NCBI RefSeq assembly: GCF_029633865.1
Contig: NC_079213.1
Span: 102,758,923 to 102,822,922, forward strand
DNA length: 64,000 nucleotides
Reading direction: 5' to 3'
DNA from: Lampris incognitus
Taxonomy: Eukaryota; Chordata; Actinopteri; Lampriformes; Lampridae
Numbering within the stretch: position 1 is the stretch's first letter; every line of letters begins with the position of its first letter. Below, piece after piece: positions 1 to 64,000 of the stretch. A program made the position numbers and the translations under genes. The notes below the pieces were generated by a model. The model did no database searches. It saw only the letters and a list, made by a program, of their open reading frames with translations, and was not told the origin of the DNA.

Positions 1-1352
1 TTTGCAGGTGAAATTAGCATCAGGTGTTTTCAATCAATGGGATGACAATCAGGTGTAAGTGGGTTCCCTATTTTATTTAAAGAGCAGGGATCTATCAAAG
101 TCTGATCTTCACAACACGTTTGTGGAAGTGTATCATAGCAAGAACAAAGGAGATTTCTGAGGACCTCAGAAAAAGCGTTGTTGATGCTCATCAGGCTGGA
201 AAAGGTTACAAAACCATCTCTAAAGAGTTTGGACTCCACCAATCCACAGTCAGACAGATTGCGTCCAAATGGAGAAAATTCAAGACCATTGTTACCCTCC
301 CCAGGAGTAGTCGACCAGCAAAGATCAGTCCAAGAGCAAGGTGGCCAGGTCCCAAAGGAACCCAGGGTAACTTCTAAGCAACTAAAGGCCTCTCTCACAT
401 TGGCTAATGTTAATGTTCATGAGTCCACCATCAGGAGAGCACTGAACAACAATGGTATGCATGGCAGGGTTGCAAGGAGAAAGCCACTGCTCTCCAAAAA
501 GAACATTGCTGCCCATCTGCAGTTTGCTAAAGATCACATGGACAAGCCAGAAGGCTATTGGAAAAATGTTTCGTGGACGGATGAGACCAAAACAGAACTT
601 TTTGGTTTAAATGAGAAGCGTTATGTTTGGAGAAAGGAAATCACTGCATTCCAGCATAAGAACCTTATCCCATCTGTGAAACATGGTGGTGGTAGTACCA
701 TGGTTTGGGCCTGTTTTGCTGCATCTGGGCCAGGATGGCTTGCCATCATTGATGGAACAATGAATTCTGAATTATACCAGCGAATTCTCGAACTGAATCT
801 CAAGGGAACGTGGGTCATGCAGCAAAACAACGACCCTAGGCACACAAGTCATTCTACCAAAGAATGGTTAGAGAAGAATAAAGCTCATGTTTTGGAATGG
901 CCAAGTCAAAGTCCTGACCTTAATCTAATCGAAATGTTGTGGAAGGACGTGAAGCGAGCCGTTCATGTGAGGAAACCCACCACCATCCCCGAGTCGAAGC
1001 TGTTCTGTATGGAGGAATGGGCTAAAATTCCACCAAGCCAATGTGCAGGACTGATCAACAGTTACCAGAAATGTTTAGTTGCAGTTATTGCTGCACAAGG
1101 GGGGGGGGGGGGGGTGTCACACCAGATACTGAAAACAAAGGTTCACGTTCTTTTGCCACTCACAGATACATAATATTGGATCATTTTCCTCAATAAATAA
1201 ATGACCAAGTATAATAGTTTTGCCTCATTTGTTTAATTGGGTTCTCTTTATCTACTTTTAGGACTTGTGTGAAAATCTGATGATGTCTTAGGTCATATTC
1301 ATGCAGAAATATAGAAAATTCTAAAGGGTTCACAAACTTTCAAGCACCACTG
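1..1352 (+). mobile_element. Tc1-like DNA transposon, left end outside window
   Basis: The window opens inside a Tc1/mariner element. The right terminus (about 1330-1352, ending CCACTG) is followed by the TA target dinucleotide at 1353-1354, as expected for this superfamily. The body encodes a Tc1-type transposase on the plus strand. The left inverted repeat is outside the window. A run of 14 G at about 1099-1112 sits near the 3' end of the coding region. Confidence 0.9.
120..1173 (+). pseudogene. Tc1-like transposase, frameshifted and dead
   Basis: The N-terminal helix-turn-helix part (ISEDLRKSVVDAHQAGKGYK) reads from about position 138. The catalytic part reads in the +1 frame from about 370 to 1173, so there is a frameshift near 300-370. 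The expected start codon appears as ATA. The catalytic D-D-E context is still visible (WTDET, NNDPRHTS, PDLNLIE), but a short stretch between RILE and WVMQQ is missing compared with intact family members. The product cannot be made as one chain. Confidence 0.88.
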
Positions 1353-1846
1353 TATGTGTTAGTTTGGATCTATGTGTTCTTGTAGTTTTTGCATATGTTT
1401 TGTCTTTGTGTTGCACTGCTGTGGGCTGGGGAAAACGATGTTTGGTATCATTTCATGTGCGCAAGTGCATGAAATGAAATTAAGTGTTTCTGATTCTGAT
1501 TCAAAACGCAGATAATGGACGAAAGTTCTCAGAACAAGGCCCTTATCATGGTAATCACAGACAGTGAACAGCTCCAGCACCTTATCACTTGCTGGTGTCA
1601 CATCAGAAAGACAACTTCAAGTCAATTACTGTTTCACGGCAGCAGATGTGTTTTCAAATTGAGTGATTATGCATCAAGATCACAGAGGATTTGCAATGCA
1701 ACACAAGGAAGGCCAACACCGGCGTCTAGTACCAAGAAGCGCTAATATAGCTAATCAACTCAAGACAAGTCTGTTTGTGGCATTGAAAATATGGTGTGAC
1801 ATGTTCTCAGGCCAACAAGTTGGTATGCATTTGAAAAAGAACTCAC
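1353..1846. other. Non-coding stretch at the 3' side of CLCC1
   Basis: Lies between the Tc1 element and the last recognised CLCC1 exon. I see no convincing exon, no minus-strand AATAAA and no clear repeat family. If the CLCC1 transcript splices at 1846, this is intron. Confidence 0.4.
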
Positions 1847-4800
1847 CTGACTGCCTTTTGCTGTTGTAGTTTGTGGGGGCTGTCCCCCTGCTGGTCTCTC
1901 AGCCTGTCTATTAGCTAGCAGAGATTTGGGTGTCTCACTGTCTTTGCTTTGGTTAGCTTGAGTAGGGTTTGCATTTCTGGAGCTCTGATCCACTGCTGTG
2001 GGTTTAGCTTTGGCAACGGGAGCCTTGGCTTTGGCCTCAGCTACACTGCAGGAGCTAGCACTTTTTAGCTCCTCCAGCACCTCCTCCTGATCATCTGAAT
2101 CTCCTCCTTCAGCTTCAGAGTCGCTGTTGGAGAGCCTCTCCTGCTGCTCTTCATCAGCATCTTCCTCTCTAAGCACTACATCTGGCTCGTCCTCACTGGA
2201 TAGCTGGTTGGCACTCCGCAGAGTCTCAACAAACACACACGACTTCTCACTTTTTCTGTCAGGCTTCTGCTGGTGAACCTTGTGGTCTGATCTGCCGTGG
2301 ATGGCCCTGGGTCTTGTGACAGGTTGAAGCGTGTCCCCTCCAGCTAAGCGGTTGCGACCTGCATCCCTCTGCCGGAGAGGGCGAGGCTGAGGCTGGTCCA
2401 GTGCAGGCGGAGGCTGGCGCCTGTGACCACGGAAGGGCGCAGTGATACCATACTGGAAAGCTGCATGGACGCTTCCATACATGAAGATCTGTGGGAGAGA
2501 TGGGTACATTCACTGTTAACACAGACTGGACACAAATGTCCTTCGAGTGTAAAATTACATAATGGCTTCACGGTTTGACAGCAAGCCTATCTTAGTTCAA
2601 AGAGACACTTGATTCTGGCTATAGCCTCCAAGTCAAGATCAATTTTTTCAAGCTGCAGATTCATTGGGTGCATATATTCATGAACAAAAATAAGGTGGAA
2701 GTGCATCTGCTGACAAAATAATAAGGTGGTTTCACGTTCAATGTGGATATCCTTTCTTAAGATCGGTACTGTGTTCCTTTTTTTGCCAATGAATTAACTA
2801 TATTAGATAGTCCTCTACATAGTGAGTAGGGGGTAGTGAATGAGTGAATGTTTTCGGACACAGTGCTGGTTTGCGGTTGCAGATTTTTAAAAATGGCGGT
2901 TGAAATAAAATGCTGCGAGTACTCGACTAATCAGAAATCTTCAGCACTGCAAGCCCCACCCCCAAAGTTCCTGTACTACCCCTGAGCAGGGACTTTTTGG
3001 GGGGCAAAATAATGTCCCCGGAACTTAATTTAGACCCTGGTCTCTGTAGTGGAAATGTGCTAAGTTCCTCGAAAAGTTCCTACTTCCTGAGGAAAGTTCC
3101 TGCGGTGGAAACGCAGTTTTAGTCTTGCTTCTGATCTTACCAACAGCACTACGAAGTGTAAATCACTTCCATTAAGCACATGGCCCTGATCACTCACTTC
3201 ACTGGCCACAGACTCGGGCTACTCAGGTATAAAAGGGCCACAAGTTCTGTTCCCTCTGCTATACAAGCAGCAACGAAACACCTGTTATATATAACACTCA
3301 AATGATGGTATTGACCAGTTCCTATGTTGATGCTTATAATGTCAGTGATATGGGGTTTATCAGATGGAGGTTTCTGTTCTGCAATTTGAGCGCTGTTCTG
3401 GTGTTAAAGTGTGCTATGTTTTAAGTTTTGTGCAACATTCACTGGTTGTGGAAGGAATTTCTCACTGAAGACAATGAACAAAACAACTATCTTTCTTACC
3501 AGTACGGCAAGGATGATGGTGATAAAAACGGGGATCTGCAGGGTGACTGGTAGATCCTTGAGGAGGGCTCTGATGAACTCACTGATCCCCTGCCCGACAT
3601 GTTTCAGCGGTTCCGTGATGAAGGTTGTGATAGTGACTGATATAGCCTAATAGGAGAGGAATATTATTTTTTCTGACGTCTGCAGTCTAAGGTCTCTGTA
3701 TTGTACAAAACATCGTGTGGGTCACTACGACTTTTCAAACGGCCATTTTTGAAAAGCCATAAGAAACTGGACTAAGTAATTTACATGCATCAATAAAATC
3801 AAGACAGAGCAAAAATCTAGCAGTCTTAATCCTGATATTATTCCATTTTGACCTCATTTCAATTAAAATAATCAAATCATTTTTTTTATTTAAAGAGGGT
3901 GAGTTTAAGAGTTGAGATAATGAGCTGTTGACTTTAGGTTGACAGAGAACAGGCAGTAACAAATGTGTAACTGCAGTGCAATCGAGAATAACGGTAGGGG
4001 GATTTCACAAAACCGGATTAACAAATTAGTCAAATCACTTTAAAGGTGTTATGAAACATCTTGTGAAATTTGAATCATTATTAGTGATCATCAATATGCA
4101 TAACTAAATCATATTGTAAAACCTAATGTTCCAAGTTTTATTTTACCGATTCAAATTAATTATAACCAAACTGTACCATAATCGTTTTCACAGATTCTTG
4201 CAGACCCCCCCCCCTTTTCTCCCCAATTGTACTTGGCCAATTACCCCACTCTTCCGAGCCGTCCCGGTCACTGCTCCAACCCCTCTGCCGATCCGGGGAG
4301 GGCTGCAGACTACCGCTTGCCTCCTCCGATACATGTGGAGTTGCCAGCCGCTTTTCACCTGACAGTGAGGAATTTCACCAGGGGGACGTAGCGCGTGGAA
4401 GGATCCCGCTGTTCCCCCCAGTCCCCCCCCGAACAGGTGCCCTGACCGACTAGAGGAGACGCTAGTGCAGCAACCAGGACACATACCCACATCCAGCTTC
4501 CCACCCGCAGACACGGCCAATTGTGTCTGTAGGGACCCCCGACCAAGCTGGAGGTACACCTGGATTCGAACCGGCGAGTCCCGTGTTGCTAGGCAATGGA
4601 ATATGTTTATGTTTATTCATCGGGATCCCCATTAGCTGTGCCCTAAAGGGTTATATAATGACAGTATTGACTTTGAGTGGTAGAAAAGTGCTATATAAGT
4701 TTGATTTATTATTATTGATTAAAAATAGGTACAGTACTAATAAGTTCTGTTTCTGAGACCCTGCCCCATGCATTCGAGTGTATACACACTTATCTACCTT

Positions 4801-7800
4801 GGTTGGAGGTACCAGCAGGATAGGGTTGACCATCAGGACTTCGTAGTACCGCTTACAGGGGTCATCCTGAAGAGTTAGTGTACTCCTGAACCACTCTGCA
4901 GGAAAATAATGAAACGTCATTCCAATACTAAACAAACTTTAACTCTACATCTCTTTAACATCATATAGAGCTCTGATGAGCAATATCAGTTTCTCCATTT
5001 AACGACTCGTTGGTTTTCTTGGTGCTGCAGTCTTGCAACCTTAAGAAAAACTGTCATGGTATTTGGTGTGTCAAAGTGTTGAGCCTATGATGTAGACATC
5101 ATCAGGCTGACAAAGGTTTGTGATTGACTGTTTAAAATGGAGGGTATCGTTTCACTGACAGATCAATCTACAGGGAAACATAAGGTCAAACGTTGTTTGT
5201 TCCCACTGAGCTAAGCTAATTTTCCATGTCACCAACTGTGGAGACCCTAAAATACATTTCAGCGTAATGTCATCTCATCTTAAAAGACACTTTTTAGACA
5301 GTCCGCGGTGGTGTAGCGGTCTAAGCATCGGCTTTGTGTCGATGCAGTTGCCCACTGGGGACTGGGGTTCGCACCCCGGTCTCGTCAGATCCGACTATGG
5401 CCGGACTCGATGAAGCAGCAATCATTGGCAATGCTGTCTTCGGGAGGGGGGGCGGAGTCTGCTTGTGTTCGTCACGTGAATGCGTCTCTGTGTGTGTCGG
5501 AAAAAACAGTGGTTCGGCCTGGAGTCGCCTTGTCACGAAAGTGGGGAGGCGCTCTCCTTCGAGACTGCTGGCCGGAGACATGCAGTTGGCGAACGCATGC
5601 AGTACGAGCGTGGGTGTTTGAATTAAAATAGGGATCGATTGGCCACTAAATTGGGAGAAAAAAGGGAAAAATCAGAAGAAAAAAAAAAAAGACACTTTTT
5701 AAAATCAACATAATGTGTAATTTCTGGCATATACCTATAACCATCTTACCCTTCAAGCTATCGCTCCAGTCAATTTTCTTTACTCCAGTGCATTTGGCGT
5801 TGACACTGTCCATCTTCACCAGGTTGTTTTGGTGCTCAGCAAAGGCAATCTGACAGGCAGTCATTATCAATCAAACTTTATTTACAAAGACATTTTCAAC
5901 ACAAGAAAGCAATGCACCTCATGTCAGAGATAGCTTACCTACTGCAGCTACCTAAACAAAGGACAAGAGTGTGTAAAGCTTCTGAGGGCTAGCTCACAAA
6001 GCTAGTTGCATCGGTGTGCAATAAAGGGGACTACCCCAAAATGATGACTGATAGTACAGTGGAGGTTTTGAACACTGAGTTATTAGTAACTAGCAGAGGT
6101 ACCCGGCATTGCCCGGGGAAAATGTTGTCACCAAAACAACCAACACAATCTGCCACTGCAAATCGCCACAAAATAAACTCAATTTCGCAAATAAATCAAA
6201 TTTTTTTACCTGGTTTTTGAAATATTTTTCGAACTGTGCAATCCTTGGAAAGTGCTGATTCTAAAGATACCTTTCTTTTTGTTTTAAGATGAGTATTTCT
6301 GGAGTTTTAAGCGAACATACATACACTCTTGCTTTATATAAATAGATTTAGGATATGATACATGTGATAAACAAATGTCGAATAAACGAATGTTATTAAC
6401 AAAAATGATCAAATGTCATAATTTTCAATCCATTCATCAAGCTTCTTTGCCAATGTGTGTATTAATCGCCGCAAATCAGCCGCCGCCGCCAATCCGGTGT
6501 TGCCTGGGGAAAATGTTCTCACCAAGACAACCAACACGATCTGATCTTTACAATACAATTGATGATGAAATATAAGATAATTTATGATATGATACATGTG
6601 ATAAACGAATGTCGAATAAACAAATGTTATTAACGAAAATTATCAAATGTCATAATTTTCAATCCATTCATCAAGCTTCTTTGCCAATGTGTGTATAGGA
6701 GGGTATACGTGCAACGTCATCACAGAGATGCGTGCGCAACTAGGGGGCAGAAAGCAGCTACAGCTACAGATTTTAACCAAGATAGAGCTCAGATACAGCA
6801 GAGATGACACGCAGTTGTTGTGCAATAAACTGCACAAACCACCGAAAGGATGGGTGAAAAATGTTGAACATTCCAAAGGGGTCACATGCAACGTTGAACA
6901 TTTTCATTGTTGAACCACTTCGGTAGCTCTCAAAAGATTATGAGATGCATAATCTTTTGAGAGCTACCAAAGCAGTAATGTTTGTAAACAGGAAACCCGT
7001 CTATTAATCGCTCAGTGCTCAAGCGCTTCCGGGTAAAGCACGTTGCGTGCCTTCAGGCTAGCATTGACAATGTTAGGTGTAGTGCCTCCCTTGACCACTG
7101 GAAGGATTTGCCGGAAGTTTCCACAAAGCATTGTTGGAATGCGTCTTTCGCAAATAAACCAAATTTTTTACTTGGTTTTTGAAATATTTTTCAAACTGTG
7201 CAATCCTTGGAAAGTGCTGATTGTAAAGATGCCTTACCTGGCATTGGCCGGGGAAAATGTTCTCACCAAAAAAACCAACACGATCGGATCTTTACGATAT
7301 AAGCAATGATGAAATATAGGATAATTTATGATATGATACATGTGATAAACAAATGTCAAATAAACTAATCTTATTAATGAAAATGATCAAATGTCATCAT
7401 TTTCAATCCAATCATCAAGCTTCTTTGCCAATGTGTGTATTAATCGCCTTAAATCCCAAATCGCCACAAAAGAAACTAAATTTCGCAAATAAATCAATTT
7501 TTTACTTGGGTTTTGAAATATTTTTTTAACTGTGCAATCTCTGGAAAGTGCCGATTCTGAAGATACCTTTCTTTTTGTTCTACAGTGAGTATTTCTGGAG
7601 TTTTAAGCAAACATACAAACATACATTCTTGCTTTCTATATATAGATTCAAGTCTTCCTCCATGTTTAACTTGTTTCTGATGCCAAAATAAACCTTACAC
7701 AGCCAGTCACTGTATTGACAAGAAGATTTACACCATCTGTGTTCAACAACCAAGATGTGAATGTCCACAACACTTTTTTGTGGAGCAGTCATCACTACAA

Positions 7801-10726
7801 GCCCTTTAACCAAGCACATTTCTAAAAGATGCCAAAGGAGACAAGAAACAACAGGAGCGATTTATCTTTACCTTGTACAGGTAGAACCAGTTCCAGATGA
7901 TGCTCATGAAGAAGCAGATAGCGAACAGTCTCTTGAACTGGATGAACCAGGAAACCACCGACCACAGCTGAGTACAGATGATGGTCACGATAATCATAAC
8001 ACATAAGCACACCTAGGTAGAGAGAATAAAACAGAATATACACTACCGTTCAAAAGTTTGGGATCACCCAAACAATTTTGTGTTTTCCATGAAAAGTCAC
8101 ACTTATTCACCACCATATGTTGTGAAATGAATAGAAAATAGAGTCAAGACATTGACAAGGTTAGAAATAATGATTTGTATTTGAAATAAGATTTTTTTTA
8201 CATCAAACTTTGCTTTCGTCAAAGAATCCTCCATTTGCAGCAATTACAGCATTGCAGACCTTTGGCATTCTAGCTGTTAATTTGTTGAGGTAATCTGGAG
8301 AAATTGCACCCCACGCTTCCAGAAGCAGCTCCCACAAGTTGGATTGGTTGGATGGGCACTTCTTTGAGCAGATTGAGTTTCTGGAGCATCACATTTGTGG
8401 GGTCAATTAAACGCTCAAAATGGCCAGAAAAAGAGAACTTTCATCTGAAACTCGACAGTCTATTCTTGTTCTTAGAAATGAAGGCTATTCCATGCGAGAA
8501 ATTGCTAAGAAATTGAAGATTTCCTACACCGGTGTGTACTACTCCCTTCAGAGGACAGCACAAACAGGCTCTAACCAGAGTAGAAAAAGAAGTGGGAGGC
8601 CGCGTTGCACAACTGAGCAAGAAGATAAGTACATTAGAGTCTCTAGTTTGAGAAACAGACGCCTCACAGGTCCCCAACTGGCATCTTCATTAAATAGTAC
8701 CTGTTAGAGCCTGTTTGTGCTGTCCTCTGAAGGGAGTAGTACACACCGGTGTAGGAAATCTTCAATTTCTTAGCAATTTCTCGCATGGAATAGCCTTCAT
8801 TTCTAAGAACAAGAATAGACTGTCGAGTTTCAGATGAAAGTTCTCTTTTTCTGGCCATTTTGAGCGTTTAATTGACCCCACAAATGTGATGCTCCAGAAA
8901 CTCAATCTGCTCAAAGAAGTGCCCATCCAACCAATCCAACTTGTGGGAGCTGCTTCTGGAAGTGTGGGGTGCAATTTCTCCAGATTACCTCAACAAATTA
9001 ACAGCTAGAATGCCAAAGGTCTGCAATGCTGTAATTGCTGCAAATGGAGGATTCTTTGACGAAAGCAAAGTTTGATGTAAAAAAAATCTTATTTCAAATA
9101 CAAATCATTATTTCTAACCTTGTCAATGTCTTGACTCTATTTTCTATTAATTTCACAACATATGGTGGTGAATAAGTGTGACTTTTCATGGAAAACACGA
9201 AATTGTTTGGGTGATCCCAAAACTTTTGAACGGTAGTGTAACTCTACTCTCGGGCTGAAGAATCTCGCTCACAGTTTGACACATAATGGAAAAACAAAAA
9301 GGAGTGGACATCTTGGTCGGGCGTCCTACAAACACAATTCGCCATGTCTGCGGGTGGGAAGCCGGATGTGGGTATGCATCCTTGTCACTGTATTAGCGCC
9401 TCCTCTGGTCAGTCGGGGCGCCTGCTCGGGGGGGAGGGGGAACTGAGGGGAATAGTGTGATCCTCCCACACACTACGTCCCCCTGGTGAAACTCCTCACT
9501 GTCAGGTGAAAAGAAGCGGCTGGCGACTCCACATGTATCGAAGGAGGCATGTAGTAGTCTGCAGCCCTCCCCAGATCAGCAGAGGAAGTGGAGTAGCGAC
9601 TGGGACAGCTCGGAGGAGTGGGGTAATTGGCCGGTTACAGTTGGGGAGAAAAAGGGGGGGGAGCCAGTGGACATAACACAAAAGCAGCATATTTAAGCAA
9701 GGCCATCTGAGCCAAGTGAATCTAGCTTAAGTGCAGCATGCATGTGCAAATACAGATATAAATGTAATCAGAGCTGTAGTCTATTTAAAGTTATATTTCT
9801 CAGTACCCCCATCATTTCCGCTTAGGCGAGCCCTCTGCTGATGATACTGACATTCAGAGAAAGAGAGCAAAGGTAGATAACCAGTCTGAACCAAATGACC
9901 TCTGCAATATATGAGCGCAGCCACGTTAACAGTTTGTCCTTTTGACCAGCTGGAAGCACAGACACCAGTGATACACAGAGTCAAACAAGTAGCCGGCATT
10001 TTTGATAAGTAGTCTAAAGAGCAGAACAACAAGTGCATTAGAATAGTAGTGGACATTTGTGCTTTGAAAAAAAAAAACTCTTTCTTTTCAAATTTAACTA
10101 GCACCAACATCTCTATGTGTAAACCTGCAAGGATACCGATTGAATCTAATAACACTGATAGCAGGAATGGTATTAACATTACATAAAGAAACTAAAGTTA
10201 ACTAAAACATACTTTTGTCCAGCAACTTCTAACAGAATTGAATTGTGGGATATTCTTAATATGGGATGGGACCCTTTAGAGGAAAGGAAAGGCAAAGTAA
10301 TGAATGTCCCCTTAACACACGCTGGAATGGAAATGCACTTTGATTGGCAGCATGTTTTATCGTGGCGCATTTTAAGCCTGCCCCCCCCCCCCCCGACTTG
10401 AAGGCAGTGGATTAATTTGTATGGTGCATAGCTCCAGTGTTCAAAAGGCTGATGGCATTCAGAATTGACATCTTTGGGGGAGAGGAGTTTCAAGCACAAA
10501 AGTTGGTCCTCCCAACTTTTGTTTGTCGTGATTGTGAATCCCTTTTCTAAACCCTCCTTTAGAAAGTACTATACAAATAACATTATTTGCTGTTGTATAC
10601 GTCAACTTTTTAATCATTAGCCATAGAAAGCATACATTTCCCGTTTTGTTACACATTCTCTCCCCATCGTTTAGAGAACTTGAAAAGACACATACATCTA
10701 GAAAAACTTGCATTCACACGCACGCA

Positions 10727-10757
<31 letters not shown>

Positions 10758-13700
10758 TTTGTTTGAACACCTTTACTTCAAGCCAAACCTTAAGCCAACA
10801 ACCATTAGAAAACGGCGCCAAACACTAACCACAAATGCCGACTGTGTAGAAATAGTGTTGAAAACCAGTCTGAGACCAGCATCCACGGGCAACTTCACCT
10901 TAGACCACTCAACACAAGCTTACCTTCAACACCGTGTCTAAGTCCACACCGAAGTTATCCTCAAAACGCCACCTCCAGGCCTCATAGTTGTGTGGTCTGA
11001 GGTCCACCAGAACCTGGCTGACAGCATCATCCAATGCCCCGTTGCTGCAGCTCTGCTCGCCGGACAGAAGCTTCTTGATTTCCACGGCTGCTTGTTTAGA
11101 CAGGCTCACTTTAGCATCACACACGATTTCATTAACATCACTGGGCTGACGAGAGAATGGAGCGTCAAGATAGACAAGTGAGAAATCTCTTCTACAACAG
11201 ATCAACAGTGTAGTTTCACCTTCGTTTCTGCTCCAGATACTTTAGTGTGTATCTGTATATCGTTGTGGAGCATGTCACAGCTAAAAAAAATACTAATTTC
11301 CATTGTGTTTATGTGGAGATGGCAAGACAGGTTTCCTATAATGCTTTCATATAGATCAGCGGTCGGGAACCTATGGCTCGCGAGCCATATATGGCTCTTC
11401 CGGTGACGGCATATGGCTCCCAGACAATTTTGAGTTGAAAATTATTTTTTTTTCAAAAAAATCAGTTTGGAACTGATTTTAAAATACTTGTGATATTTCT
11501 TAATAATACTGTGTCATTTTAAAGTAAACAGAAATTAGTTTTGAAGATAAATTTCACGGGTCACGGGTCACCCGTGGGTCGGGTCGGGAACCAATGGCTC
11601 GCGAGCATGTCCGGGTCATTGTAAAGGTGAAGAAATCAATTTTATCAGATAGCCAACTAGTTTATCCGCTTCAACCCTTGTAACGGAAAAGATGGCAAAA
11701 AGAAAAAAAGACGATGATTACCGTGCATTCCAGGCTGCGTGGACAGAGAAATTTGCATTTGTGGAGAGAGCAGGATCTGCGGTATGTCTAATATGCAATG
11801 ATAAAATTGCATCGATGAAACGGTCAAATATAAAGCGGCACTTCGATACGCACCATGCTTCATTTGCATCGAAATCTCCAGCGGGGGACAGCAGGAAAAG
11901 GGCATGCGAGGAGCTACAGCGGAGAGTGCAGACGAGTCAGCAGCAACTACGTGTGTGGACCAAGCAAGGTGACGGGAATTCCGCTAGCTTTGCGGGGGCT
12001 TTGGCAATAGTAAGGAATGGAAAGTCATTCACAGATGGCGAGTATGCCAAAACATTCATGCTTGATGTGGCCAATGAACTGTTTGATGACTTCCCAAATA
12101 AAGACGAGATAATCAAACGAATAAAAGACATGCCCCTGTCAGCAAGAACTGTGCACGATCGTAGCATCATGATGGCAAATCAAGTCGAGGAAACACAAAT
12201 TAAGGACATAAACGCTGGGACATACTTTTCTCTCGCGTTAGATGAGTCAACAGACGTTAGCCATCTATCTCAGTGCAGTATCATTGCCAGGTATGCTGCA
12301 GGTGACACACTGCGTGAGGAAAGCTTGGCTGTTTTGCCAATGAAAGGGACAACAAGAGGAGAGGATTTATTCATGTCTTTCATGGAGTTTGCTAAAGAAA
12401 AAAAACTACCGATGGATAAACTTATTTCTGTCTGTACTGATGGTGCACCCTGTATGTTGGGGAAGAACAAAGGATTTGTAGCACTTCTCCGTGAACATGA
12501 AAAGAGAGCCATCCTAAGTTTTCATTGCATCCTGCACCAGGAGGCGCTTTGCGCTCAGACGTGTGGCCAGGAGCTTGGCGAGGTGATGTCTCTGGTCATT
12601 CGAGTGGTCAACTTTATTGTTGCCCGAGCTTTAAATGATCGCCAGTTTAAAGCTCTGTTAGAAGAAGTTGGGAATCATTATCCCGGTCTGCTTTTACACA
12701 GCAACGTGCGTTGGTTGTCAAGGGGGAAGGTGCTCAGCCGTTTTGCAGCTTGCCTGAGTGAAATCCGGACTTTTCTTGAAATGAAAGGCGTCAAGCATCC
12801 TGAGCTAGACAACACTGACTGGCTCCTGCAGTTTCACTATCTCGTGGACATAACTGGCCATCTGAACCAGCTCAATGTGAAAATGCAAGGTATTGGAAAT
12901 ACAATCTCATCCCTTCAACAAGCAGTGTTTGCATTTGAAAGCAAGCTGGAAGTCTTTCTCAGGGACATTGAAACAGGTCGTCTTCTGCACTTTGAAAGAC
13001 TGCAACAATTTAGAGATGCATGCTTAGCAAGTGACTCCACTCAACATCTGGATCTCCAGCAGCTAGCTGGCTTTACGTTCAATCTCCTGCAGTCATTCAA
13101 AGCTCGTTTTGGAGAATTTCGTGCGCGCACTGGTCTTTTCAAGTTCATCACTCATCCACATGAGTGTGCAGTGGACAAAATCGACCTGACATGCATCCCC
13201 GGGGTCTCTATCGGAGACTTTGAGCTGGAAGTTGCTGACCTGAAGGCATCAGACATGTGGATGAGTAAGTTCAAGTCACTTAATGGAGAGTTGGAAAGTC
13301 TTGCGCGACAGCGAGCAGAGCTGGCGAGGGAACACAAGTGGACAGAAATTAAAAATCTTCAACCTGAAGACCAACTGATTCTTAAAACTTGGAACGAGCT
13401 TCCTGTGACATACCACACAATGCAGCGTGTGAGTATTGCCGTATTGACCATGTTTGGCTCTACATATGCATGTGAACAGTCTTTCTCGCATATGAGGAAC
13501 ATTAAGACCAACCTACGCTCACGTTTAACTGATGGAAGCCTCAACGCCTGCATGAAGCTCAACCTCACCACGTATGAACCAGACTACAAGGCCATCAGCA
13601 AAACCATGCAGCACCAGAAGTCGCATTAAAAGTAAGACATATTTAATTTATTATACGTTAAAAATACTATATGGCTCTCAATGAAATATATTTAGAAATA

Positions 13701-16700
13701 TTTGGCTTTTATGGCTCTCCCAGTCAAAAAGGTTCCCGACCCCTGATATAGATGAACAAAATGTGTACATCAAATTCTGCAGAATGATCGAATCATAATA
13801 ATAAGGAAATTGAACCTACCAGACCAACTTTTTCTATGTCCTTCAGCAGCCTGGTGAAGAATCGCTTGAAGACTGGAACACATGCAGACTGCTGTAAACT
13901 TAATGAAATCTGCTTCCTCTGCTCTTCATTCTGAACAGGAATAAAGATTAAGAGCTTTTAAATGTTGCTGGTCATATGGCAGAACTTCACCATTACAAAC
14001 ATCCTGATTTAACTGTAAAGTGATTATTGTCCATAAAGACCATACTATGGCTCTGGTACAGTGGCTGGCACTGTACACCATGGTCATTAGTTTGTTACAC
14101 ACCACAATATAGAAATCCAAAGAAGGTTGAATCAGTTCATTGTTTATCGTTTATTGACAGATACGTTTCATCACTCATCTAAGTGACCTCTTCAGTCTAA
14201 ACTGACTGCAGGTATCCCCACCCCTTATAAACAATACAGTTGCTGATAATATAAGTATATATAATATAGAGAGGAGCTCAGGGTCAAAGCATTTGTAAAA
14301 TACCAGAATCACGCACCTCACTTTGTAATTTTGCCACATTTTTGTTACACACTAATAGGTCTGCTTGATCAGGGCCTTGATTATGTTCTCTTCTTTTCGT
14401 TGGCACGCTGGGATAGTTCACCGTCTGCGGAACAAGTATTCACTGTCAAATTTCATCTGAAACAGTGGTTCTCAATCGGGCCCTCAGGTATCACCAGCAG
14501 AATACTGCTGGTTTTCTGTTCTACATTCATGTGTTGTTCCCGTTATTCCAGCCTTCAATCAGGGAGGTTTTAGGCTGGAACTGTGATTAACCAATTGAAA
14601 AGCAATTAGCTCTGGCATAACACAAAACCTGGAGTACTTGGTGGTACCTGAGGCTCTGATTGAAAACCATTGATTGGAACAGTAACATGGTCAGTTTGGT
14701 TTAGACCAGTGATGCTCAACTGTGTGCCCGCGGCAGGTTTTCATTCCACCCCAAAACTACACCAACTGATTTAACTCATTAAAGCACCTCTCACACACAC
14801 CACCAAACCCTCTCACACACACACATGCGCATAGTGCTTTTTTGTGTGAAAATGTATGTATGGCCTACGCTGCCTGATGAAAGGCCATGTATTATGAATT
14901 ATGGCCTACACGGCCTAAAGAGAGGGTGTGTGGGCCATAGTTCTCAGCCACACTCTCTCACACACTATTTAGCCCTGTGATGGTCTGGCGGCCTGTCCAG
15001 GGTGTCTCCCCGTCTGCCGCCCAATGACTGCTGGGATAGGCTCCAGTATCCTTGCGACCCTGACAGCAGGATAAGCGGTTTGGATAATGGATGGAAGCAC
15101 CTCCAACCAGACAGGTGAGAACTAATAAGTGAAATCAGCCGGCATAGCGTTGAACCGGAAAGAAAACCTACATACACATAGCTCTCCATGAGAACATAAT
15201 GGAGTACCACAGTTTTAGAATTTTTTTTTAACTTAGTTTTTATTTCAATTTTAACAACTTATACAACCAAATTCACAATTTTGCCCACTGTTTTTCCCAT
15301 TTTTTCAGCTGTACCTATGTATATGGTTTACAGATAATTTAACAAAAGGGAGTTAAAAAAATAAAAAAGGAAAACAAAAAAAAACCCTTTTCCTTCAGCT
15401 TGAGGTGTTAGTTGTAATGGCGGTATAAATTAAAGACATGGATAATTTTTAAAAAAAAAGGAAAGAGGGGTCGGGGTCGGGGAGGAGAGTTGTGTATGAA
15501 TGTGTGTAGTGGTATGGGTGCATGTATATGCATAAACAGATAAGGTGAGTTGAGAAGATAGAGATGCATGTAGGATACAGAGTGTATACAAGGGTTTAGA
15601 ACACTTCACTGTCTCAATATAATCATGGCCAGGCTCCACCTTTTAATAAATACATCTTTCTGAAGTCTCAAAGAATATGTTATTTGTTCCATCTGATATA
15701 TTTCCCATACTTTCTCAGTCCATAAATTGTATGTTGGGGGGGTCAGGTTTTAACCACTTAATTGTGATGCATTTAATTGCTGCTGTAATACTTGTAAAAG
15801 TTTTTTTTTAGCTCTTCCATCGATTCCCTCTGGCATTAATCCCAGTAATGCCATCTTTGGATCTTTTGTGAAATTTTGGTGGAATACTCAAACGCCTCTT
15901 CCCAAAATGTTCTTAATTTAGGACATGTCCAAAATATGTGGGTATGGTTGCCAGTTTGTGTTCCACAGTTTCTGCAGCATTTATTTGAGTGTGTTGAGCC
16001 CATTTTAGCCACTATTTCTGGTGTCTGAAAGAGTCTCATTATTACCTTCCATTTGAATTCCCTCCATGTATTTGAATTGGTTACTAGATTTGCTTCAGTG
16101 CATATTTCTCCCCACATGTCCCGTGGTATATCTGTATTCATTTCAGTTTCCCATCTTCCTTTTATCTGCAGCATATTATTCATATTCAAGCCTAAAAATA
16201 TTTGGTAAACATGACATATGACTTTCTTATCCCCAATCCCTGTTTGTAACTTTATCTATCAAGAACTCTTCAATTGGAGTGGGCACCAATACTCTATCCC
16301 ACTCTTTATGTTTTGTTAAAAAGTCCTTGAATTGTAAATATCTGAAAAAAATGTGTTAGGAAGCATAAATTCCTCTCTCATCTGTTCAAATGATTTAAGA
16401 ATGCCATGCTTATTAAGTTGGTGTAGATTAGTGAGTCCATGTTCTGACCATTTTCTAAAACCTGCATCTATATGGGAGAGTACAAAATCCTTTATGAGGG
16501 TGATTCTTCAATTTGGGGCACTTTTGGCTTTTGAAATTTGGACGGAATAAAAAATACATTTCTTTAAAATCTGTTGTTTTTTTCCAAAAGCTCTATTAAG
16601 TGGTCTGGAACAAATATCTTAGCATAGCTTTGATCGTCCTACAAAATAAGTTTGATATTATGATGCGATGCTTTTTTCAAAGTTGTAACAGCAAAATGTG

Positions 16701-17687
16701 ATGATAATGACAATTTTCACTTTTTTGGAGAAAAAGTTGGCGAAGTCTTAGACTTGCTAACCTGTTAGCTAGCATACAATGTACAATGAATATAAGTGAA
16801 TAAAGTGACATTTCTTATTTCTGAACTAAAATACTCAATTACTAACTTGTTTGGTAATGATGCCTAATAAACATACTCTCAGATCAGGACATATAAATCT
16901 TCAAATTGCTTATATTTGTGGACATGAAAAAGTCATGGTTCTGCCATGACTAGTCAGGCGCCTCTGGCACTTCTCATTTCCATGGCAACCACATTGTTGT
17001 TGTTTGAAAGAACGTTACCGCTCTAAAATGTTGGGTGTGATGGTAATGACAGATGTATGAGGGACAGCGATATTTAACTATAAAAATGTGCAAACTGAAC
17101 CTATATAAACCATATGAATTTGAAATATGTCTTTTTAAATCATTATGAGAAAATGCAAAGTGAAGCTTTAATGAATTTAACTATATTTATTAGTTTATTA
17201 TAGAGGGGAAGTTAAAAAGTCTGGGTTGGGGATAGGCCCAAAACAGTGACATTCTGGCACATTTGAATTTTCAACATACTGAAAAAGTATTAAAATGTCA
17301 TCACTGAGACGCAAATCTTTTTTTTTTCAGAGCTAACACAACCTAACTTTTTTTTTTTTTTGAAAATCTATCCTGGGGACAGAAAAACTCCCTGAATTGA
17401 AGAATCACCCATAAATCCAATACTAGTTAGTGCAGAAATTATTTAAGGCAATCCAAATGAACATTTTATTTTCCTCCAGTTTTAGAATTTTACCACATAC
17501 AGGCTCCAGGCAACAACCTGGGGACACATGTCATTGCACAGTAAACTGCACACCTCACCTCCACAGGTTTCTTCATGGTTTTGGCGCTGGCATCATAGTT
17601 GAGCATATCATAAGGGTCGATCCAGTCGTCTTCCGCCTGTCCTGTTACAGAGAGGGACAAGCTGCACACCAGGACAATGAGGAGCAT
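1847..17687 (-). CDS. clcc1: CLCC1, chloride channel CLIC-like protein 1 (3' end probably outside window)
   Basis: CLCC1 is an ER/SR membrane anion channel. Coding exons in transcript order: 17687-17559, 13930-13820, 11145-10924, 8012-7872, 5849-5750, 4895-4798, 3646-3500 and 2488-1847. Each is bounded by AG and GT, and phases match throughout, giving about 530 codons. Exon 1 has ATG, a signal peptide ([15 protein letters not shown]) and the conserved [14 protein letters not shown]. Exon 3 has the family block [11 protein letters not shown]...[12 protein letters not shown]. Hydrophobic membrane segments are in exon 4 (about residues 155-171 and 183-200) and exon 7 (about 305-316 and on into exon 8). 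Exon 6 has the signature [15 protein letters not shown] followed by VPPTK. Exon 8 is a Ser/Glu-rich cytosolic tail ending at a consensus donor (CAG|GTGAGT), so at least one more exon is expected to the left; otherwise the frame reads on to a stop at 1760. The human luminal stretch between MLNYD and PVFRR is shorter here. Either an exon in the 3.6-kb first intron was missed or the fish protein is shorter. Confidence 0.93.
2489..3499. other. CLCC1 intron with degraded MITE sequence
   Basis: Around 2940-3125 is a degraded palindromic-style repeat with recurring AGTTCCT and AGGAACT motifs, probably an old DNA-element remnant. I see no coding signal in the rest. Confidence 0.35.
4206..4603 (-). 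mobile_element. tRNA-derived SINE family A, copy 1
   Basis: About 400 bp in minus orientation. The tRNA-like head is at the right end (box-B-like GGTTCGAATCC) and the C/T-rich complement of the tail at the left end. The body contains the family marker GCGATCC...CCACGCGCTACGTCCCCCTGG in diverged form. It is the only one of nine copies on the minus strand. It lies in a CLCC1 intron. Confidence 0.85.
4610..4740 (+). mobile_element. LINE 3' tail (L2-like)
   Basis: Contains CTTTGAGTGG...AAAAGTGCTATATAAG followed by GATTTATTATTATTG, the typical 3' tail of fish L2-type LINEs. A similar tail is at 31735-31792. Confidence 0.55.
5297..5686 (+). mobile_element. tRNA-derived SINE family B with perfect target duplication
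   Basis: The head GTGGTGTAGCGGTCTAAGCA and box-B-like GGGTTCGCACCCC mark a tRNA-derived promoter. The body ends in an A-rich tail. The element is flanked by the direct repeat AAAAGACACTTTTTA (5282-5296 and 5687-5701), the mark of LINE-assisted retroposition. It lies in a CLCC1 intron. Confidence 0.9.
6075..7640 (+). repeat. Cluster of repeated fragments of an unassigned element
   Basis: Several diverged copies of one unit occur here. Markers are ACCCGGCATTGCCCGGGG, GAAAATGTTCTCACCAA, CATTCATCAAGCTTCTTTGC and a right end CTTGCTTTATATA...ATAGATT. Approximate copies are 6075-6347, 6365-6590, 6590-6700 and 7140-7650. I see no terminal inverted repeats, poly-A tail or coding domain. A non-autonomous rolling-circle (Helitron-like) element is possible but not shown. 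Confidence 0.55.
6922..6968. repeat. Perfect 21-bp inverted repeat with 5-nt loop
   Basis: The arms 6922-6942 and 6948-6968 are exact reverse complements (arm begins GGTAGCTCTCAAAAGATT), with loop AGATG. It lies inside the repeat cluster of a CLCC1 intron and could form a cruciform in DNA or a hairpin in RNA from either strand. Confidence 0.8.
8041..9238. mobile_element. Fold-back Tc1-like element (535-bp inverted arms)
   Basis: The left arm (8041-8575) and right arm (8703-9238) are near-perfect reverse complements separated by about 127 nt. The ends read CACTACCGTTCAAAAGTTTG and its complement, and the whole is flanked by TA (8039-8040 and 9239-9240). Each arm encodes the start of a Tc1-like transposase ([14 protein letters not shown]..., helix-turn-helix), one per strand at about 8420 and 8858. 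The left reading frame runs 95 codons through the loop and the right one 64. No catalytic domain is present, so the element is non-autonomous. It sits in the CLCC1 intron between exons 3 and 4. Confidence 0.92.
9313..9662 (+). mobile_element. tRNA-derived SINE family A, copy 2 (head missing)
   Basis: Begins in TTGGTCGGGCGTCCTACA, so the tRNA-like head is missing. The body and G/A-rich tail are otherwise typical of the family. Located in a CLCC1 intron. Confidence 0.85.
9663..10923. other. CLCC1 intron, nothing recognised except simple repeats
   Basis: Contains a C-run at 10381-10394 and a (CA)n tract at 10724-10757. Minus-strand open frames at 9781-10179 and 10179-10499 show no domain, splice fit or family resemblance that I recognise. 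Confidence 0.4.
10724..10757 (+). repeat. (CA)n microsatellite
   Basis: About 17 CA units preceded by a CACG-rich variant stretch, in a CLCC1 intron. Confidence 0.95.
11357..13745 (+). mobile_element. hAT DNA transposon 1, apparently complete
   Basis: The termini are CAGCGGTCGGGAACC on the left and GGTTCCCGACCCCTG on the right, inverted repeats with one mismatch. The flanking 8-bp direct repeat ATATAGAT (11349-11356 and 13746-13753) is perfect. The 2,389-bp element holds one uninterrupted transposase frame. The subterminal palindrome GGCTCGCGAGCC is repeated near the left end. It is inserted in the CLCC1 intron between exons 2 and 3, antisense to the gene. Confidence 0.96.
11692..13629 (+). 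CDS. hAT transposase with BED-type zinc finger, intact, 645 residues
   Basis: A single ATG-to-stop frame fills the element. The N-terminus has a BED-like finger (C32-x2-C35, then H50 and H54/H55). The catalytic acidic residues expected of hAT enzymes are present: D184 in LALDESTD, D250 in CTDGAP and E595 in ACEQSFSHM. The [14 protein letters not shown] motif with its conserved tryptophan is intact, and the C-terminal dimerisation region (about 570-640) is complete. It resembles the transposase group that gave rise to vertebrate ZBED5/GTF2IRD2-type domesticated genes. With intact termini and target duplication, the element may be active or was recently. Activity is inferred, not shown. Confidence 0.93.
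   Translation: MAKRKKDDDYRAFQAAWTEKFAFVERAGSAVCLICNDKIASMKRSNIKRHFDTHHASFASKSPAGDSRKRACEELQRRVQTSQQQLRVWTKQGDGNSASFAGALAIVRNGKSFTDGEYAKTFMLDVANELFDDFPNKDEIIKRIKDMPLSARTVHDRSIMMANQVEETQIKDINAGTYFSLALDESTDVSHLSQCSIIARYAAGDTLREESLAVLPMKGTTRGEDLFMSFMEFAKEKKLPMDKLISVCTDGAPCMLGKNKGFVALLREHEKRAILSFHCILHQEALCAQTCGQELGEVMSLVIRVVNFIVARALNDRQFKALLEEVGNHYPGLLLHSNVRWLSRGKVLSRFAACLSEIRTFLEMKGVKHPELDNTDWLLQFHYLVDITGHLNQLNVKMQGIGNTISSLQQAVFAFESKLEVFLRDIETGRLLHFERLQQFRDACLASDSTQHLDLQQLAGFTFNLLQSFKARFGEFRARTGLFKFITHPHECAVDKIDLTCIPGVSIGDFELEVADLKASDMWMSKFKSLNGELESLARQRAELAREHKWTEIKNLQPEDQLILKTWNELPVTYHTMQRVSIAVLTMFGSTYACEQSFSHMRNIKTNLRSRLTDGSLNACMKLNLTTYEPDYKAISKTMQHQKSH
13931..14462. other. CLCC1 first intron with Penelope-like terminal repeat fragment
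   Basis: About 14113-14240 carries the sequence AAGAAGGTTGAATCAGTTCA...CTGACTGCAGGTATCCCCACC, a partial copy of the inverted arm that flanks the Penelope-like remnant at 39022-39997. The rest is unremarkable. Confidence 0.6.
14463..14673. mobile_element. hAT-like MITE
   Basis: About 211 bp with imperfect inverted termini, CAGTGGTTCTCAAT on the left and ATTGAAAACCATTG on the right, and inner inverted segments GGCCCTCAGGTA and GGTACCTGAGGC. No coding capacity. A clear 8-bp duplication was not found. Confidence 0.65.
14707..15205. mobile_element. Degraded MITE split by a retroposon insertion
   Basis: The outer parts (14707-14790 and 15095-15205) look like two halves of one inverted-repeat element (CAGTGATGCTCAACTG... 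and ...GAAAACCTACATACACATAG). The middle, 14791-15094, ends in GGATAATGGATGG, the tail of the SINE family with ATGG repeats, and is flanked by the direct repeat AAGCACCTC (14782-14790 and 15095-15103). Confidence 0.65.
15215..16500 (-). mobile_element. L1/Tx1-like LINE fragment, ORF2 C-terminus
   Basis: On the minus strand, 16189-15836 encodes a C-terminal LINE ORF2 segment with a zinc-binding Cys/His cluster ([20 protein letters not shown]). Upstream frames are broken by stops and shifts. T-rich sequence at 15225 on the plus strand would be the complement of the poly-A tail. Dead 3' fragment in CLCC1 intron 1. Confidence 0.75.
16500..17558. other. CLCC1 first intron, unassigned
   Basis: AT-rich sequence without a recognised element. 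I looked here for the luminal exon expected between exons 1 and 2 from mammalian CLCC1 and found no convincing phase-0 candidate. Confidence 0.35.
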
Positions 17688-18139
17688 CCTGACAAGAATG
17701 AGAGGCCGTTTTCCAAGCTAACTACAGCTAGCAAACAGTGCGGTAATAACAACAAACCGGTCAATGGTCTATGCGAAAAAGTTCAACAAGTCCAGCGCTT
17801 TGATTATGAAATACGAGCTACCTGCCACTGCCCGATCCGTCCCTGGAGGCGTTGTTCAACGCATGTTTCAAGCATTCGCGAAAATAAAAGGCGTCAACTT
17901 TCTGTCGCCGCTATCGTTTGACAACAGCGTTGTTGGAAAAGGGTCTTCTCCGCCCGCAACAAACCCGGTTGCCAGAACGGATCGGGCAAATGACAACCAC
18001 CTTTAGCCCGCTTTCCGTCCAGATAGGTGTTGCTAACGTTAACTGCAAACAGCTAGCTAAACTGATGTTAGGAAATGGTCCCACCAAGTTAAATGACCTT
18101 CAACCTTGGAGCGTTAAGAAGACGCACACATTAGCTTTC
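17688..18139. promoter_or_regulatory. CLCC1 upstream region, probable 5' UTR and promoter
   Basis: Immediately upstream of the CLCC1 ATG on the minus strand. It is richer in CpG than the surrounding introns (for example 17850-18020) and free of obvious repeats, which fits a promoter/5' UTR. I see no TATA box at a convincing distance. Assignment is by position. Confidence 0.4.
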
Positions 18140-19195
18140 TTCTTCGTTGTGTTCTTCCGCATCTTCTTCTTCTTCTACTACTTCTGCTTCTTCTTCCTCT
18201 GGTTTATTGGCGGTTGGTAAACAACGATTCAGTGCATTACCGCCACCAACTGGAATGGAGCGAGGACCAGAGCGTCTATTTACTAAAACAAAGCACGAAA
18301 AAACCCTCATATCTTCTCAATCAAACTAGTTATTTCACGGGTTTCTGAGAGGGGTCCGGAACCCTCTCTCAGCAGCTGCTGCACACCTTCTCCAGAAACT
18401 CCCAACACCTAGAAATCTCCATGCTGCATCCACTATTATGTCAGCTCTCTCAGATTTTCTTTCTACGCCAGCAGTATAGTTAATTACCGTTGCCAAAAAG
18501 GCCAAAAACGTCATCTGGTCCTTACAAAAGCAAAACTCAGCATGTTTCCCGACTGACTTGTCCTCCTTAGATTCTCGTCTCACGTCATTCTCACCGTTTC
18601 TCTCCATTCTTTTAACAGCTTCAGCATACCACAGTCCCTTTTCTGCTCTCATCTTCTTTACTTTATTGCCCTTAATTATTTTTGGGCACTGTGCTTGACC
18701 CCCTATCATTATTTCCCTTGCAGCGCAGGCACTTTGCTTGCGCTTTCTCCACTTTAGAATCTTCCACATTGCAGTTGTCCTTCCCACATCCCTTACATCT
18801 TCTGACTCCATTACATACCTGCAGCAACATGTCCATACGTATTCTTGACAACAAAAACATCTGAAAGGAGCTCATTTCATTACCGCCACCTACTGAAATA
18901 TGAGAACTCCACAGTATCAATCCCATTCACGACATTGTCCATTCTATAACCCAGACCTAGTGTGAGTTGATGCAAATCCTCCCCACAGTGTAACGTAACA
19001 TCTAAATCTTCTCCAGATATGTCAAAAACATTCAAATATCTCCTGGCATTATCCAGCACCATCTTGATTCTTTCCAACTTCCCTTTTAATTCAGCAGCGC
19101 AGTGTATGACCATTGCAATGAATGTCAAAAAATATTTTCTTGTCCATGCAGATATTCCAAGTCCTCCAAGTCCAACCCATACGACCACATACTAG
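18140..19195 (-). pseudogene. Nimb/I-like LINE ORF1 fragments, two partial copies
   Basis: Minus-strand frames at 18335-18811 and 18880-19188 carry the same type of C-terminal block (FLAFLATVINYTAGVERKSE; TFIAMVIHCAAELKGKLE). The first also has a Cys-rich zinc-knuckle region followed by GLWYAEAVKRMERN. Both are followed by the same end, ATTACCGCCACC. This is the ORF1 and terminal region of a fish I-type LINE. No complete ORF remains. Family naming is from recall of similar proteins. Confidence 0.6.
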
Positions 19196-19429
19196 GTCGT
19201 ATACCCTTTAATTAGACCCACAGGAGCGTTTCCTAAATTAGCGCCCCTACCGGCGGCAGGAGATATGCCACAGATACTTTTCGCCTCTGTGCATTGTGGG
19301 TTTTTATCTACTTGTTTTTTTTAATCTTTTTATTGATTTTTGAACCAGTGTTGCATACAAAACATTGTCAGCTACACAAAATGTCCAATTGAACTGGTTT
19401 CATACATATATAAACAGAATCTATTTGAG

Positions 19430-19942
19430 GTTGAAATTGTTGAGTCATACAAGTACTTGGGCACTATAATTGATAACAAGCTGAAGTTTGAGTGTAACAC
19501 CAATTTGCTATGCAAAAAAAAAAAGCCAGCAGCACCTTTTTTGTCTGAGGAAGCTGGCTAAGTCTGGTGTCGACAGGTCACTGCTGACTTTGTTCTACAG
19601 ATCTTTCATTGAGTCGGTTATTACTTTTTCTTTTATCGGCTGGTATGCCTCTCTCAACCTTAGACAGAAAAATGCACTAACAAAAGTGATCAAGGTCTGC
19701 AGTAGCATAACAGATATCCAACAGAAAAGTCTATCTGATTTATACAACAAACAGATGTTAAGGAACACAGAATCCATCCTGTCTGACAGCACCTACCCCC
19801 TGCACCTAGAGTTTCAGACCTTGCTTTCTGGTCTCCGCTTCAAATACCCAGTAGTCAAAACCAATAGATACAAACACTCCTTCATTCCCTCAGCCATTTC
19901 ACAGCTAAACTCCAATAGTAAGAGGTAATACCAGCTCCACCT
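19430..19942 (+). pseudogene. LINE reverse transcriptase 3' fragment (Rex1/CR1-like), left part
   Basis: The frame begins VEIVESYKYLGTIIDNKLKF, the typical end of a CR1/Rex1-type reverse transcriptase, and runs with one frameshift (in the A-run near 19510) to a stop at 19926-19928. The LINE is interrupted at 19942 by the Gypsy element and resumes at 27444. Confidence 0.8.
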
Positions 19943-20143
19943 TGTAACAATAGGAACTATTGTTAGGAACCATTGTTTAGTTCCTTGTTTACACAGGGGT
20001 CGTTTATGTTGTTGCACCTGGAATAACGGACCGAACATGATGCATAACCTTACGTGCCGAAGTTATTATTAAAGTTTATAGCCCAGTGGGGTTGAAACGA
20101 GTTGTAAAGTCTCATTAGTAGAAGGAAACAACACACTTTAACA
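19943..20143 (+). repeat. 5' LTR of Gypsy 1
   Basis: 201 bp, begins TGTAAC and ends TTTAACA. Contains ATTAAA (about 20068), a possible polyadenylation signal, and a small palindrome CAATAGGAACTATTG at its left end. Confidence 0.95.
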
Positions 20144-20155
20144 TGGTGGCAGCGG
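20144..20155 (+). other. Primer-binding site of Gypsy 1, tRNA-Leu type
   Basis: TGGTGGCAGCGG directly abuts the 5' LTR. It is complementary to the 3' end of a vertebrate tRNA-Leu (…CCGCTGCCA plus CCA), matching 12 nt before diverging. Confidence 0.7.
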
Positions 20156-20175
20156 CGGACGACTCGGTTTGAAGT

Positions 20176-21030
20176 TTGATGCGGAAAAGTTTTCTAGGAG
20201 CGGGAGAGCGGTTAGTGTTCCTAAGCAACGTTCAGTATATGTTAGCATTAGCTGCTAGCGTGAGACTGCCGTGTGACATGGATGGGCTAAAACCACCGCA
20301 AACGTTATGTCTGGACTCAAGCAACCTTTCGAAGACATGGAAGGCCTGGAGGGACGAGTTTGCTCTGTATGTGGATTTAGCCGTGGCTGACGCTGATGAC
20401 AAACAGAGGGTGAAACTGTTCAGCTATCTTGTCGGGGAGAGCGGCAGGGAACTTATGGACACGTTACTGGGCGACACACCGAAAGATGCATGGAAGTTAG
20501 ATGACGTTATCAAGAAGTTTGATGATCACTGCGACCCCAGCGTTAACGAGACTGAGGAACGTTATCGTTTTTTTACAAGAAACCAGGGCACCAGTGAAAA
20601 TATAGACCATTATGTCATGGAACTGAGAGTGTTGGCAAGAACATGCAACTTTGGGACAGGGAGAGACTCGCTCATTCGGGATCGGATTGTGTGTGGAGGT
20701 AACAACACAATCGTAAGAGAAAGACTGCTCCGGGAGAAAAACTTGACACTGGACACATGTTTGCAGCTGTGCAGAGCCGCTGAGCTCTCAAAGGACAATG
20801 TGAAAACCATCTCGGGATCGATGGTGGAAGAGGTACATGCAGTGCAAGGAGCACAGTATCGGAAACAGACGAGCAACACTGTGGAGTGCAGATATTGTGG
20901 AAAAACGCATGAGAAAAGTAAACAGAAGTGCCCAGCGTTTGGGAAGAAGTGCACAAAGTGTGGAAGAGAGAACCACTTTGCAGCAAAATGCAGAGTAAAA
21001 CCGGAACTAAGGAAAAAAATATGTGAGTAA
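20176..21030 (+). CDS. Gag of Gypsy 1
   Basis: A 284-residue frame with a Gag-type helical core and two C-terminal zinc-knuckle-like motifs, CRYCGKTHEKSKQKC and the canonical CTKCGRENHFAAKC (CX2CX4HX4C). The true start may be the internal methionine before DGLKPPQ. The frame ends at TAA just after a run of seven A (21013-21019). The +1 frame is open across that point, so the present stop may result from an inserted A. Confidence 0.85.
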   Translation: MMRKSFLGAGERLVFLSNVQYMLALAASVRLPCDMDGLKPPQTLCLDSSNLSKTWKAWRDEFALYVDLAVADADDKQRVKLFSYLVGESGRELMDTLLGDTPKDAWKLDDVIKKFDDHCDPSVNETEERYRFFTRNQGTSENIDHYVMELRVLARTCNFGTGRDSLIRDRIVCGGNNTIVRERLLREKNLTLDTCLQLCRAAELSKDNVKTISGSMVEEVHAVQGAQYRKQTSNTVECRYCGKTHEKSKQKCPAFGKKCTKCGRENHFAAKCRVKPELRKKICE

Positions 21031-21050
21031 AATAACAACTGAATCTGAGA

Positions 21051-22857
21051 GTGATGAATATGAAGATATTATCACCTGTGTCACTGAAACTGAGAAAAAA
21101 AACTGTGGATGCAGTAGAGACTGACACAGGGAAAGATGTGCATACAGAGACTGTAGAGGATGTAAAAGAAACTGAGAAAATGAAGAAAACTCAGCTTCTC
21201 TATGCTGGCATGCTTCTAGGCAAGGGCATGATCAAATTCCAAATAGACTGTGGTGCCAGTTGCAATATCATCCCAATTAACTTGCTGAATCCAGATGCCA
21301 AATTAGAACACACGAAGAGTGTACTAGTAATGTACAATAAAACCAAATTAAAACCACTGGGAAAATGTAAAGTGAAAATAAGAAACCCGAGAAACAACAA
21401 GCTATATCGCTTAGAGTTCCAGGTGGTGAATGCAGCTGGTACAGTGCCTCTGCTGGGTAGGAGAGCCAGTGAGGCCATGAAATTGATAAAAGTGCAATAT
21501 GAAAACATCATGACAATAGACAGTATTGTCACAACAGAAACAACATCAGGACAGTGGATAATGGGACAAATTAAAGATGAGTATGCTGATGTGTTCATTG
21601 GCGATGGCTGCCTCGAGGGAAAATACAAAATAGAGGTGGACAGCACAGTGAAACCAGTACAGCTGCCAAAGAGGCGGGTCCCAGTCGCCATGATGAAACC
21701 ACTGAAGGACGAGCTACAGGACCTACAGCAAAGAGGGATCATAACACCTGTGGAATGCAGTACAGATTGGATCAGTGCAATGGTGGTGGTACAGAAACCA
21801 AGTGGGAAACCAAGAGTGTGTATCGATCCCAAGCCTTTGAACAAAGCTCTAAAGCGCAGTCACTTCCCACTGCCAACCATTGAGGACATTTTACCAGACT
21901 TGTCAAAAGCAAAAGTATTCACAGTGTGTGATGTCAAGAGTGGATTCTGGCATGTGCAGCTGGAGGAGGAGTCCAGCTATTTAACAACATTTGCCACTCC
22001 ATTTGGACATTACAGGTGCCTGAGGATGCCAATGGGGATAAGTCCAGCCCCAGAAATGTTTCAGAGAAAGCTCACACAAGCGCTGGACGGTGTACCGGGC
22101 TTGTACATTATAGCTGACGATGTACTGATCACAGGCCAAGGGGAAACACAGGAGGAAGCTGAGCGTGACCATGATGGAAAACAGACTGTTTCTTGAAAGA
22201 TGCAGACAAAAGAACATCAAGCTGAACAAAGACAAATTCAAGCTGAGACAAAAGGAGACCACATACATTGGACACCGCCTGACGGCTGATGGACTCAGGG
22301 CGGATCCAGAGAAAGTGCTTGCCGTTGAGAAGATGCCGGCACCGACTGATGTGAAAGGAGTGCAAAGGCTGCTAGGTATGGTAAATTATCTTGCCAAGTT
22401 TTGTCCCCACCTCTCAGACCAGTGCATAGTGTTGAGAGATTTGACACACAAAAACAGGGAGTGGAACTGGACAGCACAGCACGAGGAGGCTTTCCTCAAA
22501 TTGAAAGAGACTATAGCAAAGGTCCCAGTACTGAAATATTACAACCCAGATGAGGAACTCACAGTGCAGTGTGACGCTTCAGACACAGGCTTAGGCGCAG
22601 CGCTCATGCAGATGGGTAAGCCAATAGCATTTGCAAGCAGAGCACTCACTCAAACAGAGCGTGGGTATGCACAAATAGAAAAGGAGTTCTTAGCAATGGT
22701 TTTTAGCATGGAAAGATTTCACCAGTACACATACGGCCGAAAAGTGACGGTGCAAAGTGATCACAAGCCGTTGGAAACAATAGTGAGAAAACCTCTACTA
22801 AGTGCACCGAAAAGGCTGCAGGGAATGATGCTGCGCATACAAAAGTATGATCTAGAT
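21051..22857 (+). pseudogene. Gypsy 1 pol, part 1: protease, reverse transcriptase, RNase H
   Basis: The protease motif is IDCGASCNIIP. The reverse transcriptase spans about 21640-22320 with the catalytic pair in YIIADDVLITG. A +1 shift falls near 22175, after which RNase H follows (QCDASDTGLGAALMQMGK, then SDHKPLE). The coding sequence is cut at 22857 by the hAT insertion, at RIQKYDLD. Another +1 step lies in the 8-A run at 21095-21102. Frame breaks cluster in or next to A-rich runs. Confidence 0.88.
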
Positions 22858-25385
22858 CAGGGGTGCCCACTACGTCGATCGCGATCGACCAGTAGATTGC
22901 GAAGGCAGTGCTGGTAGATCTCCATGACATTCCAAAAAAACTTTTTTTTCCAAGACATTAGCCTATCATCTGTCCTCCATTTGGCATTTGCCTTTTGGTT
23001 GACGTAAGGACGGCCAGTCTGCTGTTGCCTAAAACCAAAGATTCTAGAGCGGAACCTAAAACTTTGTTACATTAGGTTACCATAACAACCAGAGCCCTTC
23101 TCGAACGTACCTTGAAGTTCACATGCCCACAACGTGTGCTAACGCAGAACTGCATCGAGCTAGCTAGTTCAACTCTCTAAAAAAAATTCTACTAAAAAGT
23201 GAAACAAAACAAAAATGAGTGGGGGAGCCGGACCTAGCAAGAAACAAAAAACGTACCATTTCCATGTGGAATGGGAGGAGGACTTTTTTTTCACCATGTC
23301 TTATTCCAAATGCGTTTGTCTCATCTGTCAGTCTAGCATTGCTATCCAAAAGAAAGGAAATGTGGAGAGGCACTTTCGAACTGTTCATAAAAACTATGAC
23401 AATGACTGCCCTCCGAAAAGCGAGCTGGGAAAGAGAAAGGTAAGGGAACTAAAATCGCAGTTAATCGCCCAGCAGTCACTTTTCACGCAGCCGCATTCAA
23501 AGGCAAAGGCAGCCACCGAAGCATCTTTACGGGTGAGTCACTCCATCATTAAGCATAAGAAAGCCTTCCAAGGTGGAGAGATGATGAAAGAGGCCTTCCT
23601 TGAGGCAGCAGATTCGTTGTTTCGGGACTTTAAAAACAAATCAGAAATAATATCTTCAATCAAAGCTCTCCAGTTATCAAGAAATTCTGTCACAAGGCGC
23701 TGTGAAGGGATGGGCGATGATTTGACACAGCAGCTTTGGAGGGACATCGTGGACTGTGAGTGTTTCTCACTACAATTGGACGAGTCTACGGACATAAGTG
23801 ATACGGCCCAATTGTGCATTTTCATTTGCATGGTGTTTCAAGATATGACCGCAAAAGAGGAGCTGTTAACAATACTACCCATGAAGGAACACACGCGGGG
23901 AGAGGACATTTTTCAGATCTTCAAAAACTTTGTGGATAAAACCCAGCTCACAGTGTGTAAACTGGTGTCAATCACCACGGACGGTGCGCCTGCTATGGTG
24001 GGCCGCTCGAATGGATTTATTGCCAAGTGTAGGGAGGACGATGCTTTCCCTGACTTCCTTAATTACCATTGCATAATACACCAACAAGCATTATGCGCAA
24101 AAATGCTAAACATGAAAGAGATCATGGATGTGGCAACCAAAATCGCCTGTTCTATTCGAGCGAGGTCTCTTCAAAGACGGTTGTTTGGTACACATTTGGA
24201 AGAGGCCGACTGTAACTACTCTGACCTCTTGCTACACACTGACGTGAGAAGGCTTAGTAAAGGGAGATTCTTGCAGAGATTTTGAGAGCTCTGTCTGGAG
24301 ATTAAGGAGTTTCTCCTTATCACTAAACATGCGGAACACAAGCAACTTAATGACAATCAGTGGCTGCTAGACTTGGCGTTTTTAACTGATTTAACCAACA
24401 TGTTGAACGAGCTTAATTTAGAGCTGCAAGGAAAAGACAAAAGCGTGGTAAACATGATCAGCTCAGTTAACGCTTTCAAACGGAAAATGCAACTTCTGTC
24501 CTCAAAGTTGCAGCGCCGTGATTTGGGAAACTTCCAAAACCTCGCAGCAGAGCTGGAGAAGCAAGAGAGGGCGTGTGCGCAACTTGACAGTGCACGCTAC
24601 ACAGAGCAGATTGAAAATGTCCGGTCAGACTTTGACAAACGGTTTCAAGACTTTGCTTTGCTTGAGCCAATCGCTACATTTATGTGCTACCCATTTGGGG
24701 AAGATACAGAGGTGGATTCCCTCGCCTCAAAAATGGCATCACTGTTTCACCTGAACTCGTCTGCAGTGGAGGATGAGATGCTGACAGTACAGGCTGACAT
24801 TCAGCTTAAGTCCAGGGCGCATGGAGAGTTTTGGAACTTACTTACAGAGGACAAGTACCCAAACATGAGGAAATGCGCAACCTCCTTGACGGCATTATTC
24901 GGCTCTACTTATTTGTGTGAGTCAGCCTTTTCTCACATGAAGATTATCAAGTCCAAATACCATTCCACCATGACAGATGATCATTTGGAGGCCTGCTTGA
25001 GGCTGGCTACCAGCAGCTACTGTCCGAACTATGCAACCCTGTCTGACTCCCTCCAGTGCAGGTCATCCTCAGAGTAGAGAGGTAGAGATCACAAATCTAT
25101 TTACCACAGCTGTAAAGGTTCATGCAGTGATGCAATTTCAACATAGTGTAGTAGCAAATGCTTGGTAGGATTATTGCCTGTGTAAGGTTCAATATAAATG
25201 CAAATCCATTGCAATACTGTATATGTAACACAACATGTATATAAATACACACACTGCATATAAATGTTCATATATATGTAAAACATGTATTGAGTATTTT
25301 TATTATTATTTTTAATATGAGTAGATCATTTTGACCTGGTCATTTTAAAAGTAGCTCACGAGTCAAAAAATTGTGGGCACCCCTG
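22858..25385 (+). mobile_element. hAT DNA transposon 2, nested in Gypsy 1
   Basis: Perfect 13-bp terminal inverted repeats (CAGGGGTGCCCAC and GTGGGCACCCCTG) and a perfect 8-bp target duplication ATCTAGAT (22850-22857 and 25386-25393). Length 2,528 bp. A palindromic GATCGCGATC lies just inside the left end. The insertion plus duplication is 2,536 bp, which accounts for the change of pol frame across it. Confidence 0.97.
23215..25077 (+). pseudogene. hAT transposase with one in-frame stop
   Basis: One frame of 621 codons interrupted only by TGA at 24283-24285. It has an N-terminal BED-like finger (VCLICQSSIAIQKK...RHFRTVH), the first catalytic Asp in LQLDESTD, the second in TTDGAPAM, and the C-terminal CESAFSHMKIIKSKYHS. 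A second defect is visible: the conserved tryptophan of the VRWLSKGR-type motif is arginine (VRRLSKGR). Related to, but clearly distinct from, the transposase at 11692-13629. Confidence 0.92.
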
Positions 25386-26698
25386 ATCTAGATGTAGTGT
25401 ATGTGCCAGGTAGAGACATGCTGCTAGCAGACACTCTGAGCAGAGCTTATCCTCCTGAGAGTGCACCGGATGCAGAACTAGAGACTGTCAACATGGCACA
25501 ACACTTACCTATCGCAGCAGACAGGCTACATGATATACAATCTGCCACAAAAGAGGATGAAACACTGCAGCTTCTCATCAAAATGATGCAGCAAGGATGG
25601 CCTTACGATAAGTCAAAAACACCAAGGGAAATCAAGCCCTACTTCTCATTCCAAGAGGAGTTAAGCCACCAAGATGGAATAGTGTTCAGGAGTGAGCGCG
25701 CTGTCATCCCTGATGCATTGAGGAAAGACATCACTTGCCGCCTACACGCATCACATCTGGGTGTGGAAGGATGCCTACGGAGGGCTAGGGAGTGTGTCTA
25801 TTGGCAGGGCATGAACGACCAAATAAAATCATATATAGCAAAGTGTGACATCTGCAGATCAATGGACATTAAGCAACAAAAAGAAACACTAATGTCACAT
25901 GATGTGCCAAGCAGGCCGTGGGCAAAGGTGGGCACGGATCTGTTCATGTTTGAAAACAAAGACTACCTCATAATTGTTGATTTTTTCTCAAATTTTTGGG
26001 AAATAGATTACCTGGCAGATACCAAGTCAACCACAGTGATACAGAAGCTGAAAGCTCATTTTGCCCACTAAGGTATCCTAGATATTGTAATCTCGGACAA
26101 TGGCCCACAGTATTCGTCACAAGAATTCCAGAAGTTCAGTCGACTGTGGGGATTTCAACATAAAACCTCATCACCAGGTTACCCGCAAAGCAATGGCAAA
26201 GCTGAGTCAGCCGTTAAGACAGCAAAAGGACTCTTGCTCAAAGCCAAGGCTGCTGGACAGGATCCTTATCTCGCCCTTCTGGACCACCGCAACACACCAT
26301 CACAGGGTACTGATACCACACCAGCACAGCGACTGCTGAGTCGCCGTACCAAAACACTACTGCCAACCAAGGCAAGCTTGTTACAGCCGAAAGTTGTACA
26401 GGTGAAACAGGATTTACAAAATAACCAACAACGGCAGAGGGCATACTACAACAGGTCGGCTAAAGACTTGGACACGCTTGCCCCAGGTGAATGTGTGAGA
26501 GTTCAGCCTCTCGCACCTCACACTGGCTGGAGAGTGGGCAAGGTGCTGAGGCCGGTCGATAGGAGATCCTATGAGGTCCAGCTGCACACGGGTGGTGTCA
26601 TCAGGAGAAATCGCAGACACCTCAGGCATGCACCAGGGGCAATCTTCACTGACACTATGGACATGGAGATCAGCAGCCCCAGTCAGCCAGAGAGTTGA
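25386..26698 (+). pseudogene. Gypsy 1 pol, part 2: RNase H end and integrase
   Basis: Resumes with DLDVVYVPGRDMLLADTLSRAY, then an integrase zinc domain (H-x3-H, then CDIC) and catalytic core (VGTDLF..., ISDNGPQYSS, GYPQSNGKAE). An in-frame TAA at 26069-26071 interrupts the core. The frame then continues to a stop at 26696-26698. The integrase C-terminal part (ECVRVQPLAPHTGWRVGKVL) is preserved. Confidence 0.9.
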
Positions 26699-27237
26699 AC
26701 CTGGACATTCAGAGAGTGTTCCTTCTCGCAGCGTCTTAGCAGGAAACAAAACCAAGGACACTGGTGACAGGGCCAACCCTGTTACCACCAGATCAGGCCG
26801 CTCTGTTGTGCAGCTGCAGCGATACAAAGACTTTGTGACCTCACACAGATGAATGGATCTGTAGCACTAATGGACTTTGGGGGGGGGCATGAATGAAAAA
26901 AAAGGAAAAAAAGTGAATCACAAATGTTGTGTACATGTGTTCTTGTTCACCTGGTTATCTGCAAGTTGAGGTATTCATTTAAACATTGGTTATGTTAAAC
27001 TGTGAAGAAAAGCCATAGCACTTTGATACACAGTCGTTGATAATGTTCAATTTCATTAGGAGCTATAAGTAACTGATAAATATATGTCATTGTTAATATG
27101 AAAAACATTTTGAATGTTGATATTCGTACACTGTTAGTAGCAAAGAGTTTTGTTTGTATTTTATTGTTAACAGCAATAGACAATTAAAAAATGTATCAAA
27201 GGTTCTAAAAAAGAAGAAACTCTGAAAAGAGAAAGGA
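26699..27237 (+). other. Gypsy 1 3' untranslated region and polypurine tract
   Basis: No conserved coding after pol. There is a G-run (26879-26887) and AT-rich sequence, then the purine-rich tract ending at 27237 immediately before the 3' LTR. Confidence 0.6.
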
Positions 27238-27438
27238 TGTAACAATAGGAACTATTGTTAGGAACCATTGTATAGTTCCTTGTTTACACAGGGGTCGTTT
27301 ATGTTGTTGCACCTGGAATAACGGACCGAGCATGATGCATAACCTTACGTGCCGAAGTTATTATTAAAGTTTATAGCCCAGTGGGGTTGAAACGAGTTGT
27401 AAAGTCTCATTAGTAGAAGGAAACAACACACTTTAACA
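27238..27438 (+). repeat. 3' LTR of Gypsy 1
   Basis: Same 201-bp length as the 5' LTR, with two differences seen by eye (for example TTGTTTAG versus TTGTATAG at 19977/27272, and CGAACATG versus CGAGCATG). That is about 1 percent divergence, so the insertion is recent. Confidence 0.95.
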
Positions 27439-27443
27439 CACCT

Positions 27444-27640
27444 TGATAAACATTGTTAACACTGTTTACTGTTGCATTGGTTTTTGTTGGCTTTGTTCTC
27501 CTCATTACATGTTGTATCTATTTGTATTGATTTGCCTTATGGCTTCTGTGGAGTGTTTGTATGTTTGAATGTTGCCACTGCTACACAGCAATTGCCCCTC
27601 TGGGGACAAATAAAAACCTACTTTGACTTTGACTATTATA
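27444..27640 (+). pseudogene. LINE 3' UTR, right part of the interrupted LINE
   Basis: Contains the 3' end CCCTCTGGGGACAAATAAA...CTTTGACTTTGAC that is typical of CR1/Rex1-like fish LINEs. It continues the fragment at 19430-19942, joined across the Gypsy target duplication. Confidence 0.75.
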
Positions 27641-27876
27641 GTGTGGTATACAAACAGTAGGGGGGAAAAGCAGCAACAAGAACAGCAATCAATCCCTATT
27701 CCAATTAATTCTTACCCAATCTTCATATACCCATTAATCCCGTAATTCCTCACACCCAATCCCACCCACTTGTTACAAGAGAAAAAAAAACACAAAGTGA
27801 GAGGCAAATGGGTACCCTCATTATACCTAGTAACCCAATAACATTTCCCACCCAAATTCTTCCCACTGGCTATTTA

Positions 27877-27907
<31 letters not shown>

Positions 27908-28036
27908 TAGCGTTTTTTTCCCGAAGCCGTCAATGGTGTTGAGTGCTCGACTAATGAGGACTTGTTGAACTTTTTATATATACATACATAGGTAGGTGTA
28001 GTATCTCCAAGTACCTGGAGTAGTAGTCTGACACTA
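27641..28036. other. Intergenic, simple repeats only
   Basis: Pyrimidine/A-rich sequence of unknown origin, with an (AT)n tract at 27885-27909. No gene seen. Confidence 0.4.
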
Positions 28037-28490
28037 CCAAATAGGACTGCTTCTTGTGCTCACAGATATACATCTACTTTTTGCCATGGTCTTGAAGGTA
28101 GCACGGTTGGCATTAATGGCTGTTTCCTTTGAGTATTTCTGTTCTCTCTGCAAAACGTGCATTGAGTTACCTTTGTTACTATGTCCTGCCAAATTCTTGG
28201 CCACCACACTGACTGGTTGGCTCTCTCTCTGCATTTCTCTAGCCCTTGACGACCCTCGTGAATCCTTTCAACTATCTCTGTTCTCATAGAGGTGGGAATC
28301 ACTATGCGATTTCCCCTGACCAATAACCGATCTACCTCTGACAGTTCTCCTCTCACCTTGTAGAAATCCCTGGCCGTCTCTGGTACTTTCTTTTCGTAAC
28401 CTGGCCAACATGACTAGATTCTGTCTCACTACCTGGAGCTGGGGGTCCGTGGCTGTGTGGTCTCTTGATATCTTGCATCCTCTGTGGTGA
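28037..28490 (-). pseudogene. Gypsy integrase zinc-domain remnant
   Basis: A minus-strand frame at 28356-28060 encodes an H2C2-type integrase N-terminal domain (IHEGRQGLEKCRERANQSVW, then CTFCREN) and ends at PSRPWQKVDVYL. It is not close to either Gypsy element in this window. Truncated at both sides. Confidence 0.75.
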
Positions 28491-28494
28491 AGCA

Positions 28495-28906
28495 GGGACG
28501 TGGCTCGGGTAGTGTAGCAGTCTACTCCATCGCCTACCAACACTGAGATTGCCGGATCGAATCCCCGTGTTCCCTCCGGCTTAGTCAGGCATCCTACAGA
28601 CACCTTGGCCATGTCTGTGGGTGGGAAGCCGGAAGTGGGCATGTGTCCTGACTACTGCACTAGCGCCTCCTCTGGTCGGTCAGGGTGCCTGTTCGGAGGT
28701 AAAGGGGAACTGGGATGGGGGTGGGTAGCGTGATCCTCCCACGCGCTACGTCCCCCTGGCGAAACTCCTCACTGTCAGGTGAAAAGAAGCGGCTGGCAAC
28801 TCCACATGTATCGAAGGAGGCATGTGGTAGTCTGCAGCCCTCCCCGGTTCGGCAGAGGGGATGGAGCAGCGACCAGAGGGGAGAAAAAAAGGGGGGGAGG
28901 GGATGA
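28495..28906 (+). mobile_element. tRNA-derived SINE family A, copy 3
   Basis: Nearly full-length, with head GGGTAGTGTAGCAGTCTA, box-B-like GGATCGAATCC and tail GAGAAAAAAAGGGGGGG. Intergenic. Confidence 0.88.
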
Positions 28907-29059
28907 GGTGGACAAATGCATCCCAGGCCACAGTGATCGGATCTGAAGACGCATTGGGTGCATTCACATCTGTACTTAGAGCTGTCCGCTTGTGATGGGA
29001 TAACCCAAGTCGCATGTCAGACACCAGGTGTAAACAGCCTTTCTGAATATAGTAATCTA

Positions 29060-29449
29060 GGGCGTCCAGGTAGCGTGGCGGTCTATTCCGTTGCCTACCA
29101 ATACGGGGGATCACCGGTTCGAATCCCCGTGTTACCTCCGGCTCGGTCGGGCGTCCCAACTGACACAATTGGCCGTGTCTGCGGGTGGGAAGCCGGATGG
29201 GGGTATGTGTCCTGGTCGCTGCACTAGCGCCTCCTCGGGGTGCCTGTTCAGGGGGGGTGGATTAGCGTGATCCTCCCACGCACTACGTCCCCCTGGCGTG
29301 AAAAGAGGCGGCTGGTGACTCCACATGTATCGGTGGAGGCATGTTAGTCTGCAGCCCTCCCTGGATCGGCAGAGGGGGTGGAGCAGCGACCGGGACGTCT
29401 CGGAAGAGTGGGGTAATTGGCCGGATACAATTGGGGAGGAAAAAAATTA
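29060..29449 (+). mobile_element. tRNA-derived SINE family A, copy 4
   Basis: Head GGCGTCCAGGTAGCGTGGCG, box-B-like GGTTCGAATCC, and a small internal deletion around 29235. Ends in an A-rich tail directly before the 135-bp element at 29458. Confidence 0.88.
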
Positions 29450-29457
29450 TAATCTGA

Positions 29458-29592
29458 TGTAAACTACTAATGAGACACGTTCGCCCCTAGCTACCGGGTC
29501 TAACCCTTTAGCCGAGCGGTTAGTGATGTCGCCTTGTGGTGCAGTACACCCCGTAACGAATCCCGCACCAGGCAAGAAAATAACCGGTTACA
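29458..29592 (+). mobile_element. 135-bp TG...CA element with tRNA-like boxes, copy 1
   Basis: Starts TGTAAACTACTAATGAGACA and ends CCGGTTACA. It contains a box-A-like TAGCCGAGCGGTTAG and a box-B-like segment (CGAATCCC). It is exactly the length of three other copies in this window. Flanks CTGA and CTAG do not match perfectly. Confidence 0.7.
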
Positions 29593-29732
29593 CTAGCAAA
29601 GCCATTTACATGACTGTTTCTAAAGTAAGAGTTGTGCCCTTATCCGTTTGTTTGCGTGTTAATACGCTCATTGTGGCACATGAACCGCCACATCTGAGGG
29701 ATTCTGGGAAAGGGGCAATAAATCCAATCAGA

Positions 29733-29867
29733 TGTAAACTACTAATAAGACACGTTAGCCCCTAGCTAACGGGTCTGACCCTTTAGTCGAGCGGTTAGTG
29801 ACGTCGCCTTGTGGTGCAGTACACGCCGTATCGAATCCCGCACCGGGCAAGAAAATAGCCGGTTACA
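29733..29867 (+). mobile_element. 135-bp TG...CA element with tRNA-like boxes, copy 2
   Basis: Same structure as copy 1, and flanked by the perfect 4-bp duplication CAGA (29729-29732 and 29868-29871). The duplication supports integration as a discrete unit. TG...CA ends suggest an LTR-type integrase product, such as a solo LTR or TRIM-like element. Confidence 0.75.
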
Positions 29868-29871
29868 CAGA

Positions 29872-30733
29872 GATTGTTATATTCCAATCAGGTTCCAGGT
29901 TGCTTCCAGCCAAAATGGCATCCAGTCAAAATGAAGCATGTAACAAGCTACTGAACTCCCTCCACAGAAAACAAGCTTATATCTGAACGCATTTATCTTA
30001 AAATTTTAACAATAAAATGATCACGTGTAATCTCATTTTCATGTTAAAAAAAGTTACCAAACACATTTAATATGGTCTTGCTTCCTCATTCATGTTCAAT
30101 GTATATCAACTTTACTAGTGGTCCATTTGAAAATAAACTGTTGTATTGGCTTACTACTTAGCCATAGGAGTTAATTTGTCATAGATTTTTATTGATTTTA
30201 CACCACATTCAGCAGGACAACCAAAGATGTTATATTCTTGCCTGAATTTTAATTGTCTGGGAAAAGGTGCAGAATAATGTGCATGTTTTAATGACTCACA
30301 CCACATATTTCAGCAGACATTTATTGTAAAAGATTACTTGTTTTATATTTATAAGACTTCCTAGTCAGTACATGAATTTGCACAATTTTAATATATTGTA
30401 GAAATTTAATTTGTCGTGCAAAACTCACCTTATTCAGCAGTTTAAGTTATTGACTAACCTAGCTGCACTCAAGAATGGAGGTAAAGGCAAATTCATCTTG
30501 ATAAAGACATACAGAGAATCAGGATCCCAAGAACACACCTTACGTTAAAGACACATTCGCCAGAGATAGTTTGTAAAGGCCATTTATATAGATGAGCGCA
30601 GTTCATATTGGCCTCCACCCATGACACAGGAGCTAAAGGTGTGGCAGCCATCTTGGCTCCCTGACCAAACTGACAGGTGACGTTTATTGGTCAGCCAGAA
30701 AAACAGGACTGGAGTTGGGGCGGGCGTTCATTT
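29872..30733. other. Intergenic region 3' of FTSJ3
   Basis: AT-rich with no recognised repeat or gene. On the minus strand an AATAAA lies at 30683-30688, about 46 nt after the FTSJ3 stop codon, and is the best candidate polyadenylation signal. Confidence 0.5.
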
Positions 30734-32286
30734 TCATTTGCGCCCTTTCCCGCCCTTCATCGGCCGTCCTTTCCCACCCTTATTGCCGCCTTTTCCTTTT
30801 CCCTTCCTGTCGCGCTGTTCTTTCCTCTGCATGCCACGCATGTCCTTCTTCATACGGCTGTCCACCACCTTAAAGACTCCTTTAACGCCAGCAGGCCGTC
30901 GCACCTTCTTCCCGGTGCCCTTTTTGGAGACAACGTAGGTCACTTCTCTCTTCTCCTTCCCCACGCCGGCTTTCTTGTAGATGCTAAGAGATGTAGGGAG
31001 CAGGAGAGAAGGAAATGAAATCAAAGATTGGGGGATAAAATCTGTTTCATGACTGAAGCAATCTGTCCTTTGGCAATGCTCCAGAACAAGCGTTCAGACA
31101 CACCAATTCGGATGCCAAGCTATTTTATTAATCCATGTCCTGACCTCAATGTAACAACATATCATTATCAATGATTAACAAGAAATCAGGCTAGTCTGAA
31201 ATATATCTATCGGACCCATATTTACTTGACCACCTAAAACGAGTTTTCAGAGGGTTACGCCTGACAGAACGGGCATGTCATTGAGGATTCTTTCCTCAAT
31301 GTTCAGGACCATGTGACACCACAGTATTCCTATTGAACTCAGAAAGCCACAGGTTGAAGAAATGACCAACTAATGGTATGAAATGGCCATCTCAAGACAT
31401 CAGGAACCCAACTGTATTAAAATAAAATTCTATTAAGGATCAATTAATATTCAAACATAGGGTTATGCAAACAGGCTAAAGGAACAGCCGACTGTTAGCT
31501 TGGAGTGAGACACTCCGCAGGACAGAGAATCTCACATTACTCAGAGTGCCAATGTGTGTACTGCAATTAAAACTCCTATTAATATCTCTTGTATTTGGTC
31601 TACTTTTAAAAAGGTATCTTTACCACTTAGTTAATGTAGTTTTTAAGTCTAAATGTCTATGTAGCCCCCCTTCCCATCCACCCCTGTATGTCTGTGTTAT
31701 GTTCATCTGTCGTCTTGTTTCACTCCATTTATTGTAAAGCGACTTTGAGTACTTGAAAAGTGCTATATAAGATTGATTTATTATTATTATTCCCTGATTG
31801 AAGATAATTCATTACCATTTTTAAGGCGCTATCTGAGATCATTTTAATTGTTTAAGACTGACACTTAAGTCACATATTGCAGTTACAGTTTGTATAAATT
31901 TGTTGTACACAAACCATATGACTTTTCTAACAGGTTTTCATTTGGTTGTTTAAGAACCTAATACTAAATATTTGTTGTTTTTAAATGCAGGTTAGATTCA
32001 TACAGCAAGGAAAAAAACTCTCTTGTGCCCTAGATAACCCAGGTTTTATAGACATCCTCGTCATGTTTATATGCCTTGTTTTATATATATATAAATGTAA
32101 TCAATCAAAACTTATTTAAACAGGATATGAAATAAATAAAAACACAATGCACTTCATATGACAACAAGAGTGGAAAAGGAATTAAGTGTTCATCTACATA
32201 TGAGGAATGTGTGGTGTATCTCAAGGGTGAATGCCATTCAACTGCAATAGGCATGTGTGTGTGTGTGTGAGAGACAGAGAGACAGA

Positions 32287-32384
<98 letters not shown>

Positions 32385-35300
32385 GGAGGACAGGATTCGT
32401 AGCTCAGTCCAGGCCTGGTAGTCACATGGATGCTGTACCTCTTTAACTGGGCCATTTTCTCCCTCTCTGAGATGTCCACTGTGTTGACCACAGCCTCTGC
32501 CTTCTTCTTTGCCTGCTCCATCTTCTTCAGCATCTAGAAAAATGATGGATAGAGTTAAAAAAAAAGAGTTGGCATCTTTTCTTTCCCTCCTCTCTTAACA
32601 AGAATCATCTGTTCCATCATGGTCGCTCTGCTACAGGTATGGGTTTGGATCTCAGTTTTCCTCAACTCTCTTTTTCAAGACATCAGTTTTGTTTTTTGTT
32701 TTTTTTTGTTACTTATTTCTTCATTCTGAGCATCACACCATTTCTCTGTATATGCAAACTGTCTTGATGATCAGTCACATTTCACCTTGCATATTAATGC
32801 CTTCAAGAGGGTTGCATCAATATCACTTTTTCACTACCAATACCAATTCAGAGTACAAATCTTTTAAGTATCGGCGGATACCGAGTATGAATCCTATCCA
32901 TCACTTTTGCTAAAGAGTACAGACCCTAGTCCATTAGTTTGGGGTTAATAAGCCAAATAATTGAAATAGAATCATTTTTTTTCCGCCATTAGAGAAAAAT
33001 AGCTTCCATGTGCCAAAAATGCAGTGAATCAAGCCATTATCAGGAATTTATCTATGACATGTTACTCATGACTTTGGTGTCAGATTTTAGCATGGCATAA
33101 AAACTCTGATATTGATACTCCAGTTTAGCCTGGTATTGGCCCATTCTCTGATACCAGTATCAGTGCTTCACTAGCTGCAAAATTAAAACAAATATGTCTG
33201 CATCACTACAATCTTCCTCTCCTCTCAGCCCCTCCCCTGATCCCTCTCTCACCCTCCTCTTCTTCCTGGCTTTTGCCTCGGCCACCCGTTTGATGGGCCG
33301 GGCGTTGATCTCCTTCCACTTCTCCTTGAACTCCTCCACCATTTCCTTGGTCACCGGCACTGGCTTCATGCGGTGCTTCTGCTCGTCGTTCACGAACCAC
33401 TCGGGCAAATCCCAGAAGTCTTCGGAGTTGGCAAACCTGCAAGAGGAAATTAGGACAATGAGACGAGATAAACATCAATTCATCCCAGTAGGAGAAACTG
33501 AAAATTGCAGCATCTTTCAGACTCAAAAACAGCTAAAAAAAAACAACCCACAATCAGAATAACGCAACTACTTTACAAGTGGTACATAATGATGATAGGG
33601 CGAGGATACTGTACAAATCTGTCCTCTTTGTTTAAACCACTGAGAGCCGGGACTCTGGAGCCAAAAATTGTCAGTTGAAATAAGAAATATACTGCTTGAA
33701 AGTCAAATATGCGGGGCATCTGGGTGGTGTGGCGGTCTAATCTGTCACCTACCAACACGGGGCTCGCCGGTTCGAATCCCCGTGTTACCTCCGGCTTGAT
33801 CGGGTATCCCTACAGACACAATTGGCCATGACTGCGGGTGGGAAGCCAGATTGAGTATGTGTCCAGGTCGCTGCACTAGCGCCTCCTCTGGTCAGTTAGG
33901 GCACCTGTTCGAGGGGAAGGGGCAACCGGGGGTAACAGCGTGATCCTCCCACGCGCTATGTCCCCCTGGCGAAACTCCTCACTGTCAGGTGAAAAGAAGC
34001 GGCTGGTGATTCCACATGTATCAGAAGAGACATGTGGTAGTCTGCAGCCCTCCCCGGATCCGCAGAGGGGGTGGAGCAGCGACCGGGACGGCTTGGAAGA
34101 GTGGGGTAATTGGCTAAGTGCAATTGGGAGAAGAAAAAAAAATGCTATGCAACAGTAGTAAACCGTCAATAACGGTAAACAGGTGTAATAATAAATACAT
34201 TCATTCGTTAACAAAAGTTAAAAGCACAAGTGGCATAAAAATCAAGGGAAATACGAAAGGAGGCAAACGCAGTGAGATAAAACAATGATCAGCGATAGTG
34301 TCCAACACCATCACTTACAGGAAAACTTTGCCGATTTTCAACCTTATTTCCATGTATTAATCATAGAGGTGGCAGCTCTATAACGTACACAATATTGCCA
34401 GTGTTGTCTGTACTGCAATAGCCCACTACAGAAAACTGCTTTACTTCCGACATCCACTGACATTAGTAGATGACAGGAGAATTACAAGTCTGATTAGCTG
34501 AGGCTTAAAAGGTACAATTCTGAAAAATGTATATGCAAACAAGCATCCTTCTGATGCTTTCCACCACTGATGTATTTGAGACAACAGCTCATCTACTAAT
34601 ATGTAAACTATGAACCCTTCTGCAGTCGCTCATCTTAATGGTGACTATCTGGAAGGAATTTATTGGGAAAAAATATGGTGCAGTGTTTTACGATTTCAGC
34701 ATAGCTGACAAATGCATAAGAAAAAAAAGTTTTCGCTGCAATTAAGCAGCCAACAGATACCAAACCAGTGATCGGCAAAACCTGAGAGCAACCGTGATTT
34801 TTTTTTTTTAGTTCAGCAGTGGGGACACAGTGTCACCGTATGACAGTAATGAGATATGACCCTTTTTTTAACCCAGATAAACTGTCATATTATGTGTGCG
34901 AATGGGGGGGGGGGTTCATTTGGGTTAGATTCCTCATGTTTTACATGTGGCTTTGGCAAGGTATCTGTATTATTTGCTTCTTTTTTTTTTTACATTTATT
35001 TGGGAAGGGACAATGCTCATTAAACAACATTCGAGTTATACCCGAGTTAGCTAAGAGGCTAGTTTCCATCGGCAGTCCCTTTGCCTGATGTTGTTAGGCA
35101 TCTGAGGATAATAAAATCATACAAATAATAAATGTGCAGTAAATAGAGCGCATACGACAGTGTGTTATATATTTATTTAAAAAGCATACAACATAGTTAA
35201 TATACAAGAAAGAGTAAACAAACAAGAAAATATATACAGAAAATAATTCTTTTTTTTAGAATATGGCAATGATGAAAACTGAATGGCTTCTTGTCTACCG

Positions 35301-38300
35301 TTTTGAGTGCTTGTTTTTATAATGATTCCAGTGGTTTTAATGCTAGAATGTGTGTTAGACCAGCTTATCAGACAATAGGCGATGTAGGAAACAACCATTA
35401 AGTGGCAGTATATCTTTGCTGCCTCAATTGATAGGAAGTCTCTGGTAAACCTGAAATCTGTCAAACTAAACTTTATTGCAGACCCTTTTTATGTGGGTTT
35501 TGAAGCTGAGGTTTGAATCAATGTTTACTCCTAAGTATTTGTATTCTGAGACAACTTGTAGTCGCTCTCCCTGGATGAGAATATCTTGCTCTACATTTAT
35601 GCTGTTGTCTTTTGAGAAAAACAATCAAACTGTTTTTGACACATTCAATTGCAGACAACATTGGTTAAGCCAAGATGTGACCTTCAACATGACATCTGTT
35701 AACTTGATTTCAACCCCTCTTGTGTAGTTTTACTATGAGAAAAAATAACTATCATCAGCATACATTAAGATGTCACATTTTCCACACAAAGAGGGTAGAT
35801 CATTAATGTACATGCTGAATAGGATTGGACCCTGTATAGAGCCCTGCGGGACACCAGTTGATAAATCTAGAGAATTAGATGTATAATTATCGATTTTGAT
35901 AAGCTGGGTGTGAAATGAGAGGTCGAATCTGATCAGGATGGCAAATTCTGTGGAAAGATTGAAATTGAGTAGTCTATGCAGTAGGATGTTATAATTAACG
36001 GTATCGAATGCTTTCCATAGATCAAGGAACATGGCCCCTACAGCCTCGCCTTTGTCCTTTGATGCTTTAACTTTTCTATGAAATAGCATGTAGCCGTTTC
36101 AGTTGAGTGATTAGCCCTGAATCCAAATTGCACTGGGTGCAGTGGGAAGGAGCTATTGTTAAGATGGTCAATGACTTATTTGTTCGGCAACTATTTTTTT
36201 AATACCTTCGACACTATGGGTGAAATACTGATGGGACTATAATTTGTGGTAGGGTAACTGGCCAAGAGGGAAAAAAAAGTGAGGAAAAAAAGTGGGGAAA
36301 ATCCAAAAAATAAATTAGTGATGACTGTCAAGGGGGTTGAATACTTTTGCAAGGCTCTGTAAATATTAGGTCAATCTGAGTACTGGTGCTGTTTGTTATT
36401 CTTTTTGGCCCTTTAACCATTACAGTCTAATTAAAACTATCAGTAGTTTGCTTGAGCTTTTTCCTTGAGGACTTGTCTTCCCAATTTAAGTTCAAGTCAC
36501 CCATTACAATGACCCTTTCTTGAAATCACACTGACGTAGTATCTTCTTGAGTTTATCATAAAAGCTTATGTTTGAAGAGTGTGGTCAATAAATGACTAAA
36601 TATATGGGACATCTGAGGTGATAAAATCATATTTAGGCCTATACATTCCAAATCAATTGGATCTTGCCATTGAATCTCATTACAATGAATGCGGTCCTTT
36701 ACATAGGCCATAACCCCGTCCCCTTTTGTGTCCAGTTGGTCTTTCCTGAAAATGTTATAACCCAGAAGCTAGAAGCTAGCTGAGGCTAGCTGAGGCTGTA
36801 GAACAGCAGATGGGGAGTTATCATGAAGCCAAGTTTCTGATAAACAGAGTTGAACTCTAATAACATATGATTTATCTGATCACTTTTAGATTTTAAATTT
36901 TGTTAGGTGTCCACCCTTTGGCTTTGCTCTTGATCCCAAATACTTCTTGCGTTGTTTACCATTTGAAAGACTTTCCACTTCTGGTTCATTCGGATTGCCT
37001 TGTTTACTGGCCCATACTTGTTTTTATTGTTCATGTGTTTATGCAGGGTTTTCCTACCTCGAGTCATTATCACTCGGTTGGCCATTGTATGGGCTCACAT
37101 GTGTACAGTCAGTGTTGTTGCTCGGTAGAATCACTGAAGATGTTCTCGTTCTCGCCGCATCAAGACTGCCTGGCTAGGATGGCGGCACCATTGGCAGATG
37201 GCCGCCGGTCGGGATCGCCAAATCAGCTGATCGACAAGCAGAGGTAGGATTGCACGTTGGACGGTCGGTGATGATTGCTTCATCTATTATGTTACCTGGA
37301 TCAGGGCACTGATGGACATCTCCCGACAAAAGCAGACAGATTGTTATTATCACAACCTTGCTGATTTGCTGTCTGCATGATGTTTTTGTCATTTTCCTCC
37401 TTTGGTTGTACCGGTGTGGGATTAAGAAGTTGGGAGCCAGGGCATATTCTCTGTAACCAGTTCGCTCTTTATTTGACCTTGTGGAATCTTGTTTGTTTGT
37501 TTACACCGATGAATCTCGTGAGCAGTTGGTTCATCATTGTTATGGATCGTATTTGGTGGATATGGATTAAGTGGATTATGGTTGCTGGTTGTACAAGTTT
37601 CAAAATTAGCATATAAAACAACAAAGCAGTTGCCGTACCCGATCGGCCAACCGCCATCATTAGGAAATGCTAACTCTTATGTTCTCTTCTAAAAGGCTGG
37701 TGTTTGTTTGGTCCTCTTTGTCCTCTTGATGGGGAGGGGAGCCTCTGCATGCCGACTGCAAGGAAGGGCCAAGGACCTGAAATTCTCACCGATTCTGGAG
37801 GACCTAGATCGCTCCGTCTGTTTAGACCATGGAGCCTGTTCACCTCTCGGAGCTGTAATGCCGACAAGCCTCTTACAGCAGGACTCTTTTCTTAAACCTT
37901 TACTCAAAACTTGAATCGAAATGAAATATGAAATTGCACTGAGTGGAGGCAAAATCTCAAAATTCACTAAGGTAATGCAGAGCTCTCAGCTCAAGCAGCC
38001 ATCTTGGTTACCAGCATATGACTTGCATTATTCACAGCAGTTAAAACCAGAAATAACTGGAAGACGGATATGTCCTGTAAACACTGTACCATCTAACCCT
38101 CTCTCTCACATACACATACACGCACGCGCACACCCACAAACACACACACACACACACACATGCACACACAAAAAATTACCTGTGAAAGGAGCCATCCACC
38201 AGGTCTCGAGCTCTTTTCTTTGACGTTGCAATCTGACTGCCCAAAGCCAAGCCTTCTGGATTCAGGATCCTGGCACGTTTACCTGTAAAAATAAACCAAA

Positions 38301-41092
38301 ACATTACGAAACAGAAGACAAAACACAAATTATTAATGACAAGCTGAAGGCCTTGTCATTGTGGGCCTAATGGGAATGACTAATGGTAAATAGCATTTAA
38401 ACAGTCAGTGACATCCAGAGACAGAGTGGACAGTGACATCCATTTAAGTCTCTCTGGATGAGTGTGTCTTTTATTTTTTCATTTTTGGCATTTTCTGCCT
38501 TTATTTGACCGTGATAGTTGAGACAGAAAAGGCAGGGGAGAGAGGGGGGATGACATGCAGCAAAGGGCCCGGGCCGGATTTGAACCCAGGCCGCTGCGGT
38601 AAGGACTCAGCCTGATGTGGTACACATTGTACCAGGTGAGCCACCAGGGCGCCCCCAAGTATGTCTTTTAAAGTTGAACTAAACTCCAGACCATTTTACT
38701 GAGTTTGCTGACATCTACACATTAAAACTCATGTAAAGGTAAACATGGCAGGGTGTGTTGGTACTCTGTGATGTTAGCGTAGCAGGATAAACATAGCTGC
38801 AGCTAATAACATTAACAATGGCTCTGTTTGATTTATCAGCACTGACAGTGCTATTGACAGCTGTTAATGCTACTCTGTCTGTCCGTCTGCCTGTTGGTGC
38901 TGATTGATGTGCTGTTACACTTTCAACCAACACACCGATTGTTATTATCTGCTGCTGTGTTATCTTGCTATTCTAACATCACAGACCAACACCACCCTGC
39001 CATGATTTTAACCTTTACATGTCTTGATGCATGCGCAATAATCCAGGTGAAAAAAATCAAAGAAGGTTGAATCAGTTCATCTGGATACAATGTTTACTGA
39101 CAGATACGTTTCATCACACAACTAAGTGAAAGCTTCAGTCTAAACTGACTGCAGGTATCCCCACCTCTTATAAACAATACATTTGCTTAACGACCGAAAC
39201 CAACGATCAGTTTCATATGCAAATATGGGCGTGACCATTAACTAGAGCTTCAGTGGCCATGTGTACTATTCACAGAAGATTTGGGAATGTTTGCAATCAC
39301 AGCATTGTAAGATCGCCACAGATGTATGTGGCAGGAAGTGTCGGAAAGGCTGAGGTGCGTATTTTCCAAACATCACGTCTCAGTTGCTTTCAAACTCCAA
39401 AACACGCTGTGCCAGAAGTTGGTCCACCCCAAGGATCAGAGCAGAGCAATATAGTTTACGCGGTTAAGTGCCAGGATTGCCATGACTTGTACATCGGGAA
39501 AACTAAACAGATGCTGGCCAACACAATGGCACAACACAGGAGAGCTAACACATCAGGCCAGCACTCCGCAGTCTACACCCATCTACAGGCCAGTGGCCAC
39601 TCTTTCAAGGATGAGGATGTGCACATCTTTGATAGGGAGGAACGCTGGTTTGAACAGGGAGTCAAAGAGGCCGTCTATGTGAAGAGGGAGCGACCATTCC
39701 TTAACCGAGGGGGGGGCCCTAAGCGTAAATCTGTTGCCCCGCTTGCAATGCTGTGATTGCAAACATTCCCAAATCCTCTGTGAATAGTACACATGGCCAT
39801 TGAAACTGTAGTTAATGGTCACACCCATATTTGCATATGAAACTGATCGTTGGCTTTGGTTGTTATGCAAATGTGTTGTTTATAAGGGGTGGGGATACCT
39901 GCAGTCAGTTTAGACTGAAGACATCACTTAGTTGAGTGATGAAACATATCTGTCAATAAACGTTGTGTCCAGATGAACGGATTCAACCTTCTTTGATAAC
40001 CTTTACATGGTTCTTAACCAGTAGATATCAGCAAACTCACAAAAATGGTCGGGTGTTTCATTACTCTAATCTAAAATGTGATCCCATCCTGTACTCACTG
40101 GTGCTCTCTACAGGAACCACCTGGAAATCTTGTTCATCTGTCTCTCCTGAGACCCCGACGGGCCCCTTGGTACCCTTCATCGTGGCAATCTCCCTGAGAG
40201 AGGGGAGATTTTTCAATATCAATCATTTGTGTGTTGAGGGGGGGTTAGATTTTTTTGTACCATTAGAACTGAAAGCAGACATTCACCCTTGAAATGAAAG
40301 TATTCTGGGAAGACATGGGAAACAAGTGTCAGTGATTCTTATGTGAATGAAAATAATGTACTTGTATAACACATTTTAAAAACAAATATTTCAAAGTGCT
40401 TTACAGACTAAAAAAAATTAAAATTCACAAATAATAAATGATCAAATATCACCAACATGAAAAGCTCACTGATTCATTCAAATCACTGCAAAAATCATTT
40501 AAATATTATTTAGCCTGGAAAAAGGGAAACAAAATGGGGCTGAATTTTTCATCTAATGACACGAAATCTTGGCCAAAGAGCACTACAGACAGTAAAATTA
40601 GATAAAATGTACTTTTCATCATCGCTGCTGTCATGGTCTGAGTCGCTGTCACTCTCTGCCTTTGCTTCCTGTGAAGGTCCCGCCTCCTCCTTCGGTTGGG
40701 TTGGTTGCATCTCCTCATCAGCTTTCCTCTTCTTGCCATTACCTGAACACACCAAAATGATGGATGGATATAATCATCTCAGAAAAACTCTGTCTGTATA
40801 TCAGTGTGTGTGTGTGTGTATGTGTTCTTGTATTTCTATATCTATAAGAACCAATTTGAGGTTTTAACCATCAGACCAAGAACAGTTTTGTAAAGTGAGA
40901 ACATTTTGGCCAGTCCTCATCTCTTTAAGGCTCTATTCTAGGGTTAGGATTTGGGTTTCAGATTAAGGTTAGAATTGGGATTAGTTTAACACTAGAATAA
41001 GGGTTAGGGTTAGGCATGTAGTTCTGATTGGTAAGGTTAGGGTTAAAGGCTAGGGAATGAATGTAATCAATGAGGGTCCTCACAAAGACAGA

Positions 41093-41125
<33 letters not shown>

Positions 41126-44100
41126 AACCCTGCCCTTGACACATCATTGTTGTGATGATCAATGTAATCTTATCCAGAATCAGTGTCTGCAAATACTGAC
41201 AGTCTATTAGAGTTTTGTAGTCATTGACCCAGTTTTCCAATTCTCTCATGTCATAGAGTTTCCTTTTGAAGTGGTTTTACTTGTTTTGTGTAAGGTTTCT
41301 TTTATAGGAAGTTTTCATTAGCAATTTTGCCTTTAAAGAAGATGGAGTGTAACAGGGAGGATGAGGCAGAAAGAAAGAGAAAGGAGAAAGGGGGACGATA
41401 CAGTGAAGTACCTGGGTTGGATTTAAACACCGGCTGCGGCGTTTAAGTCTGAGTTTAACAAAATTACACACTTAACCAACTAAGACACCAGGACATGTTA
41501 GTTTTCTTTCTCTTCTTTCTGTGTTTCCATCATTTACACATTCACATCAACAGAAACTGAAACCTGCAAAAAAACAAAAAACATCCTTTACCTTCTTTTT
41601 GCCTCTTCTGTAGTATCTGGCTCTGTTTGAGTTCGCTCGCCACATCTACTTCCAGGCCAATCTCAGAGAAAATACCCTGTGGAAACAACAGGAAGGAAGT
41701 CAGTATGACGACATCAAAGTTCACACAGGACATCTGCTGGTTTACTGGCACACGTACTGAAGGACATCGGCTGCTTTGTCAAAGCATTAGTGGGGACCAT
41801 AAATCACACCTTAATTCTTGTAATAAAGTATCCACAAAACATGAGCTGCAGCAGCGTGGTTACATAGGTGAGGGTGTGACGGGGAAGTTAGCAGGTGAAC
41901 CTCTTGAGTGTTGAAACATACTTTATTCCTGCTGCCTGACAAATAATAACTTTATTTATATAGCACTTTCCTAAAACAAATGTACAAAGTGCTTTACAAA
42001 GAAATAAAACCAGACAAGGCAAAAATCAGAATAAGACCAAATAGTAAGTAAAAATAAAAACAGTATGAAATAAATAAAAACAAAATATCAAACATTTGTA
42101 AAAGCTTTTACAAAAAGAAAAGTTTTAAGATGAGATTTAAAAAGAAGCTAGAGACGTGGTTTGTCTTAGTTCAACAGGAAGAGAGCTCCATAGTGTGGGG
42201 GCTCTAACAGCAAAAGCCCAATCACCCATTGTGACAAACCAAGACCTGAGAATAACCAGCAGTGCTCCATCTGCAAATCTTAATGGTCGAGACAGCATAT
42301 ACCAGGTCAATAAATCAGAAATGTATGTAGGAGCAAGACCATTTAAGGCCTTAAAAGTGAGCAATAAAATTTTAAAATCAATTCAAAATATAACAGGGAG
42401 CCAGTGTAGGAAGGCAAGCACAGGAGTGATATGGTCATGCCTTTTTGTCCAGGTAATGAGCCGAGCAGCGGCGTTTTGTACCAACTGCAGATAGTGGAGG
42501 GAGCCCTTGCTGATACCCAAGTAAAGTGTGTTGCAATATTCAAGCCGAGAATAGGTAAAAGCATGTACAACTTTTTGCAGATCGGCAATTGATAAAAATT
42601 ACCTAAATTTGGAGATTACCTTGAGCTGGAGAACGTATGACTGAACAACATGTTTGACTTGATTAACAAAACCAAGGTTAGCATTGAATATTACCCCAAG
42701 ATTCCTAGCAGCCTGCTTAAGACTACCTGACAGACCACCAAGATTAGTACCAAAAGGGCTGATGGAATTTGGGGGATCGAATGGAATGATTTCAGACTCA
42801 TCATTAATTTAAGAAAATATTCGGACATCCAGGATTTAATGTCAGAGTCAAGTTGTGAGATTTGCTGGGGTGAAGGATCTGTGGATTTTAGTGGCATGTA
42901 TAACAGAGTGTCATCAGCATAAAAATGGTAAAACATATCATGATTTTGAATGACCTGGCCAAGGGGCAGCATGTATATAGAAAACAGAAGGAGGCCAAGA
43001 ACTGAACCTTGAGGGACACCAAAACTCAACTTAGCCATCGAGGAAGTAGAGATACCCAGAACAACAGAAAAGTTCTGTTGGAGAGGTAAGAGCGTAATAA
43101 GCTAAGAGTCAAGCCCTTGATGCCAACTCAAGTCTCTAAGCGATGCAAGAGGATACTGTGATCAATTGTGTCAAAGGCAACAGTTAAGTCTAAAAGAACT
43201 AAAATTAAGGAGTCACCTCTAATTGCAGTCCACAGTAGGTCATTAGTAACCTTAACTAGCGCTGACACCCTCCACATAAGAACCTGAGTTTGACAGGGAT
43301 GTTTACCGTTTCCCTTTTGTTCCCTGTTGCCATCGACTAGAACATGAAAAAGTCTGTGGATGGCCAAACAACAGGGAGGAAGTGGACCCCTTTCACACAA
43401 ATAGAGGACCTTGACTTTGCAGATGACCTGGCACTGATCTCAGAAACACAAACACTGATGCAAATGACCAACAGACTACATGAAAACGCCAAACATCTAG
43501 GCCTCATGATAAACATTGGAAAGACCAAGGTTATGAGGGTCAACACCAAATCTCAACAACCAATAACCCTTGATGAGGAACCCCTAGAGGATGTGACTGA
43601 GTTTGTCTACCTGGGAAGCAACATCGGCACCGAGAGTGAGGTGGAGATTCACGGTAGACACCCTATGCGCCCATGGGGGCCAAGAGGATTAAGTCAAGTA
43701 AATCAACTGAACCAAGGCGCTTTGACTGGCCAGTTTTGCGGACAGAATGATGCCAAATCGTCTTAAATTATCAGTACCGCCATCTTTATCATTTCACATA
43801 GCCCTACTCTAAACTGATAGAGTGCACCATCTCCATTATTATTTAATCTATCTCTGGTTTCTAGTTCAATCTGCTTATGTTGCATTATGGGAGCATGTTG
43901 GACAAACCTTGCTGAACCACAGGTTCGTCTCTTGCTCTTTCTTCACATCCTTTCCCTCAAGCTCCACCAGTAAGCCGCCCTCCTCCCCTTCTTCCTCCTC
44001 TTCCTCAGTGAAGGTCACCCTGAAATGAACACACACAGCTGAGTCCAAAACTAGCTGTCAAATCAAAGGTTAAACAAGATGTCAACAGAGACTGATAAAT

Positions 44101-44647
44101 AAAACAGTGTTTCCTTTATATGTAAATTGTCAGTATTTTGAATATTAGAGTGACATGTTGGATTCACACAGTATTATGTATTCATTGAACACAGTATCAT
44201 TGTCAAAAACTGCATTTATAAATCTGGGGATACTTGGTGGAAATAAAAAAATATGGTCTTTACCAGAGCACAACAAGGTTTTCTTGTTAGTTACAGATTT
44301 CAAGTCTGACAAACTTCTGGACCAAAGTTTAAGATGCAAACTGGTGAGGATGCACCAAACCTACCAAATAAGAAATATGCCATTTTCGTTTTTTATTTCG
44401 CTGATGAATGAACAGACTATGACAGTTTGAGTGGATAAACAGGTGGGATATAAACTGATTCCCTTTATCAGATGTCTGATATCCATCAATAAAAAAAATT
44501 TGATGGTTTTGTTTTCTTTACATTTCTTTACATATTGTTGGGTTGGATTTTAATATTCGGGAATGTCTGTCATGTTTATGGCTAACTTTAGCTTCATGTT
44601 AGCCTGATAACCACCAGCAGCTGGCTGCCCCCCCCCCAACACACACA

Positions 44648-44718
<71 letters not shown>

Positions 44719-47700
44719 CGATCAACCAAATCATTACATCCACCTGCCCTTACTTCTTCTTTGATGCTGCCTTCTTCTCCAGCTCATTCTCTCTCTGCTC
44801 CACCTCCTCCAGATCTTCATCGTCCAGTTCAGAGGCCAGCGACATCTTGTCGTCTTCGTCATCCTCCCCCTCGGACACATGGAAGTCCTCCTCTCCCTCC
44901 GCCAGGGCATCTGCTCCCCTCATGTCTCCTTTGGAGATCTCGCCCAGTGCCTGTGGTGGGGCGTCGGTGGGTTTGTGGAGTGATGTGAAGGAGTGAGAAT
45001 AGGAGAAGTTTACAGGAGAAAATAGATGAAATTATGGATGGGACTTTAGGCTTTCACAGATGTCTGATAAGCCACTTTTTACCTTAAACTAAACACACTA
45101 CTAACTATAGGACATCCTCCAGGCTTACAGAGACCCTGTACAACAACAAATACGAAACAACGGTTTAGAATGAACCCTTACGGGGGCGCTGTTGAACACA
45201 ATGGAGTGAGGACAGGTTCTCCGACACTCCGCCAAGTAGTGGCAAAAGTTATTTAATTTAAAGCACAGTTTTACCTTAATTTATTGAAATACTACCTTAA
45301 AAGTATATTATTATTTGTTTTCTTCACATGGTTCATATTGTTGGGTTGGATTAGTATCTGCCGATCCCCTTTGCTCTTTTGACTAACAACTACTGGCTGT
45401 AAACCACTTTTGAGTGCCCACCGAAGCAGGCCACAGAGGACGCATTGGACTTTGCTGAGCCAGCTAACGTCGCCTGGCACTGACGGGAGCTGCACACACA
45501 ATTAACCCTCACAACTACATTTTCTGTCACGTTGGGATTTGTTTTGCTCGCAGAGGAAGCTTATGTCATGTTCCCCTCCAAAACGAAGAAGGACATGAGT
45601 AAATTGTGACGCTAAATAAAGATGGTACATCCCTGCTAGCACTTTTGCTAACATCACTTGCTAGTTAACACTGCTGCTAACGGTGTTACTGTCATAAATA
45701 TTCAACTTTACCAACTGGTCTGTAAACTGAACATTTCTAACAGACTGTGCTCTTAGAAGTATAAACAGAACTGGGGGTGTCCAGGTGGTGTAGCGGTCTA
45801 TTACGTTGCCTACCAACACGGGATCGCCGGTTCGAATCCCCGTGTTACCTCCGGCTTGGTTGGGTGTCCCTACAGACACAATTGGCCATGTCTGCGGGTG
45901 GGAAGCTGGATGTGGGTATGTGTCCTGATCGCTGCACTAGTGCCTTCTCTGGTTGGTCAGGGCGCCTGTTTAGGGGGGGACTGGGGGGAATAGCGTGATC
46001 CTCCCACGCGCTACGTCCCCCTGGCAAAACTCCTCACTGTCAGGTGAAAAGAACCAGCTGGCAACTCCACATGTATTGGAGGAGGCATGTGGTAGTCTGC
46101 AGCCCTTCCCGGATCAGCAGCGGGGTGGAGCAGCGACCAGGATGGCTCGCAAGAGTGGAGTATTTGGCCGGATACAATTGGGGAGAAAAATGGAGGAAAA
46201 AAATCCATCCATCCATTATCCAAACCGCTTATCCTGCTCAGGGTCGCGGGGATGCTCTCATGGGCAACATTGATTTTTCAATGTTTCATGGAAAATCGTA
46301 AATTTGGTCACCTGCTAAGAGCTAATACAGTTCTGTGTGTGTGTGCGTGCGTGCGTATGTGTGTTTGAGAACCTCACCCTGGTTTTGTTGATGGTGCTGA
46401 GGGAAAACATGGAAGAGTCATTGGTGTCAGCGATGGAGACACCTGGCAGGTCCATCTTAAGCTCCACCCTCTCTCTCTGCTTCCTCCTCTCCTTCAACAG
46501 CTTCCTCTTCTTCCTGATTGGGGGGGGGGGGCAAATCAATGGACACTGCTTTCACTTGGGAAAATTGGGATTTTCTACTAGGCAAGACTGGGATTAAAGT
46601 GGGCCTTCTTTAAGTCGTACTTCCAGTCTTGGGGACTGCACGAAATTACCACAAGACTGCCTTCTAGAGTTTAACCTGTCAGGTGTTAATCTCGATAATT
46701 TGGTAAACCCTGGCAATATTAAATGACAAAATCCCTTCAAGAACCTTTGTCGAAACACATGTCCAAAGCTGTTATCTAATCCATGCTTGCAAAGTACAGT
46801 ACTACCCTCACAGAATAGACTCTTGAATAAAACTAAAATGAGAATAAAAAGGTCCTTTCAACAATTGGCGATGAATGTAGACAGGATAAAAAGGAAATAA
46901 ACAAATGTCTTACCGTTTGAGCTCAGCCACCTCTTCAGATTTCAGCTCCGCCAGTTTCTTCTCCATCTCCTTTTCTTCGTCATCCTCCTCCTCTTCCTCA
47001 GCCTTTTTCTTCTGTGCTGGCTTCTCTGAATCACTCTCTTCCTCTTCAGAACTCAGGCTGAGGATAAAGGCGAAACAAATCAAAGATGAGTTTTTTTTCA
47101 AGCCTTTTTTTTTTAAATATTTTTTGTTTTTACCATAACCTGCAACATTTTTTTGCTTTTTATTAGCAGCCAGAGGATTTACAAAAGACAATTATAAATA
47201 CTTTACTTCACACCTGTTTTGACAATTATATATCCATCCATTATCCGAACCACTTATCCTGCTCTCAGGGTCACTAGAGCCTATCCCAGCAGTCATTGGG
47301 CAGCAGGCGGGGAGCCACCCTGGACAGGCCGCTAGACCATCACACAGGGCCGACATACGTACACACACACACCCACACACATTCATACCTAGGGACAATT
47401 TAGTATGGCCAATTGACCTGATGTTGGACTTTGGACTGTTGGCGGAAACCAGAGCCCCCGGAGGAATCCCATGCAGACACGGGGAGAACATGCAAACTCC
47501 ACACAGAGGACGACCCAGACAATCCCCCATGGTTGAAAGGGTTGGTTCGAACCCCCGTGTTACCTCTGACTTGGTCGAGCGTCCCTACAGACACAATTGG
47601 CTGTGGCTGCAAGTGGGAAGCTGGATGTGGGGGTGTGTCCTGGTCGCTGCACTAGCGCCTCCTCTGGTCGGACAGGGACCTTGTTTGGGGGGGGGGGGAC

Positions 47701-47930
47701 TGGGGGGAATAGCGTGATTCTCCCACGTGCTACGTCCCCCTGGTGAAACGCCTCATTGTCAGGTGAAAAGAAGCAGCTGGTGACTCCACGTGTATCGGGG
47801 GAGACATGTGGTAGTCTGCAGCCCTTCCCAGATTGGCAGAGGGTGTGGAGCAGCGACCGCGAAGGATCTGAAATGTGGGATAATGGGCCAAGTACAATTG
47901 CGGAGAATTTTTTTTATATCTATATGTATG

Positions 47931-47964
<34 letters not shown>

Positions 47965-50900
47965 TGTGTATATATATATATACATGTCCTGGACAAAAAT
48001 TTAGTATTGTATTCAGAGTTATAGGTGGATATAAAATCTTAATTGTTCCATCCTCTAGGTTCGCCAAATTAACATCTTTCATGATTGTTTTAAAGTAGTG
48101 CCATATCTGCAGGAATCTGAAGAAGTCTTGCTGTTCAAAATTACATTCTTCCCTCAAAGTCTGAAAACTCTTTACTGCCACCTTATGTATCAGAGTATAG
48201 TAAGCTGGAACCCCTTTCCTTGCCCACATATGAAATCTTGTGTCACTCAAACTGGGGGGGGGGGCATCACTATTGAAGAGGCACACCACCTTAATAGTTT
48301 TGATATTCTCTGTATATTGCACACTTTTTGAGTTTCCTTCCAAATCTTCAGGGAAATGTTGATAAATGGATTTGCTCTGCCAAAGAGATGTTTGACTAGT
48401 TAGTTTCATGGGAAACAGTTGCTTGAAGTGGGATCTTATCCTGCAAGTCTTAGGATAAGTACATACATTAAGTTTCGGCCAGACATTGAGCCATATTCCT
48501 CTAGGCAACATCCTTTTGGGTAGGGATTGGGCAGGCTGTTCTAAGTATCAAAATGTAATCTGCAACCCCCCAGCTGAAATCCACTTTATAGTCTGATTCT
48601 GGTGAATGCAATGACTCAGGCACGTGCATCGTATTGCATTTATCCATCCATCCATTATCCAAATCGCTTATCCTGCTCTCAGGGTCACGGGGATGCTGGA
48701 GCCTATCCCAGCAGTCATTGGGTGGCAAGCAGGGAGACACACTGACAGCCCACCAGGCCATCACACAGGGCCCACACACACACACCACACACATTCATTC
48801 ATACCTAGGGACAATTCAGTACGGCCAATTCACCTGACCTACATGTCTTTGGACTGTGGGAAGAAACCGGAGCACCCAGAGGAAACCCACGCAGACACGG
48901 GGAGAACATGCAAACTCCACACAGACGACAACCCGGGATGATCCCCAAGGTCGGACTATCCTGAGGTTTGAACCCAGAACCTTCTTGCTGTGAGGTGACC
49001 ATGCTAACTACTGCGCCACCGTGCCGCCCCTGTATTGCATTTATAATGTGTAAAATAAATAAAGTTTATTGAATTGATTTAGAGATAGCTGCTTGAATGA
49101 ACTTGTATGTTGCGTGGTCTTGGTTTTTTTGTCCGGCTTGTAGAGAATGGTGGTTTTAAAGAGCTGTGGTGAAAAGTTTACCAAATCTCTTGGCTGAGCG
49201 GTTTGGCTTCCTCCTTTAGTTTCTTGGCCAGGTATCTTCTCAGCTTGGACCTCCAATTCAGCAACAGACTAGAGACATGAGACGGACACACAAGCGCACC
49301 ACACACACACACAGGGACAGTAACTTTACATCACTTAACTTCATCAAGTTAATTTTAGATATTAAACAATTTTGTTTTTCCACAAACGTTTGTTGCCATC
49401 TGCTATATTTGCTCAAGTTTTACTGAACCAGTCTGTAAATCTTGTCTTATGCCCCTTTTCCACTACATGGTACCGGCTCGACTTGACTTGCTTCTGTGTC
49501 GTTTTCCATTACCGACCATGACAGACAGACCACGGCGTGGATTTTCGGCTCTCCATTTTTTCCCCCAATTTCAAAATGTACTTTTAAGATAACGCCGCTT
49601 CGGTATTTAAAAATGCCGGGTGATATCCCATGCGCACATTGATGACGCAGTGACGCGTTTCTCTGACCAATCAGAGGTCTGCATTGATTTTGGTACCCGC
49701 TCCGATGTTTTTGGAGCCTCGACAAAGGTGGTACCAGAAAAGTGGTAACAGTTACCAAAATGCCGGTACTTTCCAGTAATGGAAAATGAAAAAAGGATGA
49801 GTCGAGTCAAGTTGAGCCGGTGCCATGTAGTGGAAAAGGGGCATTAGTGTAATACCTAAAATACGAAACATGGAAGACATAAAGCACCTTTCTAAAAGTA
49901 GGAAGACTAAGAATGAGAAATATTTAGAGAAGAAAAGGTACCCAAGTATCTATAAGAGTATTTGGGTGAACCGTGTGTATTATTGGCTTTCCTAACCAGA
50001 AATCATACCCTATTAAACACTGGAAACCCATTTATTCTTCAAAGTTTTTCATTACAGTTCTGATGCTGACATCTTGGGAAAATTATAAATACTAAAAGTT
50101 GGTGCCCAAAGCCTTTAACTGGTAACTCAACCACAGGCATCACGTGACTCATCAGGGCGTGACGGGACTTGGTTACCGGAGTTCCTTGCGGCCCAGGACC
50201 TTGATGTCACGACAACACTCCTTGATCTCATTGGTGGAGGCCTGGTGGGACTCCAGGTCTGGGTTGTCAAAGGTAATCTGAATGAACAAGACGGGAGCAA
50301 GAGTACCAAAGTAAAACACAGGTGAATGTGCATCTCAGAATATAAGACACTGAGAAAACAATGGTAAAATGTGACGTTCGTCAAAAAGAAAAATTCATAA
50401 GTATTCACCCTTATCATCTATCTGATATAGGGATAACATATGAGAAACACCTACAGATATTCCTCATTATTTCTGTATCTATGGACCAACAATGAAATAG
50501 TTTTTCTCTGTCTGCCAAGTTACCTATTGTGATGTTGGTTGATGGAAAAAAAACTACAGCCTAGTTGGGCATCCGGTTAGCATAGTGGTCTATTTCGTTG
50601 CCTACTAACACAGGGATCGCTAGTTCGAATCCCCGTGCTACCTCCGGCTTGGTCGGGCGTCCCTACAGACACAGTTGGCCGTGTCTGCAGGTGGGAAGTC
50701 AGATGTGGGTTGTGTCACTAGCACCTCCTCTCGTCGGTCAGGGCGCCTGTTCAGGAGGAGGGGGGAACTGGGGGGAATAGCGTGATCCTCCCACGAGCTA
50801 CATCCCTTTGGTGAAACTCCTCACTGTTAGGTGAAAAGAAGCTGCTGGTGACTCCACATGTATCGGAGGAGGCATGTTGTAGTCTGCAGCCCTCCCTGGA

Positions 50901-53900
50901 TTAGCAGAGGGGGTGCAGCAGCGACCGGAACGGCTCGGAAAAGTGGGGTAGTTGGCTGGATACAAAAAAAAAAAAAAAAACTACAACCTAGTATAGTTTG
51001 GCTCTCTGATCTCCGCACCAAAGTCAGAATAATTGCGCAATAAGAACTGAGTGCTTGTAAAAATTCCAAAAAATGTCTCGGGATGGGTAGAGAGAGATGG
51101 TATATTGTCCTTTGGTTAATCGACTGTGGATGGTGAAATGTTCTCAAGATGGCTGGAAACAAAAAAGTAAAATAAAATGGGACTCCAATTATACCTGAGC
51201 AGCCACGAATACACCTGGGAAACCTGCCCAGGTGAAGCCTATGTGTAGGAAATACATTGCTATCAACCTGCTTTTGATATTTACAAGTTAGTCCAATATG
51301 GAGATTTCACCTCACTGGCTTTGCCCAGGAAATCCACAGGGTTTTCCGCTTTAAGAAAGGTGGTCACTGTGAAGGAGTGGTACAGCGTCAGGTCACCATC
51401 TGTGTATCCCTCCGCCTGGAATGGGGCACAAGGATATTTGTCTTTAAAAGGATGGATCTAATTTGGTCTGTTGTAGACAACCAAGACGTTTAACAGATCG
51501 CAGCAAAGTGCTGTAGTCTCTTTGGTAGTCATCATTTTTTTCTTATTTTTTTATGTCTGAAATAAGCCAAATAAACGAAAACATAAACAAATAAACATCT
51601 GATTAGAAAATGATCTTGAAAACATCTGAATTTGTCCTGACACGCTGAAACTAACCCACACATGCACAGAGACAGTGAAAACAAATATTTAAACTTTACG
51701 TGCACATCTTGTAAAACCCAAGTTTGCGGAAGAACTATTTGCCATGTCATCTGTTCAACATACATTTATACACATACACACACACACCTACCTTGGGCTT
51801 CTTGACAGGGATTAGCTCCTTCACAGTCTTGGCCTGAACCTCGACCTCTTTGAATGCATGTTTGGCGTCGAAGAACTTGGCATCAATTTTGTCCGGGGCA
51901 AGGAAACCTGAGTTTGGGATGAAGCAAAACCCTCCGGTTAGCTGAGATACTTCTGTGTGAGGGCTTAAGTTAGCATGTAGATGTGTGTCAGTGCCATTTC
52001 TACGCAAGAGATCTTTAACTTCTATTCATAATTGGTATTACTGCCTCATGCCACTCAAGAGGGTTGTTAGCCTTCTTTATTGTGGATGGCAAATCCTCTG
52101 CAATCGTGATTCACAATGAGTTAGTCTGGAGTGGACACACTTCTGCCTGCTGGAAGTTTAATTAAGGAATATTACAATTTGGTACCAGCAAGCACCGTCA
52201 GATAGCTGGACAGTTTAAATCTTTCACACTGGAGCTGAAGGGTGGTCAGCATCTTAGGCCAATTGTGCGAGTCACTTCATTTAACTTTATCACCAAATAT
52301 AAGCTTTTTTTTTTAGGGGCAATTATATAAGCTTTTACTTCTTCTTCTTTTCTTTTCTTTTAAATTTATTTCTAGTTTTTCCCCTTATCCCACCCGATTA
52401 ACCCAATGGCATATGGCCAGAACTCTTGTCGAATAACTCTCCTGGCTCACGTTTCCACAGGAAGGACATAGTCGTAACCGGTCACACCCACTATCCCTTT
52501 GGTAAGGGTGGCCTAATGAATGCCTTACCCCGTGGACGCTCTGGCTGTGACCGGTTACGGCGAGTCTGGGATACAAACTTTCCAACCACATGACGAGCGG
52601 ATTGCAAGAACAGCGGTTTATCCTGCTCGGTCATCAGAGCGGCCAGCTTTTACTTTTAAATAGATCTAAAAGTAGGGCGTCTGGGTAGCATAGCAGTCTG
52701 TTCCGTTGCCTACCAACACAGGGCTCGGCGGTTCGAATCCCAGTGTTACCTCCAGCTTGGTCGGGCGTCCCTACAGACGCAGTTGGCCGTGTCTGAGGGT
52801 GGGAAGCCAGAAGTAGGTATGTATCCTGGTTTCTGCACTAGCGCCTCCTCTGGTCAGTTGGGGCACTTGTTCAGGGGAAAGGGGGAACTGGGGGGAATAG
52901 CGTGACCCTCCCACACGCTATGTCCCCCTGGTGAAACTCCTCACTGTCAGCTGAAAAGAAGCAGCTGGCGACTCCACATGTATCTGAGGAGGCATGTGGT
53001 AGTCTGTAGCCCCCCCCCCCCCCATCGGCAGAGGGGGTGGAGCAGTGACCGAGACAGCTCGGAAGAGTGAGATAATTGGCCAGATACAATTGGGGAGAAA
53101 AAGGGAGGGGGGGATCCAAAAAAGATCTAAAAGCATTGTTGAGTTAGCTCATACAGTATACCACTGTGACACACCCATAGTGGATATAAAAAGTCTACAC
53201 ACCCCTGTTAAAATGACAGGTTTTTGTCAAAGAAAAAAATGAAACCAAGATAAATCATGTCAGAACTTTTATCGTATTTTTAAAACAATACAATAACCTG
53301 TTTGTATAAGTGTGCACACCCCTAAACTAATATGTGTTGAAGCACCTTTTAATTTTATTACAGCACTCCGTCTTTATGGGCAAAAGTCTGTCAGCTTGGT
53401 TTGGCAATATTTTCCCTCTTTTCCTTGTAAAAACGGTTCTAGATCTTGGCTTCATTTTGGACATCACAAAAACCTGCCATTTTTACAGGGATGTGTAGAC
53501 ATTTTATATCCACTGTGGTTGTATGTTGAAGGAAAATTCAATTTCTTGAACAACCAGAGTCTTATTTTCGTAGTTTTTACCATCATCTATATCAGTTATA
53601 ATGTCATTTGACTCACCAGCTTCATTTGGGAGATTTTGAACATAGAACCACTGCTGGACTAAGCTTTACCATGTCTTATGGTACAACTGAACACGACAGT
53701 CAGACATGTTTCAACAAGTCCAATTCAACCCAATTATCTAAACCATTTATTTGGAAGTGGAAATGAAAGTTAAAAGTTATCAGCTGAAATGTCCAATATG
53801 ATCAATGGTGGATGGCATTGCTGAGCTACTTCCTGGTTCAACTGCAGGAATGAGCAGCCTGTACTTACCATAGGTAGTAGTAACCATCCATAAACTACCC

Positions 53901-56305
53901 AGCCAGCACAATAGAAGTCACAGATAATGGACAGTCAAGAAAACAGTCTAACGGACACGGGGGGTTGTTTTTGTTTAAAGGACAGGTTTAAGACTCCTGT
54001 TCAGTTGTCTTCTAACACACCATTGTAAAGCAGGGTCCAACAGTGGTCCTATGTTCAAAATCTACAAAATGAAGCCAGTGACTAAAATGATATCACAACC
54101 ATTATGCATGGTGGCAAAAATTACAAAAAGACTCGCGTTGTAAAAAATGGAATTATCCTTTGAAAAACAAACCCCTGACAGATATCACTGTGCAGCTGCT
54201 GGACTGTTGCTACTCACCCTGACAAATGACGAAGATCTCGGCAGACTCATTCCTGGAGGCCTGTGGCTTGGTGGCCTGCACCTTCTTGAAGAACTGCTGG
54301 AAGATCCACATGAGGGGCTGGTAGTCTTTGGAGCGGAACACCTTGGTTACAAAAGAGCCACCTTTGGCCAGAAACTCACAGGCCAGCTTCAGCGCCATGA
54401 GGGTCAGGTGGGCTGGACAGGGCAAGATATTATCAATATGATTATTACAATTAAAATTCTTATTGCTGTAAGTAATATAACTAATTTGGTCAACATTTCT
54501 AAAGGAGGATAAAAATCTGTAGAGAGTGCTTTAATAATCAACTGAAAGAAAACAATGCACTCATAAAATCAAATCAAACAAGGTAAGAAAATATGACAAG
54601 ATTCAAAAGTATAACTATGTAAGGGGGAAAAGCAAGCAAAAGATAACATCGAGCGACATTACGGCTGAAATGATCCCCGTTATAGCTGTACTGCAGAGGT
54701 CACCTACCTTGTGAGAAGGCATCGTGCTGCCAGTTAGCGCCCACATTAGGAGCTCCATCATTTAGGACAACGTCCACCTTCCAGGTCTGCAGTTCTTTTC
54801 GAAGAGACTGAGGATGGACAAAGTGTGTTTGCGTTCCACAATTTGTTTAAAATACTCTCACCGAGACAGATTTAAGACTGCTCCATCCACGATTTTAACA
54901 AATGATGCAACTATCAGATACATTAGTCCAGGAGTCTGAACTTCACAAAAACAAAGTAGAGTACTTCTTCCAAAAAAAAAAAAGAAAAAAAAAAAGCAAA
55001 TTATGATCTCATGGCAACTTTTGCTCAAACTAAGGAGTCTACTCAGAAAAGGCCCTTATGCATCAATTAGCCTTGGCAGTTATTAATCATATCAAACATA
55101 CTCTCAATCACTACATTTTTACTACATTTAGTCAGATGACAATTTCAATTGTATCCCGAAGTCAAAATTACCATCAATCTATCTACCAGTTGACGAGAGT
55201 AGGCATTCATTTTTTAAATTGGAATACAAAATCTTTCAAGTATACCCTCCATTCCACATATTACCACCATTGTGTCTGAATAGCATTGGTTTTGTACAGT
55301 ATCCAAACACATTAAGTATAACTACAATCTCAATTCATTAAGCACAGTATTATTTTGATGTACCAGTGCCATCAAAACAGAAGGAGCTCACTCACCTGTC
55401 TGCATTTCTCGGTGGTAATGTCTTCCTGCAGGGTCACAACACTGGGGATTGGCTTAATAGGTACCAGGTCAACACCTGGTGTGTGTGTGGGGGGGGGAAA
55501 GAAGCACTTATTTCCATTAACCGATTTCCAATATCCCACATCTTGATATGGATTTCTGTCACATGTTTACAAAGCGACATGGCATTGTTTCTTATCCTAA
55601 ATTGGTTTTGAGAATTTTACTTACCAATAATCAAACTTGAGACAGGCATAAACTTGGATGCCACTTGCAACCTGAAATGAGACATACAAACAGAATGTGT
55701 CAAGTGACTCTCAGGATCATTATGTTCACTATCATTAATCCTGTCCTTCCAACCCCACCTCCCCCATCTGTATCACAGTATTACCAAGCCAATCCCTCTC
55801 TGGTGTCTGGGTTTTCTTTTCCAAAATACTAACAGCAGTCGATTGAAACGAAGTCCAAAAAGTCATTCACACCGCCAGATTGATTATATATTATTTTAAG
55901 GGGTGTGTCGTGTTTGAGCCACAGGGTGGATCATGTAAGTGCATATGATATAGCCACTGTTATGTCAAAAGATACCAACCATCCACCTGGAGCTGCACAC
56001 AAGTCTACTAGAGCCCTGGCTTTCTGCAAGAACTGGAATTTGCGATTGAGTTGAATAAGCTTGAAGGAGGAACGAGAACGATAACCTGTGATGAAGAAGG
56101 CAAAATGTTACAGTTAATATGTCCCAATTTAGTTGTCATTTCACAACACTTTCCAAAGAGCCGAGATGCCTAGCGATTTAGTTGATAAGCAACTACTTAA
56201 AGTCACGTTTTAAGCTAACCACATAAATCATGTCATACCAGTTTCTTTCGCTAAGTGGTAAAATTTATCTTTTCTGGCCTTTCCGACTTTGAGTTTCTTC
56301 CCCAT
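30734..56305 (-). CDS. ftsj3: FTSJ3, pre-rRNA 2'-O-ribose methyltransferase (Spb1 family), complete
   Basis: A nucleolar enzyme that uses S-adenosylmethionine to methylate 2'-O-ribose in pre-rRNA during large-subunit assembly. There are 21 coding exons: 56305-56239, 56085-55980, 55671-55625, 55475-55396, 54807-54708, 54412-54218, 51907-51792, 51415-51311, 50277-50177, 49268-49182, 47057-46914, 46513-46378, 44950-44754, 44019-43908, 41676-41592, 40742-40613, 40193-40099, 38282-38180, 33436-33253, 32533-32439 and 30983-30734. All have AG/GT borders and matching phase, 2,535 bp in total = 844 residues, against about 847 in human. The N-terminal FtsJ domain has the SAM motif [11 protein letters not shown] (about 50-60) and the tetrad K31, D117 (VLNDGAP), K157 (FVTKVFR) and E192. 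The middle is acidic with coiled-coil character (exons 10-13). The C-terminal Spb1 domain has [45 protein letters not shown] and VTYVVSKKG, and ends in a Gly/Lys-rich tail. It is free of stops and shifts, so functional. Confidence 0.97.
30984..32264. other. FTSJ3 last intron, left part
   Basis: An L2-like LINE tail is at 31735-31792 (GCGACTTTGAGTACTTG...GATTTATTATTATTATT). Nothing else recognised. Confidence 0.45.
32265..32382 (+). repeat. (GA)n microsatellite, about 115 bp
   Basis: A nearly uninterrupted purine tract on the plus strand. In the FTSJ3 transcript it is (CU)n beginning 57 nt after the exon 20 donor site. Confidence 0.95.
33711..34142 (+). mobile_element. tRNA-derived SINE family A, copy 5
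   Basis: Full-length: head GGCATCTGGGTGGTGTGGCG, box B GGTTCGAATCC, and an A-rich tail. In the FTSJ3 intron between exons 18 and 19, antisense to the gene. Confidence 0.88.
34143..34984. other. FTSJ3 intron 18, unassigned
   Basis: No recognised element. A short G-run is at 34905-34914. Confidence 0.4.
34985..36250 (-). pseudogene. LINE reverse transcriptase fragment (Rex1/CR1-like)
   Basis: The minus-strand frame 36089-35733 shows reverse transcriptase blocks [39 protein letters not shown] and [11 protein letters not shown]. Further conserved C-terminal reading continues in broken frames to about 35180 ([19 protein letters not shown]). The T-run at 34981 on the plus strand marks the likely tail. 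Dead. Confidence 0.85.
36251..37660 (-). pseudogene. LINE upstream region remnant and Tc1-like terminal scrap
   Basis: 36300-36365 resembles a Tc1-like terminus (GGGGGTTGAATACTTTTGCA). 36370-36890 reads on the minus strand as broken LINE endonuclease-type sequence, and 36900-37640 as low-complexity 5' LINE sequence. Assignment is weak. It shares strand and position with the LINE at 34985-36250. Confidence 0.4.
37661..38179. other. FTSJ3 intron 18, end part
   Basis: No recognised element. A (CA)-rich stretch is at 38112-38170, directly after the exon 18 donor in the transcript. Confidence 0.4.
38474..38657 (-). mobile_element. tRNA-derived SINE family C
   Basis: Minus orientation. On that strand it starts GGCGCCCTGGTGGCTCACCT (box A) with box-B-like GGGTTCAAATCC and ends in an A-rich tail. 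Flanked by the direct repeat AGTRTGTCTTTTA (38461-38473 and 38658-38670, one mismatch). A more degraded relative is at about 41338-41497. Confidence 0.82.
39022..39997 (+). mobile_element. Penelope-like element remnant with long inverted flanking repeats
   Basis: A GIY-YIG endonuclease segment is bracketed by inverted arms of about 250 bp (39056-39307 and 39746-39997, high identity by eye). A perfect 12-bp direct repeat AACCTTTACATG (39010-39021 and 39998-40009) flanks the whole. No reverse transcriptase part remains. Located in the FTSJ3 intron between exons 17 and 18. Confidence 0.82.
39253..39756 (+). pseudogene. GIY-YIG endonuclease domain of a Penelope-like element
   Basis: An open frame of 167 residues. 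The GIY-YIG signature appears as [17 protein letters not shown], followed by R-containing helix sequence ([20 protein letters not shown]) and the family's C-terminal [17 protein letters not shown]. The reverse transcriptase that normally precedes it is absent, so this is a 5'-truncated copy. The first ~50 residues of the frame read into the inverted arm. Confidence 0.83.
40928..41160. repeat. Degenerate TTAGGG-containing intronic repeat plus (GT)n
   Basis: Irregular GGGTTAGGGTTAGG-like runs (best at 41001-41017), followed by GGTCCTCACAAAGACAG and (TG)n at 41095-41122. The irregular spacing fits a common vertebrate intronic repeat, not a telomere. Confidence 0.6.
41930..43330 (-). pseudogene. 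L2-like LINE reverse transcriptase fragments
   Basis: Minus-strand blocks in several frames: [20 protein letters not shown] (about 43140), [17 protein letters not shown] (about 43000), [12 protein letters not shown] (about 42900), and the C-terminal [19 protein letters not shown] (about 42350). The 3' end is CTTTATTTATATAGCACTTT at about 41950. Stops and shifts throughout. Confidence 0.87.
43331..43745 (+). pseudogene. Second LINE reverse transcriptase fragment (RTE/Rex3-like), opposite strand
   Basis: The plus-strand frame 43344-43766 carries [20 protein letters not shown], then [12 protein letters not shown] and [12 protein letters not shown], the palm and following region of an RTE-type reverse transcriptase. 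Truncated at both sides and abutting the minus-strand LINE to its left. Confidence 0.8.
44640..44717 (+). repeat. (CA)n microsatellite near the FTSJ3 exon 13 donor
   Basis: About 38 CA units. In the transcript it is (GU)n starting about 36 nt after the exon 13 donor site. Confidence 0.95.
44951..45773. other. FTSJ3 intron 12, unassigned part
   Basis: Nothing recognised. Confidence 0.4.
45774..46199 (+). mobile_element. tRNA-derived SINE family A, copy 6
   Basis: Full-length, with box B GGTTCGAATCC at about 45830 and tail GGGGAGAAAAATGGAGG. Immediately followed by a minus-oriented fragment of the ATGG-tailed SINE (46203-46262). Confidence 0.88.
47228..47539 (-). mobile_element. ATGG-tailed tRNA-derived SINE (family D), partial
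   Basis: Minus orientation. CCATCCATTATCCGAACC at the left is the complement of the tail. The body is typical, but the tRNA-like head has been replaced by the start of the family A SINE at about 47540. Confidence 0.78.
47540..47918 (+). mobile_element. tRNA-derived SINE family A, copy 7
   Basis: Starts inside the head at GGTTCGAACCCCCGTGTTAC and ends at TACAATTGCGGAGAA. In an FTSJ3 intron. Confidence 0.85.
47919..47990 (+). repeat. (TATG)n and (TA)n simple repeat
   Basis: About ten ATGT/TATG units followed by TATATATATATA. Confidence 0.9.
47991..48625 (-). pseudogene. L1/Tx1-like LINE ORF2 fragment
   Basis: The minus-strand frame from 48511 to about 47985 reads as C-terminal ORF2-type sequence ([20 protein letters not shown], then [13 protein letters not shown]), similar in style to the L1-like fragment at 15215-16500. 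Confidence 0.55.
48644..49031 (-). mobile_element. ATGG-tailed tRNA-derived SINE (family D), full-length
   Basis: On the minus strand the head GGCGGCACGGTGGCGCAGTA and box-B-like GGGTTCAAACC mark a tRNA origin, and the tail is (ATGG)n. A perfect 13-bp target duplication GTATTGCATTTAT (48631-48643 and 49032-49044) proves retroposition. Confidence 0.92.
49450..49843. mobile_element. Harbinger-type MITE
   Basis: 394 bp with long inverted termini (TGCCCCTTTTCCACTACATG on the left and its complement on the right) and 3-bp TTA duplications (49447-49449 and 49844-49846), the PIF/Harbinger preference. No coding capacity. In FTSJ3 intron 9. Confidence 0.85.
50566..50977 (+). mobile_element. tRNA-derived SINE family A, copy 8
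   Basis: Full-length with a poly-A tail of about 17. Flanked by AAACTACARCCTAGT (50551-50565 and about 50978-50992, one mismatch). Confidence 0.92.
52310..52650 (-). mobile_element. Probable retroposon of unknown family
   Basis: A T/C-rich start (complement of an A-rich tail) is followed by about 260 bp with inverted CGTAACCGGTCAC / GTGACCGGTTACG segments and GTTGGAAAGTTTGTATCCC on the minus strand. The structure suggests a SINE in minus orientation. I do not recognise the family. Confidence 0.45.
52673..53122 (+). mobile_element. tRNA-derived SINE family A, copy 9
   Basis: Full-length with box B GGTTCGAATCC and a G/A-rich tail. Flanked by the perfect 11-bp duplication AGATCTAAAAG (52662-52672 and 53123-53133). 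Confidence 0.94.
53177..53517. mobile_element. Non-autonomous Tc1/mariner-like element
   Basis: The inverted ends read AGTGGATATAAAAAGTCTAC on the left and GTAGACATTTTATATCCACT on the right, with inner AAAATGACAGGTTTTTGT / AAAACCTGCCATTTTTACA. About 340 bp and non-coding. Confidence 0.7.
53518..54217. other. FTSJ3 intron 6, unassigned part
   Basis: No recognised element or exon. Confidence 0.4.
54808..55395. other. FTSJ3 intron 4
   Basis: A poly-A stretch at 54971-54995 is the only notable feature. Confidence 0.4.
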
Positions 56306-56440
56306 GTCTGTTTTTGAAGCGCTACACGTGAATTACAAAAACAAATGTTACAACGGGACCGAAAACAAGACACGTGTGGTGTCCTCGGCGCATGAAATAT
56401 ACGTCAACGATCAGGCTGACGTCATTTCATACGTCACGTC
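56306..56440 (-). promoter_or_regulatory. FTSJ3 proximal promoter / 5' UTR with two E-boxes and a CRE
   Basis: Upstream of the ATG on the minus strand are two perfect CACGTG E-boxes (56325-56330 and 56371-56376) and a perfect cAMP-response element TGACGTCA (56417-56424), with further ACGTCA half-sites. MYC-type factors commonly bind CACGTG at ribosome-biogenesis genes. A regulatory role here is inferred from sequence and position only. Confidence 0.5.
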
Positions 56441-56772
56441 GTTCTATGCGTCTTCTTCGCTGGTGTTTTTTTTATAGTATTAGCGCCACCTGCTGTGCTG
56501 TCAGAGGATAAACTCCGTCAAATTGTCACCAGATCTACTTTCAACTTGTTCTCCTGATCTCCTCATTAGCTTTATTTTAGAATGAAGTAAGACACGATAG
56601 TTTTCATTTATTCACTTCTGCTGGATAATTTCTTGATACCAGTTGTTATTTATCAGCAACCTTTTCGGACATGTAGCTAATAATCTGACGCATACGGAGA
56701 TTTGTTTGCTGAGTTTGATGTGTGGATTTGTTTATCACTTCAGAGTATTGGCAGTGGCTTACCTGTATATTA

Positions 56773-56907
56773 TGTAAACTACTAATAAGACACGTTAGCC
56801 CCTAGCTAACGGGTCTGACCCTTTAGCCGAGCGGTTAGTGATGTCGCCTTGTGGTGCAGTACACGCCGTTTCGAACCCCGCACCGGGCAAGGAAATAACC
56901 GGTTACA
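56773..56907 (+). mobile_element. 135-bp TG...CA element with tRNA-like boxes, copy 3
   Basis: Same ends and length as the copies at 29458 and 29733. Flanked by the 4-bp duplication ATTA (56769-56772 and 56908-56911). Confidence 0.75.
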
Positions 56908-57250
56908 ATTATATCCTGCTTATTTGCATGTTCGAAATAAATCATCATTCATTCATTCATCAAAAATTGGCAAGAGTCGTAACAATTTCAGCACAGAGGA
57001 TAATGCGACTTAAAAGGAACGTCTCACATTTCCCATGAATCACCATGCTATTGTAGCGTGCATGGATAAGTAAACACGTTGGTCCTTGGTTAACAAACCT
57101 ACCTTTTTAGTCGAGCGGTCAGCGATGTCTCCCGCGGTGCGGGCGATACGGGTTCGCGTCCCGGCCGCGGCAGTTCCTGTGGATGCCCCTCGAATTCGCT
57201 ACATTGGTGTCAGAAGTGGGACGGGGCGACCGTAAGGCCATCGGAAGCCT
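56908..57250 (+). mobile_element. LTR-like remnant with tRNA-like segment and possible primer site
   Basis: 57105-57175 carries TTTTAGTCGAGCGGTCAGCG and GGGTTCGCGTCCC, resembling the boxes in the 135-bp elements. The segment ends CGCTACA at 57203, and directly after it comes TTGGTGTCAGAAGTGGGACG, which looks like an LTR junction plus primer-binding site. No coding region follows. Confidence 0.45.
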
Positions 57251-57400
57251 ATGCCCCCTGAGGCGTGAAGGGGCTAAGAAGTTAATATCGTTAGGTGTTG
57301 TTGTTTTTTTTATCGTTAGCGTCAATCCCTCTAATCACAAGGAAGCATTTTTTAAGTACCTGCAATCAGTGCCGGATTTAGATGAAGGGAGGCCTTAGGC

Positions 57401-57603
57401 CAGGGTGGGCAATCTTACCCAGAACAGGCCAGTGTGGGTGAAGGTTTTTGTTCCAACCAAACAATTACACTCCTGTGACTCCTAATTAAGTTCCCCAGCA
57501 AAGACTCTCCTGGTTGATTAGTGGGATCAGGTGTGGAACTGCTTGGTTGGAACAAAAACCTTCACCCACACTGGCCCTTTCTGGAAAAGATTGCCCACCC
57601 CTG
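57401..57603. mobile_element. hAT-like MITE with long inverted arms
   Basis: 203 bp with termini CAGGGTGGGCAATCTT and AAGATTGCCCACCCCTG. The arms extend inward (GTGTGGGTGAAGGTTTTTGT and its complement). Target duplication is unclear. Confidence 0.8.
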
Positions 57604-57991
57604 CTGCTGGCCTGTTTATGGGTAGGCTATTCCACTTATGAGGCCCCTCCCAATCCCCCACCCTCACGACTAGAGGACGATGGACGACTGTTTTAAACGA
57701 AGTTGAGTAAAGCCGAGGATGATGACCGGTGTTTAAAATTCCGCAATTCCTCCTGTAAAGGACATAAGACGTTATTTTTAAATACCGTAGTAACTGAAAA
57801 AATGCATAAATGTTAACGTTAACATTTACAGTCTTCGTAACATAACAGCTTGTCAAAATAAATGCAGATCGTCTCTAAACTGTGTGTGCGCGTGCGCGCG
57901 AGAGAGCGCGTGCGTGCGGGTGGGAGAGTCTAATTGGCAGCGCTGAGTCACGTGACACACGTTTAGGCGGTAAGAGTCGGGCAAAGAAGAA

Positions 57992-58061
57992 ATGGCAGAG
58001 CGTGCAGGGGAAAAAAACAAGTCAATGTTTTTGGATTTTTTTTTCCAGAAGAGAAGGAAGG
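57992..58061 (+). CDS. Possible orphan first exon of an unknown gene
   Basis: ATG at 57992 opens 23 codons (MAERAGEKNKSMFLDFFFQK...) ending at a consensus donor GG|GTAAGA. The sequence just upstream (57885-57985) is CpG-rich, as in a promoter. The short lysine- and phenylalanine-rich start resembles the N-termini of hAT-derived or ZMYM1-like proteins, but that is weak. No second exon is seen before the Gypsy element at 58576. It could be chance. Confidence 0.25.
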
Positions 58062-58137
58062 GTAAGAATTTAGCCCATGCAGTAACTTTTCAATAATGGT
58101 TGAAGTTGCCCGTTGATTTATGATATGAACTGGATTC

Positions 58138-58190
58138 GGCACTTACAATCTCGACGAAGAGACATTCTCTTCGTGGTGATTGTAGGTGCC
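58138..58190. repeat. Near-perfect hairpin, 24-nt arms, 5-nt loop
   Basis: The arm beginning GGCACTTACAATC (58138-58161) pairs with 58167-58190 with one wobble and two mismatches; the loop is ACATT. It is stable enough to resemble a small pre-miRNA, but the loop is short. Confidence 0.6.
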
Positions 58191-58377
58191 GTTCAGCGGG
58201 CCCTATTCGTCTGATCCCACCGCGTGCTTCTATCGCCCTTCAGCTGGCTTGTCTCGTAAATAAATCACATTTCCAAAAAGCGAACTAAAACGGTAACGAC
58301 TCGTTCATTTTACTGTAAGGCACAAACAAAAGTTAACCACCCTATTGATAAATGCAAACGAACTTCAAGTAAATAAA

Positions 58378-58512
58378 TGTAGCCGGTTTTTTTTTCGCCC
58401 GATGCGGGATTCTAAACGAGGTGTCCAGCACCACAAGGCGACATCACTAACCGCTCGACTAAAGGGTCAGATCCGTTAGCTAGGGGCTAACGTGTCTTAT
58501 TAGTAGTTTGTA
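58378..58512 (-). mobile_element. 135-bp TG...CA element with tRNA-like boxes, copy 4 (minus)
   Basis: Reverse orientation relative to the other three, same length, more diverged (ends TGTAGCC and TTTGTA, and a T-run at 58386). No clear target duplication. Confidence 0.68.
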
Positions 58513-58575
58513 ATGTGATGTAATTAAGACGAAGAGGAAGCGGGGCAGGCTAAGCTAACTGCTAACCCATGCATA

Positions 58576-59294
58576 TGTAACCAGGTTAAAATTAATGTTT
58601 TTATTTTATTTTGTTTGAGTATGAAATATCACCAAATCCTGTCTGTGTGCTGTTATTTGTGTTTACTACATTTTATTTTATGTCATTATTTACTTTTATG
58701 TGTTTTACAACGACCGTCATATACGTGTACTGTCGTTTTAAGAGAGAGGTCTTATGGGTACACGGAAGACGGAACGCGGGGGAGGCCATTTTTGTTTTGT
58801 GGGAGGAGTCTCAAGCAGCAATCGAGCCGAGCCACGCGTGTTTCTTACCGTGGGACAGTTTTGCGGGTTGAGGAGAACGTAACCTTGAGTATCCCTGTAA
58901 GAAGATACTGCAAGCTGTGGGATAAAATACTTGTTTATCCTTTCTTACATCGGAGTCCCGTGGACGGTTTCTACTTCTAACGCACACGAGTGGAGTCCGG
59001 GCAGTGGTTGAACTTCGACCCCCACGTCCGTAAGAAACACCGCTCCCGCTGGAGGACTGGACGGTTGTCGAAGGGTTTGAAACCAAAATAAATGGCAAGG
59101 TGAGCCAAATAGAGTCCTGTGTGTCCCCCCTCCTTCCTTGATTATGATGATGATGATGATGATGAGAGACTGAGGGCCCCCCATAACACCTGGGACCCCA
59201 CCGAAAATAGAACACAACGCAGAGCTAACGATGAGAGTGACGGGCGTGCTGCAGGCTGACCAGCATAGAACAGCATAGGACTGCCCCCGTTACA
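58576..59294 (+). repeat. 5' LTR of Gypsy 2
   Basis: 719 bp, begins TGTAACC and ends CCGTTACA. Contains AATAAA at 59087-59092 and a (GAT)n stretch at about 59144-59164. The boundary is fixed by the adjacent primer-binding site. Confidence 0.88.
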
Positions 59295-59295
59295 T

Positions 59296-59307
59296 TGGTG
59301 CCGTGAC
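59296..59307 (+). other. Primer-binding site of Gypsy 2, tRNA-His type
   Basis: TGGTGCCGTGAC starts one base after the LTR. It is complementary to the 3' end of tRNA-His (…GTCACGGCA plus CCA) over 12 nt. Confidence 0.75.
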
Positions 59308-59748
59308 CCTCCTGGATTCTGAGAGTGACATCAGTTGCTCGCCGCGGGAGGCTGCTGTCGTCATCAAGCCCCAGACGTCCTCAGGTATTTCTATAGACTG
59401 TACACTCATGTTACAGTGGACTGGAGTTGAGCTGTGTGGACACTGAACAGTCATAGCTGTGGTTACCATGGACTGGGCTTGTGAACAGGACATTTGTATA
59501 TACTGAAGGAAGAAAAACACACGAAAAAAAAAGGAAAAAAAGGTTAATGTTGATGTGATTGAAGGACTCGTGTGAATAATCTATTGATCTAAACTACTGG
59601 ATATGTGCATATGTGATTAATCTATTGGTGAATTTGTTGATTGTGTGTGATTGTTTCAATCTCTTAGTGATTTCTAGATTCAATTATTTAAATGAATTGA
59701 GCTTTTCACTTTTTTATTTTATTTTATCTGAGTGTTAGAGGTAGGAAC
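59308..59748 (+). other. Gypsy 2 leader
   Basis: Untranslated stretch between primer site and gag start. AT-rich towards the ATG, with no long open frame. Confidence 0.6.
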
Positions 59749-61284
59749 ATGGCAGAGGGTGGTTCGTACGTAGGTGGGGGTAACATTGCTGATCAGGATC
59801 TTTTGGATCGCCAGTGTGCTATGGAGAGGGGGTACCAGTTAGATGTGGGTGGGGGTTTACGGCTAGGTGTAGGTAGGAGTTTCGGGCAGCTCTTAGAGGG
59901 CGGGGAACCAGACACCAGAGCACCAGGACCTAGAGACCCGACCACATTTGGCACTCCTCAGTTCACCTCCACACGCTACGTGGAATGGGCCAGGCCAGGT
60001 ATCAGCGAAGGGGCTGTGCTGGGTAACAGCGAGCAGCCAGTGGGTGAGTTAGCCATGCTCATTACTCGGTTAGCAGAGAAGATAGGAGAGTCAATCACTG
60101 CTAAGCTGCAGGAAACACAAATGCTTAGAAACACACACACAGACAGTGCTAGGTCTGCTGAACCGTGTTCGGAGACAGCTCCTAGTGTTAGAGTAGTAAT
60201 GCAGACAGACGCTAGGGAGCCTCCTATTTTCAGGGGCGATAGCTCTGATAAGTTTACAGTTCATGAGTGGGAGAGCCTTATGACTTTGTATTTGAGGAAG
60301 CGAGCCATTCCAGTTAGTGAGCAGTCACATGAGATTCTAGCTAAGCTTATGGGGAAAGCAGGGGACGTGGTGAGGATAAAGCTGCGCAACACATCTGTCG
60401 ACCACATAGCGAACCCCCACATTATTTTTGATGTACTGAAGCAACACTTTAGTGACTTCACATACTCGAGCATGCCCCTGGCGGACTTTTACAGTACGCT
60501 GCCCAAGCCAGGTGAGGACGCTATGGAGTATTGGATTAGGCTTAATAAGACAGTGGAGGTGGCTGACGAATGCTTGAAGTGGCAGGGCCATAGTATTGAA
60601 GAGCCAAGCCACGAGGTAAGCATGATGTTTATCAAACACTGTCCAGATCAGTCTCTTGCCAATGTTTTTAAGTTCAAGTCCGCAGGGAAATGGTCTGCTA
60701 GCGAGATCCAGGAGAGGCTTGATGAGCACATGCTGGAGAGGAAGTCCCGTGTTGCTGCAGGTGGACAACGTGAAGCAGGCGCGGTAGAGCGTAGGTTCCA
60801 TTCACAGGTTCATGTCCCTGTAGTCGACATGGCTCCCGACTTGAACACGACCGTGCCGGTGGTGCTATCTCCCGTCCCGGCTCATGCGTCATCTCCTATA
60901 CCATTTTGTGCAAGGTCTCCTACACCGTCTCCTGCACCTGTCTCTGGCGGTGATGATTATATGAGGAGTTTGGTGAGCTTGCTAGACCGTTTGGTCAAAA
61001 TGCAGACTCAGGTTCCAGTTAGCGCTGCAGTCCGGACACCGACGCAGACTCAACCGCCAGCTAGCGCCGCAGGGCAGGTGTCAGACGCACCGCAGAGGTT
61101 GTGCAGGGTTTGTAAGTCTCCGGATCACTCCACATTTTCCCACTGCAGCCGGGAGAACCGATGTATAAACTGTTTGTCTCCTGGTCATTGGAAGAGGGAC
61201 TGTCCTCACCCTCAGCCGCCCAACCAGCTCCGTTCTCAGCCTGGTGGAAGAGCTGGTCGTCAGTCTCGTCCGTTAAACTACTAA
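59749..61284 (+). CDS. Gag of Gypsy 2, intact, 511 residues
   Basis: Structural capsid/nucleocapsid polyprotein of the retrotransposon. The N-terminal part is Gly-rich (about 1-50). A capsid-like helical domain lies in the middle (about 160-330, including VHEWESLMTLYLRK and LADFYSTLPKPGEDAMEYW), then a Pro/Ser/Thr-rich linker. Two zinc knuckles follow at about 452-466 (CRVCKSPDHSTFSHC, CX2CX4HX5C) and 472-485 (CINCLSPGHWKRDC, canonical CX2CX4HX4C). It ends at TAA 61282-61284, which lies inside the frameshift signal spacer. Confidence 0.93.
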   Translation: MAEGGSYVGGGNIADQDLLDRQCAMERGYQLDVGGGLRLGVGRSFGQLLEGGEPDTRAPGPRDPTTFGTPQFTSTRYVEWARPGISEGAVLGNSEQPVGELAMLITRLAEKIGESITAKLQETQMLRNTHTDSARSAEPCSETAPSVRVVMQTDAREPPIFRGDSSDKFTVHEWESLMTLYLRKRAIPVSEQSHEILAKLMGKAGDVVRIKLRNTSVDHIANPHIIFDVLKQHFSDFTYSSMPLADFYSTLPKPGEDAMEYWIRLNKTVEVADECLKWQGHSIEEPSHEVSMMFIKHCPDQSLANVFKFKSAGKWSASEIQERLDEHMLERKSRVAAGGQREAGAVERRFHSQVHVPVVDMAPDLNTTVPVVLSPVPAHASSPIPFCARSPTPSPAPVSGGDDYMRSLVSLLDRLVKMQTQVPVSAAVRTPTQTQPPASAAGQVSDAPQRLCRVCKSPDHSTFSHCSRENRCINCLSPGHWKRDCPHPQPPNQLRSQPGGRAGRQSRPLNY

Positions 61285-61331
61285 ACCCACACCTAGAGAG
61301 GGATGGTGTGGGTAATGTAGATGTATCCCTC
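61272..61331 (+). promoter_or_regulatory. Probable -1 ribosomal frameshift signal between gag and pol
   Basis: The slippery heptamer G TTA AAC (61272-61278) is in the gag frame. It is followed by a 6-nt spacer holding the gag stop. Stem 1 pairs ACCCACACC (61285-61293) with GGTGTGGGT (61305-61313), 9 perfect pairs. The stem 1 loop segment GAGGGAT (61298-61304) pairs perfectly with ATCCCTC (61325-61331), making an H-type pseudoknot with a 4-nt first loop, no unpaired base between stems and an 11-nt last loop. pol is open in exactly the -1 frame. GUUAAAC is a known functional slippery sequence (equine arteritis virus). Confidence 0.88.
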
Positions 61332-64000
61332 ACTGATGTCTCCGACCTGGCTCACTTGTATGAAGACAAGTGTGCCAAAGCACCTCAGGGTTCGCGTATG
61401 GTCATTCAGGCGACACAGAGGATTCAGGCTTTCAGTGACTTGTTCTATGCTCCTGTTCTTATCAACCAGAGTGTGCAGCTTAATGGCATGTTGGATACTG
61501 GCTCTATGTCATGCAGTATCAGTGAAAATGCAGTAGAGAAGCTCCGCTCTAGGGGTGTTTTACCTGAGAAGCAGCAGCCTGAAGAGAACATTGTCTTGAT
61601 TGGCTGCGGTGGTCTGGAGACTAGGCCTGATGGTTTTTATGACCTCAACATGCAGCTTTATGGTGTTTCCTTTGTCATACCCACTCTGGTCGTGCCCGGT
61701 CAGCATGATGATCTGATAGTCGGCACAAACGTCATTAAACATGTGGCCCATGTACTCAAGAGTGGTACTGAGTACTGGGACATCGCGTCCAGACAGGAAC
61801 ATCCGTCTAGTCCTGACGTTGAACAGTTCTTGTCCATGTTCACGAATGTAGAGCGCTGGAGGGGTGGTGCAGTTCCTGAGAAGATAGGTACTGTTAAGCT
61901 CACCCAGGCCATGACACTCTTACCGAGGCACGAGCACTTAGTCTGGGGCAGACTTCCTGCTAAGGTGCCTATGTCAGCTGGAAGCACTGTTGTTGTGGAG
62001 CCGACAGACTCCAAGGCCATGCCACGCAGTGTCCTCGTAGGTCGACTTGTCACACCGCTCTGGGGTGATAGGTGGGTACCCATGACTGTTGTCAATCCAT
62101 CTGACAAAGCCATCACACTGAAAAGGAACTGCAAGTTGGCTGATGTGTTTCCATGCTTGGCGATTGAGGACTTTAATGTTTTCCAGGGACTGCAATCAGT
62201 TGCAGGGAGGCATGAGTCCAACGCCACAGATAGTGCCTGTCCCCCTGTCCAGCCGGCTAGGAGTTTGTCAGAGCTCGGACTCAGTGACATTGACCTCAGC
62301 TCCTGTCAGGTTAGTGAGGCATGCAAGTCCCAGCTCACTCAGCTGCTCACCGAGTACCATGACATCTTCTCCAGGGACTCTCTGGACTGTGGCGAGGTCA
62401 CAGGATACACACATCGCATCCATCTGGTGGATGAGCGCCCCTTTCGCTTGCCCTACAGGAGGGTTCCCCCAGCCCACTATCAGAAGTTGAGACAGGTTCT
62501 CACTGATATGGAGGAGAAAGGGATTATCCGGAAGTCCTCGAGCGCATACGCTTCACCGCTGGTTATGGTATGGAAGAAGGATGGCGGGCTTCGGATCTGC
62601 ACTGATTTCAGATGGCTGAATGCTCGGACCTTGAAAGACGCTCATCCCTTGCCACACCAGTCGGACTGTCTTGCCGCGCTGGGTGGTAACTGCCTCTTTA
62701 GTACGATGGACCTCACCTCTGGCTTCTTCAACATCCCAATGCATGAAGATGACAAGAAGTACACTGCTTTCACGACTCCCCTTGGGTTGCATGAATACAA
62801 TCGCATGCCACAGGGCCTTTGTAATAGCCCTGCAGCCTTCATGAGAATGATGATTGGGATCTTTGGGGATCTGAACTTCACGAAGCTTTTGTGCTATCTT
62901 GATGATCTTCTTGTCTTCGCGCCGTCAGAGGTTGAGGCTCTGTCGAGGCTCCGCACTGTGTTTCAGAGGTTGAGGGAGAACAACTTGAAACTGGCTCCGA
63001 AGAAGTGTCATCTGCTGCAGAAGCGGGTGCGGTTTTTGGGCCACGTGGTTGATGGCGGAGGTGTGTCTGTCGATCCCTCCAAAGTAGAGGTCATCTCCAA
63101 CATGACAGTGCAGGATCTCATGGAAGGTGATGGGTGCACGCCTTCTGTTCGTAGGATCAAATCTTTCCTTGGTATGGTATTTTACTACCAGCATTTCCTC
63201 CCGAACTGCTCCTCCGTGGCTAAGCCCCTGTTCGCCCTTACAGCTGGACAAAAGAGGAGGGGGAGGTCGGCTAAGGATAAGAAGCCCCATGGCAGCTTCC
63301 GTAAGCTTACCTCCGCAGACTGGACGGTGGAATGTGGGGAAGCATTTGATCTGTTGAAGACGATGTTACTGGAGTGTGTGGTGCTTGCCCATCCAGACTT
63401 TGAGGTGCCTTTCATTTTGTCGGTCGATGCGTCTTTGGACGGACTCGGCGCGGTGCTGTCTCAAGTGCCCCGAGGAGAGTCCAAGGCCAGACCTGTTGGT
63501 TTTGCAAGCAAGTCCCTCAGTGCCTCACAGCGGAAGTATCCAGCTCATAGACTGGAGTTCATGGCGCTGAAGTGGAGTGTTTGTGAAAAGTTCAGCCACT
63601 GGCTGAAGGGTCAAAGCTTCACCGTTTGGACAGATAATAATCCGCTGACTTATCTCCTAACGAAGCCGAAGCTTGACGCGTGTGAGATCCGCTGGGTGTC
63701 TAAGTTGGCGTCTTACACCTTCGATCTCAAACACCTGCCAGGGAAGAAAAACGTGGTGGCGGATGCATTGAGTCGCGACCCTTTTTCCAAGCCCGTCAGT
63801 CAGAGGCTACTTAGGGAGCCCTACCCGGCCCTTGTTCAGGAAGCCGACGGGGTTGAGGGGGACTCTGTGCAGGATGTTTTCAGACTCAGTTGCCAGTCCC
63901 AAACACTGAGTAGTGCGCGATCTGGGTTTGCTTGTGATGCAGCTGAGGTCAGGGCTTTTTGTCAAGCCAAATGTGACTGGCCTGATGCATCAGTATTCAC
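61278..64000 (+). CDS. Pol of Gypsy 2, intact, runs off the window
   Basis: Read in the -1 frame relative to gag, the frame is open from at least 61260 to 64000 with no stop, about 900 codons. Domains: aspartic protease with LDTGS (D at about 61494); reverse transcriptase about 62430-63080, starting at FRLPYRRVPP, with DLTSGFFNIPM, GLCNSPAAFMRMM and the catalytic CYLDDLLVF at 62894-62905; RNase H with LSVDASLDGLGAVL (about 63420), TDNNPLTYLL, and the closing LPGKKNVVADALSRDPF (63730-63785). The integrase is beyond 64000. It has no independent start near its beginning, so expression probably depends on the frameshift signal at 61272-61331. Confidence 0.93.

Follow-up and report, generated by a model that had tools for sequence, protein, structure and literature searches.

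A probable programmed −1 frameshift signal, with a GTTAAAC heptamer and a predicted H-type pseudoknot, between gag and pol in a fish Ty3/Gypsy LTR retrotransposon

How does an LTR retrotransposon make Pol when its gag ends in a stop codon and its pol lies open in another frame? We examined this question for an element in a 64,000-nucleotide stretch of DNA (the window, meaning the whole of that stretch), and conclude with high confidence that the gag-pol junction of this fish Ty3/Gypsy LTR retrotransposon would act as a programmed −1 ribosomal frameshift signal giving Gag-Pol. The parts of the element, with the basis on which each was assigned, are:

58509 to 59294, plus strand: probable 5′ LTR, inferred, with ends TGTAA...TTACA and AATAAA at 59087; the 3′ LTR lies beyond the window
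59296 to 59307, plus strand: probable primer binding site TGGTGCCGTGAC, by sequence reading; we take it to match the 3′ end of tRNA-His
59749 to 61284, plus strand: gag ORF of 511 amino acids ending LNY-stop, with two zinc-knuckle-like motifs by eye (ORF, Pfam, homologues)
61272 to 63998, plus strand: pol in the −1 frame, with a DTGS protease-like motif by eye, reverse transcriptase and RNase H, truncated where the window stops (ORF, Pfam, structures)
61272 to 61278, plus strand: slippery heptamer G_TTA_AAC, in phase with gag
61279 to 61284, plus strand: 6-nt spacer with the gag stop TAA (61282-61284), by sequence reading
61285 to 61293, plus strand: stem 1, 5′ arm, by pairing scan
61298 to 61304, plus strand: stem 2, 5′ arm, by pairing scan
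61305 to 61313, plus strand: stem 1, 3′ arm, by pairing scan
61325 to 61331, plus strand: stem 2, 3′ arm, by pairing scan

Judged from its sequence, the element is a Ty3/Gypsy-like LTR retrotransposon, and we leave its clade inside Gypsy at this level. Pfam scored one zinc knuckle in gag (PF00098) and, in the pol portion within the window, RVT_1 and RNase H; it scored no protease family in the window pol, where the DTGS motif was seen by eye. Integrase domains (PF17921 and PF00665) are present in the pol proteins of relatives, and the window ends before that part. The two best matches of pol among solved structures were 4ol8 (E = 1e-74), presumably Ty3, and 7q5b (E = 4.1e-74), whose chain is named Ty3-G Gag-Pol; among solved structures, the reverse transcriptase is closest to the Ty3 type. 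No chromodomain (which we take to have accession PF00385) was named in the Pfam columns of the best 120 of 585 pol matches. Homology searches found 204 gag homologues at E ≤ 0.001 and 585 pol homologues, and we call the element fish-type because the named protein matches come from fish (Amia, Coilia, Oreochromis, Danio and Takifugu, with one coelacanth, in the best 120 of each list).

An inverted-repeat arm at 58368-58509 (partner 56776-56917) ends where the probable 5′ LTR begins, at 58509, so insertion may have taken place at the margin of another repeat. A search for repeats of at least 60 nt showed no second copy of its gag or pol in the window among the matches listed, which took in 25 of the 31 inverted pairs. 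The window also holds a second Gypsy-like element (20173-26698), with a gag-like ORF seen by eye at 20173-21030 that has no Pfam family, a gag end near an A7 run at 21013-21019, a pol ORF that starts at 21036 and carries RVT_1, and hAT-like ORFs, again by eye (23203-25077), inserted between the pol pieces. Its pol is in another frame, and 20900-21030 contains no strict XXXYYYZ heptamer in phase and no notable fold. Other repeats include an inverted repeat at 8052-9226, with 524-nt arms that are 99% complementary and 127 nt between them, and long transposase ORFs of hAT type (PF05699, 11653-13629) and Tc type (PF01498 and PF13358, 139-1173).

The gag ORF runs from an ATG at 59749 to a TAA at 61282-61284 and ends CCG TTA AAC TAC TAA, placing GTTAAAC (61272-61278) in X_XXY_YYZ phase as G_TTA_AAC, a slippery heptamer whose first three bases are not identical. 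After the heptamer comes the 6-nt spacer TACTAA, which contains the gag stop. Across the slip site the −1 frame reads GTT AAA CTA CTA AAC CCA CAC; it is open over 61116-63998, and the stretch 61272-63998 comprises 909 stop-free codons to the window end. Together, gag and pol are open across 4.2 kb.

Downstream of the spacer, 61285-61293 pairs with 61305-61313 to give a perfect stem 1 of nine Watson-Crick pairs, and 61298-61304 pairs with 61325-61331 to give an equally perfect stem 2 of seven. The predicted H-type pseudoknot has a loop 1 of 4 nt (61294-61297), 0 nt between the stems and a loop 3 of 11 nt (61314-61324). The initial annotation had placed GTTAAAC in the gag phase, the gag stop inside a 6-nt spacer and pol open in exactly the −1 frame, and had described perfect 9-bp and 7-bp stems forming an H-type pseudoknot; each of these statements was borne out, the last at the base-pair level of a predicted knot. 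The stem-1 hairpin has a folding energy of −16.7 kcal/mol, which is unusual (z = −3.4); under nested folding the 57-nt segment is not unusual (z = −1.4). A simple sum for the knot, based on general stacking values and a fixed penalty of 9.6, gave −21.6 versus −17.9 for the best nested fold, a rough estimate that puts the knot 3.7 kcal/mol lower, and none of 1000 shuffles reached the knot energy. A further stable hairpin (61348-61377) lies 3′ of the pseudoknot in the nested fold of a 102-nt segment.

Given this arrangement, most ribosomes would read gag and terminate at UAA, and some would be held by the pseudoknot with UUA in the P site and AAC in the A site. Both tRNAs would slip one base back, to GUU and AAA, and translation would then run on in pol, producing a Gag-Pol fusion as the minority product. 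We infer the folding in the cell, the slippage and the ratio of Gag to Gag-Pol from this layout. A point against the mechanism is that the P-site slip from UUA to GUU requires a tolerated first-position mismatch.

Searches for DNA of other copies yielded no locus, either in viral contigs (with pol, the gag alignment and the pol alignment) or in genome contigs (with the pol alignment and the gag alignment), and relatives were compared as proteins, with the gag and pol frames read separately. The gag set comprised 121 proteins (the window and the best 120 of 204 matches), of which 112 reach the nucleocapsid end and 9 were dropped by pattern. The pol set likewise comprised 121 proteins (the window and the best 120 of 585), of which 11, without the protease anchor by pattern, were dropped. 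The junction itself could be followed in 11 pol-frame sequences including the window, drawn from the 13 rows in which 66 or more residues precede the anchor; two of these were dropped, P0139, whose chain skips the junction, and P0218, which starts after the slip site. The length limits of the protein search excluded full-length in-frame Gag-Pol proteins, and a search aimed at junction-crossing proteins gave three matches: P0124 itself, P0127 and P0135. Rfam returned five matches up to E = 10 on 61200-61420, all far under their gathering scores.

In the 112 gag proteins, the last slip-type dipeptide was LN in 86, GN in 9, SN in 5, LK in 5, EN in 3, GK in 2, FN in 1 and VN in 1, and relatives as distant as about 34% identity retain it. 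These classes were picked after viewing the tails and the last match in the tail was taken, so the low variability at the dipeptide positions arises partly by construction. That the chain ends directly after the slip dipeptide in 94 of the 112 is not a product of how the dipeptides were picked. The five Ser-Asn proteins and the one Phe-Asn protein are a poor match to a slippery heptamer and perhaps derive from damaged copies.

The pol frame offers a second reading of the same site. Among the 11 junction rows, the slip residues were Val-Lys in 3 (the window, P0124 and P0169), Phe-Lys in 3, Gly-Lys in 4 and Leu-Lys in 1 (P0138), and in 10 of the 11 VK, FK or GK stands before L or R, consistent with GTTAAAC, TTTAAAC or GGGAAAC. 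Val-Lys in the pol frame together with Leu in gag fixes GTTAAA, and Phe-Lys and Gly-Lys fit TTTAAA and GGGAAA, respectively. In 8 of the 11 rows Lys-Leu is followed by a residue with a GNN codon, as expected if UAG comes directly after AAC. For the 86 gag proteins with Leu-Asn, the residue preceding Leu limits the first heptamer base: it must be A or G in 41 (Gln or Lys) and C or T in 9, and is unconstrained in 36. Grouping the 38 proteins that read Gln-Leu-Asn gives 11 groups at 70% identity and 3 at 60%. Because Ile-Lys, the residues expected from ATTAAAC, occurs in none of the 11 junction rows, G is likelier than A as the first base, assuming that Leu is encoded by TTA. GUUAAAC may be common in the element family, alongside UUUAAAC and a PEG10-like GGGAAAC.

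Stem conservation was assessed with a protein-based pairing test, in which each pair is judged singly and codon choice is free. The spacing from slip site to stem-1 3′ arm is identical in all 11 junction rows. Stem 1 is pairable at a mean of 8.7 of 9 positions; swapping arms between rows gives 8.3, and sliding the register gives 6.1 to 8.4. All nine pairs are possible in 8 of the 11 rows. At pair 61290-61308 the residues (His/Cys and Val/Met/Ala) dictate the bases, and every row is paired: 7 have C-G and 4 have U-A. The latter four may belong to a single clade, and the compensatory change may be one event. Stem 2 is pairable at a mean of 5.9 of 7 positions, compared with 5.9 after swapping and 3.7 to 6.1 after sliding. 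The true register of stem 2 does not stand out from these controls, so the test lends stem 2 no support; that of stem 1 stands out only slightly. The pair 61303-61326 is impossible in 8 of the 11 rows, and stem 2 may be shorter in relatives than in the window.

Codons within the stems were scored in 78 pol proteins, 32 of the remaining 110 having been dropped for lack of Met/Val then Gly/Ser at the expected place. The codon at 61326-61328 encodes Ser, Thr, Pro or Ala (NCN codons possible) in 72 of the 78, compared with 0 to 38% at eleven other positions scored, and is then followed by Leu in 66. This pattern is what an invariant C in stem 2 would give, but it could also reflect a protein constraint.

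The same scored proteins bear on whether pol might instead be translated by termination followed by re-initiation at a start codon just 3′ of the gag stop. Met stands at the stem-1 3′ arm codon in 69 of the 78, as such a route would have it, but this share is inflated because gene callers start at ATG; Val stands there in the other 9, and the window codon is GTG (61308). The first pol-frame ATG 3′ of the gag stop, at 61398, sits behind five gag-frame ATGs (61303, 61315, 61321, 61336 and 61360), and re-initiation leaves the heptamer and the slip dipeptide unexplained. We consider it improbable.

Some annotated fish gene models have gag and pol in one chain, as would also arise if splicing fused the two frames. 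At least three of the best 120 pol proteins (P0138, P0139 and P0195) carry gag residues ahead of pol, and P0138 and P0195 are apparently joined at the gag-pol junction itself. Splicing is superfluous, however, given a complete frameshift signal, and we consider it very improbable.

Only one copy has been seen as DNA, and its signal could in principle be a chance match within a decayed element. We weigh this reading against scans of both strands for heptamers of the form AAA, CCC, GGG, TTT or GTT, then AAA or TTT, then A, C or T, requiring Watson-Crick stems of at least 8 pairs (stem 1) and 6 pairs (stem 2). One of 941 heptamers in the window has a downstream H-type knot of this size, and it is the GTTAAAC at 61272. 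A heptamer-blind scan of 127,836 start positions found 8 knots of at least 8+6 and 7 of at least 9+7, and all seven start positions of the latter are adjacent readings of the GTTAAAC knot, leaving no other 9+7 knot among the positions scanned in the 64-kb window. Synonymous recoding of the pol peptide gave the 9+7 knot in 5 of 200,000 sequences (stem 1 of at least 8 alone in 2,069), and random codons in the same ORF gave it in 0 of 200,000. The earlier judgement that chance agreement is very unlikely is upheld by the heptamer scan, the recodings and the energy shuffles. With both ORFs open over their 4.2 kb and the dipeptide kept to about 34% identity, a chance match is extremely improbable. 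The knot placed directly 3′ of the gag stop would suit stop-codon readthrough, but the chance that readthrough supplies Pol is negligible, because pol is in a different frame and the gag frame meets a TAG at 61294-61296, four codons past the TAA. A −1 frameshift at GTTAAAC is thus the reading we retain, and the initial proposal of a Gypsy element with such a signal finds support in the anatomy, the chance tests and the slip dipeptide kept in relatives.

The mechanism itself is well known, and the novelty of this example is modest. Pol in the −1 frame, as in the window element, is ordinary for animal LTR elements: a 2003 survey counted 28 such cases among 51 elements, many with classical heptamers, according to an excerpt of a review (PMC5009743). 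Yeast Ty3, whose Ty3-G Gag-Pol structure 7q5b is a near-best match to the window pol, differs from the window element in that its frameshift is +1, as the same excerpt states (PMC5009743). That text gives G_UU(A) for equine arteritis virus and places G_GGA_AAC and U_UUA_AAC among the most shifty heptamers. The initial annotation had assigned the G-starting heptamer to arteriviruses, which holds for equine arteritis virus (GUUAAAC) but not for the other arteriviruses shown in the available part of PMC3835772, where UUUAAAC is listed. Equine arteritis virus resembles the window further in its spacer of 5 and stems of 10 and 7 bp, although it is an unrelated virus and its loop measures 58 nt, compared with 11 nt for the longest loop here (PMC3835772, same part). 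No report of GUUAAAC in a retrotransposon was found in the open-access literature searched.

PEG10, a mammalian gene from a sushi-ichi-related Gypsy element, likewise shifts −1 from a gag-like frame to a protease frame at a heptamer followed by a pseudoknot. Its signal, given as GGGAAACTC in an excerpt of PMC2800197, encodes GN and GKL at its GGGAAAC heptamer, which a 5-nt spacer follows, resembling the GN gag proteins and three GKL pol rows among the relatives. The window differs in its GTTAAAC heptamer and 6-nt spacer, and its signal lies in an LTR element that encodes reverse transcriptase and whose relatives also have integrase. Frameshifting is described for PEG10 and RTL3 in the passages available of PMC11011659 and for PEG10 in those of PMC3406341; the portion available of PMC7297798 reports a preference for XXXAAAC, with native PEG10 giving no signal above threshold in that assay.

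These comparisons raise the prospect, which we put at even chances, of a large fish Gypsy family in which the AAAC slip core is kept, the first three bases shift among GUU, UUU and GGG with GUUAAAC the commonest, and UAG often stands directly after the heptamer. If true, GUUAAAC would be a standard retroelement heptamer, not a trait of a single arterivirus, with the PEG10 signal forming one branch of this heptamer variation. The window provides a compact, well-defined signal with an uncommon heptamer and natural variants around it. Such a signal family would let one ask how the P-site mismatch and the choice of heptamer set the ratio of Gag to Gag-Pol in vertebrate retroelements, and would bear on the origin of the PEG10 signal.
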